NCBI GenBank assembly: GCA_037576215.1
Contig: JBANDB010000003.1
Location: 3,658,001-3,722,000 of the forward strand
DNA length: 64,000 nucleotides
Direction: 5' to 3'
Source: Armillaria gallica
Lineage: Eukaryota; Basidiomycota; Agaricomycetes; Agaricales; Physalacriaceae
The translations under genes were made by a program, and so were the position numbers. The notes beneath the pieces were generated by a model. That model did no database searches, had not been told where the DNA came from, and saw nothing but the letters and a program-made list of their open reading frames with translations. Position 1 is the stretch's first letter. Each line of letters opens with the position of its first letter. This document shows positions 1 through 64,000 of the stretch, in pieces.

Positions 1-973
1 GATCGACAAAAGGTCCGAGTCTAGAAAACTATTCCTGGACCAGCGATGATTGTAGAGATCGTATTAATAGAATAGTCGGGAACGGAACGTGCGTCACGGT
101 GAGTCGTTTTGGGTCTTTGACGATTACTTGCCGGCGGCAAATTGAAAGAACGTCGGTATAATGGAAGGCCACGCTGAGCTAGGAAGGTAAGTAATATAGA
201 TTCAAAGACCTGACTGGATTTGCAGCTTTGCTGTCATTTCAACAGGAAAATCAGCGTATAGTGATGAATGTGTTTCGCTCCGTGGATCAGAACAAAAGAG
301 TTTCGGAGGTTCAAGACGGAGCGTCGTGTTTGAAGACGCAGAATTTTGGTAATAAGAGGTGGATGTTCGAGAGCAAGAAGCCAAAGCACGGCCAACTTGT
401 CAAAACGCCGGCAAGTCGCACTCCGGGCCGAACTTTGTTCATGATTCTCACGGTTCCATCTGCTACACTTTTCGAAGTATCACTCCTAGGCCCTCGCAGG
501 CAGGTGACTGATTCGCGCCGGTTAAAATGCAAGGGAAACGACTAGAATGGAGAAGAAATTCTGGTGCATTCTTCTGACCCTAGCAAAATCCGTCGGCTTT
601 ACCATTATTTAGGGGGAATCCCGACGCGGTCAAATCCGCTATTCACCCATTTCCGTGGTTTTTGCCTGCTCCGAAATAGCCGCTTACCAGAAGTTGCACC
701 TCCACTGCTAAGCGACTCGCTCCACCATGATTGGCATGAGGTCGAGGGAAATATACTACATTTTCCTTTGTAGAAGCAAGTATCCAAAAAGGATAATATT
801 ACCAGTATACACGAACAAGAACGAACATATTTCTTTGTCTTTCTTCCCTTGCATTTATCCACGCATCCATGATTAGCAGTAAAAATTTATAGAAGAATCC
901 GCCTCTTCCAAAATGGGGCCGGTCAAGGTTTGGATAGGAGAAATGTAGTCATCCTGTTGTAACCCAAGTTCAG

Positions 974-1561
974 TTATCGATCACACTGGAAGGAGAAGCA
1001 ACCCACAGGAGTGACGGCGAGAGTCTCGTTGACCAAGATATGCATACCAGTTGTGATGCATTGGATTAGGCAACAGAACATCGGGACAAGCCCGAACGGT
1101 TCCAAGAACTTTGCAGCTGCGTTAAGAGCGTTGAAGCCGTCTCGAACATCGTAGTAACAGCCCACGAATGCACGACGTGTGTTATCGGCATCTTCTTCAG
1201 ACATCATTGTAGTCTAGAGTTTTGACTTCTTTGACAAGGTGATATTGGAGATAACGGAACGAAAACGTACGGGAATTTGTGTGATGGCAGTTTGTACCTG
1301 AGAATTGAAGGCAGTAACATCCTTGAGAACAGTCTAGAAGATGGTATGAAATTTTGAAGACTGGTATCGAATCAAATACGAACTTACATTAGCAGAGGTG
1401 GCCAAGGGGTACTGCCAGAAGACAGCACTGTCTCTGGTAATGCTGTCGGCGGTGAATCGCAAATCGTCGACGGTGCTCCAGAAGTCTCCAGACGCAAGTG
1501 GGTTGGCTACAGCAGCAGCCCAAGAGAACAAGGAGAAGAGTGCGAAGGTGCGAAAAGCCAT
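974..1561 (-). CDS. Small secreted protein, family 1 copy A (HsbA-like)
   Basis: Predicted 158-aa secreted protein in three exons: 1561-1388, 1333-1271 and 1213-974, with introns of 54 and 57 nt and phases that close. The N-terminus MAFRTFALFSLFSWAAAVA is a clear signal peptide. The mature protein is acidic, probably helical, with a Cys-rich C-terminal part (motif FCCLIQC). The shape (signal peptide plus about 140 helical residues) resembles the fungal hydrophobic surface binding protein A / cell-wall galactomannoprotein group, but that is inferred. Copies B and C at 10171 and 12515 share exon structure and most residues. TATAAA lies about 50 bp upstream (minus strand of 1611-1616). Function unknown; probably a surface or effector-like protein. 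Confidence 0.8.
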
Positions 1562-1610
1562 TCTGTACTACTGTTGGCGAGTAGCAAGAGAACAGGTTGT
1601 ACTCGCGGGT

Positions 1611-1616
1611 TTTATA
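1611..1616 (-). promoter_or_regulatory. TATA box of secreted-protein gene copy A
   Basis: TATAAA on the minus strand, 50 bp upstream of the ATG at 1561. The same motif sits 40-55 bp upstream of the ATG in copies B (10116-10121) and C (12471-12476), so the core promoter was duplicated with the genes. Confidence 0.6.
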
Positions 1617-3007
1617 CATTATGTCCCTGGTGCCAAGAACCCGTAGAATGAGAAGAGCATAATAAAAATAAAGGTTCCATCAAAGGCACGATGAGCCCGA
1701 GAATGGGTAGTACCTTACCACAAGCTTTCGCGTTCCTCATTATTCAATGCGGCAATAGCAGGGTAGCGATGAGACTCATCCTGTAGTTTGAGTTGGCATG
1801 TTTAAAAGTCTTCCTCCGTTGCGAATTCTGAAAACTCACGAGTTTCGTTCAGTGTAGGATTGTCTTTCTGGGCGGCTGTGTTGAAGCAGGCGCTCGGACT
1901 CTTGAAAGCAGAATGACATTGGCACTGGTCATCTAGATATAGAGAAACTGCAGACTTTGAGCTCGGAGGAACAAACTACACTGACCTCGACCATGTCATA
2001 TTTACGCCGGAGAGTGTATTGAGTTGAACGACTCAGGTACTGCATGTCCCCTTAAAAAAGGTATTGAGTGTATTGGCACATCATCTTGGACCTAATTCCG
2101 AAAGGTTAACATTCTTCGGAGAGCGAAAACTGCTGGACATCGTCCTGAGGGCTGCTCGAGACGAACAGGAACGGGCCTACGGCCATCTGTCAACTTGTTG
2201 CTTGTGAGTTGTGCCGACGCTGGTCAAGAACTGGCTTGCCTCAGTCCTCTTTCGTATTTGCTACCACCCCAGGACACCCCGGCCAGCCTTACAACTGTTT
2301 AGCCAGAGGAAACCTGCGAAGTTCCTTCATGAACACTTTCATGAATGTGCCTGAAGGGTGCGAGTCTATAAAAGTACTACTCTGGACCAGCGATGATTGT
2401 AGAGATCCTACTAATAGAATAGTCGAGAGTTGCGTCTAGTTTTGGGTCTTTGACAGATTACTGCCGGCGGGTCAGTAGAAGGGGTGTCGGTAAATAGAAG
2501 GCTGGCATGCTGACCTAGACGGTTAGTACTCTAGATGGATAGACCTGACTGGACCGCCGTTTCAACAGGAAGATCAGCGTATACATAAACGCTCCCCGGA
2601 TCAGAACAAAAAGAGTTTCGAGACGGAGTATCGAGTTTGAAGACTTTAAGCGTACACCTTGAGCAGAGTTTTGGTGACGAGAATCGGAGGTTCGAGAGTA
2701 AGTGAAGGCGTGTAGCAAATACAGGTCAACTTGGGCAATGGGAGAATTCCAAACGGTATCGTGTCGGCAAGTTGCGCGCAAGTGCTACGGCCCCACCGGA
2801 CCGAGCTCTATTTCATGCTACATACACTCTTCGAAGTATCTTCGCTGGAGGAAATGGGAATGCAAAGTTGAGTCGCCATCGCGGATGAGGTCCAAATTCA
2901 CTACCCATTCTCAAACGTCTTGAATCCCCAACAGTGGTCTGACACCAACAGCTCTTGGGATGTAGTGTTGAAACAAGAGTGACTGGAGTAAATGGAAGGG
3001 CGTTTCA

Positions 3008-3177
3008 GCTCACGCGCGACTCTTGCCGAGGCACGTCGAGTTCCACGTCCTTTTCACCTTGTCTTACGAATTCCTAGCAATCTCTCTCGAAGAACAAGCT
3101 CATCTGTGCGCTTTTTGTTGATGGCTCGACGTGGGAGGGTGACATCGCTAGCAAGTACTTCTTGCTGGAGCTCATAG
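3008..3177 (+). pseudogene. Relic of secreted-protein family 2 (exons 3-4)
   Basis: A decayed match to the 3' half of the family-2 gene at 8070-8763: the end of exon 3 (sequence coding for the Asn-Ser-Cys-Gln stretch), the third intron with its acceptor, and most of exon 4 (GEEQ... ICALF ... SCW region) are recognisable. Deletions and stop codons break the frame, and exons 1-2 with the signal peptide are absent. It lies just inside the left arm of the inverted repeat, on the opposite strand to family-1 copy A. Confidence 0.65.
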
Positions 3178-3243
3178 TAATAGAGATGCATACCACGTCT
3201 CATAGTGCAATCATACGATTCAAGTGCATACACGCATAAACAT

Positions 3244-3887
3244 CTACCGCCCAGCACCAGGAACGTTCCTCCTCTCCCTCCTGGGCGCCCTCTCCGGGAT
3301 AGCCGGCTGGATGACCGACACTTGGATAGTATCAAAGTTGAGCGCATGCAAGAGTTCCTATCACAAAAGCATCAGTAAAAGCCCCACCCCCCTCAAAAGA
3401 CAAGTCATCGCACCTTGGTCTCAGCATCGACCTCCAGACCGGTAGCGCTGGTATCGAGGGCAGACACCTCGGGAACGTAGTTGTCCTTCCTCTCGCGCTC
3501 CTCTTCTTGGAGCTTGAAGGAGATACCGCGGACGGGGCCTTTTTGGATGCGCTTCATGAGATGGGTGGTGAAGCCGGAGATTTTGTTGCGGAGGCGTTTG
3601 GAGGGGACGACGGCCTGCGGGGAGGGAGGGTTAGGAAAAGGGTGGGAAAGGGAGGGAAGGGGAGACGTACGACTTCATCGATTATCCTCTTGTTGGTGTG
3701 GAAGTCGAGGGTGAGGCGGGGGTAGCTGTGCATATGTGAGGGCCAAGCTAAAGGGTCTTTATTGCAAGGACGTACTATTTCTCGATGAGAACACGGGAAG
3801 CCCTCTTTGTCGTCTTGGTGCGAACACGGCCCTGGGAATTATCGTCAGCAAAGACGTCTGCGAGGTTATTAGCGGTGGGCTCACCAT
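3244..3887 (-). CDS. rps17: 40S ribosomal protein eS17 (S17)
   Basis: Component of the small ribosomal subunit. Five coding exons: 3887-3885 (the ATG alone), 3831-3776, 3725-3671, 3614-3414 and 3357-3244, giving 142 aa with all phases closing. The product reads [20 protein letters not shown], then [19 protein letters not shown] and [20 protein letters not shown], all hallmarks of eS17. The C-terminal tail after DAETK is the variable fungal extension. An ATG isolated in a 3-nt exon is a common ribosomal-protein arrangement. Transcribed divergently from the uS8 gene at 4142 across 254 bp. Confidence 0.96.
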
Positions 3888-4141
3888 CTTGCTGAATGTG
3901 TCGAGGGTTGGAGAGGATGCAGAATGAGGATAGGGACGGCAAGTCCCGAGGTGGCTTGGGGCAAACTGTACAGTCGGTTCCCACGCTCGCCATAGGGTGA
4001 ATTCAAATTTAGCTTTGAGCGTCCTTCATAACCACCTTCCCTCATCCTCAAGGTGCGTGCCCGGTCGACTCGCTCGTTGGCGACACTCCCCGGGCTGCTG
4101 ACACTTGTCTCTCCAGAAAACACCAAAAAAGGGCCGATATC
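3888..4141. promoter_or_regulatory. Bidirectional ribosomal-protein promoter region
   Basis: The 254 bp between the eS17 start codon (minus) and uS8 start codon (plus). It must hold both 5' UTRs and both promoters. I see no TATA box and no exact Homol-D-type box, only pyrimidine-rich stretches close to the uS8 start. Co-regulation of the two 40S genes is inferred from position. Confidence 0.6.
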
Positions 4142-4826
4142 ATGGTTCGCGTCTCCGTACTCGTGCGTTGCGTCCTTTGCCTTAAAATCTTGTTTGTACT
4201 GACGAAAGGCAGAACGACTGCCTGAACAATATCGTCAATGCCGAGCGCCGCGGCAAGCGCCAGGTCCTCATCCGGCCTTCGTCCAAGGTGGTGGTCAAGT
4301 TTTTGAGCGTCATGCAGAGACATGGTGGGTGGTTTTTTTTCTTTTCGGACGATAACTACGGTGTTGGCGCTATGATGCACGCTGGCGTCGTTTTAACGAT
4401 TCCGATATATTGATGCCCCGGATAACCATACAGCGTGTGTCCCGGTGCTAGGGACAGGCGTTCACGGATGGGGCTACATACATATGTTTAGTTGAACGAT
4501 GCTAACTCTTTTATTACAGGTTACATCGGTGAATTCGAGATCATCGATGACCACCGCTCTGGCAAGATTGTTATCCAGCTTAATGGGCGTCTGAACAAGA
4601 CGGGTGTCATCTCTCCCCGGTACAATGTGAAGCACAATGAGATTGAGAGCTGGGTCAATTTGTTGTTGCCTGCTCGTGGGTTTGGAATCATCATTCTCGT
4701 GGGTTTATCTTTTTGTGATATTTTCTTCTGCTAACTATCTTTCAGACGACTTCCGGTGGTATCATGGACCACGAAGAGGCGCGTCGTAAAAATATTGGTG
4801 GAAAACTTTTGGGATATGTGTACTAG
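4142..4826 (+). CDS. rps22: 40S ribosomal protein uS8 (S15a/S22)
   Basis: Small-subunit ribosomal protein, 130 aa, the exact usual length. Exons 4142-4162, 4213-4324, 4520-4698 and 4746-4826; phases close. Conserved text includes [61 protein letters not shown] and [12 protein letters not shown], ending GKLLGYVY. Intron 2 is 195 nt, about four times the local norm, and may host a small RNA. Divergent neighbour of eS17. Confidence 0.97.
4325..4519 (+). other. Long intron 2 of uS8, candidate snoRNA host
   Basis: 195-nt intron in a window where most introns are 46-60 nt. It contains a short perfect stem (TGTCCC/GGGACA around a 7-nt loop, near 4438-4456) and ACA triplets before the 3' end. From general knowledge, the second intron of the yeast orthologue RPS22B hosts the H/ACA snoRNA snR44, which makes the position suggestive. 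I could not identify a convincing H box or C/D boxes, so this is only a candidate. Confidence 0.22.
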
Positions 4827-4892
4827 ATTAGTCCTAATTACCCGAATGAGTAGTTGCCCCTGAGTGTCCTCTTTTGATCTTGTACCACTACC

Positions 4893-5752
4893 ATGTCCTC
4901 ATCGCGGTCGCCGACACCTGGCGTCCAGACGATAACACGTAAAGTTATACGCACGCTGGAGGGCCTGGGCGAACACACTGTAGACGAAGAGTCGTCGAAT
5001 ACCTCCTCTGAAGACGATGAACCACTGGAAAAGGAAAAGGAGAAGGAAAAGACAGACTGGGAGATACCGCGCAAGGTGCTGCACTCGTCGATAGGTGAGC
5101 TCGTCGTCTGTGCGCTGGCGGTGTGCTGACCTGGACAGGCTTCGGGACGCTGTACCTGTACGTCTCAGGCGGGTCCCCGGCGCCGGTGACGCGCGTTCTG
5201 TGGACGTCCCTCTTGTTCGTCATCCTCCCCGCCGACATCCTCCGGCTCACCCTCCCCCGCTCCCCCTTTGCCGGCCTCTACAACATCCTCCTCGGGCCCC
5301 TCATGCGCCCAAGCGAGCTCACCCAGACAAACGGCGTCATCTACTACATCCTCGGCGTCAACCTTGTGCTCACCTTTCTCCCCCTGGACATCGCGGTGGT
5401 GTCGATCCTGATCCTCTCCTGGGCGGACACGGCGGCGAGCACGTTTGGGAGGATGTACGGGCGGTGGACGCCGAAGCTGCCGTGGTCGAGGAGGAAGAGC
5501 CTCGCGGGGTTCGTGGCGGCGGCGGCGACGGGGTCGGGTATCGTGTTGGGGTTCTGGGGCGGGATCGGGGGCGAGTCGTGGGTGCCCGCGGAGAAGGGGT
5601 GGGTCGGGACGGTGGTGTTTGGGGTGTACGCGGGTCTGGTCAGCGCATTGGCAGAGTCTCTCGATTTCGGACTGGATGACAATTTAACGCTGCCTGTTAT
5701 CGCAGGTGGCTGCTTGCATGCATTTATCGCCCTATATAATTACGTAACTTAG
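4893..5752 (+). CDS. dgk1: CTP-dependent diacylglycerol kinase, Dgk1-like
   Basis: Phosphorylates diacylglycerol to phosphatidate with CTP in the ER/nuclear envelope. Two exons, 4893-5094 and 5139-5752, code for 271 aa. The N-terminus is hydrophilic and acidic with a KEKEKEK stretch; membrane segments begin after EIPRKVLHSSIGFGTLYLYV, which contains the conserved Arg-Lys of this family. Further signatures are SWADTAASTFGRMYG (nucleotidyl-binding region) and the C-terminal DDNLTLPVIAG, typical of Dgk1 rather than dolichol kinase. Several hydrophobic helices follow each other between. The stop is only 7 bp before the start of the next gene. Confidence 0.9.
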
Positions 5753-5759
5753 ATACCCC

Positions 5760-6388
5760 ATGATTATTGACCACTACCACGCCCTTAACGTACCCAGGAA
5801 TGCGTCCAAGGCTCAGATAAAGTCGTCTTTCTATCAGGTAAGAGCTAAAGTACAGAGGCAGAGTGCTGAATTTTGTTTCAGTTGAGCAAAACACATCATC
5901 CTGACTTGTCGGACGACCCAGATTCTCCGACCCGTTTTCGCCGCGCTTCAGAGGCGTATGCTGTCTTGTCCGACGACAGGCAGAGGCGGGCCTACGACAG
6001 GACCCTCGTCGTCGTCCCACCTCACCCACGCGACCACCCAACGGCTTTCCGCACCACCACCTGGGAGACGAGAAACAGACCGCCTAGCGCAAAGTTTGCC
6101 TGGACGCCTCGGAAGCCCAGGCCGCTGCATCACCAGCATGTTGGCTTGGAGTTTGGATCGGGGCTACGCGACCGGACGCACCCAGCGTACCAGAATGTCT
6201 CGCAGCGCCATTCGAACGAGCATAAGGCGCATATCGCGTTTAGCAGGATTTCTGGGACTGTGAGGGCGCTGCAGCTTCTTGCGGGGTTGGGTGTTGTGAT
6301 GTGGGTGTTGGGGCCGAGGTGCGTGGTTGTGTGGTTGTTGGTGTTGGTGGCTGACTGATTGGTGGGTAGTGGGAAGGACGCGGGGTAG
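5760..6388 (+). CDS. J-domain (DnaJ/Hsp40) protein with C-terminal membrane anchor
   Basis: Co-chaperone expected to stimulate an Hsp70 ATPase. Exons 5760-5837, 5882-6318 and probably 6370-6388; the last intron (GTGCGT...TAG, 51 nt) is optional, since reading through gives a stop at 6358. The protein starts almost inside the J domain: HYHALNVPRNASKAQIKSSF (helix I-II), then the HPD motif in LSKTHHPDL, then RFRRASEAYAVLSD and RRAYDR. A hydrophobic segment (ALQLLAGLGVVMWVLG) near the C-terminus suggests a single membrane span; similar small J proteins sit in mitochondria. An in-frame stop at 5745 closes the frame upstream, unless an upstream exon splices to the AG at 5751-5752. Start lies 7 bp after the dgk1 stop. 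Confidence 0.85.
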
Positions 6389-6545
6389 AGGTTGATATGA
6401 AAGGGTTTGTCGGACGGACTAGCGGTATCACTGGTGACGCATGGATTGTTCATATAGATCTTGCTCGCTCGCTTACACACAGGAAAGAGTCGCACACACG
6501 AAGGGATGATACATATAAATTACAAAAATGTCCGATAATCTACGA

Positions 6546-7246
6546 CTAGGAGCTCCAGCAAGAAGTGTTGTAGTACTTGCTATTGATGTAGTACTTGCTA
6601 TTGATATCGTCGGCATCGCAGTCACTCTCCCACGTCGCGCTGTCGATGTACTCTTCAAAGAGCGCACAGATGAATTGTTCGGCTTGTTCCTCCAGCGAGA
6701 AGGCTGTGATAGGAATGCATAAGATAAAGGTCAGACGAATTGTGTAGATTGGACTTACCCTGGCAAGAGTTGCACTTGTCGTGGGCTTCGCAGAGCTTCT
6801 TGCAGTCTACATCATGCGTGAGCAAGATTAAACTGGGTAGTCCAGGAGAGACGCTGACCGAGCTCAAAGGTATCCTTGGAGACATACCCAGTGGTAACGG
6901 GAGTGTACTTGCCCGACTTCCATCCGTTCCAGTCATTCTTGTTCTCGAATACGGCCTTCCACACACAGCTGGTGTCAGGCCATTGCTGGGGACACTGGAA
7001 TCCGCACTCGGACTAAACACAACATGTCAGATATGGGAACTGAAGGAACAAGGTGAAGCGTACATCAGTCAGGCAAGGGCAGTCTGAAGACACGTCGGGA
7101 GGACATTGCTTGCCGCTGCCGTACCACGTCCAGGCGGGCGTCCACGAGCTAGTAGGCGCAACGCTAGCATCATCGCGGGCAGTGATGATACTGGAGAACG
7201 CGGGGGCGGCGAGAGCGGTGAGGACAGCGAGGAACTTGATTGACAT
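6546..7246 (-). CDS. Cys/Trp-rich small secreted protein, family 2 copy A
   Basis: 180-aa predicted secreted protein, four exons: 7246-7064, 7012-6859, 6806-6759 and 6703-6546. Signal peptide MSIKFLAVLTALAAPAFSS, then a Trp-rich segment (SSWTPAWTWYGSGKQC) and a series of paired cysteines (DCPC, SECGFQC, DCKKLC, KCNSC) that probably form disulfides. I do not recognise the family. Copy B at 8070-8763 is divergently transcribed and nearly identical in layout. Copy A carries an in-frame 18-nt tandem duplication near its 3' end giving SKYYINSKYYN. Possible roles (effector, surface protein, inhibitor) are open. Confidence 0.85.
6569..6604 (-). repeat. 18-nt in-frame tandem duplication in exon 4
   Basis: Two perfect copies of an 18-nt unit, 6569-6586 and 6587-6604, inside the last exon of the family-2 copy A gene. 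It adds six codons relative to copy B, so the reading frame is kept. Confidence 0.9.
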
Positions 7247-8069
7247 GTTGGATTGAAGACGGGGTTTGTCTGGAGGATAATGGCATTTCCACTGTCATTT
7301 TATACCCCCAGGACCAGATGGTTTTCGGGCGTGGAGTTTAGAAAACCGGTACTAGTATGCGGTAAAGACTTTTTTTGTTGGTATGACAAAAATAGCCACT
7401 GCTCGACGGCGATCGTTCTTTTTATAAAATGAAACGTGACCAGTACTCCTTCCTTCCGGTTTCGGACTCAGAGGACGCGTCACCGCTGCTCCTAAATGCG
7501 TAGACCTGTAACCGGTCGTCTTCTATATATGGGAGCAAGTATATGGAAGACGACCGGTTACAGGTCTACTAAATGCGCTGCTTCAAAAATCTGTCGCTGC
7601 TGGGAATTTCTAGTCTCTCCTTTAGCGTCTTGAATGTGATCTCATCTCTTCTCGCGATCGTTGAACTTTGCGTTGTCACCACTACTATCTAGGATGACTT
7701 CAATTCCTAGATATGTCGGTTGAAGACTTTCGTCTGGAATGTCTTTTCGCGGCTATTCGGACATCATTTGAAAGCCTAACCTTTCCACAAAGTCTCATCC
7801 TAGTTTCACTATTACTCCAACTCCCCAATGACATACCACCTGCATATGATCCGCCCATGGTAATCTACCACAGTTATTTTGGTACAGATCGTGATTATTA
7901 TTTTTAGGCACAGGGCGCGACTTGGAAATGTCTTCTCCAGGACGCTTCTACAGAGCTTAGTCTCTGACGCTCTGGTCTGACCAGCAGAAAGGTATAAAGA
8001 GCCTGCAAAAATGCCCACTTGGATATCCAACAGACAAACCTCGTCTTCGATCTAATTATCTATCCAACC
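7247..8069. promoter_or_regulatory. Shared spacer between the two divergent family-2 genes
   Basis: 823 bp with no credible gene. It holds a TATA box for each flanking gene: TATAAAA on the minus strand at 7298-7304 (about 52 bp before the ATG at 7246) and TATAAAG on the plus strand at 7993-7999 (about 71 bp before the ATG at 8070). A small mobile element sits at 7501-7568. Apart from these I see nothing specific. Confidence 0.6.
7501..7568. mobile_element. 68-bp hairpin MITE with 9-bp target duplication
   Basis: Two perfect 23-bp terminal inverted repeats, 7501-7523 and 7546-7568, separated by 22 bp of AT-rich sequence. The element is flanked by an exact 9-bp direct repeat CTAAATGCG (7492-7500 and 7569-7577), as expected for a target-site duplication. 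A 9-bp duplication is typical of Mutator-like transposases, so this looks like a minimal non-autonomous element of that type. It contains no coding sequence. Confidence 0.75.
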
Positions 8070-8763
8070 ATGGTCTTCCTCGCTGTCCTCGCCGCTCTCG
8101 CTGTCCCCGCATTCTCTAGCATCATCACTGCCCGCGATGATGCTAGCGTTACGGTCCAGGACCCTACTAGCTCGTGGACGCCCGCCTGGACGTGGTATGG
8201 CAGCGGGAAGCAATGTCCCTCCGACGTGTCGAAGGACTGCCCTTGCTTGACCGATGTACGAGTCTTTCCTTTAATTCCCATGGACTCGATAACTGACTTG
8301 CTTTTTGTTTAGTCCGAGTGCGGATTCCAGTGCCCTCAACAGTGGCCGGACGCTAGCTGTGTGTGGAATGCGGTATTCGAGAACAAGAATGACTGGAACG
8401 GATGGAAGTCGGGCAAGTATACTCCTGTCACTACAGGGTATGTCTCCAAGGATACTTTTGAGCTCGGTAAGCTCGCGTGTTACGGTTTGTAGGTTCTCCG
8501 CTCATTGCTTTCTAATCCAGACTGCAAGAAGCTCTGCGAAGCTCATGACAAGTGCAACTCTTGCCAGGGTATGTCGATTTTCTGTATTCGTCTGAATTTT
8601 ATCTTACGGAATCCTAGCGTTCTCGCTTGAGGAACAAGCGGAGCAGTTCATCTGTGCGCTCTTTGAGGAGTACATCGATAGCGCGACGTGGGAGAGTGAT
8701 TGTGAGGCTGACAAGGCCGAGAGCAAGTACTACAACACCTCTTGCTGGAACTCCAAGTCCTAG
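8070..8763 (+). CDS. Cys/Trp-rich small secreted protein, family 2 copy B
   Basis: 177-aa predicted secreted protein in four exons: 8070-8255, 8313-8466, 8521-8568 and 8618-8763, phases closing. Signal peptide MVFLAVLAALAVPAFSS; 13 cysteines follow in pairs (DCPC, CGFQC, DCKKLC, KCNSC) with many tryptophans (WTPAWTWYGS, NDWNGWKSG). Ends SCWNSKS. An in-frame upstream ATG at 8019 is not chosen because it would bury the signal peptide. Paralogue of 6546-7246 with two relics at 3008-3177 and 13558-14002. Family not recognised; role unknown. Confidence 0.85.
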
Positions 8764-8879
8764 GGATGAATGCTTTCCTTGTGGACTTTTTGTAATATAT
8801 TTATTTTCTATGTATCATCGCAATATATGTATTTCGGGGTATTACACTTTGGATATGCTGAGGTCGACTGGGCAATACT

Positions 8880-11705
8880 TCGAAGAGGGTAGCAGACAGA
8901 ATCGTGAGAATCATGGATAGAGGTCGGTCCGGTGGGGCCGACTAGCACTTGTGGCGACATGCTTTGGAATTCTCCAACCTTTCCCAGTTTGACCTGTACT
9001 TGTTACAAGCCGTCACTTACTCTCGAACCTCCAATTCTCGTTACCAAAACTCTGCTCAAGGTGTACGCTTAAACTCGACACTCCGTCTCGAAACTCTTTC
9101 TGTTCTGATCCAGGGAGCGTCTATGTATAGGCTGATCTTCCTGTTGAAATGGCAATCCAGTCAGGTCTGTCGATCTATATTAGTAACCTTCTAGGTCAGC
9201 GTGCCGGCCTTCTATTGACTGATGCCCTTTCAGAAAGTTTTCTACTGACCCGCCGGCAGTAATCTGTCAAAGACCCAAAACTAGACGCAACTCTCGACTA
9301 TTCTATTAATGGGATCTCTACAATCATCGCTGGTCCAGAGTAGTACTTTTCTAGACTCGGACCTTTCTAGGCACATTCATGAAGGAACTTTGCAGGTTTC
9401 CTCTGGTTAACGAAGTTATAGGGGTGTCCTGGGGTGGTAGCAAATACGAAACGTGAAATACCAGAGGACTGGGGCAAGCCAGTTCTTGACCGGCGTCAGT
9501 ACAAGTCACAAGCGACAAGTTGACAGATGTCATTCCTGTTCGTCTCGAGCAGCCCTCAGGAGTTTTCGCTCTTCGAAGAATGTCAACCTTTTGGAATTAG
9601 GTCCAAGATGATGGTCATAATACACTCAATACGTTTCTTTAGGGATACAAAGCGACGTGCAGTACCTGAGTCAGTACACTCTCCGGCGTAAATATGACAT
9701 GGTCGAGGTCAGTGTGGCTTACACATTCCGTTTCTCCGAGCTCAAAGTCTGCAGTTTCTCTATATCTGGATGATCAGCGCCAATGACATTCTGCTTTCAA
9801 GAGTCCGCGCGTGAAGAGCGCCTACTTCAACAAAGCTGCCCAGAAAGAAAACCTACACTGAATTAAACTTGTGTATAAGTTTTGGGATTCGCAAGGGAGG
9901 AAGACTTTTAAACGTGCGAACTCAAACTACAGGATGATTCTCATCGCTACCCTACTATTGCCGCATTGACTGATGAGGAACGCGAAAGCGTGATAAGGTA
10001 CTATAGTCAGTTCTCGAGCTCATCGTGCCTTTGATGGAACCTTAACTATAATTACACTCCCCACAGAATCGACGCTCTTTTCATTCTGCAGATGCTTAAC
10101 ACCAGGGACGTGACGTATAAAGCCCGCAAGAACAACCTGTTCTCTTGCTACTCGCCAACAGTAGTACAGAATGGCTTTTCGCATCTTCGCACTCTTCTCC
10201 TTGTTTTCCTGGGCTGCTGCTGTAGCCAACCCTCTTGTGTCTAGAGACTTCTGGAACTCCATCGAGGATTTTCGAGCCTCCACCGAAAGCATTTACCAAC
10301 ACAGTACCGTCTTTTGGATACAGCCCACCGCCGCCTCTGCTAATGTAAGTTCGTATTTGAATCGATTGCAGTCTTCAAAGTTTCATGCCATCTTCTAGAC
10401 CGTTCTCAATGATGTTACTACCTTCAATTCTCAGATACAAACTGCCATCACACTTATTCCCGTACGTTTTCGTTCCGTTATCGTCAATATTATCTTGTGA
10501 ACTTAGCAGTCAAAACTCTAGACTACAATGATGTCTGAAGAAGATGCCTATAACACATATGGTGCATTCTTGGACAGTCACGACGATATTTTCTACGGCC
10601 TCGAGGCTCTAACCGAAGCCGAAAGCTACTTGGAACCGTTCGGGCTTGTCCCGATGTTCTGTTGCCTAATCCAATGCATCACAACTGGTATGCATATCTT
10701 GGTCAACGAGACTCTCGCTGTCACTCCTGTGGGTTGCTTCTCCTTCCAGTGTGATTAACTTCACGATGTCTGAACTTGGGTTACTACAGGAAGACTACGT
10801 TTCTCCTATCCAAACCTTGACCGGCTCCCTTTTCTACGAGGCGGGTTTTGTTATAAATTCATACTGCTAATCATGGATGCATGGATGATTGCAAGGAAAG
10901 AAAGATAAAAAATATGTTCATTCTTGTTCGTGTATACTGGTAATATTATCCTTTTTGGATACTTCTACAAAAGAAAACGTAGTATATTTCCCTCAACTTC
11001 ATACCAATCATGGTGGAGTGAGTCGCTTAGATTCACACAAGTAAGGTTCAACTTCTGGTAAGCGGCTATTTCGGAGCAGCCAAAAATCACGGAAATGGGT
11101 GAATAGCGGATAAGACTTTGAGCTTTTGACCACGGCAAACTGCGTCAGGATTCCCTCTAACTAGTGGTAAAGACGACGAATTTTGCTAGGGTCAGAAGAA
11201 TGCATCAAGATTTCTTCTCTGTTCTAGCCGTTTCCCTTGCATTCTGACCGGCGCGAATCAGCCACCTACCTGCCAGGGCCCAGGAGTGATACTTCGAAAA
11301 GCGTAGCAGATGGAACCGTGAGAATCATGAACAAAGTTCGGCCCGGAGTACTTGCGGCGCGACTTGCCGGTTGCTTAGGCCACTTGCTCTTGAACATCCA
11401 CCTCTCATTACCAAATTCTGCGTCTTCAAACACGACACTCCGTCTTGAAGCTTGAACTTTCGAAACTCTTTTGTTCTGATCCACGGAGCGAAACACATTC
11501 ATCACTACGCTGATTTTCCTGTTGAAATGACAGCAAAGTTGCTAATCCAGTCAGGTCTATCAATCTATATTACTTACCTTCCTAGCTCAGCGTGGCCTTC
11601 TATTATACTGACGTTCTTTGCGAAAGTTTTCTGTTAACCCTCGGAGTCGACAATTCTATCAATAGGATCTCTATAATCATCGCTGGTCCGGACCTTTTGT
11701 CGATC
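8880..11705 (+). repeat. Right arm of the inverted repeat, first tandem unit
   Basis: Plus-strand counterpart of 1-2850 read backwards, starting just after the family-2 copy B 3' end. It contains family-1 copy B (10171-10758). The non-coding parts 8764-10170 and 10759-12514 show only repeat sequence: the subrepeat at 8940-9200 recurs at 11270-11600. No additional gene is supported. Confidence 0.85.
10171..10758 (+). CDS. Small secreted protein, family 1 copy B (HsbA-like)
   Basis: 157 aa in exons 10171-10344, 10399-10461 and 10522-10758. Signal peptide MAFRIFALFSLFSWAAAVA. Exon 2 (TVLNDVTTFNSQIQTAI) lacks the internal GTA found in copy A, confirming that this stretch is coding in all copies. 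The C-terminal Cys-rich part (PMFCCLIQCITTGMHIL ... CFSFQCD) is almost identical to copy A, while the middle is more diverged, with DSHDDIFYGLEALTEAES replacing the copy A segment. TATA box at 10116-10121. Likely a surface or effector-like protein; function not known. Confidence 0.82.
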
Positions 11706-13400
11706 TCTAGATGCATCCACGAAAATCGTTCATGAAGGAGCTTTGTAGTTCCTCTGGCTAAGAAATCAGCATTGGGGTGGTAGATTCATCCCCAAATACG
11801 AAACGGGAGACAGAGGCAAGCCATTTCTTGTCAGTTATGCGGGAGGTACAAGTCACAGGCAACATGCTTGACAGATGGCGTAAGCCCATTCCTGTTCGTC
11901 TCGAGCAGCCGTCAGGACGATGATCAGCAGTTTTCGCTCTCCGAAGAATATTAACCTTCCGGGATCAGGTCCAAGATGATAATCATAATACAAGTACGCG
12001 TTTACGGGGATACAGAGCGACATGCAGTACCTGAGTCGTTCAACTCAATACACTCTCCGGCGTAAATATGACATAGTCGAGGTCAGTTTTGCTTACGCAT
12101 TTCCGTTACTCCGAGCTTTCAACGTTTGCAGTTGCTCTATATCTAGAAGTCCGATTCTAATTCCATTCTGCTTTGCAAGAGTCCGAGCCTGAAGAGCGCC
12201 TGCTTCAACACAGCCGCCCAGAAAGAAATTCTATGCCGAACTCGTATATGAGTTTTCAGAATGAGCAAGGGAGGACGATCTTCAAGCGTGCTAACTCAGA
12301 CTAAGCATGATTCTCATCGCTACCCTGCTATTGCCGCTGACTGATGAGGAACACGAAAGCTTGTGGTAAGGTACCATACTCAGTTCTCGGGTTCATCATG
12401 CCTTTGATGGAACCTTTATTTTTATTACACTCTTCTCATTCTGCAGATGCTTAACACCAGGGACGTAACGTATAAAGCCCGCAAGTACAACCTGTTCTCT
12501 ATCGGTAGTACAGAATGGCTTTTCGCACCTTCGCACTCTTCTCCTTATTTTCTTGGGTTGCTGTAGCCAACCCGTTTGCGTCTAGAGACCTCCCGAGCTC
12601 CATCGAGGTTTTGCGATTCACTGCTGACAGCATTACGAGAGACAGTGCTGTCTTTTGGCAACAACCCCTCGCCGCCTCCGCTAATGTAAGTCTTCGTATT
12701 TGAATCGACGTCAGTCTTCAAAGCCTCATAACATCTTCTAGACTGTTCTCAACGATGTTATTGCCTTCAATTCCGAGGTACAAACTGCACTCACCCAAAT
12801 TCCTGTACGCTTTCTTTCCATTGTCGTAGATATCATCTTGTGAAAGCAGTCAAATCTCTAGGCTACAGTCATGTCTGAAGAAGATGCCGATAGCACATAC
12901 CGTACATTCGTGGACATCTACTACGATACTCAAGACGGTTTCAACGCTCTTTCCATCGCTTCAACCTACTTTGTACCATTCGGGCTCGTCCCGACGATCT
13001 GTGGTCTAACTCAAAGCATCCAAACTGGTTTACATACCTTGGTCAACGAGACTCTTGCCGTTACTCCTGTGGGTAGCTTCTTCTACTTCCAGTGTGATTG
13101 ACTTCACGATGTCTGAACTTGGGTACTACAGGAAGATTACGTTTCTTCTATCCAAACCGAGGCCGGCCCCATTTTGTCAAGGGCGGATTCCGTTGTTACG
13201 TATTACTGCTGATCATGGATGCATGGATAAATGCAACGGCAAGAAAGACAGAGAATATCCTTGTTCATCCTTGTTTATGTGTAGCCCGGTAATACTATCC
13301 TTCCTGGACGCCTACGTCCGCAAACGGAAAACGATAATTCTCTCGACATCATACCAATCATAGCACACTGTGCCTCGGAAATTGGCATTGAATAGAACCT
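11270..13400 (+). repeat. Second tandem unit of the right arm
   Basis: Direct repeat of about 8900-11000: the subrepeat (11270-11600), the region upstream of the gene, and family-1 copy C all recur in the same order and orientation. The stretch 13102-13557 after copy C is the decayed equivalent of the downstream region of copies A and B and contains no gene. Confidence 0.75.
12515..13101 (+). CDS. Small secreted protein, family 1 copy C (HsbA-like)
   Basis: 157 aa in exons 12515-12685, 12742-12804 and 12862-13101. Signal peptide MAFRTFALFSLFSWVAVA, one residue shorter than the other copies. It is the most diverged copy: the Cys-rich segment reads PTICGLTQSIQTGLHTL instead of PMFCCLIQCITTGMHIL, so three cysteines are lost, and the end is SFFYFQCD. 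TATA box at 12471-12476. All splice sites and the frame are intact, so it is probably expressed. The loss of cysteines suggests functional divergence or relaxed selection. Confidence 0.8.
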
Positions 13401-13557
13401 AAGCACTCAACTTTGCGCCAGCACAACACCCCGATGTTATATACTGTACGTTCGAACATACTGAATCCGATTATAGATTCCTGGCTAGTTAATACCGTTC
13501 TCATCCTGTCAAAAAAGGTATCTCGTCGTCTGTCTAGGAGAGACTACCGCCGCCCCA

Positions 13558-14002
13558 GTGCCCCCAGCAGTGGCCGGACGCTAGCTGTGTGTGCACTGTG
13601 GAAGGCGGTATTCGAGAACAAGAATGGCTGGAACGGATGGAAATTGGGCAAGTATATTCCTGTTACCATTTGGTATGTCTCTAAGGATACTTTTGAGCTC
13701 GGTAAGCGCGCGTGTTACGGTTTGTGGGTTTTTCCGCTCACGACCTTCTAATCTAGACTGCAAGAAGCTCTGCGAGGCTCACGACAAGTGCAACTCTTGC
13801 CAGGGTATGTCAATTTTCTGTATTCGTTTGACCTTTATCTTACATATCCCCGTCAGCCTTCTCGCTTGAGGAACAAGCGGAGCAGTTCATTTGTGCGCTC
13901 TTTGAGGAGTACATTGATAGCGCGACGTGGGAGGGTGATTGTGAAGCTGAAGATGGCGCTAGCAAGTATTACAACACCTCTTGCTGGAACTCCAAGTCCT
14001 AG
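13558..14002 (+). pseudogene. 5'-truncated copy of secreted-protein family 2
   Basis: Matches exons 2-4 and both intervening introns of the gene at 8070-8763, ending with the same stop (14000-14002). Exon 1 with the signal peptide is missing, and the start of exon 2 has an insertion (Cys-Thr-Val region) and altered reading. Exons 3 and 4 are still open (DCKKLCEAHDKCNSC, then EEQAEQFICALFEEYIDSA). Without a start and secretion signal it is probably dead, though an upstream exon could have been acquired. Confidence 0.75.
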
Positions 14003-14244
14003 GGATGAATGCTTTCCTTGCGGACTTCTTGTAATATATTTATTTTCTATATATCATATGTTTGTCGAGCTATTATACTTTGGATATGCTGAAGTTGACT
14101 GTGTAAACATTTCAACAAAGATGTCTTTATTCTTCCCACTTCTGCAGAAAAGACGACAGAAAGCAAAATATGAGATGCACTGGCACAACCAAAGCCAAAC
14201 AGGGAACGACACTTGCAGAAAACAACGATCAACCAATAACCACC

Positions 14245-15856
14245 ATGACGCCCTTGGGCCCCAGTCCCTCCCTACGTTCTCGGGCGAAATTACACGATCT
14301 TCATCCAGTACTTGGTCCCACTTTTCTGCAAGATGATTTCAAAGGGCGTCAAGGTCATTCTTACAGGCACCGTATTCGTCGTCGAAGAGTGCTATTTTGC
14401 CTATCATTGTCGCTTTTTCTACTGCTCGTATGGATGTGCCGGCCTTTTCTTTATTTTCGGCCTCTACGCGTGGAAGTGGAAGTCCGATACACGAACGAGG
14501 AGATGGCAACAACAATCGATGCACCTCAAGAAACGATCCTACCTAATACCTCTACTTCTGTCGCGTATCTTCCCTCGCCATGGAAACCCCCAGTCATCGA
14601 CCGTGCATTTCTCAACCAACTTTGTGGCCCCATACGTGATCCTCGCTCTTACCAATGGCCGCCTCTCATCACCCAAATTCCCGAACCTTTCGATGGCCCA
14701 ACCCGGTTTCTGTTTCCCGTCCGGATATCCGAACAGGAGTCTAAAGCGCGCTCACATCTTGTCCAGATAATCCAGCTATCCAAGGAGCTCAACCGAACCG
14801 TCGTGCTTCCGAAAGTGGGTAAAAGCCGTATGGGGGCGTGTCAGTCACTGGATTTTGACACGTACTACGACGTCGAGAAACTCAGGTTGGCCGGTGCTGA
14901 CGTGATTAGTCTGGAAGACTTCCAGCGAGGAAGTTCCCGTCAAAGCGCGCAGATTCTCACTCTCGCTTGGAAAGCCAGCCCCAACATAACATCGACCCCG
15001 ATAACCATCGATAAAATCAACGTCCATCTTGTTCGGAATGACGTCTCTTCTCTCCCTGAATGTTTGGGAACTCAATTCGGCACTTTAGACTTTCGCGGGT
15101 TCGATGCTGTATACCTCAACCCTTCAAAACTCAAAAAACCTATCTTTAAGGAGCTTCTTGGCATTGTTCAGACGTACCAGGGAGAGCCTGATGTCCTTGT
15201 CGTGAACTATGATCTTCGATATCCTATATTCCCTGCTTCTAGTACCCTGCAGCTAGCCTACTCTCCCCCTCTACTCTCGCTCGCATCAAGGCTTGCTCCC
15301 GAGGAAGAATACGTTATGGTGCACTGGCGTATGGAGTCTGTCCCGCACAATGCGCTTTCACAATGCGCATACGCTCTCATTGACGCACTCCACTCGGCTG
15401 ATATTCGCAAAGTCTGGTTCGCCAGTGACTATCCTTATGCCTTGCGAGGACCTCGTCTAGCAGCCACCCGCAAGTCAAGCACTTTCAAGGATTTCGGCGA
15501 TCGGCATACTGAGGCTGTCGACATACTGCTCGAGGCGTTTGACGGCGGCGGTGACTTGCAAGGGTTTGAAATTTTGGAGCTGGCGGAGAGATTAGAGGGC
15601 AGCGACCATTTGATGGCAGATAGTGGTGTTTTGGGGATCTTGGATAAAGTGATAGGGATCAAAGCGAGTTTCTTTTTGAGTGCGGCTCCGGGATGCGGTC
15701 GGAAGAGGTGAAATGAAAATATTCTGATGGATAGGTCACGCTTCTGACTCTCCTTCTAGTTCATTTACGCGGCAGATTATCGATGGAAGGATCGGCGAAT
15801 TCGACGAGGTAAAGGATCATCATAGGCTTAAAAATGTAGTTGATTATTTTGGGTAA
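14245..15856 (+). CDS. Type II membrane glycosyltransferase-like protein
   Basis: 519 aa in two exons, 14245-15707 and 15760-15856; the last intron (52 nt) replaces a read-through stop at 15711. ATG at 14245 has a good CACCATG context; an in-frame ATG at 14170 would add 25 residues. After a basic cytosolic tail (RHRIRRRRV) comes one membrane anchor (LFCLSLSLFLLLVWMCRPFL), then a large lumenal domain. EYVMVHWRME followed by a Rossmann-like region (IRKVWFASDYPY) and DSGVLGILDKVIG resemble fungal O-fucosyltransferase-like proteins; this is inference. A broken second copy lies at 22462-23106. It is tail-to-tail with the relic at 15900-16665. Confidence 0.7.
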
Positions 15857-16665
15857 TCTTGAATTTTGTTCATCAGCGTGGTTTCTGCAATGAGCAGCAA
15901 GGCTTACATGTATATTACCTGGACTATTAGGGTATGTTCACATAACAATTCGGGACCCGGTTTGCATAAGCGGGTTTCCAATCGCACGCGCAAAATTTCA
16001 TCGTTGGATATGTATGACGTTCCACTGGACGATAATCAGAACAAGGAAAATGGCAGGAAGTACGACTACTCACCCGAACTGCAGGGTTTTACCCATGATA
16101 CTTTCTTCCAATGACACAACTATCTGCTTTGTCTGGTTGGCATGAGCGAAAGCATTCGTTGGGACCAACTCTCCTGGGGACTTGATCCTCAGAGAAATTG
16201 CTGGTTTCGGCTTTGATTGCTCTTCGTCTATCACGTCCTTGACAGGCTGATCTTGGATGATATCGATCAACTTCGAATCAACCCATGTTGGCGGACTACT
16301 CTCCATCAAAGACAGCTCAACACATCACGAGCCCCGTCGAGGACTACGGGGCCTGTCCTGTGACGACACTCTACCTCCACCTCCTTTCCCGCATGCGTTT
16401 CTGAAACTGGCTGATCTCGATCTCTGCGGCAAATGCACCCTCGGTGGCGTTGGTATCCACGTCGCATACATCGTCAATGCCTGCTGAGCCCAGGAGCATC
16501 TCGTCTGTCCCTGAGAGAGGCTTAAGCTTGCGCCGGAGGTGTCGGAAGAGATTTTCGTCGGAGGTACGCTAGACGGTGCTCGGATATTGTCGAGGGTGTT
16601 AGTGATACGGAGTAGCGAAGAATGGCTGAAAGGACCTCCTCACTCTCCTCCGACCTCCGTTAGCG
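15129..16665. repeat. Segmental duplication, copy 1
   Basis: The 3' third of the glycosyltransferase-like gene, its downstream spacer and a tail-to-tail minus-strand gene relic all recur in the same order at about 22462-23968. Identity is high in the coding parts; both copies carry private deletions. Confidence 0.85.
15900..16665 (-). pseudogene. Relic of the 389-aa gene at 23189-24407
   Basis: The 3' half of the intact minus-strand gene is recognisable: MGKTLQFG with the donor GTGAGT, the last exon (SYISNDEILRVRLETRLCKP), and the upstream region (SLRIKSPGELVPTN). About 45 nt that are present in the intact copy at about 23620-23665 are missing here, shifting the frame, and everything upstream of about 16665 is gone. 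Longest surviving open frame: 16070-16309. Confidence 0.75.
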
Positions 16666-17176
16666 TCTATCTAGGACTGTAACATCCGTATGTAAATTTA
16701 CGTCTCTACTCTCTAGGAGGGCCGCGAGGGCGTACTACAGTAGAGAAAGAACGGCGACGCAACGTCGCGGGTTCCGAGTTTGGGATGCGCTCTGATGCAA
16801 GTTCCGATCAAAATCCACTGGACTCCGAGTCCAGTGCATTCATTGAACGACTTTTCTTCATGTTGAGTCGGGTTTACGCGACCAAGTCATACTATCTACA
16901 CGGGACTAGGCCTACATACTAACTAATCTATAAATAGTCCTTCAGGGCTCGCATTGGTTCGTGATCCGGGGCTTACGCGTCACCTGCCGCGGCTTGGCAA
17001 TACCCCTGCTCCTTACCTTAATCCCCTCTTTATCGCTCAATTTCTCTCGATTTCTTCTCGATCCGGGAATCAGCCTGACAACGGTCGTATATACTGTCGT
17101 ATTGGCTGTGGTTGGGTACAGCACTATAACCGGCATGAATACCACGCTCAATGTACAAAGGACAGCGCAGCGTACC

Positions 17177-17203
17177 GTTTAATGTACCCCGGGTACATTA
17201 AAC
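17177..17203. repeat. 27-bp near-perfect palindrome
   Basis: Two 13-bp arms (GTTTAATGTACCC and its complement) around one central base. The flanking 16666-17338 holds no recognisable gene; the open frames at 16942-17220 have no similarity I know. Confidence 0.7.
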
Positions 17204-17338
17204 CCCATGAGTGCAGCTGAAAGGGCTTAGGGGCCGTCCGTATGGTGTCATGCTACCCTACAAGCTTCAATTCGAGAAGTAAAATTTGCTGGTCATGTAG
17301 GTACATGAAGCAACACGACGGCGAGTGGCTTTACCTAT

Positions 17339-18311
17339 TATGGTCGGCGGGATGACCGCGGTTGATTTTGCAACTTTGTTGCAAAAACTCGGCGTCATGC
17401 CACCAATCCACAGACAATGTGCCACACCGGCCCGATTGCTCCGAGTGCTGCACCTCTTCGACGACGTGCCTTAGTGGGATCTTTTCGGTCTCTATTATCA
17501 GTCAGTTTCCCCTCCACAACGCTTCATTATCTGTGTGTGATAAGTATATCATATTTTGAGGTCGTCGAATTATATATGCCACTTGGACCGAACTGGACTG
17601 CAGCCACACTAAAACAAAGCTGTTGAAGGATCGGTTCAGCCGGCCATATCGCCCTCTTTCTCTCAGTGCGTCTCACCAGACTCAATAGAGATGAAGAAAT
17701 GGGTAGAGGATAAAGCAGATGAATTAGCCGAAGGAGTTCGCCACCCTGGCAATGGAAGAAAGACTTCGAGAGTTCGATGCTCGTGTTAAGCACCAAATAA
17801 TGTTGGCCCGTTAAACCACCTCGAGTCGTCCTAGACCTATTCCGAACTCACGCCTCAGATCTTATCCTGTATCTATAGCAGCAACTGTTGTACTGATGCT
17901 GACACGTATATCTTTATAGAAAATCATACAACCTGCGAACATGCTACCAGAAAAAGACGACTTGTGCCTATCCGAATCTTTACATGCTGTTACACCCATA
18001 ACTATTAGAATTAAATCTACAGAGATGTGAGCCGCATGCATTTCCGGAGTATTTTGATGCAAGTTTAACAGGTGGCATCGTTCACACAGGCCTGGGGTGC
18101 CTTTCCCAGGGAGGTTCCAGTCCTTCAAGTACATCCCAGGCTGCCAGCGTAAGCCGTAGTAGACAGGGAACTGTTGGAAAGAGCGCGACGAATAAAGATA
18201 ACACGGGATAGTGGGTAGATTGACTTAATTTAGAACGTGAGGTTCAGTGGCAGCACGACAATGATGGTCAACAGTGATCGAAAATCAACCGCGGTCATCC
18301 CGCCGACCATA
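17339..18311. mobile_element. 973-bp non-autonomous TIR DNA transposon
   Basis: Perfect 31-bp terminal inverted repeats at 17339-17369 and 18281-18311, beginning TATGGTCGGCGGGATGACC. They are flanked by the 6-bp direct repeat ACCTAT (17333-17338 and 18312-18317), read as a target-site duplication. No open frame inside resembles a transposase, so it depends on an element elsewhere. The remaining DNA up to the next gene (18312-19335) shows no gene. Confidence 0.8.
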
Positions 18312-19335
18312 ACCTATGTTAAGGAGCATGTACCAACCTCAGAAACGTGCATTCAGCACTTACAACACTACCACACAAATTACGGCCATTGACAGCCATA
18401 TTATACGGTACCATTTGAAGCGCCCATGGCTTCTGTGTACGCGGAAGCCATACCACCGTACAATACAGTTACGGCGCGCAGCCCTAGTGCGTGAGCTAGC
18501 GGCGGTAATTTGTAAAGCTGTACTATCGACAGCGATGTCACGACGGACCAATCAATTGCTGCCGCCAAGCTATACAACAGGCATTCAAGAAACCCTCTCA
18601 GACTTCCCTTTAATATTTGGTAGATCGTATCCGTTTCTGCGCAATATTTTATCATCTGTGGATCATGTTTTCTTTGGATGACATGTGAGTTACTTCTCTT
18701 TTCATCTATGTACAACAATGAATCCACGTGCACTAGTTTCGTCTCCAGCAACGATAAAAAAGCGGTTTGTCATTGCTGAAGCATGATAGTGAAGCCTGAG
18801 CAGTGGTGCAACAGACGACACAGGTTTCGATTATCCCGAAATCATCGCCTTTTGATCGCCTTGGACTGCGTTCATAGATTGACGCGCTCGATGAATAGAT
18901 GCTATTGATATCTTCTGCGGTGAGTCATCTTAATTGCTACTGATCTTTGTGAAAAAGTTCAGCATTCCGTCGGCAGACCAGATTCCACGTTGAATTCATC
19001 GCTCAAGCTGCATCAGGTCAAACCAGAGGGCCAACAAATATAATGAACAGGTATCGAAAACCAGTTAGGATGCAACACAAACGAGGTCTGCGATGGCCGA
19101 ACCTTAACCAAAACCTTGGCGTGGAAATCGACTTGATAGGAACTGCTGCTTCTCCGAATCAAAAGGCTGTTTTGAATACACTCTATTTTGAGGGCGGCTG
19201 ATATCGAATCGACCCTGTACCGCTACAAGTAACGTTTACAAGACAGGTTGAATAAAGGTCACAGGCAGTTATGTGACTCTCCTTCTCTCTTCGATTCAGG
19301 AGCTTTTCTGCACACCCCAGCACCACTTCGCCTAC
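18312..19335. other. Intergenic stretch without recognisable gene
   Basis: About 1 kb between the TIR element and the membrane protein gene. Open frames here (for example 18316-18681) have no recognisable domain and no supporting splice structure. The last part must contain the promoter of the gene at 19336; I see no TATA box. Confidence 0.5.
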
Positions 19336-21309
19336 ATGTCTTCTTCAAAGCGCTGTGAGTATTTACTCTCCATGACCATACATGTACTGTCGGCTGACAT
19401 GGTATCTCGACAGATCTGTTTATCTGGGTGCTACCGCTCATATCCTCAGCAGCTAGCATCAATTTCGACCAATGCTTAGCTGATATCCAATCGGGGAAGT
19501 ATGGTGTAGATGGCGTGTTGGATAATAACGGTCTCCCAATGTCGACCTACCAGAATACGACTGCCATAACGCTTGAGTTGTGCTATCGTGCATGTGGTCG
19601 AGGGTCGGAGCCTTTCTCATTTCCAGCCTTTGCTCAGGAATCGAGCGCGTGGCTGGCTTTGCTGTCGCAGCTTCCTTTTGGCGCAAACGATCTATTCGGA
19701 AACGCTAATTACATCATTATGGCCGTCGGCTCTCCCACCCTTATGATTTATTCCCTTGCTCTTTCCGCCATCAACACTCATTGTATCGGTCGCCTCTTCG
19801 ACAGTGCGAAGCGGTACCCCAATCGCAACTACACTGCTAGAGCTTTCAATGCCCTCCAGCATTGCTGCTTTCTTCTTGCACCGTCAGACGACATCCTAGC
19901 ATCTATTATCGTCCTCCCACAAAATAATGCATGGTGGGAAAGTCTTGTCAAGACATTGGAGGGCCGACGAACTGGGTGGACCATTTCTGTATTCTTTAAT
20001 CTCCTCTGGGTTTTCATCGCTTTCACCTTCACCTTCATCGACGCACTCAATAGCCCGAGTCACGACTCCTTCTCCAGGAGTGGGCAAAGTATCGGTCTTC
20101 TTTGGCTCTGGTTATATCCAGTTGTTGTGGGATGGATAGTATTATCCCCCAAGTGCGACAGGCGGTGGATGGAAAGTCAGCTTCTGCGTGCAGGCAGTAA
20201 GGCAGTTATTGCTTCAGGTACACCCGGACAGTTCGACGAGTGTCCTCCGAATAAGCATCCAATAACCCTGTGCAAGCCTGGCATGTGTCGGAAATTTCCA
20301 AACGATGACATCCACCACATGCTGCCGATATTTGACTTCGCACGAGTGTATTGGCTGAATCAGGTGGTACTCGACTACTTCCAGTCGTATTATTCTGTTG
20401 CTGAGAAGGCGCATGCTCGGGGACTCGTCAGAGACAATGGTACCATCGACGGTACGCACAGAAAGGGTACCAAGGACGACATCGTCCCGCTTTGCTATAA
20501 CGAATCTTCTTTGGAATATCAAGGAGAAAGTGTGCGGTGTCGGATTGTAAAGGCGTCCCTTGCAGCTTTAGTGGTCCAATGGGGTACGACGGCCTCAGGC
20601 TTCCTTGTCATCTATTTTACGCCCACGAAAGGTACCGATGCATCAATTTCTTTCCAATTTTTTTCTGACGTCTCCTGTAGGTCTAGGATGTCGATCGTTA
20701 TGTTTCCTTCTCTATGGGATGGTTTCGACAGTGGCGTGGTGGTGCATGGTTGTATCCGCGTGGCTAGCTCAACGTTCTTCTGCATGGCCTAGACCTCGTC
20801 CTACCATGGAGATTGCAACGAACACATCGTCAGACATCCCATTAACTGTGATCCCAGTATCAACACCGGCACCACATCGACCAGGCGATCCTCCATTGAA
20901 TTACCCATCCTCACCGTTGTCGGAGTCACCGATGATGCCTTGCTCAGAATCTGGCTTGGCGTCGGGAGCGGCTAGAGCTAACGGTGACACTGCAATGCCA
21001 AACCACGCCGATGGTTTGGCTGTATGGTCCAGGTGCTTTTCCCGGGCAGGAAAGGTCTTGGCGTTCATCAATGCGCTGTTCCTATCTGGATTATGTCTAG
21101 CACAGTTGGGAAATGGGTTTTCAAACTGCTGGTGCGATAGCTGCTACATCGGATTGCGGAGTAACGCATACATAACTTTCGTGGTTCCCGACAGCGGTTT
21201 TGCTTCCTTTAGGAGCGCGTGGGGTGGCGCAATTTTCTTAGGGATTGCAACCTCGTCACTGTTTGCAGTTCTCATCATTTTTGCAAAGAAAACTCGCTAC
21301 CCCGACTGA
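19336..21309 (+). CDS. Multi-pass membrane protein with signal peptide, unknown function
   Basis: 621 aa in three exons: 19336-19354, 19414-20631 and 20681-21309. The short first exon supplies the Met and the start of a signal peptide (MSSSKRYLFIWVLPLISSA). A Cys-containing ectodomain follows, then at least seven hydrophobic spans, including IIMAVGSPTLMIYSLALSAI, WTISVFFNLLWVFIAFTFTF, LLWLWLYPVVVGWIVL, CFLLYGMVSTVAWWCMVV and a final FLGIATSSLFAVLIIFAKK. A Pro/Ser-rich loop lies before the last two. This architecture belongs to expanded, uncharacterised basidiomycete membrane protein families. It is the only intact gene between the two segmental duplication copies. Confidence 0.75.
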
Positions 21310-21656
21310 TTTACGGAGTCCCCCGGACCATACCATGTAAACAGATCCTAGCTACCTACGAAACGGTTTCTTTATTCTTGCCCACAATTACTTGTCAAGT
21401 AAGTTCGCGGGTGTGAACGTAGCTACCAGCTGGCACCTGGAAGTGATGTGTATGTAGATTAATAGCTGGCCTAATGTTTGAAATAGAAACAAAACAAAGA
21501 GAATTCGAATGTCCTAAGATATATGTAATCTCCCAGGAATTCTTCAAAACCATGAAACCCGCTCCAAACAATGCTCCTTCATCACCGTTTGAGACCAAGA
21601 ATCTCCGAAAGAGACCCTTTAGTAATATGAGCCGATATACTACAAGCTATATCCGC
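21310..21656. other. Intergenic, no gene seen
   Basis: 347 bp downstream of the membrane protein gene; presumably its 3' UTR and decayed DNA. Confidence 0.5.
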
Positions 21657-22200
21657 ACACCGTCATCCATTATCAGATAATGGGAGGTGAAGGTCCACCG
21701 TTGAAGTCTATGTCTCGCTGCTTCCACCTGCTCTCGCAGTTCGGGCGACAAAGCATTCCCGTCATATTGAGCATGTAAGATCCTCTGTCGGGCGTTAAGA
21801 AGGAACTCATCGACCTCGCCCACCCAGTACTTCATTTATCGCCCCATATATTTCTTCCACTTTCTCGGCGAGGAAACTTGGAGAGGTGGAAAACTGATGC
21901 CGGATGTGAGGTGTGCACCCCAGGAGAATAGGCGAGGGAGGGGGCTGTAGGGTGAGAATAGGCGATCCCGGATGGAGGCGGTGAACTCGTCAACAAGGTA
22001 AGCGCAGGTCTGGTGCCATTGCTCTTCGGCTGCACAAGCGCATTGGCGGAATCGTGACAGCACCTTCTATGTAGCAAGTGTATATCGACCGACGACAGTT
22101 CGCCTTCGAAGACAGTACCAGAACTCGGCGATGCAGCGCCAAGTTTCCTCCCAGGCGTGACTGAGGTTAAGAGCTCTGTAAAGGGAACGAACGCAGGGCA
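21657..22200 (-). pseudogene. Broken coding relic of unknown family
   Basis: On the minus strand, coding-like segments follow each other but are separated by stops and frame changes: LSHAWEETWRCIAEFWYCLR, then RQCACAAEEQWHQTCAYLVD and, after a stop, KYWVGEVDEFLLNARQRIL with EAARHRLQRWTF. Composition looks like a former helical protein. I do not recognise it, and splicing between segments cannot be excluded. Confidence 0.35.
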
Positions 22201-22260
22201 CCGTGGATTGCACCCATGGAATTCATTATACGACGCATTGTGTTTGCGATATCATCTCGT

Positions 22261-22494
22261 CCTTGGTAGAAGATATCACAGACTACCACAGTGTTCTTTA
22301 TGAGCTTGTTACATGGTAACCGTGCAAGCAAAGTACTCCCCCGTCTGGATACAAATGGCCTCCTTAACGATGGCATATGTCCCACTTCCAAGGACCTTGT
22401 CCTGAGTGAGATGCTGATGGAAAGCAGATACGGTCAGGGATTGGAGGGCAGACAGGTGGAAGCCTGTCTTCAAGGAGCTTCTTAGCATTAGCAT
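22261..22494 (-). pseudogene. Relic of a protein kinase N-lobe
   Basis: Minus strand reads DKVLGSGTYAIVKEAICIQT then GEYFACTV, i.e. the glycine-rich loop and the start of the ATP-lysine strand of a CaMK-like Ser/Thr kinase. A stop follows at once and the rest (NKLIKN) continues in another frame. No catalytic loop is present nearby. Its 5' end overlaps the start of the glycosyltransferase relic. Confidence 0.55.
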
Positions 22495-23106
22495 TGTTCA
22501 AATGTACCAAGGAGAACCCGACGTCCTTGTCGTAAACTATGATCTTCGTTACCCATATTCTCCTCTTCTAGCACTCTGCAGCCCACCTACTCTTCCCCTC
22601 TACTCTCGCTCGCGTCAAGGCTTGTCCCGCCAGAAGAATATTTCATGGTCCACTGGCGTATGTAGTCTGTCCCGCACGATGCATTTTCACAGTCCGCATA
22701 TGCTCTCATTAATGCATTCCACTCGGCTCATATTCGCAAAGTCTGGTTCGCCAGTAATTATCCTTACGCCCTGTGAAGCCCTCGTTTAGCCGCCACCCGT
22801 AAAACAAGCAGTTTCAAGTTGATTTCAGCAATCGGCATACTACTCGAAGAGGGAAGTGACCATTCGATGGCCCATAGTGGTGTGCTGGGGATCCTGGATA
22901 AAGTGATAGGGATCAAAGCGAATTTCTTTTTGAGTACTGCTCAGGAATGTGGTCGGAAGAGGTGAGGTAAAAACTTGATGGATCGGTCGTGCTCCTAATT
23001 CTCCTTCTAGTTCGTTTACGCGGCAGATTATTGATGGAAGGCTCGGCGAATTCGACGAGGTAAAGGATCATCATGGGCTTAGAAATGTAGTTATTTATTT
23101 CGGATA
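22462..23106 (+). pseudogene. Truncated copy of the type II glycosyltransferase-like gene
   Basis: Matches 15129-15856 of the intact gene, including the terminal intron and last exon. Internal stops are present (TAG in the VHWRM region, TGA after the YPYAL region), and about 85 nt around the former TFKDFGDRH region are reduced. The 5' two thirds, including the membrane anchor, is absent. Confidence 0.85.
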
Positions 23107-23968
23107 ATCTTGAATTTTGTCCATCAACGTGGTTCCTGCAATGAGTAGCAAGGCTTATATGTATATTACCTGGACTATCAGGATATGTTCACATGATAAC
23201 ACATTCGGTTCCCGGTTTGCATAAACGGGTTTCCAATCGCACGCGTAGAACTTCATCACCGGCTATGTACGACGTTCCACTAGATGATAATCAGGACAAG
23301 GACAAGGGCAGAAATTGCGACTACTCACCCGAACTGCAGTGTTTTACCCATAATACTTTCTTCCAATGACACAACTATCTGCTTTGTCTGGTTGGCACGG
23401 GCGTGAGCATTCGTTGGGACCAACTCCCCTGGGGACTTGATCCTCAAAGAAAGTGTTGGTTTCGGCTTCGATTGCTCGTCGTCTATCACGTCCTGGACAG
23501 GCTGATCTTGGATGATCAACCTCGAATCAACCCATGTTGGCGGACCACTCTCCATCAAAGACAGCCCGACACACCACGAGCCCCGTCGAGGACTACGGCG
23601 TCTGTCCTGTGACGACACAAAGAATGAAAGCCGCCACATCCGTGCTTGGGCGATAAATTCCACCTCCACCTCCTTTCCCACACGCATGCGTTTCTGAAAC
23701 TGGCTGATCTCGATCTCTGCGGCAAATGCACCCTCGGTGGCGTTGGTGTCTACAACGCGTACATCGTCACTGCCTGCTGCGCCTAGGAGCATCTCGTCTG
23801 TCCCTGAGAGAGGCATTAGCTCGCGACGGAGGTGTCGGAAGAGATTTTGGTCGGAGGTGACGAGACACGCTAGACGGAGCTCGGATATCGTCGAGGGCGT
23901 TAATGGTACGGAGTAGCGTAGAAGAGCTGAAAGGAGCTCTTCGCTCTCCTCTTCCGTCTGCCGTGGCT
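22462..23968. repeat. Segmental duplication, copy 2
   Basis: Counterpart of 15129-16665: 3' part of the glycosyltransferase-like gene, spacer, and tail-to-tail minus-strand gene. Here the glycosyltransferase part is broken while the minus-strand gene is whole. Confidence 0.85.
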
Positions 23969-24407
23969 TGTTTATGATCGCCCAATATAAAGGTGTGTGC
24001 CCTTCGCAGAACTTTTCCTGCAGGATGGAAGAAAGAGATAGGGAATAGGAAGCACAGGCTTCGGCGCAACTGGAGAGAATTTCATTGCATGCCAGAGCTG
24101 AGTTTGGCGGCCGAACGAGGTCCCGGATGAGTGATGTTATGGTGGACTTGGTTTCCCTAGAGGAGCGAGAAGAGAACCAACTATACGGGAAGCCAGACGA
24201 TTGGGCAGCCAGGCCTCCACGGAAGGCTCGTTGGGTGGTAGGAGATGGGGCCGGGGAACGACTTGAAGAAGGGCCGGGAATAGCATTAACAGGTCGGTTC
24301 TTTGACTCGACGTTTATAGGGGAATTCGCGCTCGTGATAGCATCGTACGAAGGAGGCGCGTCTGCCGGCACAAGGTCGTCCGGGAAGGGAGGTTTGGGGT
24401 CAATCAT
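23189..24407 (-). CDS. Uncharacterised 389-aa protein with an ankyrin-like segment
   Basis: Two exons, 24407-23329 and 23279-23189 (49-nt intron with GTGAGT donor); reading through would stop at 23325. The N-terminal 90 residues are Pro/Ser-rich and disordered-looking (DAPPSYDAITS). Residues about 100-190 are helical, with EGHTPLYWAIINKP resembling one ankyrin repeat. The C-terminal half is charged, with ISQFQKRMRVGKEVEVEFIA and SLRIKSPGELVPTN. No known catalytic motif. Similar proteins with one ankyrin-like unit are seen in Agaricomycetes, but no function is known to me. The 308 bp up to the laccase 3' end (24408-24715) show nothing. Confidence 0.65.
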
Positions 24408-24715
24408 AGCGAGTGCGAAGCTAAGGAAAGGAAAGCTATCAATTAATAAGTAGCAGGCTACACTGCTTATTTACAGCTGCGGATGCATATCAGTACCAAA
24501 TGAAGTCATAGGGCCTAGTACGTGCAATAACACAGCCACTGCCGCGACGCGTTGCACATCGGCTCGGAGCTCTAACTTATCCGCTTAGTGGGAACTTGAG
24601 TATTTCGTGAATCGTCGCTGAATATTGTAAAAGGTCCGTGTTGTTACAGATTGTCCATTCGTGCCAATAAAAAGATATAAAAAATTGTCCACAAAAGATC
24701 TACACCAGAATCACT

Positions 24716-26856
24716 TCAGCTTTTAACAATCTGCACCGATGTATCAGGGTTTTCTGCTGCGTAGGTGGGGCACAACTCGGACCAAGAATCTAATTGATTC
24801 AATTAAAAGACTTCTCGGCGACAGTGAAGTGGCTTACTTGGGACAGGGTCAATCCGAGAAGTGTCGACTGCATCCTCGATGAACACCACGGCTAGACCAC
24901 TGAAAAATAAGATACTGCATAAGCCAGAAGCACCGACAAGGAACTGCCTGTAATCAACTCACTCCTCGAGATGCCAATCGATATGACTGACAAGGAACTA
25001 TTAGCGATGACAACGAAACCGTACCATAAATCGGCGCCTACCAGTGTAGGAACCAAGGCCCAGGGTTGTCAGTGGTAAACCGTATGGTGACATTATCACC
25101 TGTCGTTCCAGTACTAACCACATCGCGGCGTGGGGGGTTGACATAATTATAAGTTTCACTCCCTGCTGTGCGCACGACATCGAAAGTATGCTGAAATCAT
25201 GGTTGGTCAAAGAATTCCGCGCATCATACGAAACATACCCCATGCAGATGAAAAGGGTGCGGTCCCCCCAGCGCCATCCCAGGCAGCGATATCTCAATCA
25301 CCTTGTTCGCAGGTAATGTATACACCGAACCTGAAGGCAACAAATCTTGAGCAGATTGTGCTCCACTGATGATCTGCAGCAGGACGGGTACACTGGGAGG
25401 CTGGAACTTTACCCCGTTGATCTTCAAGTCAAAGGTACTCGGGTCGAACGACATGGCTAGATTGATATTCACGTCGGCTCCACTTGGTACAGGCCGCCCA
25501 GGAGCGCCCGCATTTTGAAGAGGCACAAGAGAGCTTTCGGATAGTGGCCTCGTACTGGTAGTCTGATTCGTGGTCGGGTCCACATTTGGTGCATTCTGGT
25601 ATCGCAAAATGGCTGAATTGAGGCCACCCTCAAAGCCGGTCGATCCGGCGTTGGGATTGGCGCGTATCCAATAATTGCCAATGGGCTGGTCGGCTTGGAG
25701 AACGAACGAATAGCGTTGCCCCGCGAAGATTTGTAGTGAATCGACGTCAACAGGTTGGGTGTTGACACCATCACTTTCAATGATGGTCATGGTGTGTCCG
25801 TCGATGGAGAATGTATAGTTAGGGTCACAGGAGAGCGAGACCAGACGGAAACGATAGCGAAACCCCCTTCTAACATTAATCACGGCGAGGGATGACTGTG
25901 GTCCTCCTGCATAGCGACCAAGTCCATTAATCAAGGTAGATTCCGCAGTAGGAAATCGTCCAGCAGAAGGCGCCGGTGTATGATACCTGAAGCGTATATG
26001 TTAACTAAGCTTCTGCGGAATCATGTAGTTCGACTCACCAATCAGCCAGAGTAATGATGGTAGATTCTACGGGAAACATTGACAATCACTCAGAAAGTAT
26101 TAGAAAATCCTTACCATCATCAATGTCGTAGCGCCAACGATGAGGGTCCAATATGTCGTAGACAACCATAGGTCCACGAAGTCCGTCACAATACTGTGTA
26201 GCTTGAATCCGAGCTATTAGCAATATGACAGTCGACATGTGACAAAACATACACAGATGAGAATGATACCAAAATGTCCCGGCCTGTCCGGGAACACTGA
26301 AATCGTACAAAAACGAATTTTTGGGGATGATTGGACACTGATTGACGAAAGAACCACTGCCAGATATTTTGGTATAGATGATGATGTTGTTGGGGAAGGC
26401 CTTACCCGTCAGCCCAATTGGTCCCTTTCTGAAAGAACCCGTGCCAATGCTGCATGCCAGGTGAGCAGGAAGACAGGGATGAATCTGGGAACGCACAATG
26501 GAGGTACTTCGAAGCATGGTATTGTCGGTGAGTTCATTAATAACGTTTAAGCGAAATCGTTCTCCCTATAGTATGGACTGCAGTCAGAATATTGCTTATA
26601 CTAAGACATAGTAACGGCAACACACTGTATATCCGAAAACCAAAGGTCCGGGGAAGACACTGTTCATAAGAACAGCACTGGAAACAAAGAATTAGTTTCA
26701 TGAGCTCAACGTCGTGTCGTCCACCTACGAGCGATTGAATCCATCAGGTGCTATATTTTGATTCACGACGTGAAGGTCTGAATATGCAGGAACCGCAGCA
26801 TAAGAACATGTCAAAAGGAGTGTGATTATAGCAATGAGCGAGAGGAAAGTCGGCAT
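24716..26856 (-). CDS. Laccase (multicopper oxidase)
   Basis: Secreted p-diphenol:dioxygen oxidoreductase, 511 aa. Twelve exons: 26856-26729, 26677-26626, 26565-26497, 26449-26406, 26356-26253, 26201-26115, 26066-26039, 25986-25239, 25190-25042, 24986-24963, 24899-24838, 24756-24716; all phases close. Signal peptide [20 protein letters not shown]. All four copper motifs are present: [15 protein letters not shown] (84-98), [27 protein letters not shown] (414-420) and HCHIDWHLEDGLAVVF, with the type-1 Cys at 470 and Leu at the axial position ten residues later. Unusual: WADGG where most laccases have WADGP. TATA box at 26914-26920. Probable role: lignin or phenol oxidation, or pigmentation. Confidence 0.96.
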
Positions 26857-26913
26857 GGGGACACAAGACTGGAGAAAGACAGTCAATGGAGGGAGAGTGC
26901 TGGCACACGAAGC

Positions 26914-26920
26914 ATTTATA
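26914..26920 (-). promoter_or_regulatory. TATA box of the laccase gene
   Basis: TATAAAT on the minus strand, about 58 bp upstream of the laccase ATG, a usual spacing for highly inducible basidiomycete genes. Confidence 0.55.
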
Positions 26921-29900
26921 AGATCTTCTAAACAAGCATGCGGATATCAGATCTCATGAAACGCCCAATTGAATTGCTGCCAGAATTCTGTCAAGTAATG
27001 CAAAGACGCAACGTAACGATGAGAGTACCGGGAAACTGATTCTGGATGATGCCCCTTGACTTTCGCGGGGATAATTATTAGTTGCGACCAAGAATAACGA
27101 GATTCTGCAGACATACGGAATGGGATGCTCAGCAGGGCGTACACCCCAGATTCTCAGGTCGGCGTGAACACGGTTTTGGACCTCTCCGCCACACTAATTC
27201 CATAAATACCACTGATTTCCGCCTTCACGCGGGCGAAAGTCGTATCAGCATGCTCGCCCTGGTGACAAAACACCGTAAGTCTGAGCTACCGTAAGCTCAA
27301 GGATGCAGTGTAGCATATCTAGGGAGGGCACGGACATACAAGTGGACTCTTGAGGTATCAGCAATGGTATGGTCGATCAGCTAAGCTCTCCTCGTTGTTT
27401 CTCCGCACGATCCGCACTGAGAAGCCTATACAGCGCTGTGTGCATTTCCCGGGTCTTTAAGGGGGCAAGCGCGACCTCCATTCGAATCTCCAGCTCGTCT
27501 CTTGGTATTTTCAGTGTCTTGATGCTTACATGTCGCTCTCTGAGGTGGCAACGCGCTTTGTATTACCTTCTCCGGCCTCCAGTTTCATTAGTATGTCTTG
27601 TGCATAGGGTAGATTGTGGAGGTTGGACATCTATTCAACAATGAGTGAGCTTCGAAAAACGAACCCGGAAATTGTCCGGAAACTTGTACCGCTTGAGTTA
27701 CTCCCGAGTCCTGACACTTACCTTCCAGTCTTTCGAGCTGCTACAGATACATTACGCAGATTATGACGAATCCAGTGGCAGGTTGTTTCGAGCCTTGATA
27801 ACAGATGAAGTTCACGTTCAAGTTCAAGTAGGTTTTTTCAATTTGCATAATGCATTTGCTCGAAACCACGATCACGTGCTCCCGGCCCGCCGACGATTCA
27901 TACCGATCCATTTGGCATTCACCTGAGATTCAGAAGCGTAACCAAGCGAGATTTTTCAACCAGCCAGATGCTTAAGCCAGATTCTCCTGAATTTGCACTA
28001 TGAAAAAAGAAGCACGTATGTGATACGATAGATACATATTAAATACCGGGCAAAACTCACCGCCATGTTGATTGAAACTTGAACTCCTCAATAGTTCCGC
28101 ATCGTATGGTGGATAAAATTTGAATACATGCCTCGTAAAGCGGCGAAAATAAAGAAATGGCATGAATTGACTCGCAGTAAGCTCTTTATTATTTTTCTAA
28201 CCAATCGTGTGGTGAATAAAACGTTATCCCCCATCACTGCTTACTGAAAATTTGATTTGTTGAAATATTAATGGCCGCTGCGTTTTGTAAGTCTTTTATT
28301 ATAATAGCTAGCAAGAACTCGACATGTCAAGCTTTCAAGTACCACACTGTGTCAAGGGGTCGTTACCGGCGGTATATCTCATCTCATCTCATCTCATCAT
28401 TACACGGCACGGTACCTTCAGCAACGTCAGATCTGCGACGTGAAACCGGCGTTGTTAGATGACCTTTGAAAAATGGCCTGCTCCAACATTTTGATTTGAT
28501 TTGATCAACAAACCAAATCGATGTAGTCTTGTTGGGATGTCAAGCGTCGCGCAACACAATGCGGTTGGCGTCGGGATCTTCGTTGTCAGGCAGGAAGCAC
28601 TGTTCCTTTGTTGTCCTCCTCGGGTTTCTCTATTACCTCACGTTTACTTCTGTTAGTGTACACGGGATGTAGATAAATACGTAGACTAACTACGACGGCC
28701 CTCGCCTGTTTAGGTTTACCGCCGGTCTCGATCGCTGGGTTTCCACGGTCAGTTATCTGCCAATTATCTGCCATGCCCATGAAGGGTAGTAATACTCCAC
28801 GCTTTTATTGATTTTTCCTGGTGCCATTTCTTTATCTTTAGGCCCTAAAATTTAACTGTAGATGCAATATACAATGATTAATAGGCTTCTAAAGTTGTGG
28901 AAAACAAAGTATCCTGTGTAGCACGATACTTGAGAAAAAGCGTTTTTCCTGCCATCATCTGCCATGCCCCTATGTTATCTGCCATCGGTCCGATATTTCC
29001 GAGTTAGCACGGACTGCCCGCGGCGACGCGCTGCGACGACTCTTATGCTTGCATGTCCTCCTCATGTATAAATTCTGCTAGATGCTGTGAGTATATTTAG
29101 ATGTACTTTCCTCCTCCTCTGCACATCCATTCACTTAAATTTGAAGCCAACAAGCTCGAAATGAAGCTTGTGAACAGGATTGCGTGCAGCAAGCATGCAG
29201 GAGAAATGGTCGGAAAAGATGTTTACACCGCAACAAATTCATGGTTTATCATACCGGGTCCATCCTTCGGGTGTGGACGCTACTACAATTTATTCTCATG
29301 ATTGTACAGTAGGAAAGTCTTGTAACATACTCATATACCTGTTTCAATGTACATTGAGCTTACCTGAGCCGAAAAATATGAAATGGCAAGCTCAAAGAGC
29401 TCTCTATTTACACTCCCTTGGCGATTTTCGAACTTAAAAAGTTGACGAAAATTGATGTCGGGACAGCCGCTTTTTGGTCTCTGATGGTCTCCCGAGGTCT
29501 TTCTTTTTTTATTCTTTTTGCTCCTTTTGGAGCGTGCGACACCCAGTGAAATGGACAGAAAACCCCTGTTTGCGAGGGTTCTCTGCTAAAATCCGGGCGA
29601 GCGGCTGGAGAATTACTGCTGATCTCAATAAGTCTACGGTGGCGTAAATCATGATGAATCATGGACAACGACCGGGGATCTGTCATAGTCGGCAATACCT
29701 CATCCAACTCTTTGGACGGTGATTTTGAATACCGAAATAAAACGTCGGAGATAGAGGACAAGACAGTACAGCTAATGGGACACGCCGGGCTTCTCTTGAT
29801 AGAATCTCAGTAAAGGAGATGACTGGAGCGTTAATCAACGGCCCAGGGATTTTTCCATGATGGTAAGGGGTACCTGATTGCAGGTCTCAGAAAATTTCTC

Positions 29901-31099
29901 GAGGAAACTTCGTTTTAAGGTCAAGGGGGGAGATGGCGTTGTTTGGATACATCTGATGCCAATGCTGAACTGTGATCAACCTTGTAGTTAAGAACGACAG
30001 AATGGCACCCGACAGCACCCGGTTATCTAGTAGACGCTGTAAAATAAAGACTCCAAGAGTGACAGAAATATAATTTGAATTCAAAGATGCCATCTCTTAA
30101 CGTACCCTTTCAGTTCATCAGACGGCGGCTGCTAGGGAATGTGTCGGACCAGAGATTGCTTGCCGGATAAAATTATTCTGAGACGCTGAGAGAATGCCTT
30201 GTATGCTTCCAGCCATCAACTACACCCTGAAACGGAGCCTCGGAGAAGACTCCAGTGGAGTAGTGAGTCGGACTAGATGGTGGTAGGACTGATGTACATA
30301 TATCCAAGAATACGACGAATTGCATCTAATAATATGATGGACTGCACAAGGAAGTGGAATTAGAACGATCTTGCCAACTCCACGTACTTAGAATAGCGCT
30401 AGCATTCGAGGTACAAAGCAAGGCCATTCATGTCCGTCCTGTAATTACATGTTCTCGATCATGCGTATCTGGAGATTGGGTCCTGAGACTGGTAGCATCA
30501 GCACGTTGCGTACTTACATATTAAAAGGTCCTATGGACAAAGCGCTTGACAGGGAATCAAAATATACTTGCGGGAAAACGGACGGGAGATATTTTCATTT
30601 GGTTGGAGACGAAGGCGACACCTCGTCAGCAATGTACTGAGTAAGTAGATGGATGACAGAACGTAACATTGAAGTGAGAGCTTCAGTAATTACTTGGAAC
30701 GACGCAGAGGAGTAGACCTAAGTGATGTCCATCTTAAGTCTTATCACTGAACCCTCGAAAACCGACGACATGCAGCATCAGAAACCCGAAAACTTGAATC
30801 AGTTGTTCAGGTGAGCGTAATCGCGGGAGTCTGCACACTGTAGCATGCCAGCCAAAACAATCCTACCTCGCGTCATACTATCAGAGAAGCTATCCCGTTG
30901 AAGCCGTTATTAAGCGCACGAAGGTGATCATGGAACGTGTGACGAAAGAGAGCTGGAAGGATCGGCGTTGTCCGGTTCAAATGCTTGAAGACGGCACTCT
31001 CCGGAATCTCCCCCCGCACCCAGTAGTTTTCAAAGGAGCACTTCGTCATTGGAACTTGATACATCACAACTTCGTGGCTATGCGCACTCACTAGAAGCA
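26921..31099. other. 4.2-kb gene-poor region
   Basis: No gene model closes here. Open frames at 27369-27644 (plus), 29408-29761 and 29887-30093 (minus) have no recognised domain. A short frame near 27642 (MSELRKTNPEIVRKLVPLEL...) looks coding-like but ends after about 40 codons. The motif TCTGCCAT recurs several times between about 28753 and 28990. The region is AT-richer than its neighbours and may be old transposon DNA. Confidence 0.5.
28376..28395. repeat. (ATCTC)4 microsatellite
   Basis: Four exact pentanucleotide units in the gene-poor region. Confidence 0.85.
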
Positions 31100-32745
31100 T
31101 CATACCGGACTGAATTCAATCAGATCGGTTTCTCCCGCCTCGTAAAGTTTCTCAAACTTTAAACCACATGTGCCACACAACGATAGGAACTCATCAAGAG
31201 TCCGTGCGGCACTCCCCAGGAGGTTCATCATGATCATATCAAGCTCGTACGTCCGTATGCGAGCAGCACCATAATTCGGTAAAAGCGGTTCTGGGGCAAC
31301 GTCTTGGAAAGTAGCATCCTTCTGACTAGGAGAGGGAGATGTTGTGCGCACGGCTTGCCGGAGGACAGTATCATCTATCAAGAGACACATTAAAAATAGG
31401 ATTCGAATCGAACAGACGACGCACGGATAATAAGCCTGCTCGAAGGCTTCATAGCCTTCCGGACATTGCTAAGGATTAAAAGACTCTGTTCGTCGGGCCA
31501 GTCTCGCAAAATGGAACGGATCTATCAGGGACGTCCAGAAGAACATCATGAGAACGGAACAAAAAAGAAGAGCTCAACATACATAATAGAAATCACAGCC
31601 CTTGGCTGCAGTATCTTGGAAGAAATTGAAAGGGACGAACTGGACCCTCCCTCTTTCTACTGCCTCCGAATATTCTTGATTCCAAAATTGTTTCCCCATT
31701 ACAATGACTTGTTCCTGATCTTGTAGGACAACTTTGAGGTGCGGATGGGCTTTCATCAAGCCCATTGTAACGTGTCCATTGCCCCCAGCGACATCACATA
31801 TGGTTGTATCAGCTGGCTGCTGTTCCCATGGATAGACCGTAGCGAGTAACCCCTTGCCCGTAACATTCCCCCAACCAACCATTGCGCGCGGGAAACGATC
31901 ACCTTTTGCCTTTCCTTCTGGCTGGAGAGCAGACGTTATAATGAGACGAGAATGGAATAACACGGTGAGACGTACGGTCTTGTGATATTCAAAGAACGGA
32001 AGTCCTGTTGCGCGTTCGAATGGAATCTTCGAGCCCTCCGTAGCAATCATGCTCTCATTAAGATGGGACGATGCAGTCAGGCTTTCGTCCGTCAGTAGGC
32101 AGACATTATCTGAGACCGGATCCGAGCTGAGGAGTTTCATGCTCAATCGGTTGTTCGAAAATACGTTTGGCTTTACTGATGCAGTGACCTCATTAGCTCA
32201 AACATTTAGCTTCATGAGAATATAAGAGACCTTCACGGAACACATGGCTTGTCACCAGCAGGCGAAGGATCCGCCCCAATTTACTTTCATCCAGCCCTGA
32301 TAGTCGTGCTAGCTCCGAGACATGAAGTCCATCAGGTTTATCAAGGAGATAATCTGCGATGCGGGCTTGGGTAACGACGAGAAGAGAGGCCGGTTCGGCG
32401 TGCTATAGGGCCTCACCGCTTAGCGAGAATTCGCTATGGCTTGGCAGGAACTTACAGCGAGTGCTTTCTGCTCAAATATCAGTAGAAGGAGAGACGGGCG
32501 AAAGTATCGCGTACATTCACGATGACATGCCCAGAGCTAGCGACGGCACAACTCAATTGTGCACACGCCGCCTCAACGCGCTGGATAGCCTTGGAGAGCT
32601 CTGGAGGAATGCTTTCGGGATCATCGTATACGCCGAGGGAGGTAGAGTCAGGATGTGGGATATTTGGATAAGCAGAGACAATTTCTTGAACAGAAGTAGT
32701 GATCAGAGAGGTGAGAGCGAGAAGGTGGGTAGCCCCAGATGCCAT
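31100..32745 (-). CDS. SAM-dependent O-methyltransferase (fungal COMT-like)
   Basis: 442 aa in seven exons: 32745-32515, 32470-32456 (15-nt microexon, QKALA), 32402-32231, 32175-31976, 31921-31583, 31521-31425 and 31374-31100. A winged-helix dimerisation region (ARIADYLLDKPDGLHVSELA ... LGRILRLLVTSHVFREV) precedes the Rossmann domain with SAM motif DVAGGNGHV (from about residue 249) and VVLQDQEQVI. The place of the catalytic base, normally His in an HDW motif, reads LRDWPDE, with Arg325. EPLLPNYGAARIRTYELDMI is the family C-terminal signature. Substrate unknown; the missing His may mean loss of methyl transfer or a changed reaction. An in-frame upstream ATG at 32880 is not used because the homologous part starts here. 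Confidence 0.88.
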
Positions 32746-33138
32746 TGTCTGTCTGGGACTGGTGTTGTGGTCACCAGCTTTTGAGTGCTGTGATGTCTGC
32801 CGCATGATACATTCAGTTGGTGCCGAGGCACCATATCGTGATCTAGAGAAGACTACGCTGGTGACAATAGAATAGAACATTCAACTTTAGTAACTGGATG
32901 CAACCGGTTGTGTAGCCGGGTCGCGAACGGATTTAACCGACATCTTAGTGTACAACCCTTGCCTTGCCCTTGCCCAGATTTAGTGTATTGACTGAAACCG
33001 TCGGGCTTGGAAACTTACTCAAAGCACTGGAGCATTGCCATTCCTGCTCTGGTCGCTTGCGATCCGAGATCGGCATCACGTTAACGCGGAAACGATCATA
33101 TGATATTCAGCCCGCGCATGTGTCACAGTTGTTCCTCG
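32746..33138. promoter_or_regulatory. Divergent promoter region
   Basis: 393 bp between the O-methyltransferase (minus) and the NAD(P)-binding protein gene (plus). No TATA box or known operator was recognised. Confidence 0.45.
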
Positions 33139-34094
33139 ATGTCATCTTCGTCCCCAGTAGACATTCTCATTCTCGGTGCGGGTTGGACGGCGACATTCCT
33201 CATACCACTTTGCGTAGAGAAGAACGTCAAGTGGGCTGCGACGACACGTTCAGGATCCACTGACCCTTATACCACTATCCCATTCAACTTTGACCAAGAC
33301 GACGAAAGCGAAGAGAAACTAGACAAGCAATGCAAGGCATTGCCGGATGCGAAGACAGTGCTGGTGACATTCCCAATAACCACCAAGGGTGCCGTGAGAA
33401 GGTTGGTGCAGGGATATAGGAAGGCAAGGAAGGACGGAAGGGGCGGGCAAGAATTGTGGGTTCAGCTGGGGACTACGAGCATTTGGGATAACCCAGTGCG
33501 TTTGATTCTTCCTTCATGTTCATCTCTGAGCGTCCATCCAGCCAAATGCCGCCAAACCCACGTCGACCAACTGGTACGACCGCCATTCGACGTTCATACA
33601 GACTCCACGTGTCGTTTTGGAAGAGGAATTACTGGCTCTGCCTGAGACAAAGAGCAGCGTTCTCTGTCTTTCGGGCCTGTGGGGTGGAACGAGGGATCCA
33701 AAGAACTATGTCGGACGAGTTGCGTCCACGAAAGAGGCCTTGAAAGCGAAGGTACGTCTGTTGGTCATTCGTTCGAATTTCCCCATCATCGCGGCAACTC
33801 CAGGACGGCCTCCATCTCATCCACGGCCAAGACGTCGCACGGGCGATCCTTGCGGTGCATCTGAACCCTTCCAAAACCGTTCGTCAGCGGTGGCTGCTGT
33901 CAGACGGGAGAGTCTATGATTGGTGGGACATTGCCTCAGCATGGTCAGAGGAAAAGGCGCAGTGGGTTCGTGAACTGATGCGTGATGAATCTGTCCGGGC
34001 ACTTCCGAGAGACATTAGCACGCTGGGTCGTGCGTTAGATTCGAGGGACTTTTGGGACACCTTTGAGCTGGTACCCATCAAAGCAAGAGTATAA
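33139..34094 (+). CDS. NAD(P)-binding Rossmann-fold protein (YeeZ-like reductase/epimerase family)
   Basis: 285 aa in three exons: 33139-33495, 33542-33751 and 33804-34094. The N-terminus carries the dinucleotide loop VDILILGAGWTATFL, and KWAATTRSG follows the second strand. Further conserved pieces are NWYDRHSTF, VLCLSGLWGGTRDPKNYVGR and DGLHLIHGQDVARAILAVHL, matching the late part of atypical short-chain dehydrogenases. No YxxxK dyad is obvious, so it may be a binding or atypical redox protein. Upstream in-frame ATG at 33100 rejected because the Rossmann strand should lie near the start. Confidence 0.8.
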
Positions 34095-34433
34095 TCAGGT
34101 ATCGATGAAGGTACAAGGACAGATCTATAGAATGAAATAAAATGTGTAATGTATACGTATACGTAAAACTTCTGAGCGGACCTTACGTTCTGCAAGACCA
34201 GGTTCTAGTGAGAACACCTGGGCCAAAGCCCAAGTATGTTTAGCTTGCAGCAAAGTAGGGCATACGGTTGTTCGGAGAGACGGTTCGAACGCGTCCCGTC
34301 ACGCGTGACAGTTGCCTCTTGCGTTGATCATGCGATCGTGAGAAATTTGATTTTAAACTCCGCTCGACGTGCTCTCGTTCGAACACTCACAACCGTCGGG
34401 GGGCGGGCGATGCTCAGTACGCTAACAAACACA
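34095..34433. other. Intergenic spacer
   Basis: 339 bp holding the 3' end of the preceding gene and the promoter of the kinetochore gene; no motif recognised. An in-frame ATG at 34410 (MLSTLTNT) could extend that protein by eight residues. Confidence 0.45.
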
Positions 34434-36127
34434 ATGTCATCATCACAGACCAATGCTAAACGGAAGGGCGACTTCTCTGATAATCCACTGGCGAAGAAGG
34501 CGAAGAAGGATGCGGTGTGTTGGTTTCCCATACCGTTTGTACTATGTCAACTGATATTTCGTGTTTAGGGGAATAAACGGAAACGTGCGCTCGTTTCATT
34601 TGGCGCATCGGAATATTTTACTTATCAAAAATCTAGTATTGAATGGAGAGGAGCAACCCGGTGGCCTCATTATCGTCCGTGCACAATCGCAAGCTGGACA
34701 CTCGAATTCGCAACCACCTCCTTCTCAGTCCCAGCCGCCAACAAAGAAACTACGCGCAGATTCCCAGCAACCTACTAACAAAGCTAAACCAAAGGCCGCG
34801 AAACCCTCCAGTTCGAAACCTACGCGTCCTACGACACCGCCTCCCTCAACCAACCGTTCACGGGACATACTTTCATCGCCAGGAGATCCCGTTGCGATGG
34901 CGTCTGACGTTCGCGCCATGGAGGACGAGAATTCCCATCTGCGTAAGAGCTCGAAGGCACCTCAGAGTAAGGGGAAGGGAAAGGGAAAGGCTGTTGACCG
35001 AACAGAGCCACTAGCTGCTTTGGAGACGGACAGTCCGATGATTGAACGAAATAAGGCAATGCGCGGGGGTGCCATGGCTGCCATTAACCAGTATCAGGGG
35101 AACGACGACGACAATAGCCGGACTCCCAATCGACGTAGCTCCATGGGTGGCCGGGGGAAGCGAGTCAGCGCGAGTTTTGAGTCCACGGGGATTAGCCAGC
35201 CGCATCCGAGTGTCCATGAAAGGACATTTTTCAAACATATTGACGTGGACTTACCGGATGCAGAGAGGATGAGGGTGCTGCTTGTATGGTGTTCCTTGAG
35301 GGCAGCAGGCAACGAGGAAGGGCTCGATCCAGGAGCGGCACGGGGGATGAAGGCGGCGAAAGAAGAGATAATAAGATCACTGGCGGCGAGGCAAGTCGAT
35401 GTCAGGACGTCGTCTTCTGGCGCTTCAGGAAGTGGGAATGGGGCGGCGGCAGTGGCATTGCGGGAGAATGAGCAGAACATGAGCAATCGGCGGTTTGAGG
35501 TGACATATTCTGAACAGATCCGAAAGTGAGCCTCCACATTTACTACCCTTTCCTTTGTATTAATGACTCGTTGACAGGGCGGAGGAAGAAGACGAATCAT
35601 GGAAAAAGGCCAGGAGTTTCTACGATGCGTTCATTAGTTCCAAGTCCAGGGGAAAGCAGAAAGAGGAGACTGGCTCCAACCATCCCAGTTTCGCACTTGC
35701 GCAACATATACTCAACGGCACCGACAGGCCAGAGATACAGACGCTTCTCCAGGACGTCGAATTTAAGGTGGACATGTTGAACACATATCAGAACGCCGCT
35801 CGTGCGACTGCATCGGTAGCCGAGCGTGCACTTGATGAGCGTTTTTCCCATCTTTCCACCGGCCTCGCACAAAGATCCAACTCGAATCCCCCAGGGCTAT
35901 TGGGTGCTCCGACACGAGAACCGCCACCGCAAGACCTGTTTAGGGCATTGTGGACTGTAGACCGTGAGCGCCCACCTGCGATGGTTGGTGATGCAGCAAG
36001 AAGAGCGGTCAGGGAGGTGCAGAGGGTTGAGGAGAGAGGCGGTGGTGTTAGTGAGCGACGGCTGACCGGTGTCCCGCCGCCTACGCCACGAACGCCAAAG
36101 AGGGGGAGTACACCGGGGAGGACATGA
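34434..36127 (+). CDS. dsn1: Kinetochore protein Dsn1/Mis13 (Mis12/MIND complex)
   Basis: Subunit of the MIND complex that links the inner kinetochore to the Ndc80 complex. 511 aa in four exons: 34434-34514, 34569-34584 (16-nt microexon), 34637-35525 and 35578-36127. The first 150 residues are low-complexity and basic (KSKGKGKGKAV type). The diagnostic block is GRGKRVSASFESTGI with HPSVHERTFFKHIDVDLPDA and ERMRVLLVWCSLRA, the Mis12-Mtw1 component signature. The C-terminal half is helical/coiled (QTLLQDVEFKVDMLNTYQNA). The end PTPRTPKRG is rich in possible CDK sites. Nuclear. Confidence 0.88.
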
Positions 36128-36268
36128 GCTACTATCTAATTTGATCCATTTTTATTGTTGCTTTTCTTACTTCAATTTGTACTTTCGATATCGATCTGTT
36201 GACAATGACATGGCGAGGCAGTGACGTCGTGATGGGTAAACAAGCGTCCACAACTCTTGCTGCCTACC

Positions 36269-37422
36269 ATGATCTGTTCGCGTACCGTATTTCGATGCTT
36301 CAAGACTCTGGAGCGATTGGGAGATCGTGTTACCGGCGCAGCTGGCCCGTTTTTTGTGGCATTAGCTATAATATTGATGAGCATTGGAACCGTGGCCTTC
36401 TGTGCGTGGCTTTCTCGTTCGTTTACCTGTCCTGATGCCGGCGCAGTCGACGTAATATCGCCTAGCCTCCCTTTCCCTCTTCTTGCGATACCTCTGTGTG
36501 TCCTTGTGACGGTCAACATGTGGACGCACTACTGGTGGGCGTGTACGGTCCCACCTGGCTTCATCGATGGTGATGTATCCCCAATACGAGGACTCTGGGC
36601 GGCCCAAAAGAAACGCGTAGGCGTCAGTGCAAGGACGACGAGGGCCGTGCAGACAAAATGCAGCAAATGTTCCATGATGAGGCCAGAACGCGCCCATCAT
36701 TGTCGTATATGCAACAGATGTGTACTAAAGTACGATCATCATTGTCCTGTGCGCTCCATGTGTCCTTTCTGCTACTCTATTATGCTAATCAGACAGTAGT
36801 GTTTGTTCCTCATTGCATTCATCCGTTTCACTGGTGCTGATGTCGCTTAGGGATCAACCAATGCGTAGGCCTCCATAACGAGCGCCATTTCGTCATGTTC
36901 ATGGCTTACCTCGTTATCGCCACGCTTGCTTTCGTTCTGTCGGGATACCCACAGCTCCTTGTTGCGCTTGGTGTGATGGGCATGCACGTTTCCTGGCCAT
37001 ACAGAGTGTCGTTGACATTTTATCTCCTCATCTACATCCTCTCTGCCGTGCTCTGCTTGGCAGTGGGTGTGATGTGCGCGTGGCACTTGGCTGCTATATC
37101 CGCTGCCGAGACGTCTGTTGAGTCGCAAGATCATGGCGTGTACAAACGCGTTGCGCGGAACCGGGGAGAGGAATTCGTTAATAGTTATGATTTAGGGTGA
37201 GTTTGATCATGCTCAGTCCAGCCTGTTTCTTACTTGTTGGTTAGCCGACGGAAAAACCTCAAGCTCTTCTTTAATCTCGAGGAGTATCCCATATATACGC
37301 TCATTATTCCTCTGAGGCTCCAACCGTATACTGACGGTCGTTCGTGGGCACGAAAGGATGGGTACGAAGAGCATGGTGGGGTCAGAAGAGGGGAAGAGTT
37401 GACGGATGATGATGATGAGTAA
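36269..37422 (+). CDS. DHHC palmitoyltransferase (S-acyltransferase)
   Basis: Four-pass membrane enzyme that palmitoylates cysteines. Exons 36269-36748, 36800 (one nucleotide, T), 36851-37196 and 37245-37422 give 334 aa. The Cys-rich domain reads [20 protein letters not shown] then [12 protein letters not shown] (DHHC at 156-159), and after the intron [17 protein letters not shown]. The invariant Trp after DHHCP needs TGG; the only way to keep frame and GT-AG rules is a 1-nt exon T at 36800 between introns of 51 and 50 nt, each with a CTRAY branch site. The C-terminal YTDGRSW is typical. The short form and [13 protein letters not shown] tail fit a Pfa3/Pfa4-type or ZDHHC16-like enzyme; exact orthology is unclear. 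Confidence 0.88.
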
Positions 37423-38258
37423 ATTTTAGGTTGGTCTTTTACGAGGTCTTCCTTGAAGTTTTGGAACTGAAGTCTTCACGAATTAGCGGCATGATATTGC
37501 TTTATTGAAATTGGACAATGCATTTGGGTAATTTATTCGCAACTGGAGAACCTTGATCCGTCATATATCATAGACGAAAGGATGATGGACATGAGGTAAA
37601 TACTTTTGAAGTAGCAAGCAGTAAGCTTCCATCAATCCTACTGCCCGCTAACATTATGGATTTGGATCTGGTCGACGTGTTTCACTTGACGTCACGAAGT
37701 AGCAATTGGATAGGAAATGCAAAATGTGGAGACGCCTAAGCTGATGCTCGGATGAGTTGCTGTTACTTATCCTGTTTTCCCTGTGCGCTTGTCGAGGTCA
37801 TAGATTGCATGTGATCTCCCATCTTACCCCTCCCCGCATCACTCTGGGAATACATTGAAAGCATACTGAGTAGGTTTCGATGACAGGGCAACTCTTGTGT
37901 GGTAGATTCAGGCTGGGAATCAGATTTTAGAGTGGACCATGACAATGCCCTTGGGCCGGAAAAAGGAGGGGAGAAGAAATTATACTGGGAAGCAATGAAG
38001 GGCGTCTATGATTCAACTAAATTACTTTGAAGAGAGTGCCCGGTCTTATCTCGGATTCTGGGTGATCTAATCTTCAGCTTGATTTGGCAATTGTGCCGCT
38101 TTGTCAGACGCTAGAATTGGCTTGCGTCAGTCAGAAAGTTCTCTCTTATCCTTCTTTCTCTCTTTTCCTCCGCTGCTCAGATCTATCCATCTCCCGGGCT
38201 TACGACAGTTTCCAGCTCACGGCTCAGCTGAGGGAGGAGCTTACAATTGTGGTTGTCC
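37423..38258. other. Intergenic region upstream of Lon
   Basis: 836 bp without a supported gene. The small minus-strand frame at 37763-37945 has no recognisable domain. The 3' end of the palmitoyltransferase gene and the Lon promoter must lie here. Confidence 0.5.
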
Positions 38259-41200
38259 ATGAGCTGGATTGGAAAAGGCATTCGGCCGGGTGCGCCCTTG
38301 TCTTTCCGACAACAATGTCCTCGACGCGCTTTGTCATACTTCAATGTCGTGTACAGGCCGTCGTCACTCGTCCATGACCGCATACTGGAGCGACTGGACC
38401 ACCGTTTCTTCTCCTCGTCTGTTCCGACGTTCATTCACCGGACGCCATCCCTCAATAATCCTCGCTGGATCAACTCCAAACACAGACCAACGGACGTTCC
38501 ATCCGAGGGAGACGAGAAAGCGATAGAGGATGCAGAGGAACTCTCGGATGACCAGGTGCGGCTGCGTTCCGAGGATGACGAGAATCCTTCCGAAGGGTCA
38601 TCTTCCGAATCCTCTCCACCCGCTTCTTCGTCTTCTGACGGTCATGACTCTGGAGATTCAAGTCAACCTCCCTCATCGTCACGTCCTTCGTCGCCAGCAG
38701 CAATCGCGAAGCAATCTGTTCCCGAAATCTATCCCCAGGTCCTGGCTCTCCCCATCGTTCGTCGCCCGCTTTTCCCCGGTTTCTACAAGGCCGTCGTCGT
38801 TCGTAACCCCGAAGTAGTTGCAGCTATAAAAGAGATGATGAAGCGGGGACAGCCGTATCTTGGTGCGTTTCTCCTGAAGGACGAGAACATCGACAGTGAT
38901 GTCATTACGGACATCAATACTGTGCATCCTGTCGGTGTGTTCGCTCAGATAACCAGCGTGTTCAGTGCTGGGGGACAGGATGACAAGGAAGAAGGTCTGA
39001 CAGCCGTACTTTACCCTCATCGGAGGATAAAGATCACATCCCTCGTCAAGGCTGGTGGCGTTGCGACCGTCGAGCCGGTTGGAGAGGAAGACGTTCAAAC
39101 TGTGACTCCCCCGGCTACCCCAACCTCGGAAACAGCTCCTCAGACCCTTCATGGTGTGTATGCGCTCGTTCTGATTCCTTAGTGCTGGTCTCATGATGTG
39201 GCAGGACCGTTACAAACCTCTTTCTTGCACAACCATGCCATATCCATCGTCGAGGTCGAAAATCTTGTCACTCAGCCGTACAACAAAGACAATCAGTACA
39301 TACGCGCTTTCATGTCTGAAATCGTTTCGGTCTTCAAGGATATCGCCCAGTTGAACCCCCTCTTCCGTGATCAGATCACCAACTTTTCGATTAACCAGAT
39401 CGCATCCAATGTTTTCGATGAACCCGACAAGCTGGCAGACTTTGCTGCTGCAGTGTCAACGGGGGAAGTTGGCGAACTACAAGATGTCCTGGAGAGCTTG
39501 GTCGTCGAAGATCGCTTACGAAAAGCTCTACTGGTGTTGAAGAAGGAACTTATCAATGCCCAGCTTCAGAGCAAGCTCTCTCGGGATGTTGACAGCAAGA
39601 TTGCGAAGCGTCAAAGAGAGTACTACCTGATGGAACAGCTCAAGGGTATCAAGAAGGAGCTGGGCATGGAGTCAGACGGGAAGGACAAGCTTATTGAGAA
39701 GTTCAAAGAGCGAGCTGCATCTTTGAAAATGCCGGAGATTGTTAGAAAAGTATTTGACGAGGAGATCAATAAGCTTGCTGGCTTGGAACCAGCTGCCTCT
39801 GAGGCAAATGTGACCAGGAACTACTTGGAGTGGCTAACTCAAGTGCGCCATTTCTGCACTTACAATCTGTATCGTCGTTCTGAACCATTTCTTTAGATTC
39901 CATGGGGTCAGCACTCACCAGAGAACTATTCCATCTCGCACGCGCAAATTGTTCTAGATGAAGATCACTATGGCCTTAAGGACGTTAAAGATCGAATTTT
40001 GGAATTCCTTGCTGTTGGAAAGTTACGCGGCACAGTTGAAGGAAAGATCATCTGTCTCGTTGGACCTCCCGGTGTAGGAAAAACATCGATTGGAAAATCG
40101 ATATCGCGCGCGCTCAACAGGCAATTCTTCCGGTTCTCAGTTGGTGGCTTGACCGACGTTGCCGAGATTAAAGGACATCGTCGAACATATGTTGGGTATG
40201 TTTGTATTCCTTTTCTACCATTCGTTGACCTGATCTGGGTATTTTTCAGGGCACTCCCGGGAAAAATCATTCAGGCGCTCAAGCGTGTTGGAACAGAGAA
40301 CCCTCTTGTTCTCATTGATGAAGTTGACAAGATTGGCCGGGGTATCAACGGTGATCCTGCTAGTGCACTTCTGGAGATGTTGGATCCGGAACAAAACAAC
40401 AGCTTCTTAGACCACTAGTACGCAATTTACCTGTTGTTCTTTTGTTTTGCTAATGACCTCGCGAAGTATGGATGTCCCTGTTGACCTGTCGCGCGTCCTT
40501 TTCGTTTGCACAGGTAGGAGAATACCTTCTTTTTCAGTCGTCTTCGCTTAAAATGCTTGTTAGCCAATAACCTTGATACTATCCCGGCGCCTCTTCTTGA
40601 CCGTATGGAGGTCCTTGAAGTTAGCGGCTATGTTTCGGAGGAGAAAGCAGTCATTGCGGACAAATATCTTGGTCCTCAGGCCAGAGAGGCTTCTGGTCTC
40701 AAGAACGCCGACGTTCTCCTGGACCCTTCTGCTATCGACGTACTTATCAAGTACTACTGCCGGGAAAGCGGTGTTCGGAATTTAAAGAAGCATATTGAGA
40801 AGGTCAGTTATATGTCTGAGTCTCTACCGAGTTTACACTATCTTATGCTGGACCTTAGATATATCGGAAAGCAGCTTTGACGCTTGTTCAGGATCTTGGA
40901 GAAGAGGCCCTACCGGAGCCGCCTTTGGTCACATCCGCGTCTTCGTCGGCCGCAGAGTCCACTACCACTGTTGAGTCTCAAGAGCCTCCTAGTAACGAGC
41001 CATCAGTCGGTCCGGATCCCCCGGGGGAAAGGATGACAGTGACGACTCAGCAGCGCAAACCTATGTCCATACCTGACACAGTCCACGTCAGGATAACCCC
41101 GGAAACCCTCAAAGACTATGTTGGCCCGCCGATATATCAAAAGGATAGGATGTATGTGCATCCCCCTCCTCCTGGTGTAAGTACTGGTCTTGGATACCTC

Positions 41201-41869
41201 GGTAATGGATCTGGCGCAGTAATGCCTATTGAAGCTATGGTTAGTCACCTTCATACATGTCTGATGACTGTCGTCTAAATTGAGCACAGAGTATGCCTGG
41301 GAAAGGAAATCTCCAGCTCACCGGCAAACTTGGCGAGGTTATCCGGGAGAGTGCACAGATTGGGCTCAGCTGGGTCAAAGGTCATGCATTCGAGCTCGGG
41401 ATAACGCCAGACGCAGAGACGCAGTTCCTGACGGATCGAGATATCCATGTCCACATGCCTGAGGGCAGCATCGGGAAGGAAGGGCCTAGTGCAGGGACTG
41501 CAATTCTGTCAGCATTCGTATCGCTGTTTACCAAAACAAAAATAAATCCGGATATCGGTAGGCTTTCTTTACCACCTTCATCCTACCGAAGCTGACAAGT
41601 ATATAGCAATGACAGGGGAGATATCCCTTGTCGGACAGGTTCTTCCAGTCGGGGGCCTCAAGGAGAAGATTTTAGCCGCTCACCGAGCTGGTATCAAGAC
41701 TATCATCGCACCCGCAGCTAATAGAGCAGATATCGAGGAAAACGTCCCTGAGAGTGTCAAGGTTGGCATCAAGTTTGTATATGTCGAGGACGTGAGAGAA
41801 GTTCTGCAGGAGGTGTTTGGGGGAGAAGAGATTGCGCAGCGGTGGAAGGAAACATTGGCAATATCATAA
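38259..41869 (+). CDS. pim1: Mitochondrial Lon protease (Pim1)
   Basis: ATP-dependent serine protease of the mitochondrial matrix, degrading misfolded and oxidised proteins. 1065 aa in nine exons: 38259-39153, 39205-39842, 39897-40195, 40250-40417, 40467-40513, 40564-40802, 40859-41239, 41290-41557, 41607-41869. Presequence-like N-terminus, Arg-rich, ending near RFFSSS; then an acidic Ser-rich linker, the LAN domain ([20 protein letters not shown]), Walker [10 protein letters not shown], Walker [11 protein letters not shown], and the protease domain with catalytic Ser956 in GPSAG and Lys999 in GGLKEKIL. A Ser/Pro-rich insert ([14 protein letters not shown]...) within the region before the protease domain is usual for fungal mitochondrial Lon. 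Convergent with the GST gene. Confidence 0.97.
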
Positions 41870-42243
41870 TCGCACCATTCTTACTACCTGCGTATTTTAT
41901 ATACTTACTACTTATATAGACAGACGGTTGGTGTGTTTTGGCTTCGGCTTTGTTTTGTACGCGCATCACAGAAACTGTATTTTACTATCCCTTCTCAATG
42001 CTCCTTTGCTTGCTTCTGGCATCAATGGTTTCGGTTGATGAACATGTCTATGTAGGCGGCCGAACACAAGTCGCCCCTCGTAGCCCTTTGTTCTGGTTCT
42101 GGATTACACAGACGCGTCATGGAAAGTTCCTTACGATGATATTATCTTCGGAGTCCGGTATCTTAGAATTCATTTGTCACCATGGGCTCATCTATGTCCC
42201 TCTTACATGTGAACGGAGTCAGCAGACAGAACGTCCATCTTCT

Positions 42244-43118
42244 CTAGAAAGATGTCACGCTGTTTACACCATCCTTCACGGCCGCCCAAGATGGCCTCGA
42301 TGTGATATCTTTCCACCATCTATCAAGAAAAATTGAGTGAGTAACGAGTAGAACATAAGGAGATGTGATTCGAACCTGGCCACATTGGGTTTGCTCTCCA
42401 TGATATCGCTACCACCGACGGCGAGAAGAACACCCCAAGGGATGTGGAAGAGATCAGCAAGGGTGACGTCCTTTCAAAAAAAAAAACCATTAATTCTGTG
42501 CGCCCAGAGGGTCTCGTTGTAATTGACTTACGTCTCCGGCGAGGTATTTCTGCTTGGCAAGGATAACATCGTAGGCGTCTAATTTGGCGGACAGAGAGGT
42601 GAGAGCGGCTTCGACGGTTACCTCATTTGCTTGAATTCCCTTTCGCCTGTCGAGACAATGAAGAGGGCTGTCCTGTATGATGATTTAATAGCACTTACGG
42701 CTTGATAATCTTTTCCATCCCAACGGCAGTGGCGTAAGGATCGAAGGAACTCTGCTCAACGGAGGCAGCTTGTTCGAAGAGTGCGATCTTCTTCAAGTCA
42801 TTGGTAGGGATGAGCTTCGTGCCTTGGGATTCATACTTGAGTGCGATGTATCGGCTTATTGCCCTGCTCTCGTAGAGAATGAAGCCGTCGTCATCCTAGA
42901 ATCAGGTCACTAAAGATACTACAGTGTAAGAGTAACGGAACTCTTACTATGTATGGGACGACGCCAAAGGGCTGCTTTTCCAAGTAGGAAGGCGTCTTGT
43001 GCTCCCCGGCAGCGAGATTAATAGAGTAAATTTCGAAAGGAACCTTTTTCTCGTGGAGAGCTGTGGCGACACGCTTGGTGCAAGTGGAAAAAGGCGACCC
43101 GTAGAGCTTTAAGACCAT
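42244..43118 (-). CDS. Glutathione S-transferase, phi-like
   Basis: Cytosolic glutathione conjugation enzyme, 217 aa in five exons: 43118-42948, 42895-42699, 42646-42532, 42470-42376 and 42319-42244. The thioredoxin-fold N-domain begins MVLKLYGSPFSTCTKRVATA; the Ser in the SPFST motif is the likely catalytic residue. Glutathione-site residues follow in FGVVPYI and DDDGFILYESRAISRYI. The helical C-domain carries LAGDDVTLADLFHIP, the usual N-capping box. Phi-class assignment rests on this N-terminal motif. Intron 3 contains a poly-T tract (poly-A on the plus strand near 42475). Confidence 0.93.
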
Positions 43119-46100
43119 GGTAGTCCTTTAGCGCTTAGCTTTGAGTATGGTGGTTAGGAGAAAAATCGAGAAGCTCAGAAGCCTGGTACGGTCCAATTTA
43201 TCCGGAATGCCTTGGGAATGCCGATGCTTTCCGGGACTTTGCTTATTGATGGTATTCTAATAGTTGCTGACTTCGCATTTCTGCGTAGAAATCACGCCGA
43301 ACACGAAGAACATACGGTGTACATTCAGAGTTACACTTGCGCTAGATAGCTTTCCCTCAATCACCTGACCCCGTTTCGGCCGAATCTGACCCACCATACG
43401 GTTTCCTGAGGCTCTCACAACTTCACATCCTTCCCCGTTAGACATGTAACCGATCGTCTTGAACGGGAGACTTCCCCATCTTCAACGAAGGCACCAGCGC
43501 GCTACTTTTTGTGGGTATTGGTCGTGTTTTTTCTTGCTGCGAGAGGTCTACTTACCAAAATCCTCTGACTAAGGCCAGTTTGATGGCATCATCTTGCTGA
43601 GGCTCAAGCTGCTGCTCTGCCCGTATAAGCGTCGGCGACACAATGCTACGTCAGCTGTCTGGCAACTTTGATACTTATCAAACATGATGATCCCTGCTCT
43701 ACGTGTCGCTTGTTACTGGCCGCTGAAAAGTGCATCAGACAACGACCTGTCAAAATATCGTTCTGTCTAGGTGCCCAAAAAAATCAACGACTCTCCTCCG
43801 ATTGTCGCCTTGTCACCCCACGCAAGGAATCAGGATTTTGATTGCTTGATTTAGGACTCGGGGTTTGGATTAGACGCGCAGCAGACAGCTCTAACTTCTG
43901 GCAGAGAAGTCATCGCGCTTGGATGGAACTCAAAGCCGTGGCGTTCAGGATGCGGTGAGCAGTTGGCAAGGGTCTACTGTAACACGAATGGACCCCATAT
44001 TCTAGGATCTCTTAGGAAGATGACGTTTAATTCAACTAGTCGACTCATAATGTGCTGATGGTACTACATTTATGGACTGACCGAATTGGATAAACAGTGT
44101 TCCATTTCTATCCGCTATCCGTTGGATAGTGTAGTACTATAAAAATACCGACGTTGACGACTACAGCAAGATTACACAGAAAAAGGACTTGTCTAAATTA
44201 GACTCCGCATATCTCGCGTCAATATCGTTGTACTCTAGACTCAGACTACGACCTGCCGAGCTAAGCGACATTCTATTAGTTCAGAAACATGTGTTATCAC
44301 GACTCGTTTGCTTCAAAGGTACCTACAGCTTACCGTGCTATTGGTACGGTTCTCAGCAGCGGCCGCTAAGAAACAGAGAATATTTCCATGCTAATCAATT
44401 GCTGCTCTGCCGAGTCTCTTGTTCCGCGGAGTTGGTGGAATTGTGGAGAGCTATATACGGTTAAATACGGAAAATACAGAAAATACGGCTAATGACACTA
44501 TAGAAACGGTGAAAATCGGGAGGTCACAACGCAAAGCGCACGGCGGGTTAGTACCGCCCCTCCGATGTAGTTGGTCGGACGTCCGCGGCTTTTACAACAT
44601 TCTTCTTCTTGTTCGCCAATCAAATATTTTTGCTTGGGGTACGCGTATATGATCGTCCAATGTTTTTTGATACTGATCCGGGCTTCCATTACTACGTCTC
44701 GCTTCTCTTTTTAGATTCTCGTCTTCTCCGATCGTCTTACTGCATCGCTTTGCAGTTCTCATCAAAACTTAAATCCGAATTTATTTTTGTTGATATCGCT
44801 GTGCCTTCTCTCCATTGTGCAGTAACACGTGCAATCAATATTAGCAGCGGTAGAAAATGACGTTTCGGCTGAACATGGCTGAAAATGGTCGAGGTGAGCG
44901 ACGGTTCGTTGTCTTTCAGTCGGAGTGTTTCCTTAGCCTGCGATTAGCAATCTTCAGATAGCTATTGAAAGCATCGAGCGTAGGTGCGCACAAATCCTGT
45001 GGTGCCACCACAAGTCGTGGCGGCGCCTCCATTCGCCGTTACCATCGCCTGATGATGAAGCGGTCGTGCCTCGATCGGCGGTGAAAGCTATTTCTCTTCC
45101 GGAAATTTAACGCATTGCTGCATCTGATTGATTACCACCTAATGCCTTGGGAGCCGTCCGAGTCTAGCGGGGTCGTCTATGAAACCACTGGATACCATTG
45201 CAAAATCACTAATTGGATTAACAGGGGATAACAAGAACCGGCGACCAAAGGTCGTCCTAATGCTTCAGTGTGCTACCTTAATTAACTACGCCATCTCAAA
45301 TGCATTGAGCTGCCCACCGATGCCCGACCTGTTCTCGAACAATGAATGTCAAGCCGCAGGGTGTGTGTGTGAGACGCCATATCAGTGGCAATGAGCACAG
45401 CTTTAAAATAAGCCCCGCAGCAATACTAAGCGGTGGTGGTCACCCCAATGAACGGAAGCAAATTTGAAAGAACTTGCGAGCTCACCCGCCCGTTCATATA
45501 CACCCCGCCGGTGGCTTGAAGGGCGCCACAGGCACGTCAATTGCCAAAACTAGTAGGTCCGAACATTTTTGACTTGTCAGCATTAACCTGCAAGTCAGGC
45601 GCTTTCAGCTCTATAGACAACTTATAGTGTAGTGGAAAGGAATATTTAAATTAGACAGAGTGTGTTATTTTCATAGGACAACTTTGTTCTGCCATCGTGC
45701 TCTATGAAACAGGAGGCACTAGACTAAGCAGAATTGTGATAGGTGACTTCTGTCAGAGATGTTAAATACAGCCGCATGCCTATCGCATGCGCACCCCCTC
45801 GTATCCCCAGCCTGCACATGATTCTGATATCTTTGGCTCCTCTCGGGCTCTCTCGGGGTTCCTAAGTGCAACTTACAACGAATAGTACCCTGGTTCTACT
45901 TACCTACACCAGAACATGGACATCCTCATTCAAAAGCTCGAATATCACTTCTTGTAAGTCCGGCTTCGGTCAATGAAAGCCTTGAAGCCCTGAAACAACT
46001 TTGGCTATGGAAAGCAGAAGTTACCAGGCCAACCAAATGGTATCAGAGTAAGTAGCATATGACAGACTATCGTAGGAAATTGGAGACCATGCATACTGCA

Positions 46101-47225
46101 TTGTTCGTAACGAAAGCACCAGAATCATAACGTTGTTGAGTCGGATCCTAAGATATATACCATCATCTCAAGCGTTCCTACGCCCAGACTTCAGGCAACA
46201 AGTCCCCCATTAGGGGCATCGATTCGATGTCAGCCTTGTACCTCCTTGTACTAAGCCCACAGTGCACACGGCAGTAAGATAGACCTGCTCGGTCGAACAG
46301 TTGCAATGAGCACCGACGTCCGTTCCTTGATCGAATAAGTAATTCATTCATAAGTATGACATTAATGAATCCATCGGCATCCAATAATAATGGTTCCTTT
46401 CATCGGGACCAAATTATTTATTGACACCATAAGAACTTAACGACGAACCATAAGGCATTTAGAAAAGTGACCAAGTGGAATAATTGAATCACTTGTTATT
46501 CGCGGGGCCCGTCTTCTGTATGCCGAAACATGACCTGATGCCAACTGTTGATACACGCGACGATGAATCGGAGAAAACGTGCTTCATCGTAAAGTACGGA
46601 TCCACGGAGAGTCTTGGATTCATTGAGACTTTACATACTTCATTATTGTCAAACTTGCAGAAACCAAAACGGCACCGTGACTGGTACTGACCATGCATGT
46701 CGCGAATAATTAAGTGTATATCGCATCTTGAGTCGCGACATAGGATACCTTAATAGTAGGTATATCGCGTCGGTCAACCACGGCGAGTTTCTTCGCAATG
46801 CTTTCAAGCGCTAAGACAGCGATGAACGTTCAGTGGCGGGTGTTTGGAAGGCGTTTGTAATAGGCACGACTAGAAGCTGAGGACAAATTACCGGCAAGGC
46901 ATCCGATTCGCTATCGCCTTTCAGCGCCCGGGCCGGCCATTCTCGGAAGTCGGTACCGCATGAGAATAGACAAGGACTTGGCAAAACATAATGATAGTGC
47001 ACCCGGCGAGTGAGTTCCGCATTTCTTGGATACGATTTCAACCTCAGCCTGCCCTTGATGCGCAGACGACCAGGGCCACCAGCAGGCCACAAGGTTCCCA
47101 TCTAACTTTATATATATTCAGAAGATACACAGCGCTACAAACAAACAGAGATATCGATACATGCAGGTTAGTATTAGTAGGAGGGATTATCGGTAGAACG
47201 GACGACAGGAACAAGAACGAAGAAT
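43119..47225. other. 4.1-kb gene-poor region
   Basis: No gene model closes. Short frames such as 43257-43445 (minus), 44189-44464 (plus) and 46484-46690 (plus) have no recognised domain and no neighbouring exons. Around 44455-44500 an imperfect AAATACGG motif repeats. The first 100 bp hold the GST promoter. The rest may be decayed transposon DNA or hold non-coding transcripts, which cannot be judged from sequence alone. Confidence 0.5.
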
Positions 47226-48609
47226 TCAGTCCGAACCTATCCCTGCCAGGACTGTGAAGACATATTCCTGTCGTTCCCTAAACGCCTTCAACCTGGTCAT
47301 ACCCAGACTAAGGGCATTGATGCGGTTTGCGAACGCAACGGCTTTTCCCTCAACACTTCGCCTGCCGTTTTCCTCATCCCGGTGGCGATCACTGTATCCA
47401 ACACCTTCCTCTAAGATTTTCCGGACTCTCTCCATCCTTGGCGCTGGTATGTCCCTTCCCTGCTGCGCATACTGCATCGCGATTCTATCGTCTTCCGCTT
47501 CGAGTTCCTTCGAATCCCTCCCAATCGCCGCGAGTTCCACCATGAACGGCTGAAGCTGGATTGGACAATCCGAAAGCATCAAGGGCTGTCCAAGAACACC
47601 AACCACCCCTCCCTCTGGCGTCATAGACGTGGTCGCAACGTCAAGAATTGCAAAAGCCACGGATGCGAAGTACGCACGGGGAGGATCGCGTTTCAACAGA
47701 GCGCGATGGCTAGGCTGTCGATCAAGAGCGTCTGCTAAAGATGCGTACAATGTCTCACGGATGAACTCAATTGCAGGTGAATTGGGCGCTAAGATGGTGG
47801 GAGAGGGACTGCGTGAAGGCCATCCGCTTGACTCGCTTGCAGCATGTGGTGATAGATGTGCCGGGGACTGTGGGGGTGCATCGTGGCCTGGACGCTGGGG
47901 CAACGTTGGAGGTCTCCCGTCAAGAGATGACCGAGGAGATGTTCGGTGGGACGATGGAGGCGCCTCGTAGGAAGGTGGCGGAACAAATGAAGCTTTTACT
48001 GATCTGGGGCTACTGAGAGGTTTCCCTGAATCCAGAGCTGCTTGAAGATCAGAGGCGTATTGATCCTGAAAGGACCGCCTCTGGCTAATTTCAATAGCCA
48101 CAGCACGCAAGTCTGCGGAAATACCCAGCAATGATTGCAATGGGGGGACAGATAACGGTTCGAGCCCACAGATGATACGTGCTAGATCATGTTGGTGCTC
48201 TGGTGCTAGTCCCTGGATAGATGGGACTGATTTGGCCCATACAGAAAGAAATGAAGTGAATGCCGGGGGACAGTTTTCTGCAGAAAGCTCCGTTGGCTCT
48301 GACGATTTACTCCGCCGGGGCAGGGGTACAGAAGGGGGATTTGTAGTGCATCGAAGAGCAGCGAAATAAAGACACAAGGCAGGGCCTATAACATGAAGAA
48401 TCAGTGCTAGTTCCGGCACATCACATTGAATGAAGAGACGCCATACCGGTAATCATTAGGTCGCCTTCCGCACTACTTAGAATACTTTCATCTAACAGTC
48501 GTTCAATTTTGGCTTGCGTGAGAGATGATTTGAGGTAGCTATGAAAGCTTTCCTGAATGTGTTGTTCAGAAAGCAATTCTCTACTTTGCGAGGACGATCC
48601 TTCAGACAT
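47226..48609 (-). CDS. Uncharacterised Pro/Ser-rich protein
   Basis: 440 aa in two exons, 48609-48447 and 48385-47226. Not recognised. The N-terminal 60 residues (SEQHIQESFHSYLKSSLTQA) and the region to about residue 190 look helical; a long Pro/Ser linker follows (FVPPPSYEAPPSSHRTSPRS), and the C-terminal 200 residues are helical again, with AIEFIRETLYASLADALDRQ and VELAAIGRDSKELEAEDDRI. No signal peptide, membrane span or catalytic motif. It could be a scaffold with a PPxY-type ligand motif (PPSYEAPP). Good codon-level openness over 1.1 kb supports a real gene. Confidence 0.75.
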
Positions 48610-49186
48610 GTTCGTAAATCAGGGAGAGGAACTAACAGCAATTACAGCAAACCTTTTACCTGACGTGTGGCTGTGAAGGAGTGATGTCAGAGCACAGCAC
48701 AGCACAGCCTTGCACCTAAGTCGAGGCCCCGGCCCGCAAGATCATCGAATATAACCTTCCGTGAGTCATGGACGTTGACTTAGCAAAGCTGACATAGTCG
48801 CGCTCACGGCACCGGAAGGAACCCTTTATTCCGTGTTCCATCGGAGGAGATATCATCAAGATTTTCAAACTCAAAAATACATCTCCGCCCTAGCTCTAAC
48901 TCGTTTTAAAATCTTGTATAATTTTGCCTATTACAATACAGGGCCAAAAAGGGTGTGGCTTATGACCATCGCGGTTCTATACTTATAGAAATACTTATCG
49001 GTGGTTCTACATCCCAAAACTATGGGGAGGGGAGGAATGATTGAAACAATGCCCGTGCCAGTGATCTAGAATAAGTAGTGAATGCAAAAATGATGTACAA
49101 TACTTAGTATACAGCTATGACAATGATGAGGAAAAGAAGAGGGTCACAGGCATCCAAGATGATTTAAAACAAGTATGGCTGCGGCA
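48610..49186. other. Intergenic spacer
   Basis: 577 bp between the 5' end of the Pro/Ser-rich gene and the 3' end of the Myb gene, both on the minus strand. A short (CACAG)n run lies near 48695-48710; nothing else recognised. Confidence 0.5.
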
Positions 49187-50592
49187 CTAATGAGCTAGAG
49201 AATCATCTATGAACAGGGTTGTACTCACCGATGAAGCGCCGCCTGCCGGAGGCACTCGGTATCGCTCCCAGTGGTTGGGATCGTAAACTTGGGTAGTACT
49301 CGCCCAGTGCTCCCCAATCACATTGTCGAATGATGCCGAAATAGCGCCAAAGTGAGGTAGAGTAGGGCCAGCACGAAGGGCCTCGGACGATGCAAAGTCA
49401 TAGTTGCTGATTTGACCATCCGGAAGTTGTGAGGAAAATGAGTGATCGTAACTCGTAGGTTGGAATGCCAGGAGGGAGTCCTCATGGAACGGAGGAACGT
49501 TCTGATTTACGGAATTCTCGAAAGAGTTATATCCTGACCCTGCCACACGGGATCCCGACTGCGACCGAGACGATCCGTAACTTGAAAGAGGTCCGAACGA
49601 TGGCTCTTCCCAGCTAGACTGGTCGAGTGAGAAGGGGATAGGTGAACCCGTTGGTGACTTGGAAAACAGCGAGCTCGGGACTTCGGGAATGGGAATCGAA
49701 GGTGTGATGGGAGAAACACTCGCCGATGAGGACGCACTTTCGGAGTGGGAGCTACGGTGTGTTGTATAGGAACTGATGGATGACTTGCGACCACCACGGT
49801 CAGAGTTAAAGCGGGTGATACTATTGTACCTGGCATCGGCAGTCTTTGTTAGGAGACACACAATCCCGAGAACAGCGAACCTCATACCTATTCTTAGCGG
49901 AAAGGCCCGTTCGACCAGGGAAGTATGTTTTGACGATTTTGGTCCACAGCTTTCCATGCTCATTAACAGCACTAATCAACAGCGCGTCCTGTAGAAAGGC
50001 ATGAGTGAATGCGCGAGTAGGTAGGATACGACAACTTACCCCCTCCGGTGTCCAGGTCGTTCTGTCGATTGAGGGGTTCAGAGTATCAGTCCAGCGTTTG
50101 GCACATTCTATAGACAAGGCGCAAATGTGAGACCTGTGTTGTGTACAGCTAGATCGAGCACTCACGATCACTGTTCCGGGTTTGCACCAACGACGCGACG
50201 AGAGACCATCTTGTATGAACAAGATAAGTAAACATTCGGAAGGGGCCACGGGAAGAACAATATACCTTGTACCATATCGTTCAATAGCTTTCACAAGTCT
50301 CTCATCCTCGTCCGGCGCCCACCCGCCCTTGACCACGTCCGACGCCATCTTGGCAAACCAACGCTTGCGACAGTCTTTGTTGGTGCGATCAGGAACATGC
50401 TTGGCTATAGCATGCCACTTGGAGGGATTTGGGTTACCAGGATCCTCTATAAAATACAGCCCAGAGTCAACATCGGCAATGGGGGGTATAAAAACAAAGT
50501 AACTGACCTCGCTGTACGGCCTCACGGAGTAGTTGATCCTCTTTCGCAGTCCAGGATCGACGTTCACGAGAAAGCATGTTGACTGCAGCCAT
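49187..50592 (-). CDS. Three-repeat Myb/SANT transcription factor
   Basis: DNA-binding regulator, 373 aa in six exons: 50592-50508, 50446-50266, 50209-50166, 50107-50040, 49988-49888 and 49829-49187. Three Myb repeats: R1 from RRSWTAKEDQLLREAVQRED to KDCRKRWFAKM, R2 from GGWAPDEDERLVKAIERYG to QCAKRWTD, R3 from RTTWTPEGDALLISAVNEHG to GLSAKNRYNSI. Each shows the regularly spaced Trp residues. The C-terminal 200 residues are Ser/Pro-rich and probably an activation region. Strong Kozak context (ACCACCATGG) supports the start. A possible terminal intron (donor GTGAGT at about 49229) would change only the last 14 residues. Confidence 0.9.
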
Positions 50593-53500
50593 GGTGGTGT
50601 TGCACTGAAGAAGTTTCGAGGCAGATCAAGCGCTGGAGGATAGATTGACAGCATGGTTTAAATAATCCTCCCTGCCGCTGAAATTGGCCAAATCAGGGAG
50701 TCGGAGGAGTGGTGGCATTTCCAACTCCCACGTACAACCAGATCTAAACGAAAGCGTAATTGTCATTGTTACCGGCTTTACGGAGAGGCCAAGAAAAGTA
50801 TTTTTGGACGGCTTTACAGATAATTTCCGCGTTACTCGAAAAATACTGATCCCGAATATGATCAATATTTGGTCCGTGAAGATAACAAATGGGGATTGAT
50901 CAATCCTTCACGCTGTACAGTCACAGAGGCAGACATATTGTTAGTGGTCGAGCTTCAGAATTTAATACGAGGCCAGAATCAATACCTTTTGCTCTCGACT
51001 GCATCAATTCAAAACAGAAAATCGCACGGATAGACCGAGGAGCGAGGAGAAACGTGAACAAGATGGTTAATGTTGCCGAGGTGTGATCAGGATGATGTTT
51101 CACACGGGTGTCCCCGCCTGGATTTCCTTTTCGGATTTACTCCCTCGGCGTAAACGTGCACTCTCCTCCGGCCTTCAACCTAACGTACACCTCAAATTCG
51201 AAGAGATTTGCTATCACAACTGCGATGTATCCGATGGGGCATCAGGAGGTACCTTTTCGGCCTCCTCCATGTTCATCGTAAATGGAATTTGAACCCTGTT
51301 TCAAGATATAGTCGGCCTCGACATTCCTGCTTGAAGCCTCGCTTGTGAAGACATGACAGCCGCTGTGATTAGAGGTTAATAGGTTGCGCAGTGACCAAAG
51401 CGATGACCATGTTTTCGGCTCTCGGTTCGGCTGAAACGAACCGCTAGCCGGATAACCAATCGACAGATATATCTATACCCATCTGGGCCCCCATGTGTAC
51501 CTGAGGAACCATCGCCTCTTCGTCACGGCGTAACTTGTAACCACTTTGCCCTCGGGACCATCAGGCGCATTGCGGAAAATCTGCGTCATCGGTTCTCATC
51601 TATGCTTGCAGGGTCAATGGTCTCCAGACTGATCTCTTTGTATATACGCTTCTTCGATCTCACGGACTTGTCTTTTTGGTCGTGTTCGAGACGCAGCGCG
51701 GAACGGCTCTAAGCAGGAAGGAAGACATTGCATTATGGTACAGGCGAATATTGATGTCACGGAAGATCACAGTCCGAGCCAAGAGATCTCAAGAGCAAGG
51801 CCTATAATACGTTTTTCATACGGTTGTTATTTTTGGTCCCTTGAGCTTTGCGCCCCTCGGACGACCCCACAAGCCAGCCCTGAAATGCAAAGTTAATAGT
51901 CAATTATCAAGCAAAAATGCGCAACCGATAGCCTGGGAAATTCAGGATTGTACTCAAGGGTGGTGTAGACTGTTTCGAAGCCTTCCGTGGAGATCAAGGC
52001 GTTGACATGCAAGTCGATCGAGGTAAGCCAGCGGCGGATGGTCGGAGCATCGGATATGGGAGGCCTCGCCGCCATTCCGGTTACTTGTCTATTCCAAGGC
52101 GTGTTCCGGGATTCAAGGCAAGAAGGTTCGTTCTGCCATGATTAGTTCTTCTTTCCCCACAAACAACCGGAACTAGATGTATTGAGGGCTCAATAACGAA
52201 GATGAGCGCCGGAAGATTTCGTACGTCTCATGAGTACATGGTGACGAAAGCCCCTGCTCCTAACAAGCTCGAGCACTTACAGCCCTTGCAGGTCGGAATT
52301 GAAAGTCAGCATGAAATGCAACTGTTCACGTTGCTGAAAAGGAAACACACCAGAATCCCATGCTTGATAAGGATTCGTCGTTTCAGAGAGACACAGAATG
52401 GCTTGCGGGCCCATTTATTTGGTGAAATGGAGGGAGCCGTCGGTTAGCTATGGATGGTTAACAAAGGTACCGACGTAGTTGCAAGGGAAATGAAATATAT
52501 ATGTAAAAGACGTACATCACAGATCTCCTCGGCGAGATCCAAAATTGACGAGGCTTTGCTTTCCCGATGTGATCAGGATAAAAATGTTGATCATATCCAA
52601 GCAGATAAGACCTCGGAGGAAGTCCACGGTGTCAGGCTCCGATTCAAATACAGGCAAATATGAAACCAGCCAGCATGGCTTTCAGTCGCGGTGCAAGTAG
52701 AACCGTCAAGCCTGCCCATAAACATTGAACTTGAACTTTACACCTGTCCCCAAAGTTTTGGCGACGCACCTATCACATGCCGATTCTCGCTTAAGTTCAA
52801 CAGCAGTTTCGCAAATGCCCGCTTCCCATTGCTGTATATATTTGAGCCAACCCGCGAGAAGAATCACTGAGCTAAGTATGTCCTGTTAATTGACCCTGCA
52901 GCGCCTCGGCAAGACAGAGGTCATCAACGTCGTCATTATCATTGCGGGGCTTGAAGGCCTTTCAGATCGCCGAATATAGCCCTGGAAATCCACGACGAAG
53001 AAGCCACAGAAAGCAAGCAGGAACAAGCCTCGCGCGTAATAATCATCCGCCGAACGTCGCTTCATGATAGTGTGCGAATTCGACCAATCACGAATCTCGC
53101 TGTGCCTAGGTACTGTAGTAGAATCTAGAAAAAGGATAGAATTCTAAGAACCCCAGGGCGCGCCACAGTGGGCCAAGCGGACTTAGAATACGGGAGAGTT
53201 ACCAGGCGTCACGTTGCGTTCATAGGACGCGTTTCTCACCAAAAAGATGTATATCGGAAGTGTCCCTCTTCTCAGAACAAGGCTGAATGAGACGGAATGC
53301 AGCAGACCTTGAGGCCTTGAACACGGACTAGGAAGACTTTGAAATTCGACAAGCCGCCACTGAGAACAAGCATTAAGATACATAGACTCACATGGACGGC
53401 AAGTAATCAGATGCCAAATCGTCGCTTAGAGGGTAGACGGGTAGGCTGTCACTGGTGACCGCCCATATACTCCAAACAATGTACGACAGTGCTGGTTCTA

Positions 53501-54300
53501 AGCGCAGTCTATCGTGCTCGTGTTGAATGATCCGCATCATGAATAATACGATTCCTTACCAGTGTGTGAAACATGTCGTTTGTCGCGCGTCGATTCTGAT
53601 TTAGCCGACGCAATTCATCGCGTAGGACTATGTTCACGTGAAACTATGCGCATCAACTCTCAGCGCCGTCTATCAGCTTTTAGCGATAACGTGGCAGTGA
53701 TCGCATGTATAAGCTAGTAGACATAGATACAGTCTCAGTTATGACTGCGGGCGTTGAGGAAACGCAAAGCAAGAGAGAGGCACAGGAACTGAGTCGAATC
53801 TATGCATCAGACGTGATAGAACAATTCTTGTGAGTGGCGACTAAGTTTGCAGGCACTCAGGAGAACGAATCGTCAACGGCCTGCTTCTGTAGGCGACGAC
53901 TGGACTCGGTCTTCGCGGTTGGAACTTTCTACTAGAATAAAACCAGGGAGCAGAGAGGCAAAGCCTAGGATAGGCCACGAGAGTTTGCAGTCCAATTCGC
54001 CGTTCGTTGCCGTCTTTGAAAGCCAATCGGCCTAGTAGAGAAAACACGCCGGCCGATGAAGTAAAGTTGTTATCTGTATGAGACCCTCTTGGCGTTAAAG
54101 AGGAAGGAAAGTCAGGACCAGGAACCAGCAGAGGCACAATCATCATGAAGGTTGGATAAGAGGTGGCTTGCAAATTTCAAAATGTTTAGATGAGAATTTC
54201 GGACGCGAGGATCACGTGATGTGAAAGCAGGAAGAAATTTCAAATGGAACATTCCGAGCGGAACCTTATCCGAACATTTTTTTCTATCGTGGGTTCTACC
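50593..54300. other. 3.7-kb gene-poor region
   Basis: Between the Myb gene 5' end and GMP synthase. No model closes. The minus-strand frame 51893-52075 (MAARPPISDAPTIRRWLTSI...) has coding-like codon use but no partner exons or known domain. The small frames at 52202-52663 and 53841-54173 are unsupported. The last 100-200 bp are the GMP synthase promoter, with no TATA box seen. Confidence 0.5.
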
Positions 54301-56415
54301 ATGGCTGAAATACACGATTCCTTCGATACTATCTTGATTCTTGATTTTGGCTCCCAGGTAGCTTTCTAAGCCATCTTTAAATGTTTTACTGAAAGGTTGA
54401 CCATAGTACAGCCATCTTATTACCCGACGATGTCGTGAACACAATGTCTATGCTGAATTAATGCCTTGTACGGTGAAGATTCATGATCTCGACTTCAAGC
54501 CTAAAGGTTTCTATTTGAAAGCTGTCAAAAGCACCGGAAGTTAACTTACTTCCAAGGTGTAATATTGTCTGGATCACCGTATTCTGTCTACGACAAGGAC
54601 TCGCCTCATGTTGACCCGGCAGTATTCGACCTGGGAGTTCCTGTCCTAGGCATCTGTTACGGATTGCAGGTGCACCTGATTAAGCGCCACGGTCGTCTTC
54701 CCGTCCTAATGACACATGGCTCTAGGAAATGGCGTGGACCATGAATGGAAAAGTAGCGAAATGCGATCACCGAGAGTACGGATTCGCCCAAATTCAGATT
54801 GTCAAGGCAGAAGATACGGGCTCATCTGCCGGCGCTTTATTTGAGGGTCTAGGAGACGAAATGCAGGCAAGTGTAGATGTACTTGAAAAATCATGCGCTT
54901 TCTGATCGTTTCATAGGTATGGATGTCGCACGGTGACCAACTTACGGAAATGCCACCCGATTTCCACGTTATTGGCTATACGAGCACTGCTCCATACGCC
55001 GCTATCGCTCATAGTGCTAAGCCATTCTATGGGATCCAATTCCATCCGGAAGTCACCCACTCCCCCCGCGGTAAACAAGTCATTGGCCAATTCATCTTGC
55101 AAATATGCGGTTCTAGACCTAATTGGACGATGGTGTGTGTCTACATGTGCCCCCCTCTGATTGTGTGCATCAATATATCACTATAGCAAGAATTTATCGG
55201 CAAGGAAATCAGCCGTATCAGAGAAATCTGCGGCTCTTCGGGTCGTGTAATTGGGGCGGTTAGCGGTGGTGTGGATAGTACCGTTGCCGCGAAGCTCATG
55301 CATGAAGCCATCGGCGATAGGTGGGTTCCTCGGTTCGTCGCTATGAAAATATAGCTGAGATATCTCAGATTTCACGCGATCATGGTGGATAATGGTGTTC
55401 TTCGCCTTAATGAGGCCGCCCAGGTTGACGAGATGCTGAACAAAAATCTTGGCGTTAATCTTACAGTTGTTGACGCATCCTCCCTTTTCCTTCAACGCTT
55501 GGAAGGGGTAGAAGATCCCGAGAAAAAGCGCAAGATCATCGGCAACACTTTCATCAATGTCTTTGAGGAAGAAGCAACGAAAATTGAGGATGTGAAGGAC
55601 GGAAAAGGACGAGTGGAGTGGTTACTGCAAGGCACTCTGTATCCTGATGTCATTGAGAGCATCAGCTTCAAGGGACCTAGTGCTACAATCAAGACGCACC
55701 ACAACGTTGGAGGTCTCCTCAAGGATATGAAGCTCAAGTTAATTGAACCTCTCAGGGAGCTTTTCAAAGGTACGACTTACATAACTCTTAACTGATTTCA
55801 TTCATGTCAGGCATATATAGATGAGGTCCGGGCGTTAGGACGCTTACTGTCTATTCCCGCGCCCCTCGTCCAACGGCATCCTTTCCCTGGACCTGGACTG
55901 GCAATACGGATCCTCGGGCCCGTCACACGCGATCAGGTCAAGATACTCCAACAAGCTGATCATATCTATATCGAGGAGATTCGTAAAGCTGGGCTATATA
56001 ATGAGATTGCTCAGGCGTTCGCCGTCTTATTACCTGTGAGAGCTGTTGGAGTTATGGGTGACCAGAGAACCTACGAGCAAGTATGCCCGAATCCTGTTTC
56101 TCCGCCGATCGGATTTCAATTGATCCTTGCATTCGAAGGTCGTCGCCCTGCGCGCTGTACAGTCCGAAGATTTCATGACCGCTGATTGGTAAGTCCCGAC
56201 ATTTAATCCATGTAGTGTGCTCAATGAGTGTCGTTAGGTATGTATTCCCAGCAGAGGTCCTTCGCCGGATCTCCTCCCGTATTACCAATGAAGTGCCAGG
56301 CATTAATCGTGTTACCTACGACATCTCTTCAAAGCCACCGGCGGTGCGAATTTCTTACCTATGCGAAAAAGGCCGGAGCTAATCTGAGAATCCGCAGACC
56401 GTTGAATGGTTATGA
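54301..56415 (+). CDS. gua1: GMP synthase (glutamine-hydrolysing)
   Basis: Converts XMP to GMP in purine synthesis; cytosolic. 531 aa in eleven exons: 54301-54357, 54407-54506, 54557-54669, 54726-54866, 54917-55132, 55187-55320, 55369-55769, 55821-56080, 56139-56188, 56238-56343, 56398-56415. The class I amidotransferase half shows [21 protein letters not shown] with nucleophile Cys86, and [11 protein letters not shown]. The ATP-pyrophosphatase half has the P-loop SGGVDST (235-241), [11 protein letters not shown] and [16 protein letters not shown]. It ends ATVEWL as usual. Intron 4 starts with GC (GCAAGT), a GC-AG intron. Convergent with xrn1, 190 bp between stops. Confidence 0.97.
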
Positions 56416-56605
56416 ACCTCCTTTGGGTTTCGCGCGGGCAAATTCCATAATTATCCGGCATTCACAGTGTAACCCCATGTAGATAGACATCCCGAGCATA
56501 CTAAGATTGCAAGTGATAGAATACAACAACAATAAGATAACTTGTATAGCAATTAACATCATTGTACGGGAGGAACACATCGACAGTAGAACAGGAGACC
56601 GTCTA

Positions 56606-59600
56606 TTATGACGGCAAAGGAGCGGCAAATGACCCACGACCTCGACCTCGATACGGAGGATTGCCGCGACCACGATCAGCGTTAGGAATGAGAGCTCCTC
56701 TCCCCCGAAATCCGGGTCCAAACCCTCCCCGTCCTCGTCCCGGGTTGAAACCACGCATCGGTCTGGAATTCACAGGTGCGCCATTTGTAGACGGGGCAGA
56801 TGATTCTTTTGAGGGCTCAATTCCAGGCAATGGCGATCGAGGTGCTCCTGTAGGCACCGCGCCACGTCCGTTTACGTATCCACCACGACCTCTTCGAGGA
56901 TTCGACATGATGGAGACAGGCGAAAATGGTCTGACAGAACGAGGAATTAGCATGGTCAATGTGTTTCTACGAATGGCTTACTTCTGAGCTGGCGTAAAAC
57001 CAGAGGCGGCTGGCTGTCCTGCTGTAGGTGGAATAGCGGGACGTGGGCCGAAACGCGGGTTGAAAGGCGTTGTAATTGCTGGTGGCGGAGGTGCCTTAGG
57101 ATTGGTAGAAGTGACAAACTGGGGATTGGTCAAGTTGAGACATGAGTTGAAGTCAACGGTTAATCCCCGATACTGCGAGCATCTGAATAAACGAAGCATG
57201 TTTCGTGATTAGGATGGAAACAAAGCATGTGAGGCTTACTTGTCGCCCAATGTAGTTCCTGACATGAATGGGACATCCCAGACCACATCCATGGATTTGG
57301 AATTCAACCCAATGACAACGCCTTTAGCGGCCAAGGGCACTGCTCCAGAATCTTGTATCATCGTGACTCTGTCTCCGAGAGCAAAGTGTTGATTTTGAAG
57401 GCGATAAACGGCATGAGCGGGTTTGAGAACGGCTTGCCGAGGGATACCTTTGACGATTGCCTTCTTGATGGCCGTAGAAGACTTATTTGCGTTGAAGGAG
57501 TCAGCCGCTTTCTCGATTTCATCGACCATGTTCTGTTAGAACACTCAGTCGATGTAATAGAACTTGATGGAATGAGTGTGGTCACCTTTGTCAGTTGATC
57601 GCAAAACAACGATACAGGCTCAAAGTCACGAACGCCTTGAGTCTTAAGCCAAGCCTTGATTTCCCGGACACGTCCATCGGAATCTTGCCCTGGCAGTGCT
57701 TCCGACGCTTTGGCCATGGCTAAAATAATATTAGAATATGCACGAACTATGTCTATTAGGACTAACCATCGCCGGGCTGATCAAGTGAACGGAAGATATC
57801 AGGAAACTTTGTCTGCCAACGACATCAACGGTATGCGAAAATCGGTAATTATTGGGACATACCTTGTAATCTATTATGAGCTTGATTGCCTTCTCACTGA
57901 ATTCCCAGTTCCGACCGTCCTTGCGTGAATAGTCGATTACCTTCATCGACTTCCCTTCGAATTTCAAGCTCAGACCCAGATTGTTCTTCACACCGTCAGA
58001 AGTTATAACCATGAAGCTCGACGTGATCTTTGATAGCGCACGCCCAGAAATGCCGACCATCTCGGCAGCTCTGAACGAAGGATAATACCGCTCAGAAGTC
58101 CGGTCCTGGACAATCGCCTTGAACCTGTCGTTCTCGGACTTTTCGGTCGGGAAGAACTTGACAAAGATCATAATCAGGTCCACGGGCATTAATCGGCAAA
58201 AGTTACAGAGCACGCACTGCAAGTATGACAGAAAGGGACGTTTCTGTAGTGGCGGAAACTTGCGCAGCAACGCCATAAGCATGCTCACCCAAAAAGAAGA
58301 TCTTGCTCCCATCGGGAAACTCTTCTGACAGTGGCGGCGCAGGGCGTTCAATATACCGGGGATCTTCAGATGTTACATGTCCCAAGGTCATCTGGATGGC
58401 CTGCTCCGTCTCTTTCTCGTTGTCTTCGTAATCCTTCACGAAAGCACCATCTTCAAGACGCTTTAACCCTACGACGCCGGTCAGAATGTTGAAGTTTATA
58501 CCCCCAAAGAAGAACGGTACCTTTCAATGGCCGAACATGGAGAAGGACTTCCACATTTCCCGTGATCACCCCACACTTCTTCGAGTATACTTGCTCTATT
58601 CGGTCCGCCTTCGTCTTCCAAAAGTTTAAGCCTTGAGGGGAATGTGGGTTTGACACAACTTTCGGCGCGGCCCCGGGGACAACGGACATCTTCTCATATT
58701 TGAAGAGAGCATCCGAGACCGCCACAACTAAGCCTTCCTGTAAGAAGGGCCAGCCAATGAACGTTCGTTGTCCGACCATTTCATTAACGATATCACCAAT
58801 CTTGCGGCCTTCGTGTGGATTCTCAATGTGCACGACCATTGATTTATTTCTGCTCTCCGAACCGTGCACATTGACGCCATGGAAACCAAGGACTGATGTA
58901 TGTGGCAGGGTTTTGAGGGAGGGGAACCCGGCCAGTGCATCAGCGCCCAGTGAAACGCCCTCGACCAAACCATCAATGAGGTGCAATCCATTTAGCGTAG
59001 GCAGATCGAAAGGTTCCATCACACACATACAACGATGTAGTGATGGAAAGAACCCGGGCAGAGAGGAAGGGTATAGAGTAGGCTCGCCGCCAACTCTATA
59101 CGAAAATTTGGTGCTAGTACTAAAATCATTGCGGCGCTTCTCGCCAGGAGTCAGTCGATGTTCACGAGCTATGGGTAGGACCTTAATAGGCATTAACACA
59201 AGGATTACAGATCGAGCTTACAGGCCATCGCTTTCAGTAAGCGTTCAGCATCAATGAAAGGAATTTTAACAATCGCCTCCCATTCTTGTTTTTTCCCGTT
59301 GAGGTCCTGCTCAAACTCTAAAGGGTAGAAATCCAAGATGGGTGAGTTAGGATCATACATCAGATCCTAGCAACCTATCAGCCATCACTAAGGTGGATCG
59401 AGTAGGCACAACAGATACCTGGAATGCTAGCGGTATGTGATCCTTGCTAGCCACCGGCAGCACTCCCATGAGCTGTTCATACGGTCTGAATGGTTTTCCG
59501 AGTTCAAAGTTGAACGTCATCTTATCCACATTTCGAAGATCTGAAATTCGTCGAAGAGTTAAGCAACTCACCATCAGAGATACCAAGTCCACAAACCTGA

Positions 59601-61861
59601 TATCCTAGGCGCGTAATGATAGTCGTAAAACCATCCCCACGACGCCACTCCGCTATAATAGTAATGCATGACCCATTGAAGACCCTCTACATATCGATAT
59701 GTAAGAGCGCCCATTGCATTCGGATCATCATATGATATGTCTAGCTTTCCCTGATATTGGCATTTAACCAATGCCTCGAAGTTAGATCAAAAGCCGCACC
59801 TTGTAGTAATTCCGTTTCCATTCATCCATTTTTTCCCGGATAGATCGTTCATGTCTTGCATCAAAGCCCCCATCTTCATCCTCATCCATCACAGGCGCCT
59901 TTGCATACTTCTTCAAGATCCTTTCAATAGCAGCTTTACTTTCTTCGTCTTCTTCATCGACGTCTTCCCATTCTTCCTCATCGACATCCTCCTTCTTGCC
60001 ATCCTCCTGTCCATCCTCCTTCAGGGAAGATGTCTCCTCAAAAGCGCCCGGAAACCTCAAGGTAACCAAATTCACGTTTTCGTCGTACTCGTCCCACGTG
60101 ATAGACAAATGGAGTTCATCTGCCAAAGAACTAATAAATTTCCGTTCCCGCGCAGGAAAGTCGTTCGGCAGCGCCAGTTTGCCCTTCTTGTTATTGCCCA
60201 GCACAAACTCGTGGACCTTCTCAAAAATCACGCGCTGCGGTCGCGTCAATACTGCAAATAAGAATAAGCGTGCATAAACGAATAGTGATACTTCAGCGCA
60301 CCCAATTTTGACCGTTTACGGGCCAATTCCATCTCATGTACATGTTTAATTTGCTTTCCCTTGTACCAGTTTAGGTCCGCGTACTCCTTCTCGAATACTT
60401 CCTGCTCCCACTTGGCCATTTCATCCAAGACCACTTGAAGCCGCAGCAGGTTGATTTTCCCTGCTTCATTGAGATATCCATCTAGCGATACGTCAGATGT
60501 ATATTGCGGCGTTAAACAGTAGAGGCAAACCTAGTCCAGGTAAAACCGTCTTATATACGTCAAACAGTTTCTCCAGGCCGTTCTCATGTATGTGGAGATC
60601 GGGTAAGTTTGGGAGAAAATCATTGCCCACAAATACGGCCAGAAGAACGAAGTCATCAATGACACGTTCGAGGCTATAGGGAAATGGCAGCCGGTGTTCG
60701 ATTTCGCGGAATTCAAGATCAAGGTATTCCCTCATGAGAGATATATGCAATAAATAAAAGTTGATACTTTCCAAACTATGACTTCGTGAGTGAACCGGGT
60801 CAAAAAAAAGAGAGATGAGCGCGCACTTGGTTCCACCTTTCTTCTTCGACGCCGGGCCAAATTTGACTTCTTCACGCAACAAACAAAAATGTGGATCGTG
60901 GCTCAACAAGCCAAGCATGATAAGGTCGGCATCCAGGCCATAAAGACAATGTCGGACGTTGGGATTGTAATCTGGTTGTGCCCGAGAGAGTCGAATGTAC
61001 TCCATGATCTTATGTTCACCTTCGCCCGGAACTTCATGTCCGGACAAAACCACTTGAACGTTCCGCCAATTTGAGTCTTCAGTTATCTTTTTGTTCACAA
61101 AATAACGTAGTTGTTCGGATAAACGGGTCATGAAAGGCGTCCCTGAATCATTGTCAGGCCACAAAATGAGGACAGAGAGGGAAGCTCACCAGGTGTGATA
61201 CAATTACTGTCAAATGCTTTCTCCTCTGGCAGTTTCTCCCCCTTGGCCAAGGCCTTCTCTCTCAATTCTTTCGCCTCCTTTACCGCCCTGAACCGCCGAC
61301 TTCGTTGTTGGTTCATCTTGGCGCGCGGGGCAACACCATCAACAGCCATGAAGAAGAGTTTTTTTGGCTTTATCTTTCCGAAAAGATGGTCGACATACGC
61401 GAAAATAGACGTGAATATTTGTTCCTCTGAGAGTCGGAAATGGGCATCATCGTCGTTCGGATGTGAGCCTAGAGATGTGTTACGCTAAGTCCCGGGACAT
61501 TCATCAATGAAAAACGAACAGTTGTGAATGATTGCGTTGAAGTCCAGGTAGAGATTGTCTGTACAAACGGTTTGGTCAACGAGGCGGTTTCAGGATAGCG
61601 AAATAGAGCTTGCCAAATTCAGGTATCTTATTTTCCTGAATAAGCTGGGACGTTAGCGGATAACGCTCTCTGAGAGACTGTCAGTGTAGTTCGGCAATGT
61701 GTTATTCCCGGAGCCACGCACGATATGTATCTGAAAAACTGAACATGGACAGGTCACTTTGTACTTCGGTCTACCAGCCATTTGCAAAAGACACGAACCT
61801 TGGGAATACCTAGGTTTTGTGTCAAAAATAATAACATGGAATGGCTGCTTGACTTACCCAT
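56606..61861 (-). CDS. xrn1: 5'-3' exoribonuclease Xrn1 (Kem1)
   Basis: Cytoplasmic exonuclease of decapped mRNA, 1401 aa. Exons: 61861-61858, 61809-61799, 61738-61722, 61669-61614, 61558-61520, 61468-61190, 61142-60827, 60775-60531, 60481-60302, 60251-59800, 59750-59597, 59540-59419, 59366-59222, 59168-58521, 58468-58218, 58156-57863, 57806-57767, 57719-57586, 57532-57240, 57182-56982, 56930-56606; every phase closes. The first four exons (4, 11, 17, 56 nt) read [20 protein letters not shown]. Then [69 protein letters not shown] and [15 protein letters not shown] (Mg-binding acidic residues). Downstream are the D1-D3 regions ([35 protein letters not shown]) and an RGG-rich tail ([19 protein letters not shown]). 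Intron 4 is GC-AG. Confidence 0.95.
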
Positions 61862-62486
61862 CGTCGTAAATGCTTGTAGTGGCAGGTAGCAGCGAGGCAG
61901 TTAGGATTGGAAGAGTTCAGCAGGTTGATGACTCATCGATTTGCTTCACAATCTGGTGACAAACAATGCGCGATCGCGTGTCTCGACTCAGGACGTCTCG
62001 GTAAAACGAAATATTCGTGCATCAATTTGGAAAGCCAACAGATTTTGGAGCAATGAGAAATTAGTACCCTTTCTAACATTCACATCGGACTGACTTTTGA
62101 AACTGTGCTCTATATTCTTAGCATGCCACGGAGTGGTCCAGTGTAGCAATACATTGATGCAGAAGTTCAGAAGAAATATTACATCATCTACCGCAGGACA
62201 CTAGATTCTGAAAGAAGAGACTCTTCAGACTCACGAACGCCAGTGCTTAGTTCCGAGAAATACGGAGCAAACATGGATACAATTTGACGTCAGAGATAGG
62301 ACAGACACAGGCAAATCGTGAGATTTACAGCCAAGGGTACGAAGCAGGCAATGACAACAAAGAGCTACAAAGTCCAACACGGCAGACCAGAATCCAGAAC
62401 ATAAGCAACATCGTGAACGTATTGAGCAAGGAATGAGACATGCAGCAGGGTCCAGAAGCAAACAGTCATGTAGAAGCGACCGGAAA
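61862..62486. other. Intergenic, no gene seen
   Basis: 625 bp between the xrn1 start and the 3' end of the next minus-strand gene; should contain the xrn1 promoter. No TATA box and no credible frame. Confidence 0.5.
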
Positions 62487-62979
62487 TCAAAGGTCGCTGC
62501 TGGGGGCGCTCTCCTTGTCTGATGAGCGCGGTGGTGACGACGACGACGACGGCTCGGATGATGAGCCAGGCTTAGCAGCCTTTTTCTTCTTCGGTCTCGG
62601 AGCCTTGCCTCGGTTGGGATTCTCAGGAGAGTCTCTCCATATTACAGCAACCTGGATGTATGCGCATATAGTCGGGTAGAGACACGAAGCAAACCGAGAA
62701 CGAACCTCCTTCATCGCATCCGTGGCGGATCTATCAGGATTCTGTACCTTCCAAAGCTTCAATTGGACCGACATGAACTGTTGGTATTTTGAAGGTTCGC
62801 GTGGAATCTTGTCTTCCTTGACTGCCCTGGAATGGGCGTAATGTCGACGAGTGAAAGGCGCATATACTCACCAGTTTTGGTCTTGGTGGACGCGGCTTTG
62901 ACAGAGGAATCTAAGAGAAAGTGAGTAGCCAGTTTTTTGAGAGAGGCACAGAACTAATACCTTTGATAGCTTTCGGCAT
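62487..62979 (-). CDS. Small YABBY/HMG-box-like nuclear protein
   Basis: 112 aa in four exons: 62979-62961, 62910-62872, 62821-62706 and 62651-62487. A central helical domain reads PREPSKYQQFMSVQLKLWKV, then NPDRSATDAMKEVAVIWRDS and PENPNRGK, resembling the short HMG-like domain shared by plant YABBY and small fungal proteins. It is followed by a basic patch (PRPKKKKAAKP, likely nuclear localisation) and a Ser/Pro tail. Exon 3 uses the acceptor GGGCAG at 62822; the AG a few bases before it would shift the frame. Probable DNA-binding architectural factor; inferred from similarity only. Confidence 0.8.
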
Positions 62980-63249
62980 GACTGACACGACTTTGGGGGT
63001 ACTTGGAGAGAGATGGCGGTGGTACGAGGTTAAGCTGAGACGCGTCAAAAAATGGAAGCGCGTCAGACTCATACGTGTTTCAAGTTGATCACGTGAATGT
63101 GGTCTGTGCGCAACACGTGTAATTCAAAGTCCGCTGATGTCAGTATTTCAACTCGACTCGACTGCGTAACGACACCCAGTAACGTCCGCCCTTTCGGGTT
63201 CTATTTTCGCTCTTATTTTTTTCCCTCCCGAGGCAATTCTCTTTTTGGC
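62980..63249. promoter_or_regulatory. Divergent promoter region
   Basis: 270 bp between the YABBY-like gene (minus) and the secreted protein gene (plus). No TATA box recognised. Confidence 0.45.
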
Positions 63250-64000
63250 ATGGCCGCCGTCATTCTTTCTTTTGCAGTCGCTGCGCTTTCGGCCCCCTCC
63301 GTTGTAGCCCAAGCTGTTACTGGGACTTTTCCCGCAACGCCCCTAGCATCGAAGCATTATGCTTACCCTTCTGAAATAGTACGCTTCACATTCTTCACAT
63401 CTGCATTCTTGATTTTGAGCGCAAATCATAGCCCTATAAAGTTGATACCGATGAAGGCCTGATTCGTGGAACCCAATTTGGTTACAACCAGTGCAACTCG
63501 ACCACAGAAAACCAAGACTCGCTTTGCCAAACGTCTTTTTTGAACGCCCTTGATGGTAAATATCTCTGCTTTGTCTACGCTTTCTCTTTCTAAGACTCCA
63601 TTCAAAGATTTCTGCCTGTGGGCTCCCTCTAAGCCAAACAGCACCATCGCCGACACTGAGGGCGAAGAGGTTGCGTGGTGTACCAAAAAAGGCCGTGGGA
63701 CACGTTTGATGCCAGAGGGTACTTTGAAAGGTGTTCAGTTCATGAAGACACCTGGGTATCTTCAGGTTGTTGGTTTCATTGACCAGACAAAAATTAATAT
63801 CCAAGATGGCGATTTCGGAGGTGAACTTGATCCTCATGGTGCTGATCTCGTAAGTCCACCCGTCCTTTACAACATTCTCCATATTGATAGTCATTTTTAG
63901 CGTGGAAACCCTATGGGCGGTCTCGTGTACAGTTTCGGCTGGAGCGGTAACAACAATACTTTCACGCAAGCTATTGAATGGCACAAGTGCGCCTTTCTCT
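63250..64000 (+). CDS. Secreted protein of the 'macrofage activating glycoprotein' type, 3'-truncated by window end
   Basis: Exons 63250-63378, 63432-63555, 63608-63849 and 63901-63986, after which the window ends inside an intron (donor GTGCGC at 63987). Signal peptide MAAVILSFAVAALSAPSVVA. The mature part reads DEGLIRGTQFGYNQCNSTTE, FCLWAPSKPNSTIADTEGEE, VAWCTKKGRGTRLMPEG, GVQFMKTPGYLQVVGFIDQT and DPHGADLRGNPMGGLVYS. These match a widespread Agaricomycete secreted family often annotated as macrofage activating glycoprotein; its molecular role is unknown. N-glycosylation sequons are present (NST, NNT). At most the first half of the protein is visible. Confidence 0.88.

Follow-up and report, generated by a model that had tools for sequence, protein, structure and literature searches.

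A predicted single-nucleotide exon in the active-site motif of a fungal DHHC palmitoyltransferase gene

A lone T at position 36800 appears to be a constitutive exon of its own in a gene predicted to encode a DHHC palmitoyltransferase; reading this from the sequence, we put the probability at about 0.86. The base would supply the first letter of the TGG codon that directly follows DHHCP, and it would lie between two introns of ordinary size. This was the interpretation offered by the original prediction, and it was supported by our analysis, in which all the other in-frame options enumerated scored far lower.

Results

The DNA analyzed, a stretch of 64,000 nt referred to here as the window, comes from contig C3 of a genome that comprises 28 contigs and 86 Mb. 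The genome is probably that of a basidiomycete: its laccase scored 594-789 bits against a group of PDB laccases taken to be of basidiomycete origin (Coriolopsis, Trametes, Coprinopsis, and relatives) and at most 202 bits against the others among 60 listed of 88. When T36800 is counted and intron 3 is removed, the splice-joined translation of the DHHC gene is an open reading frame of 334 amino acids (Table 1). The predicted protein matches the Pfam domain PF01529 over positions 6-130 of 133 (E = 2.8e-31, 108.7 bits versus a curated cut-off of 28.7) and also matches human DHHC20 (5.7e-22). By sequence criteria, the gene product is a DHHC palmitoyltransferase with a nearly complete domain and a predicted palmitoyl transfer activity. 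When a second copy or allele of the gene was sought in the genome, the gene itself was the only one found. No related loci were present in viral contigs, and prokaryote genomes gave 10 pattern matches to the locus, none of them a relative.

Table 1. Predicted features of the DHHC gene (window positions) and the 3-nt exon of a CNNM-type gene
Feature	Position	Strand	Remarks
Exon 1	36269-36748	+	Open frame; start codon inferred; ends with CCT of DHHCP; PF01529 positions 6-42, E = 4.8e-8
Intron 1	36749-36799	+	51 nt, phase 0, GTGCGC...CAGTAG
Branch-site motif CTAAT, intron 1	36785-36789	+	A 36788, 11 nt upstream of acceptor G
Two skipped CAGs, intron 1	36790-36796 (36790-36792, 36794-36796)	+	End 4 and 8 nt past branch A
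Putative single-nucleotide exon T	36800	+	First base of TGG codon, Trp161
Intron 2	36801-36850	+	50 nt, phase 1, GTTTGT...GCTTAG
Branch-site motif CTGAT, intron 2	36837-36841	+	A 36840, 10 nt upstream of acceptor G
Exon 3	36851-37196	+	Rest of DHHC domain from GG of Trp codon; PF01529 positions 36-130
Intron 3	37197-37244	+	48 nt, GTGAGT...TTAG
Exon 4	37245-37422	+	YDLG...N.KLFFN tail; stop TAA at 37422
3-nt exon AGA, CNNM-type metal transporter gene	L027 1757-1759 (G000:C4:6586757-6586759)	-	Restores FGEIIPQ

Exon 1 closes with GAT CAT CAT TGT CCT (DHHCP), the CCT finishing at 36748, and the homologous sequence resumes at 36851, where exon 3 opens with GGATCAACC and the frame reads GG ATC AAC CAA TGC GTA GGC. 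Both edges had been placed at these positions in the original prediction, and the sequence and its open frames bear them out. They also bear out its assertion that a simple intron between the two edges breaks the frame: removal of 36749-36850 as one intron yields DHHCPGSTNA followed by a stop, a product of 165 amino acids. A single base stands between AG and GT in TAG-T-GTTTGT (36797-36806) and, as had been proposed, divides the 102 nt between exons 1 and 3 into one intron of 51 nt and one of 50 nt. Retention of intron 1 or of intron 2 brings in a stop 16 residues past DHHCP, and use of the upstream CAG (36796) as acceptor gives an immediate stop, by which this candidate acceptor was ruled out. 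Thus, if the T is skipped, either intron is kept, or CAG36796 is used, the protein ends within 16 residues of DHHCP.

We enumerated 30 single GT/GC-AG intervals whose removal leaves an open frame, with donors at 36650-36869 and acceptors as far as 36959; none produced DHHCPWINQ. Nor was this sequence obtained from any contiguous deletion with a left edge at 36700-36880 and a right edge up to 37000, whatever the splice sites. The left flank reads CCT and then G, and on the right a G precedes GGATC; neither edge supplies a T, which rules out a single non-canonical intron. The parse containing T36800 was the only one found to give DHHCPW followed by INQCVG, and the base is needed both for the in-frame exon join and for the conserved DHHC motif.

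The codon begun by T36800 would specify the Trp two residues past the catalytic Cys. In DHHC20, this residue (Trp158) is described as one of the most conserved and as lying at the head of the acyl cavity (PMC9006032, PMC9105814). At least three further DHHC genes occur in the genome, and Trp is found at this place in all three: DHHCPWINNC (contig C6), HHCPWVWNC (C4), and DHHCQWVNNC (C14). The earlier statement that the motif reads as in all homologues is correct for the Trp in the homologues compared but not for every residue, NNC of human DHHC20 and of the C6 paralogue being NQC in the T36800 gene. No intron position at the DHHC motif is shared with the three paralogues: the C6 gene has introns on either side of a 17-nt exon that ends in the D codon, the C4 gene has an intron inside the first H codon, and the C14 gene has no intron here. 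The 17-nt exon of the C6 paralogue is located directly upstream of its DHHC motif, between two introns of 47 nt (G000:C6 near 1598145-1598243, L007).

A small gene finder with its splice model was self-trained on 264 kb of this genome, made up of the window and a further 200 kb, with the DHHC gene's own introns absent from the training set. The resulting 326 predicted introns have a median length of 52 nt; 225 of them measure 48-54 nt and only 4 reach 90 nt or more. Their consensus is GTRNGT at the donor, CTRAY at the branch site, and YAG at the acceptor. Hence the proposed introns of 51 and 50 nt are indeed of the local size, and the CTRAY branch site that each was said to carry is present. 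Relative to the 326 predicted introns, introns 1, 2, and 3 fall at the 47th, 33rd, and 52nd percentiles of total score, and both introns flanking T36800 carry the genome's own splice signals. The donor GTGCGC recurs in 5/326 predicted introns and GTTTGT in 2/326, one of which belongs to the Xrn1 gene of the window. Genes for Lon, GMP synthase, and Xrn1 were identified in the window by Pfam (Xrn1 being modelled without its start), and all 33 of their modelled introns are 44-61 nt long, with GTGCGC and GTTTGT among the donors; these models share the finder's length prior.

Of 118 in-frame options scored, 88 with two introns and 30 with one, the T36800 pair ranked first, with 13.26, followed by 6.02 for the runner-up two-intron option; the best single intron scored -0.25. 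Charging each intron a penalty of 5.5 left the pair at 2.26 and the best single intron at -5.75. There are weak spots: intron 1 has an acceptor at the 9th percentile and a CAG directly upstream of it, and intron 2 has a donor at the 10th percentile. The gene finder, with 1-nt exons permitted, made no call for T36800 and chose a shortened gene starting from 36895 (score 9.2); the coding (codon) bias of exon 1 is weak (-4.2). Introns 1 and 2 gave no sign of an origin by tandem duplication, their alignment score being 1.5, whereas randomly paired introns averaged 1.53.

Three AGs follow the branch A at 36788, ending 4, 8, and 11 nt away, and the third is TAG36799. None of the 326 introns, which are themselves predictions from a model that partly learned the branch-distance rule, uses an AG within 8 nt of its best-scoring branch site. 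The AGs passed over in this set number 68 at 2-8 nt and 11 further away, and in 317/326 the acceptor is the nearest AG lying at least 9 nt past the branch site. By this rule TAG36799 is the predicted acceptor. Two controls with altered priors were run. Control A, in which branch distance was flat and length uniform over 38-130 nt, was retrained without the window from a starting model trained with it; an AG at 8 nt or less was then used in 3/89 introns with one CTRAY, and 14/220 introns were at least 90 nt long. Control B, with length and branch-distance priors flat and never updated, gave a noisy set, in which the distance was 8 nt or less in 15/116 and the length at least 90 nt in 38/143; this set weighs weakly against the T36800 reading. 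A strict CTRAY was found in just 21/33 introns of Lon, GMP synthase, and Xrn1, one of the 21 at 3 nt, which makes the branch-site rule a statistical one.

Chance occurrence was estimated by keeping the three outer signals (donor, branch site, and acceptor) and replacing the 78 nt inside them, with 20,000 trials for each kind of replacement. Dinucleotide shuffles gave AG-T-GT in 1,890 trials, a T-exon whose two introns each exceeded the 5th percentile in 105, and a T-exon as good as that observed (both introns at least equal to the weaker one seen) in 3. For natural genomic interiors, the corresponding numbers were 430, 11, and 0.

With exons down to one base permitted, the finder predicted five internal exons no longer than 9 nt, none of them of one base, in genes scoring above 10 across the 264 kb. 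The 3-nt exon AGA of a CNNM-type metal transporter gene (Table 1) is convincing. It is flanked by an intron of 49 nt (score 10.68) and one of 53 nt (score 9.35), both taken from the automatic model, and its inclusion raises the Pfam score of the gene from 83.0 to 96.0 bits; among the matches listed, two of three CNNM4 chains read FGEILPQ and one reads FGAILPQ. The same gene model, hand-corrected around one exon and with two hand-set introns that score low (2.4 and 1.12), also contains a 10-nt exon and a hand-set 21-nt exon. Elsewhere on contig C4 (G000:C4:6500001-6550000, L019-L023 joined), two inverted paralogues of 22-23 predicted exons each have in common a 9-nt exon (29988-29996, plus strand; 40943-40951, minus strand) and several exons of 13-18 nt; the plus-strand copy was domain-scanned and is a GH115 glycosidase. 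Two consecutive 5-nt exons predicted in one gene of contig C3 (L014-L018 joined, 24026-24030 and 24082-24086, plus strand) may be false calls. We also noted an inverted repeat (6655-6809 / 13754-13905) with 155 aligned bases that are 85% identical. Open frames read its two stretches in different frames, which suggests a dispersed repeat.

Discussion

We infer that the DHHC gene is transcribed and spliced in the modelled form, probably as follows. By intron definition, in which splice sites are paired across a short intron, the fungal spliceosome would see 36749-36799 and 36801-36850 each as an ordinary intron close to 50 nt long. The intron 1 acceptor and the intron 2 donor, one base apart, presumably could not be bound simultaneously, so that the two introns would be removed sequentially. 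If intron 1 leaves first, the donor of intron 2 would be presented as CTT|GTTTGT, which is slightly stronger (a score of 3.21 compared with 2.64 before removal); this gain is too small to fix the order of removal. The spliced product would have the TGG codon, and with it the Trp, restored.

An assembly or sequencing indel would offer another account, in which the true genome carries an extra T at an exon edge and a single intron of about 102 nt. Such an intron would be rare yet possible, as lengths of 90 nt or more in 4/326 predicted introns, and in 14/220 under the uniform length prior, indicate. To create TGG, however, the missing base must fall exactly at an exon edge, and there is no long homopolymer at either one. 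The AG-T-GT with two typical introns would then be a coincidence of the kind met in 3 of 20,000 shuffles and in 0 of 20,000 natural interiors. Moreover, the Pfam domains of Lon, GMP synthase, and Xrn1 in the window, admittedly a small sample, cross exon joins with no frame break. We therefore regard an indel as improbable. Somewhat less probable again is a different splice pattern that loses the Trp or adds residues, or a decayed copy that makes a truncated protein. The 30 single-intron in-frame options provide candidates for the former (a GC donor, for example, gives CPVRINQC, and GT36762 gives CPVRSMWINQC), and the weak coding bias of exon 1 also speaks in their favor. Against these readings, the best single intron falls far below the T36800 pair in model score, the three alternatives tested reach only 96.3, 97.2, and 91.6 Pfam bits, a cost of 11-17, and the remaining gene is open and was found in one copy alone.

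The abutting introns and two-step removal also resemble stwintrons, described as two adjoining fungal introns that leave by two consecutive reactions (PMC9024468). In a stwintron, though, nested introns depart as one contiguous unit and zero exonic bases remain, which is incompatible with the DHHC frame: removal of the whole interval shifts it, and 0 of the contiguous deletions tested gave DHHCPWINQ. A stwintron is hardly credible here, and we consider it ruled out. A single-nucleotide exon at T36800 is thus the reading with which we compare the cases already in print.

The original prediction cited a plant APC11 gene as precedent. A one-nucleotide exon is indeed reported for Arabidopsis APC11 (PMC4674806), but APC11 is not the sole case, since a one-nucleotide microexon is described alongside it for plant VPS55 (PMC8831610) and another exon of this size for Fusarium CYP621A (PMC12940212), supported there by 18 listed reads, one of them with intron sequence. 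The novelty of such an exon was therefore overstated. In the available portion of PMC12940212, the Fusarium case is counted as the second example known and the first fungal one; VPS55 is not mentioned in that portion, although it had appeared earlier in PMC8831610. Among the matches listed in searches of the open literature, there was no nuclear one-nucleotide exon of a basidiomycete.

The CYP621A exon (PMC12940212) is likewise fungal and likewise consists of one AG/GT-flanked base inside a conserved-motif codon, joining out-of-phase exons. It is described for an ascomycete P450 as AG-G-GT, in an interval of 139 nt in F. graminearum, as the central base of a Gly codon, and with reads, whereas T36800 is AG-T-GT, lies in 102 nt, would be the first base of a Trp codon, belongs probably to a basidiomycete, and is a prediction from sequence. 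In Arabidopsis APC11 (PMC4674806), the one-base exon is also needed for the frame, and a similar combined model of intron definition and sequential removal of two introns has been proposed; there the interval is 422 nt, the base is A, and the evidence comprises cDNA and reporter constructs. The VPS55 exon (PMC8831610) resembles T36800 as a one-base exon missed by annotation. It differs in being from plants and in having RNA-seq and RT-PCR support, and some lineages are reported to have transcripts both with and without the microexon.

Gene finders will break genes of this type, as the finder used here did. Such exons may be predictable, as our results suggest, once the rules that a genome follows at its branch sites and acceptors have been learned. 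A broader notion, which we put forward as speculative and rather doubtful, is that single-nucleotide exons recur in such intron-dense fungal genomes as the extreme of a graded range of very small exons (1, 3, 9, 13, and 17 nt predicted here) tolerated by intron definition; mis-splicing directly behind the catalytic Cys truncates the enzyme, so the output of active palmitoyltransferase would directly read splicing fidelity. With an interval shorter than those of APC11 and F. graminearum CYP621A, the locus would be a small and convenient substrate on which to ask whether splicing is made sequential by intron definition. If expressed as we propose, the DHHC gene would be an independent addition, probably from another phylum of fungi, to the few genes known to have one-nucleotide exons.
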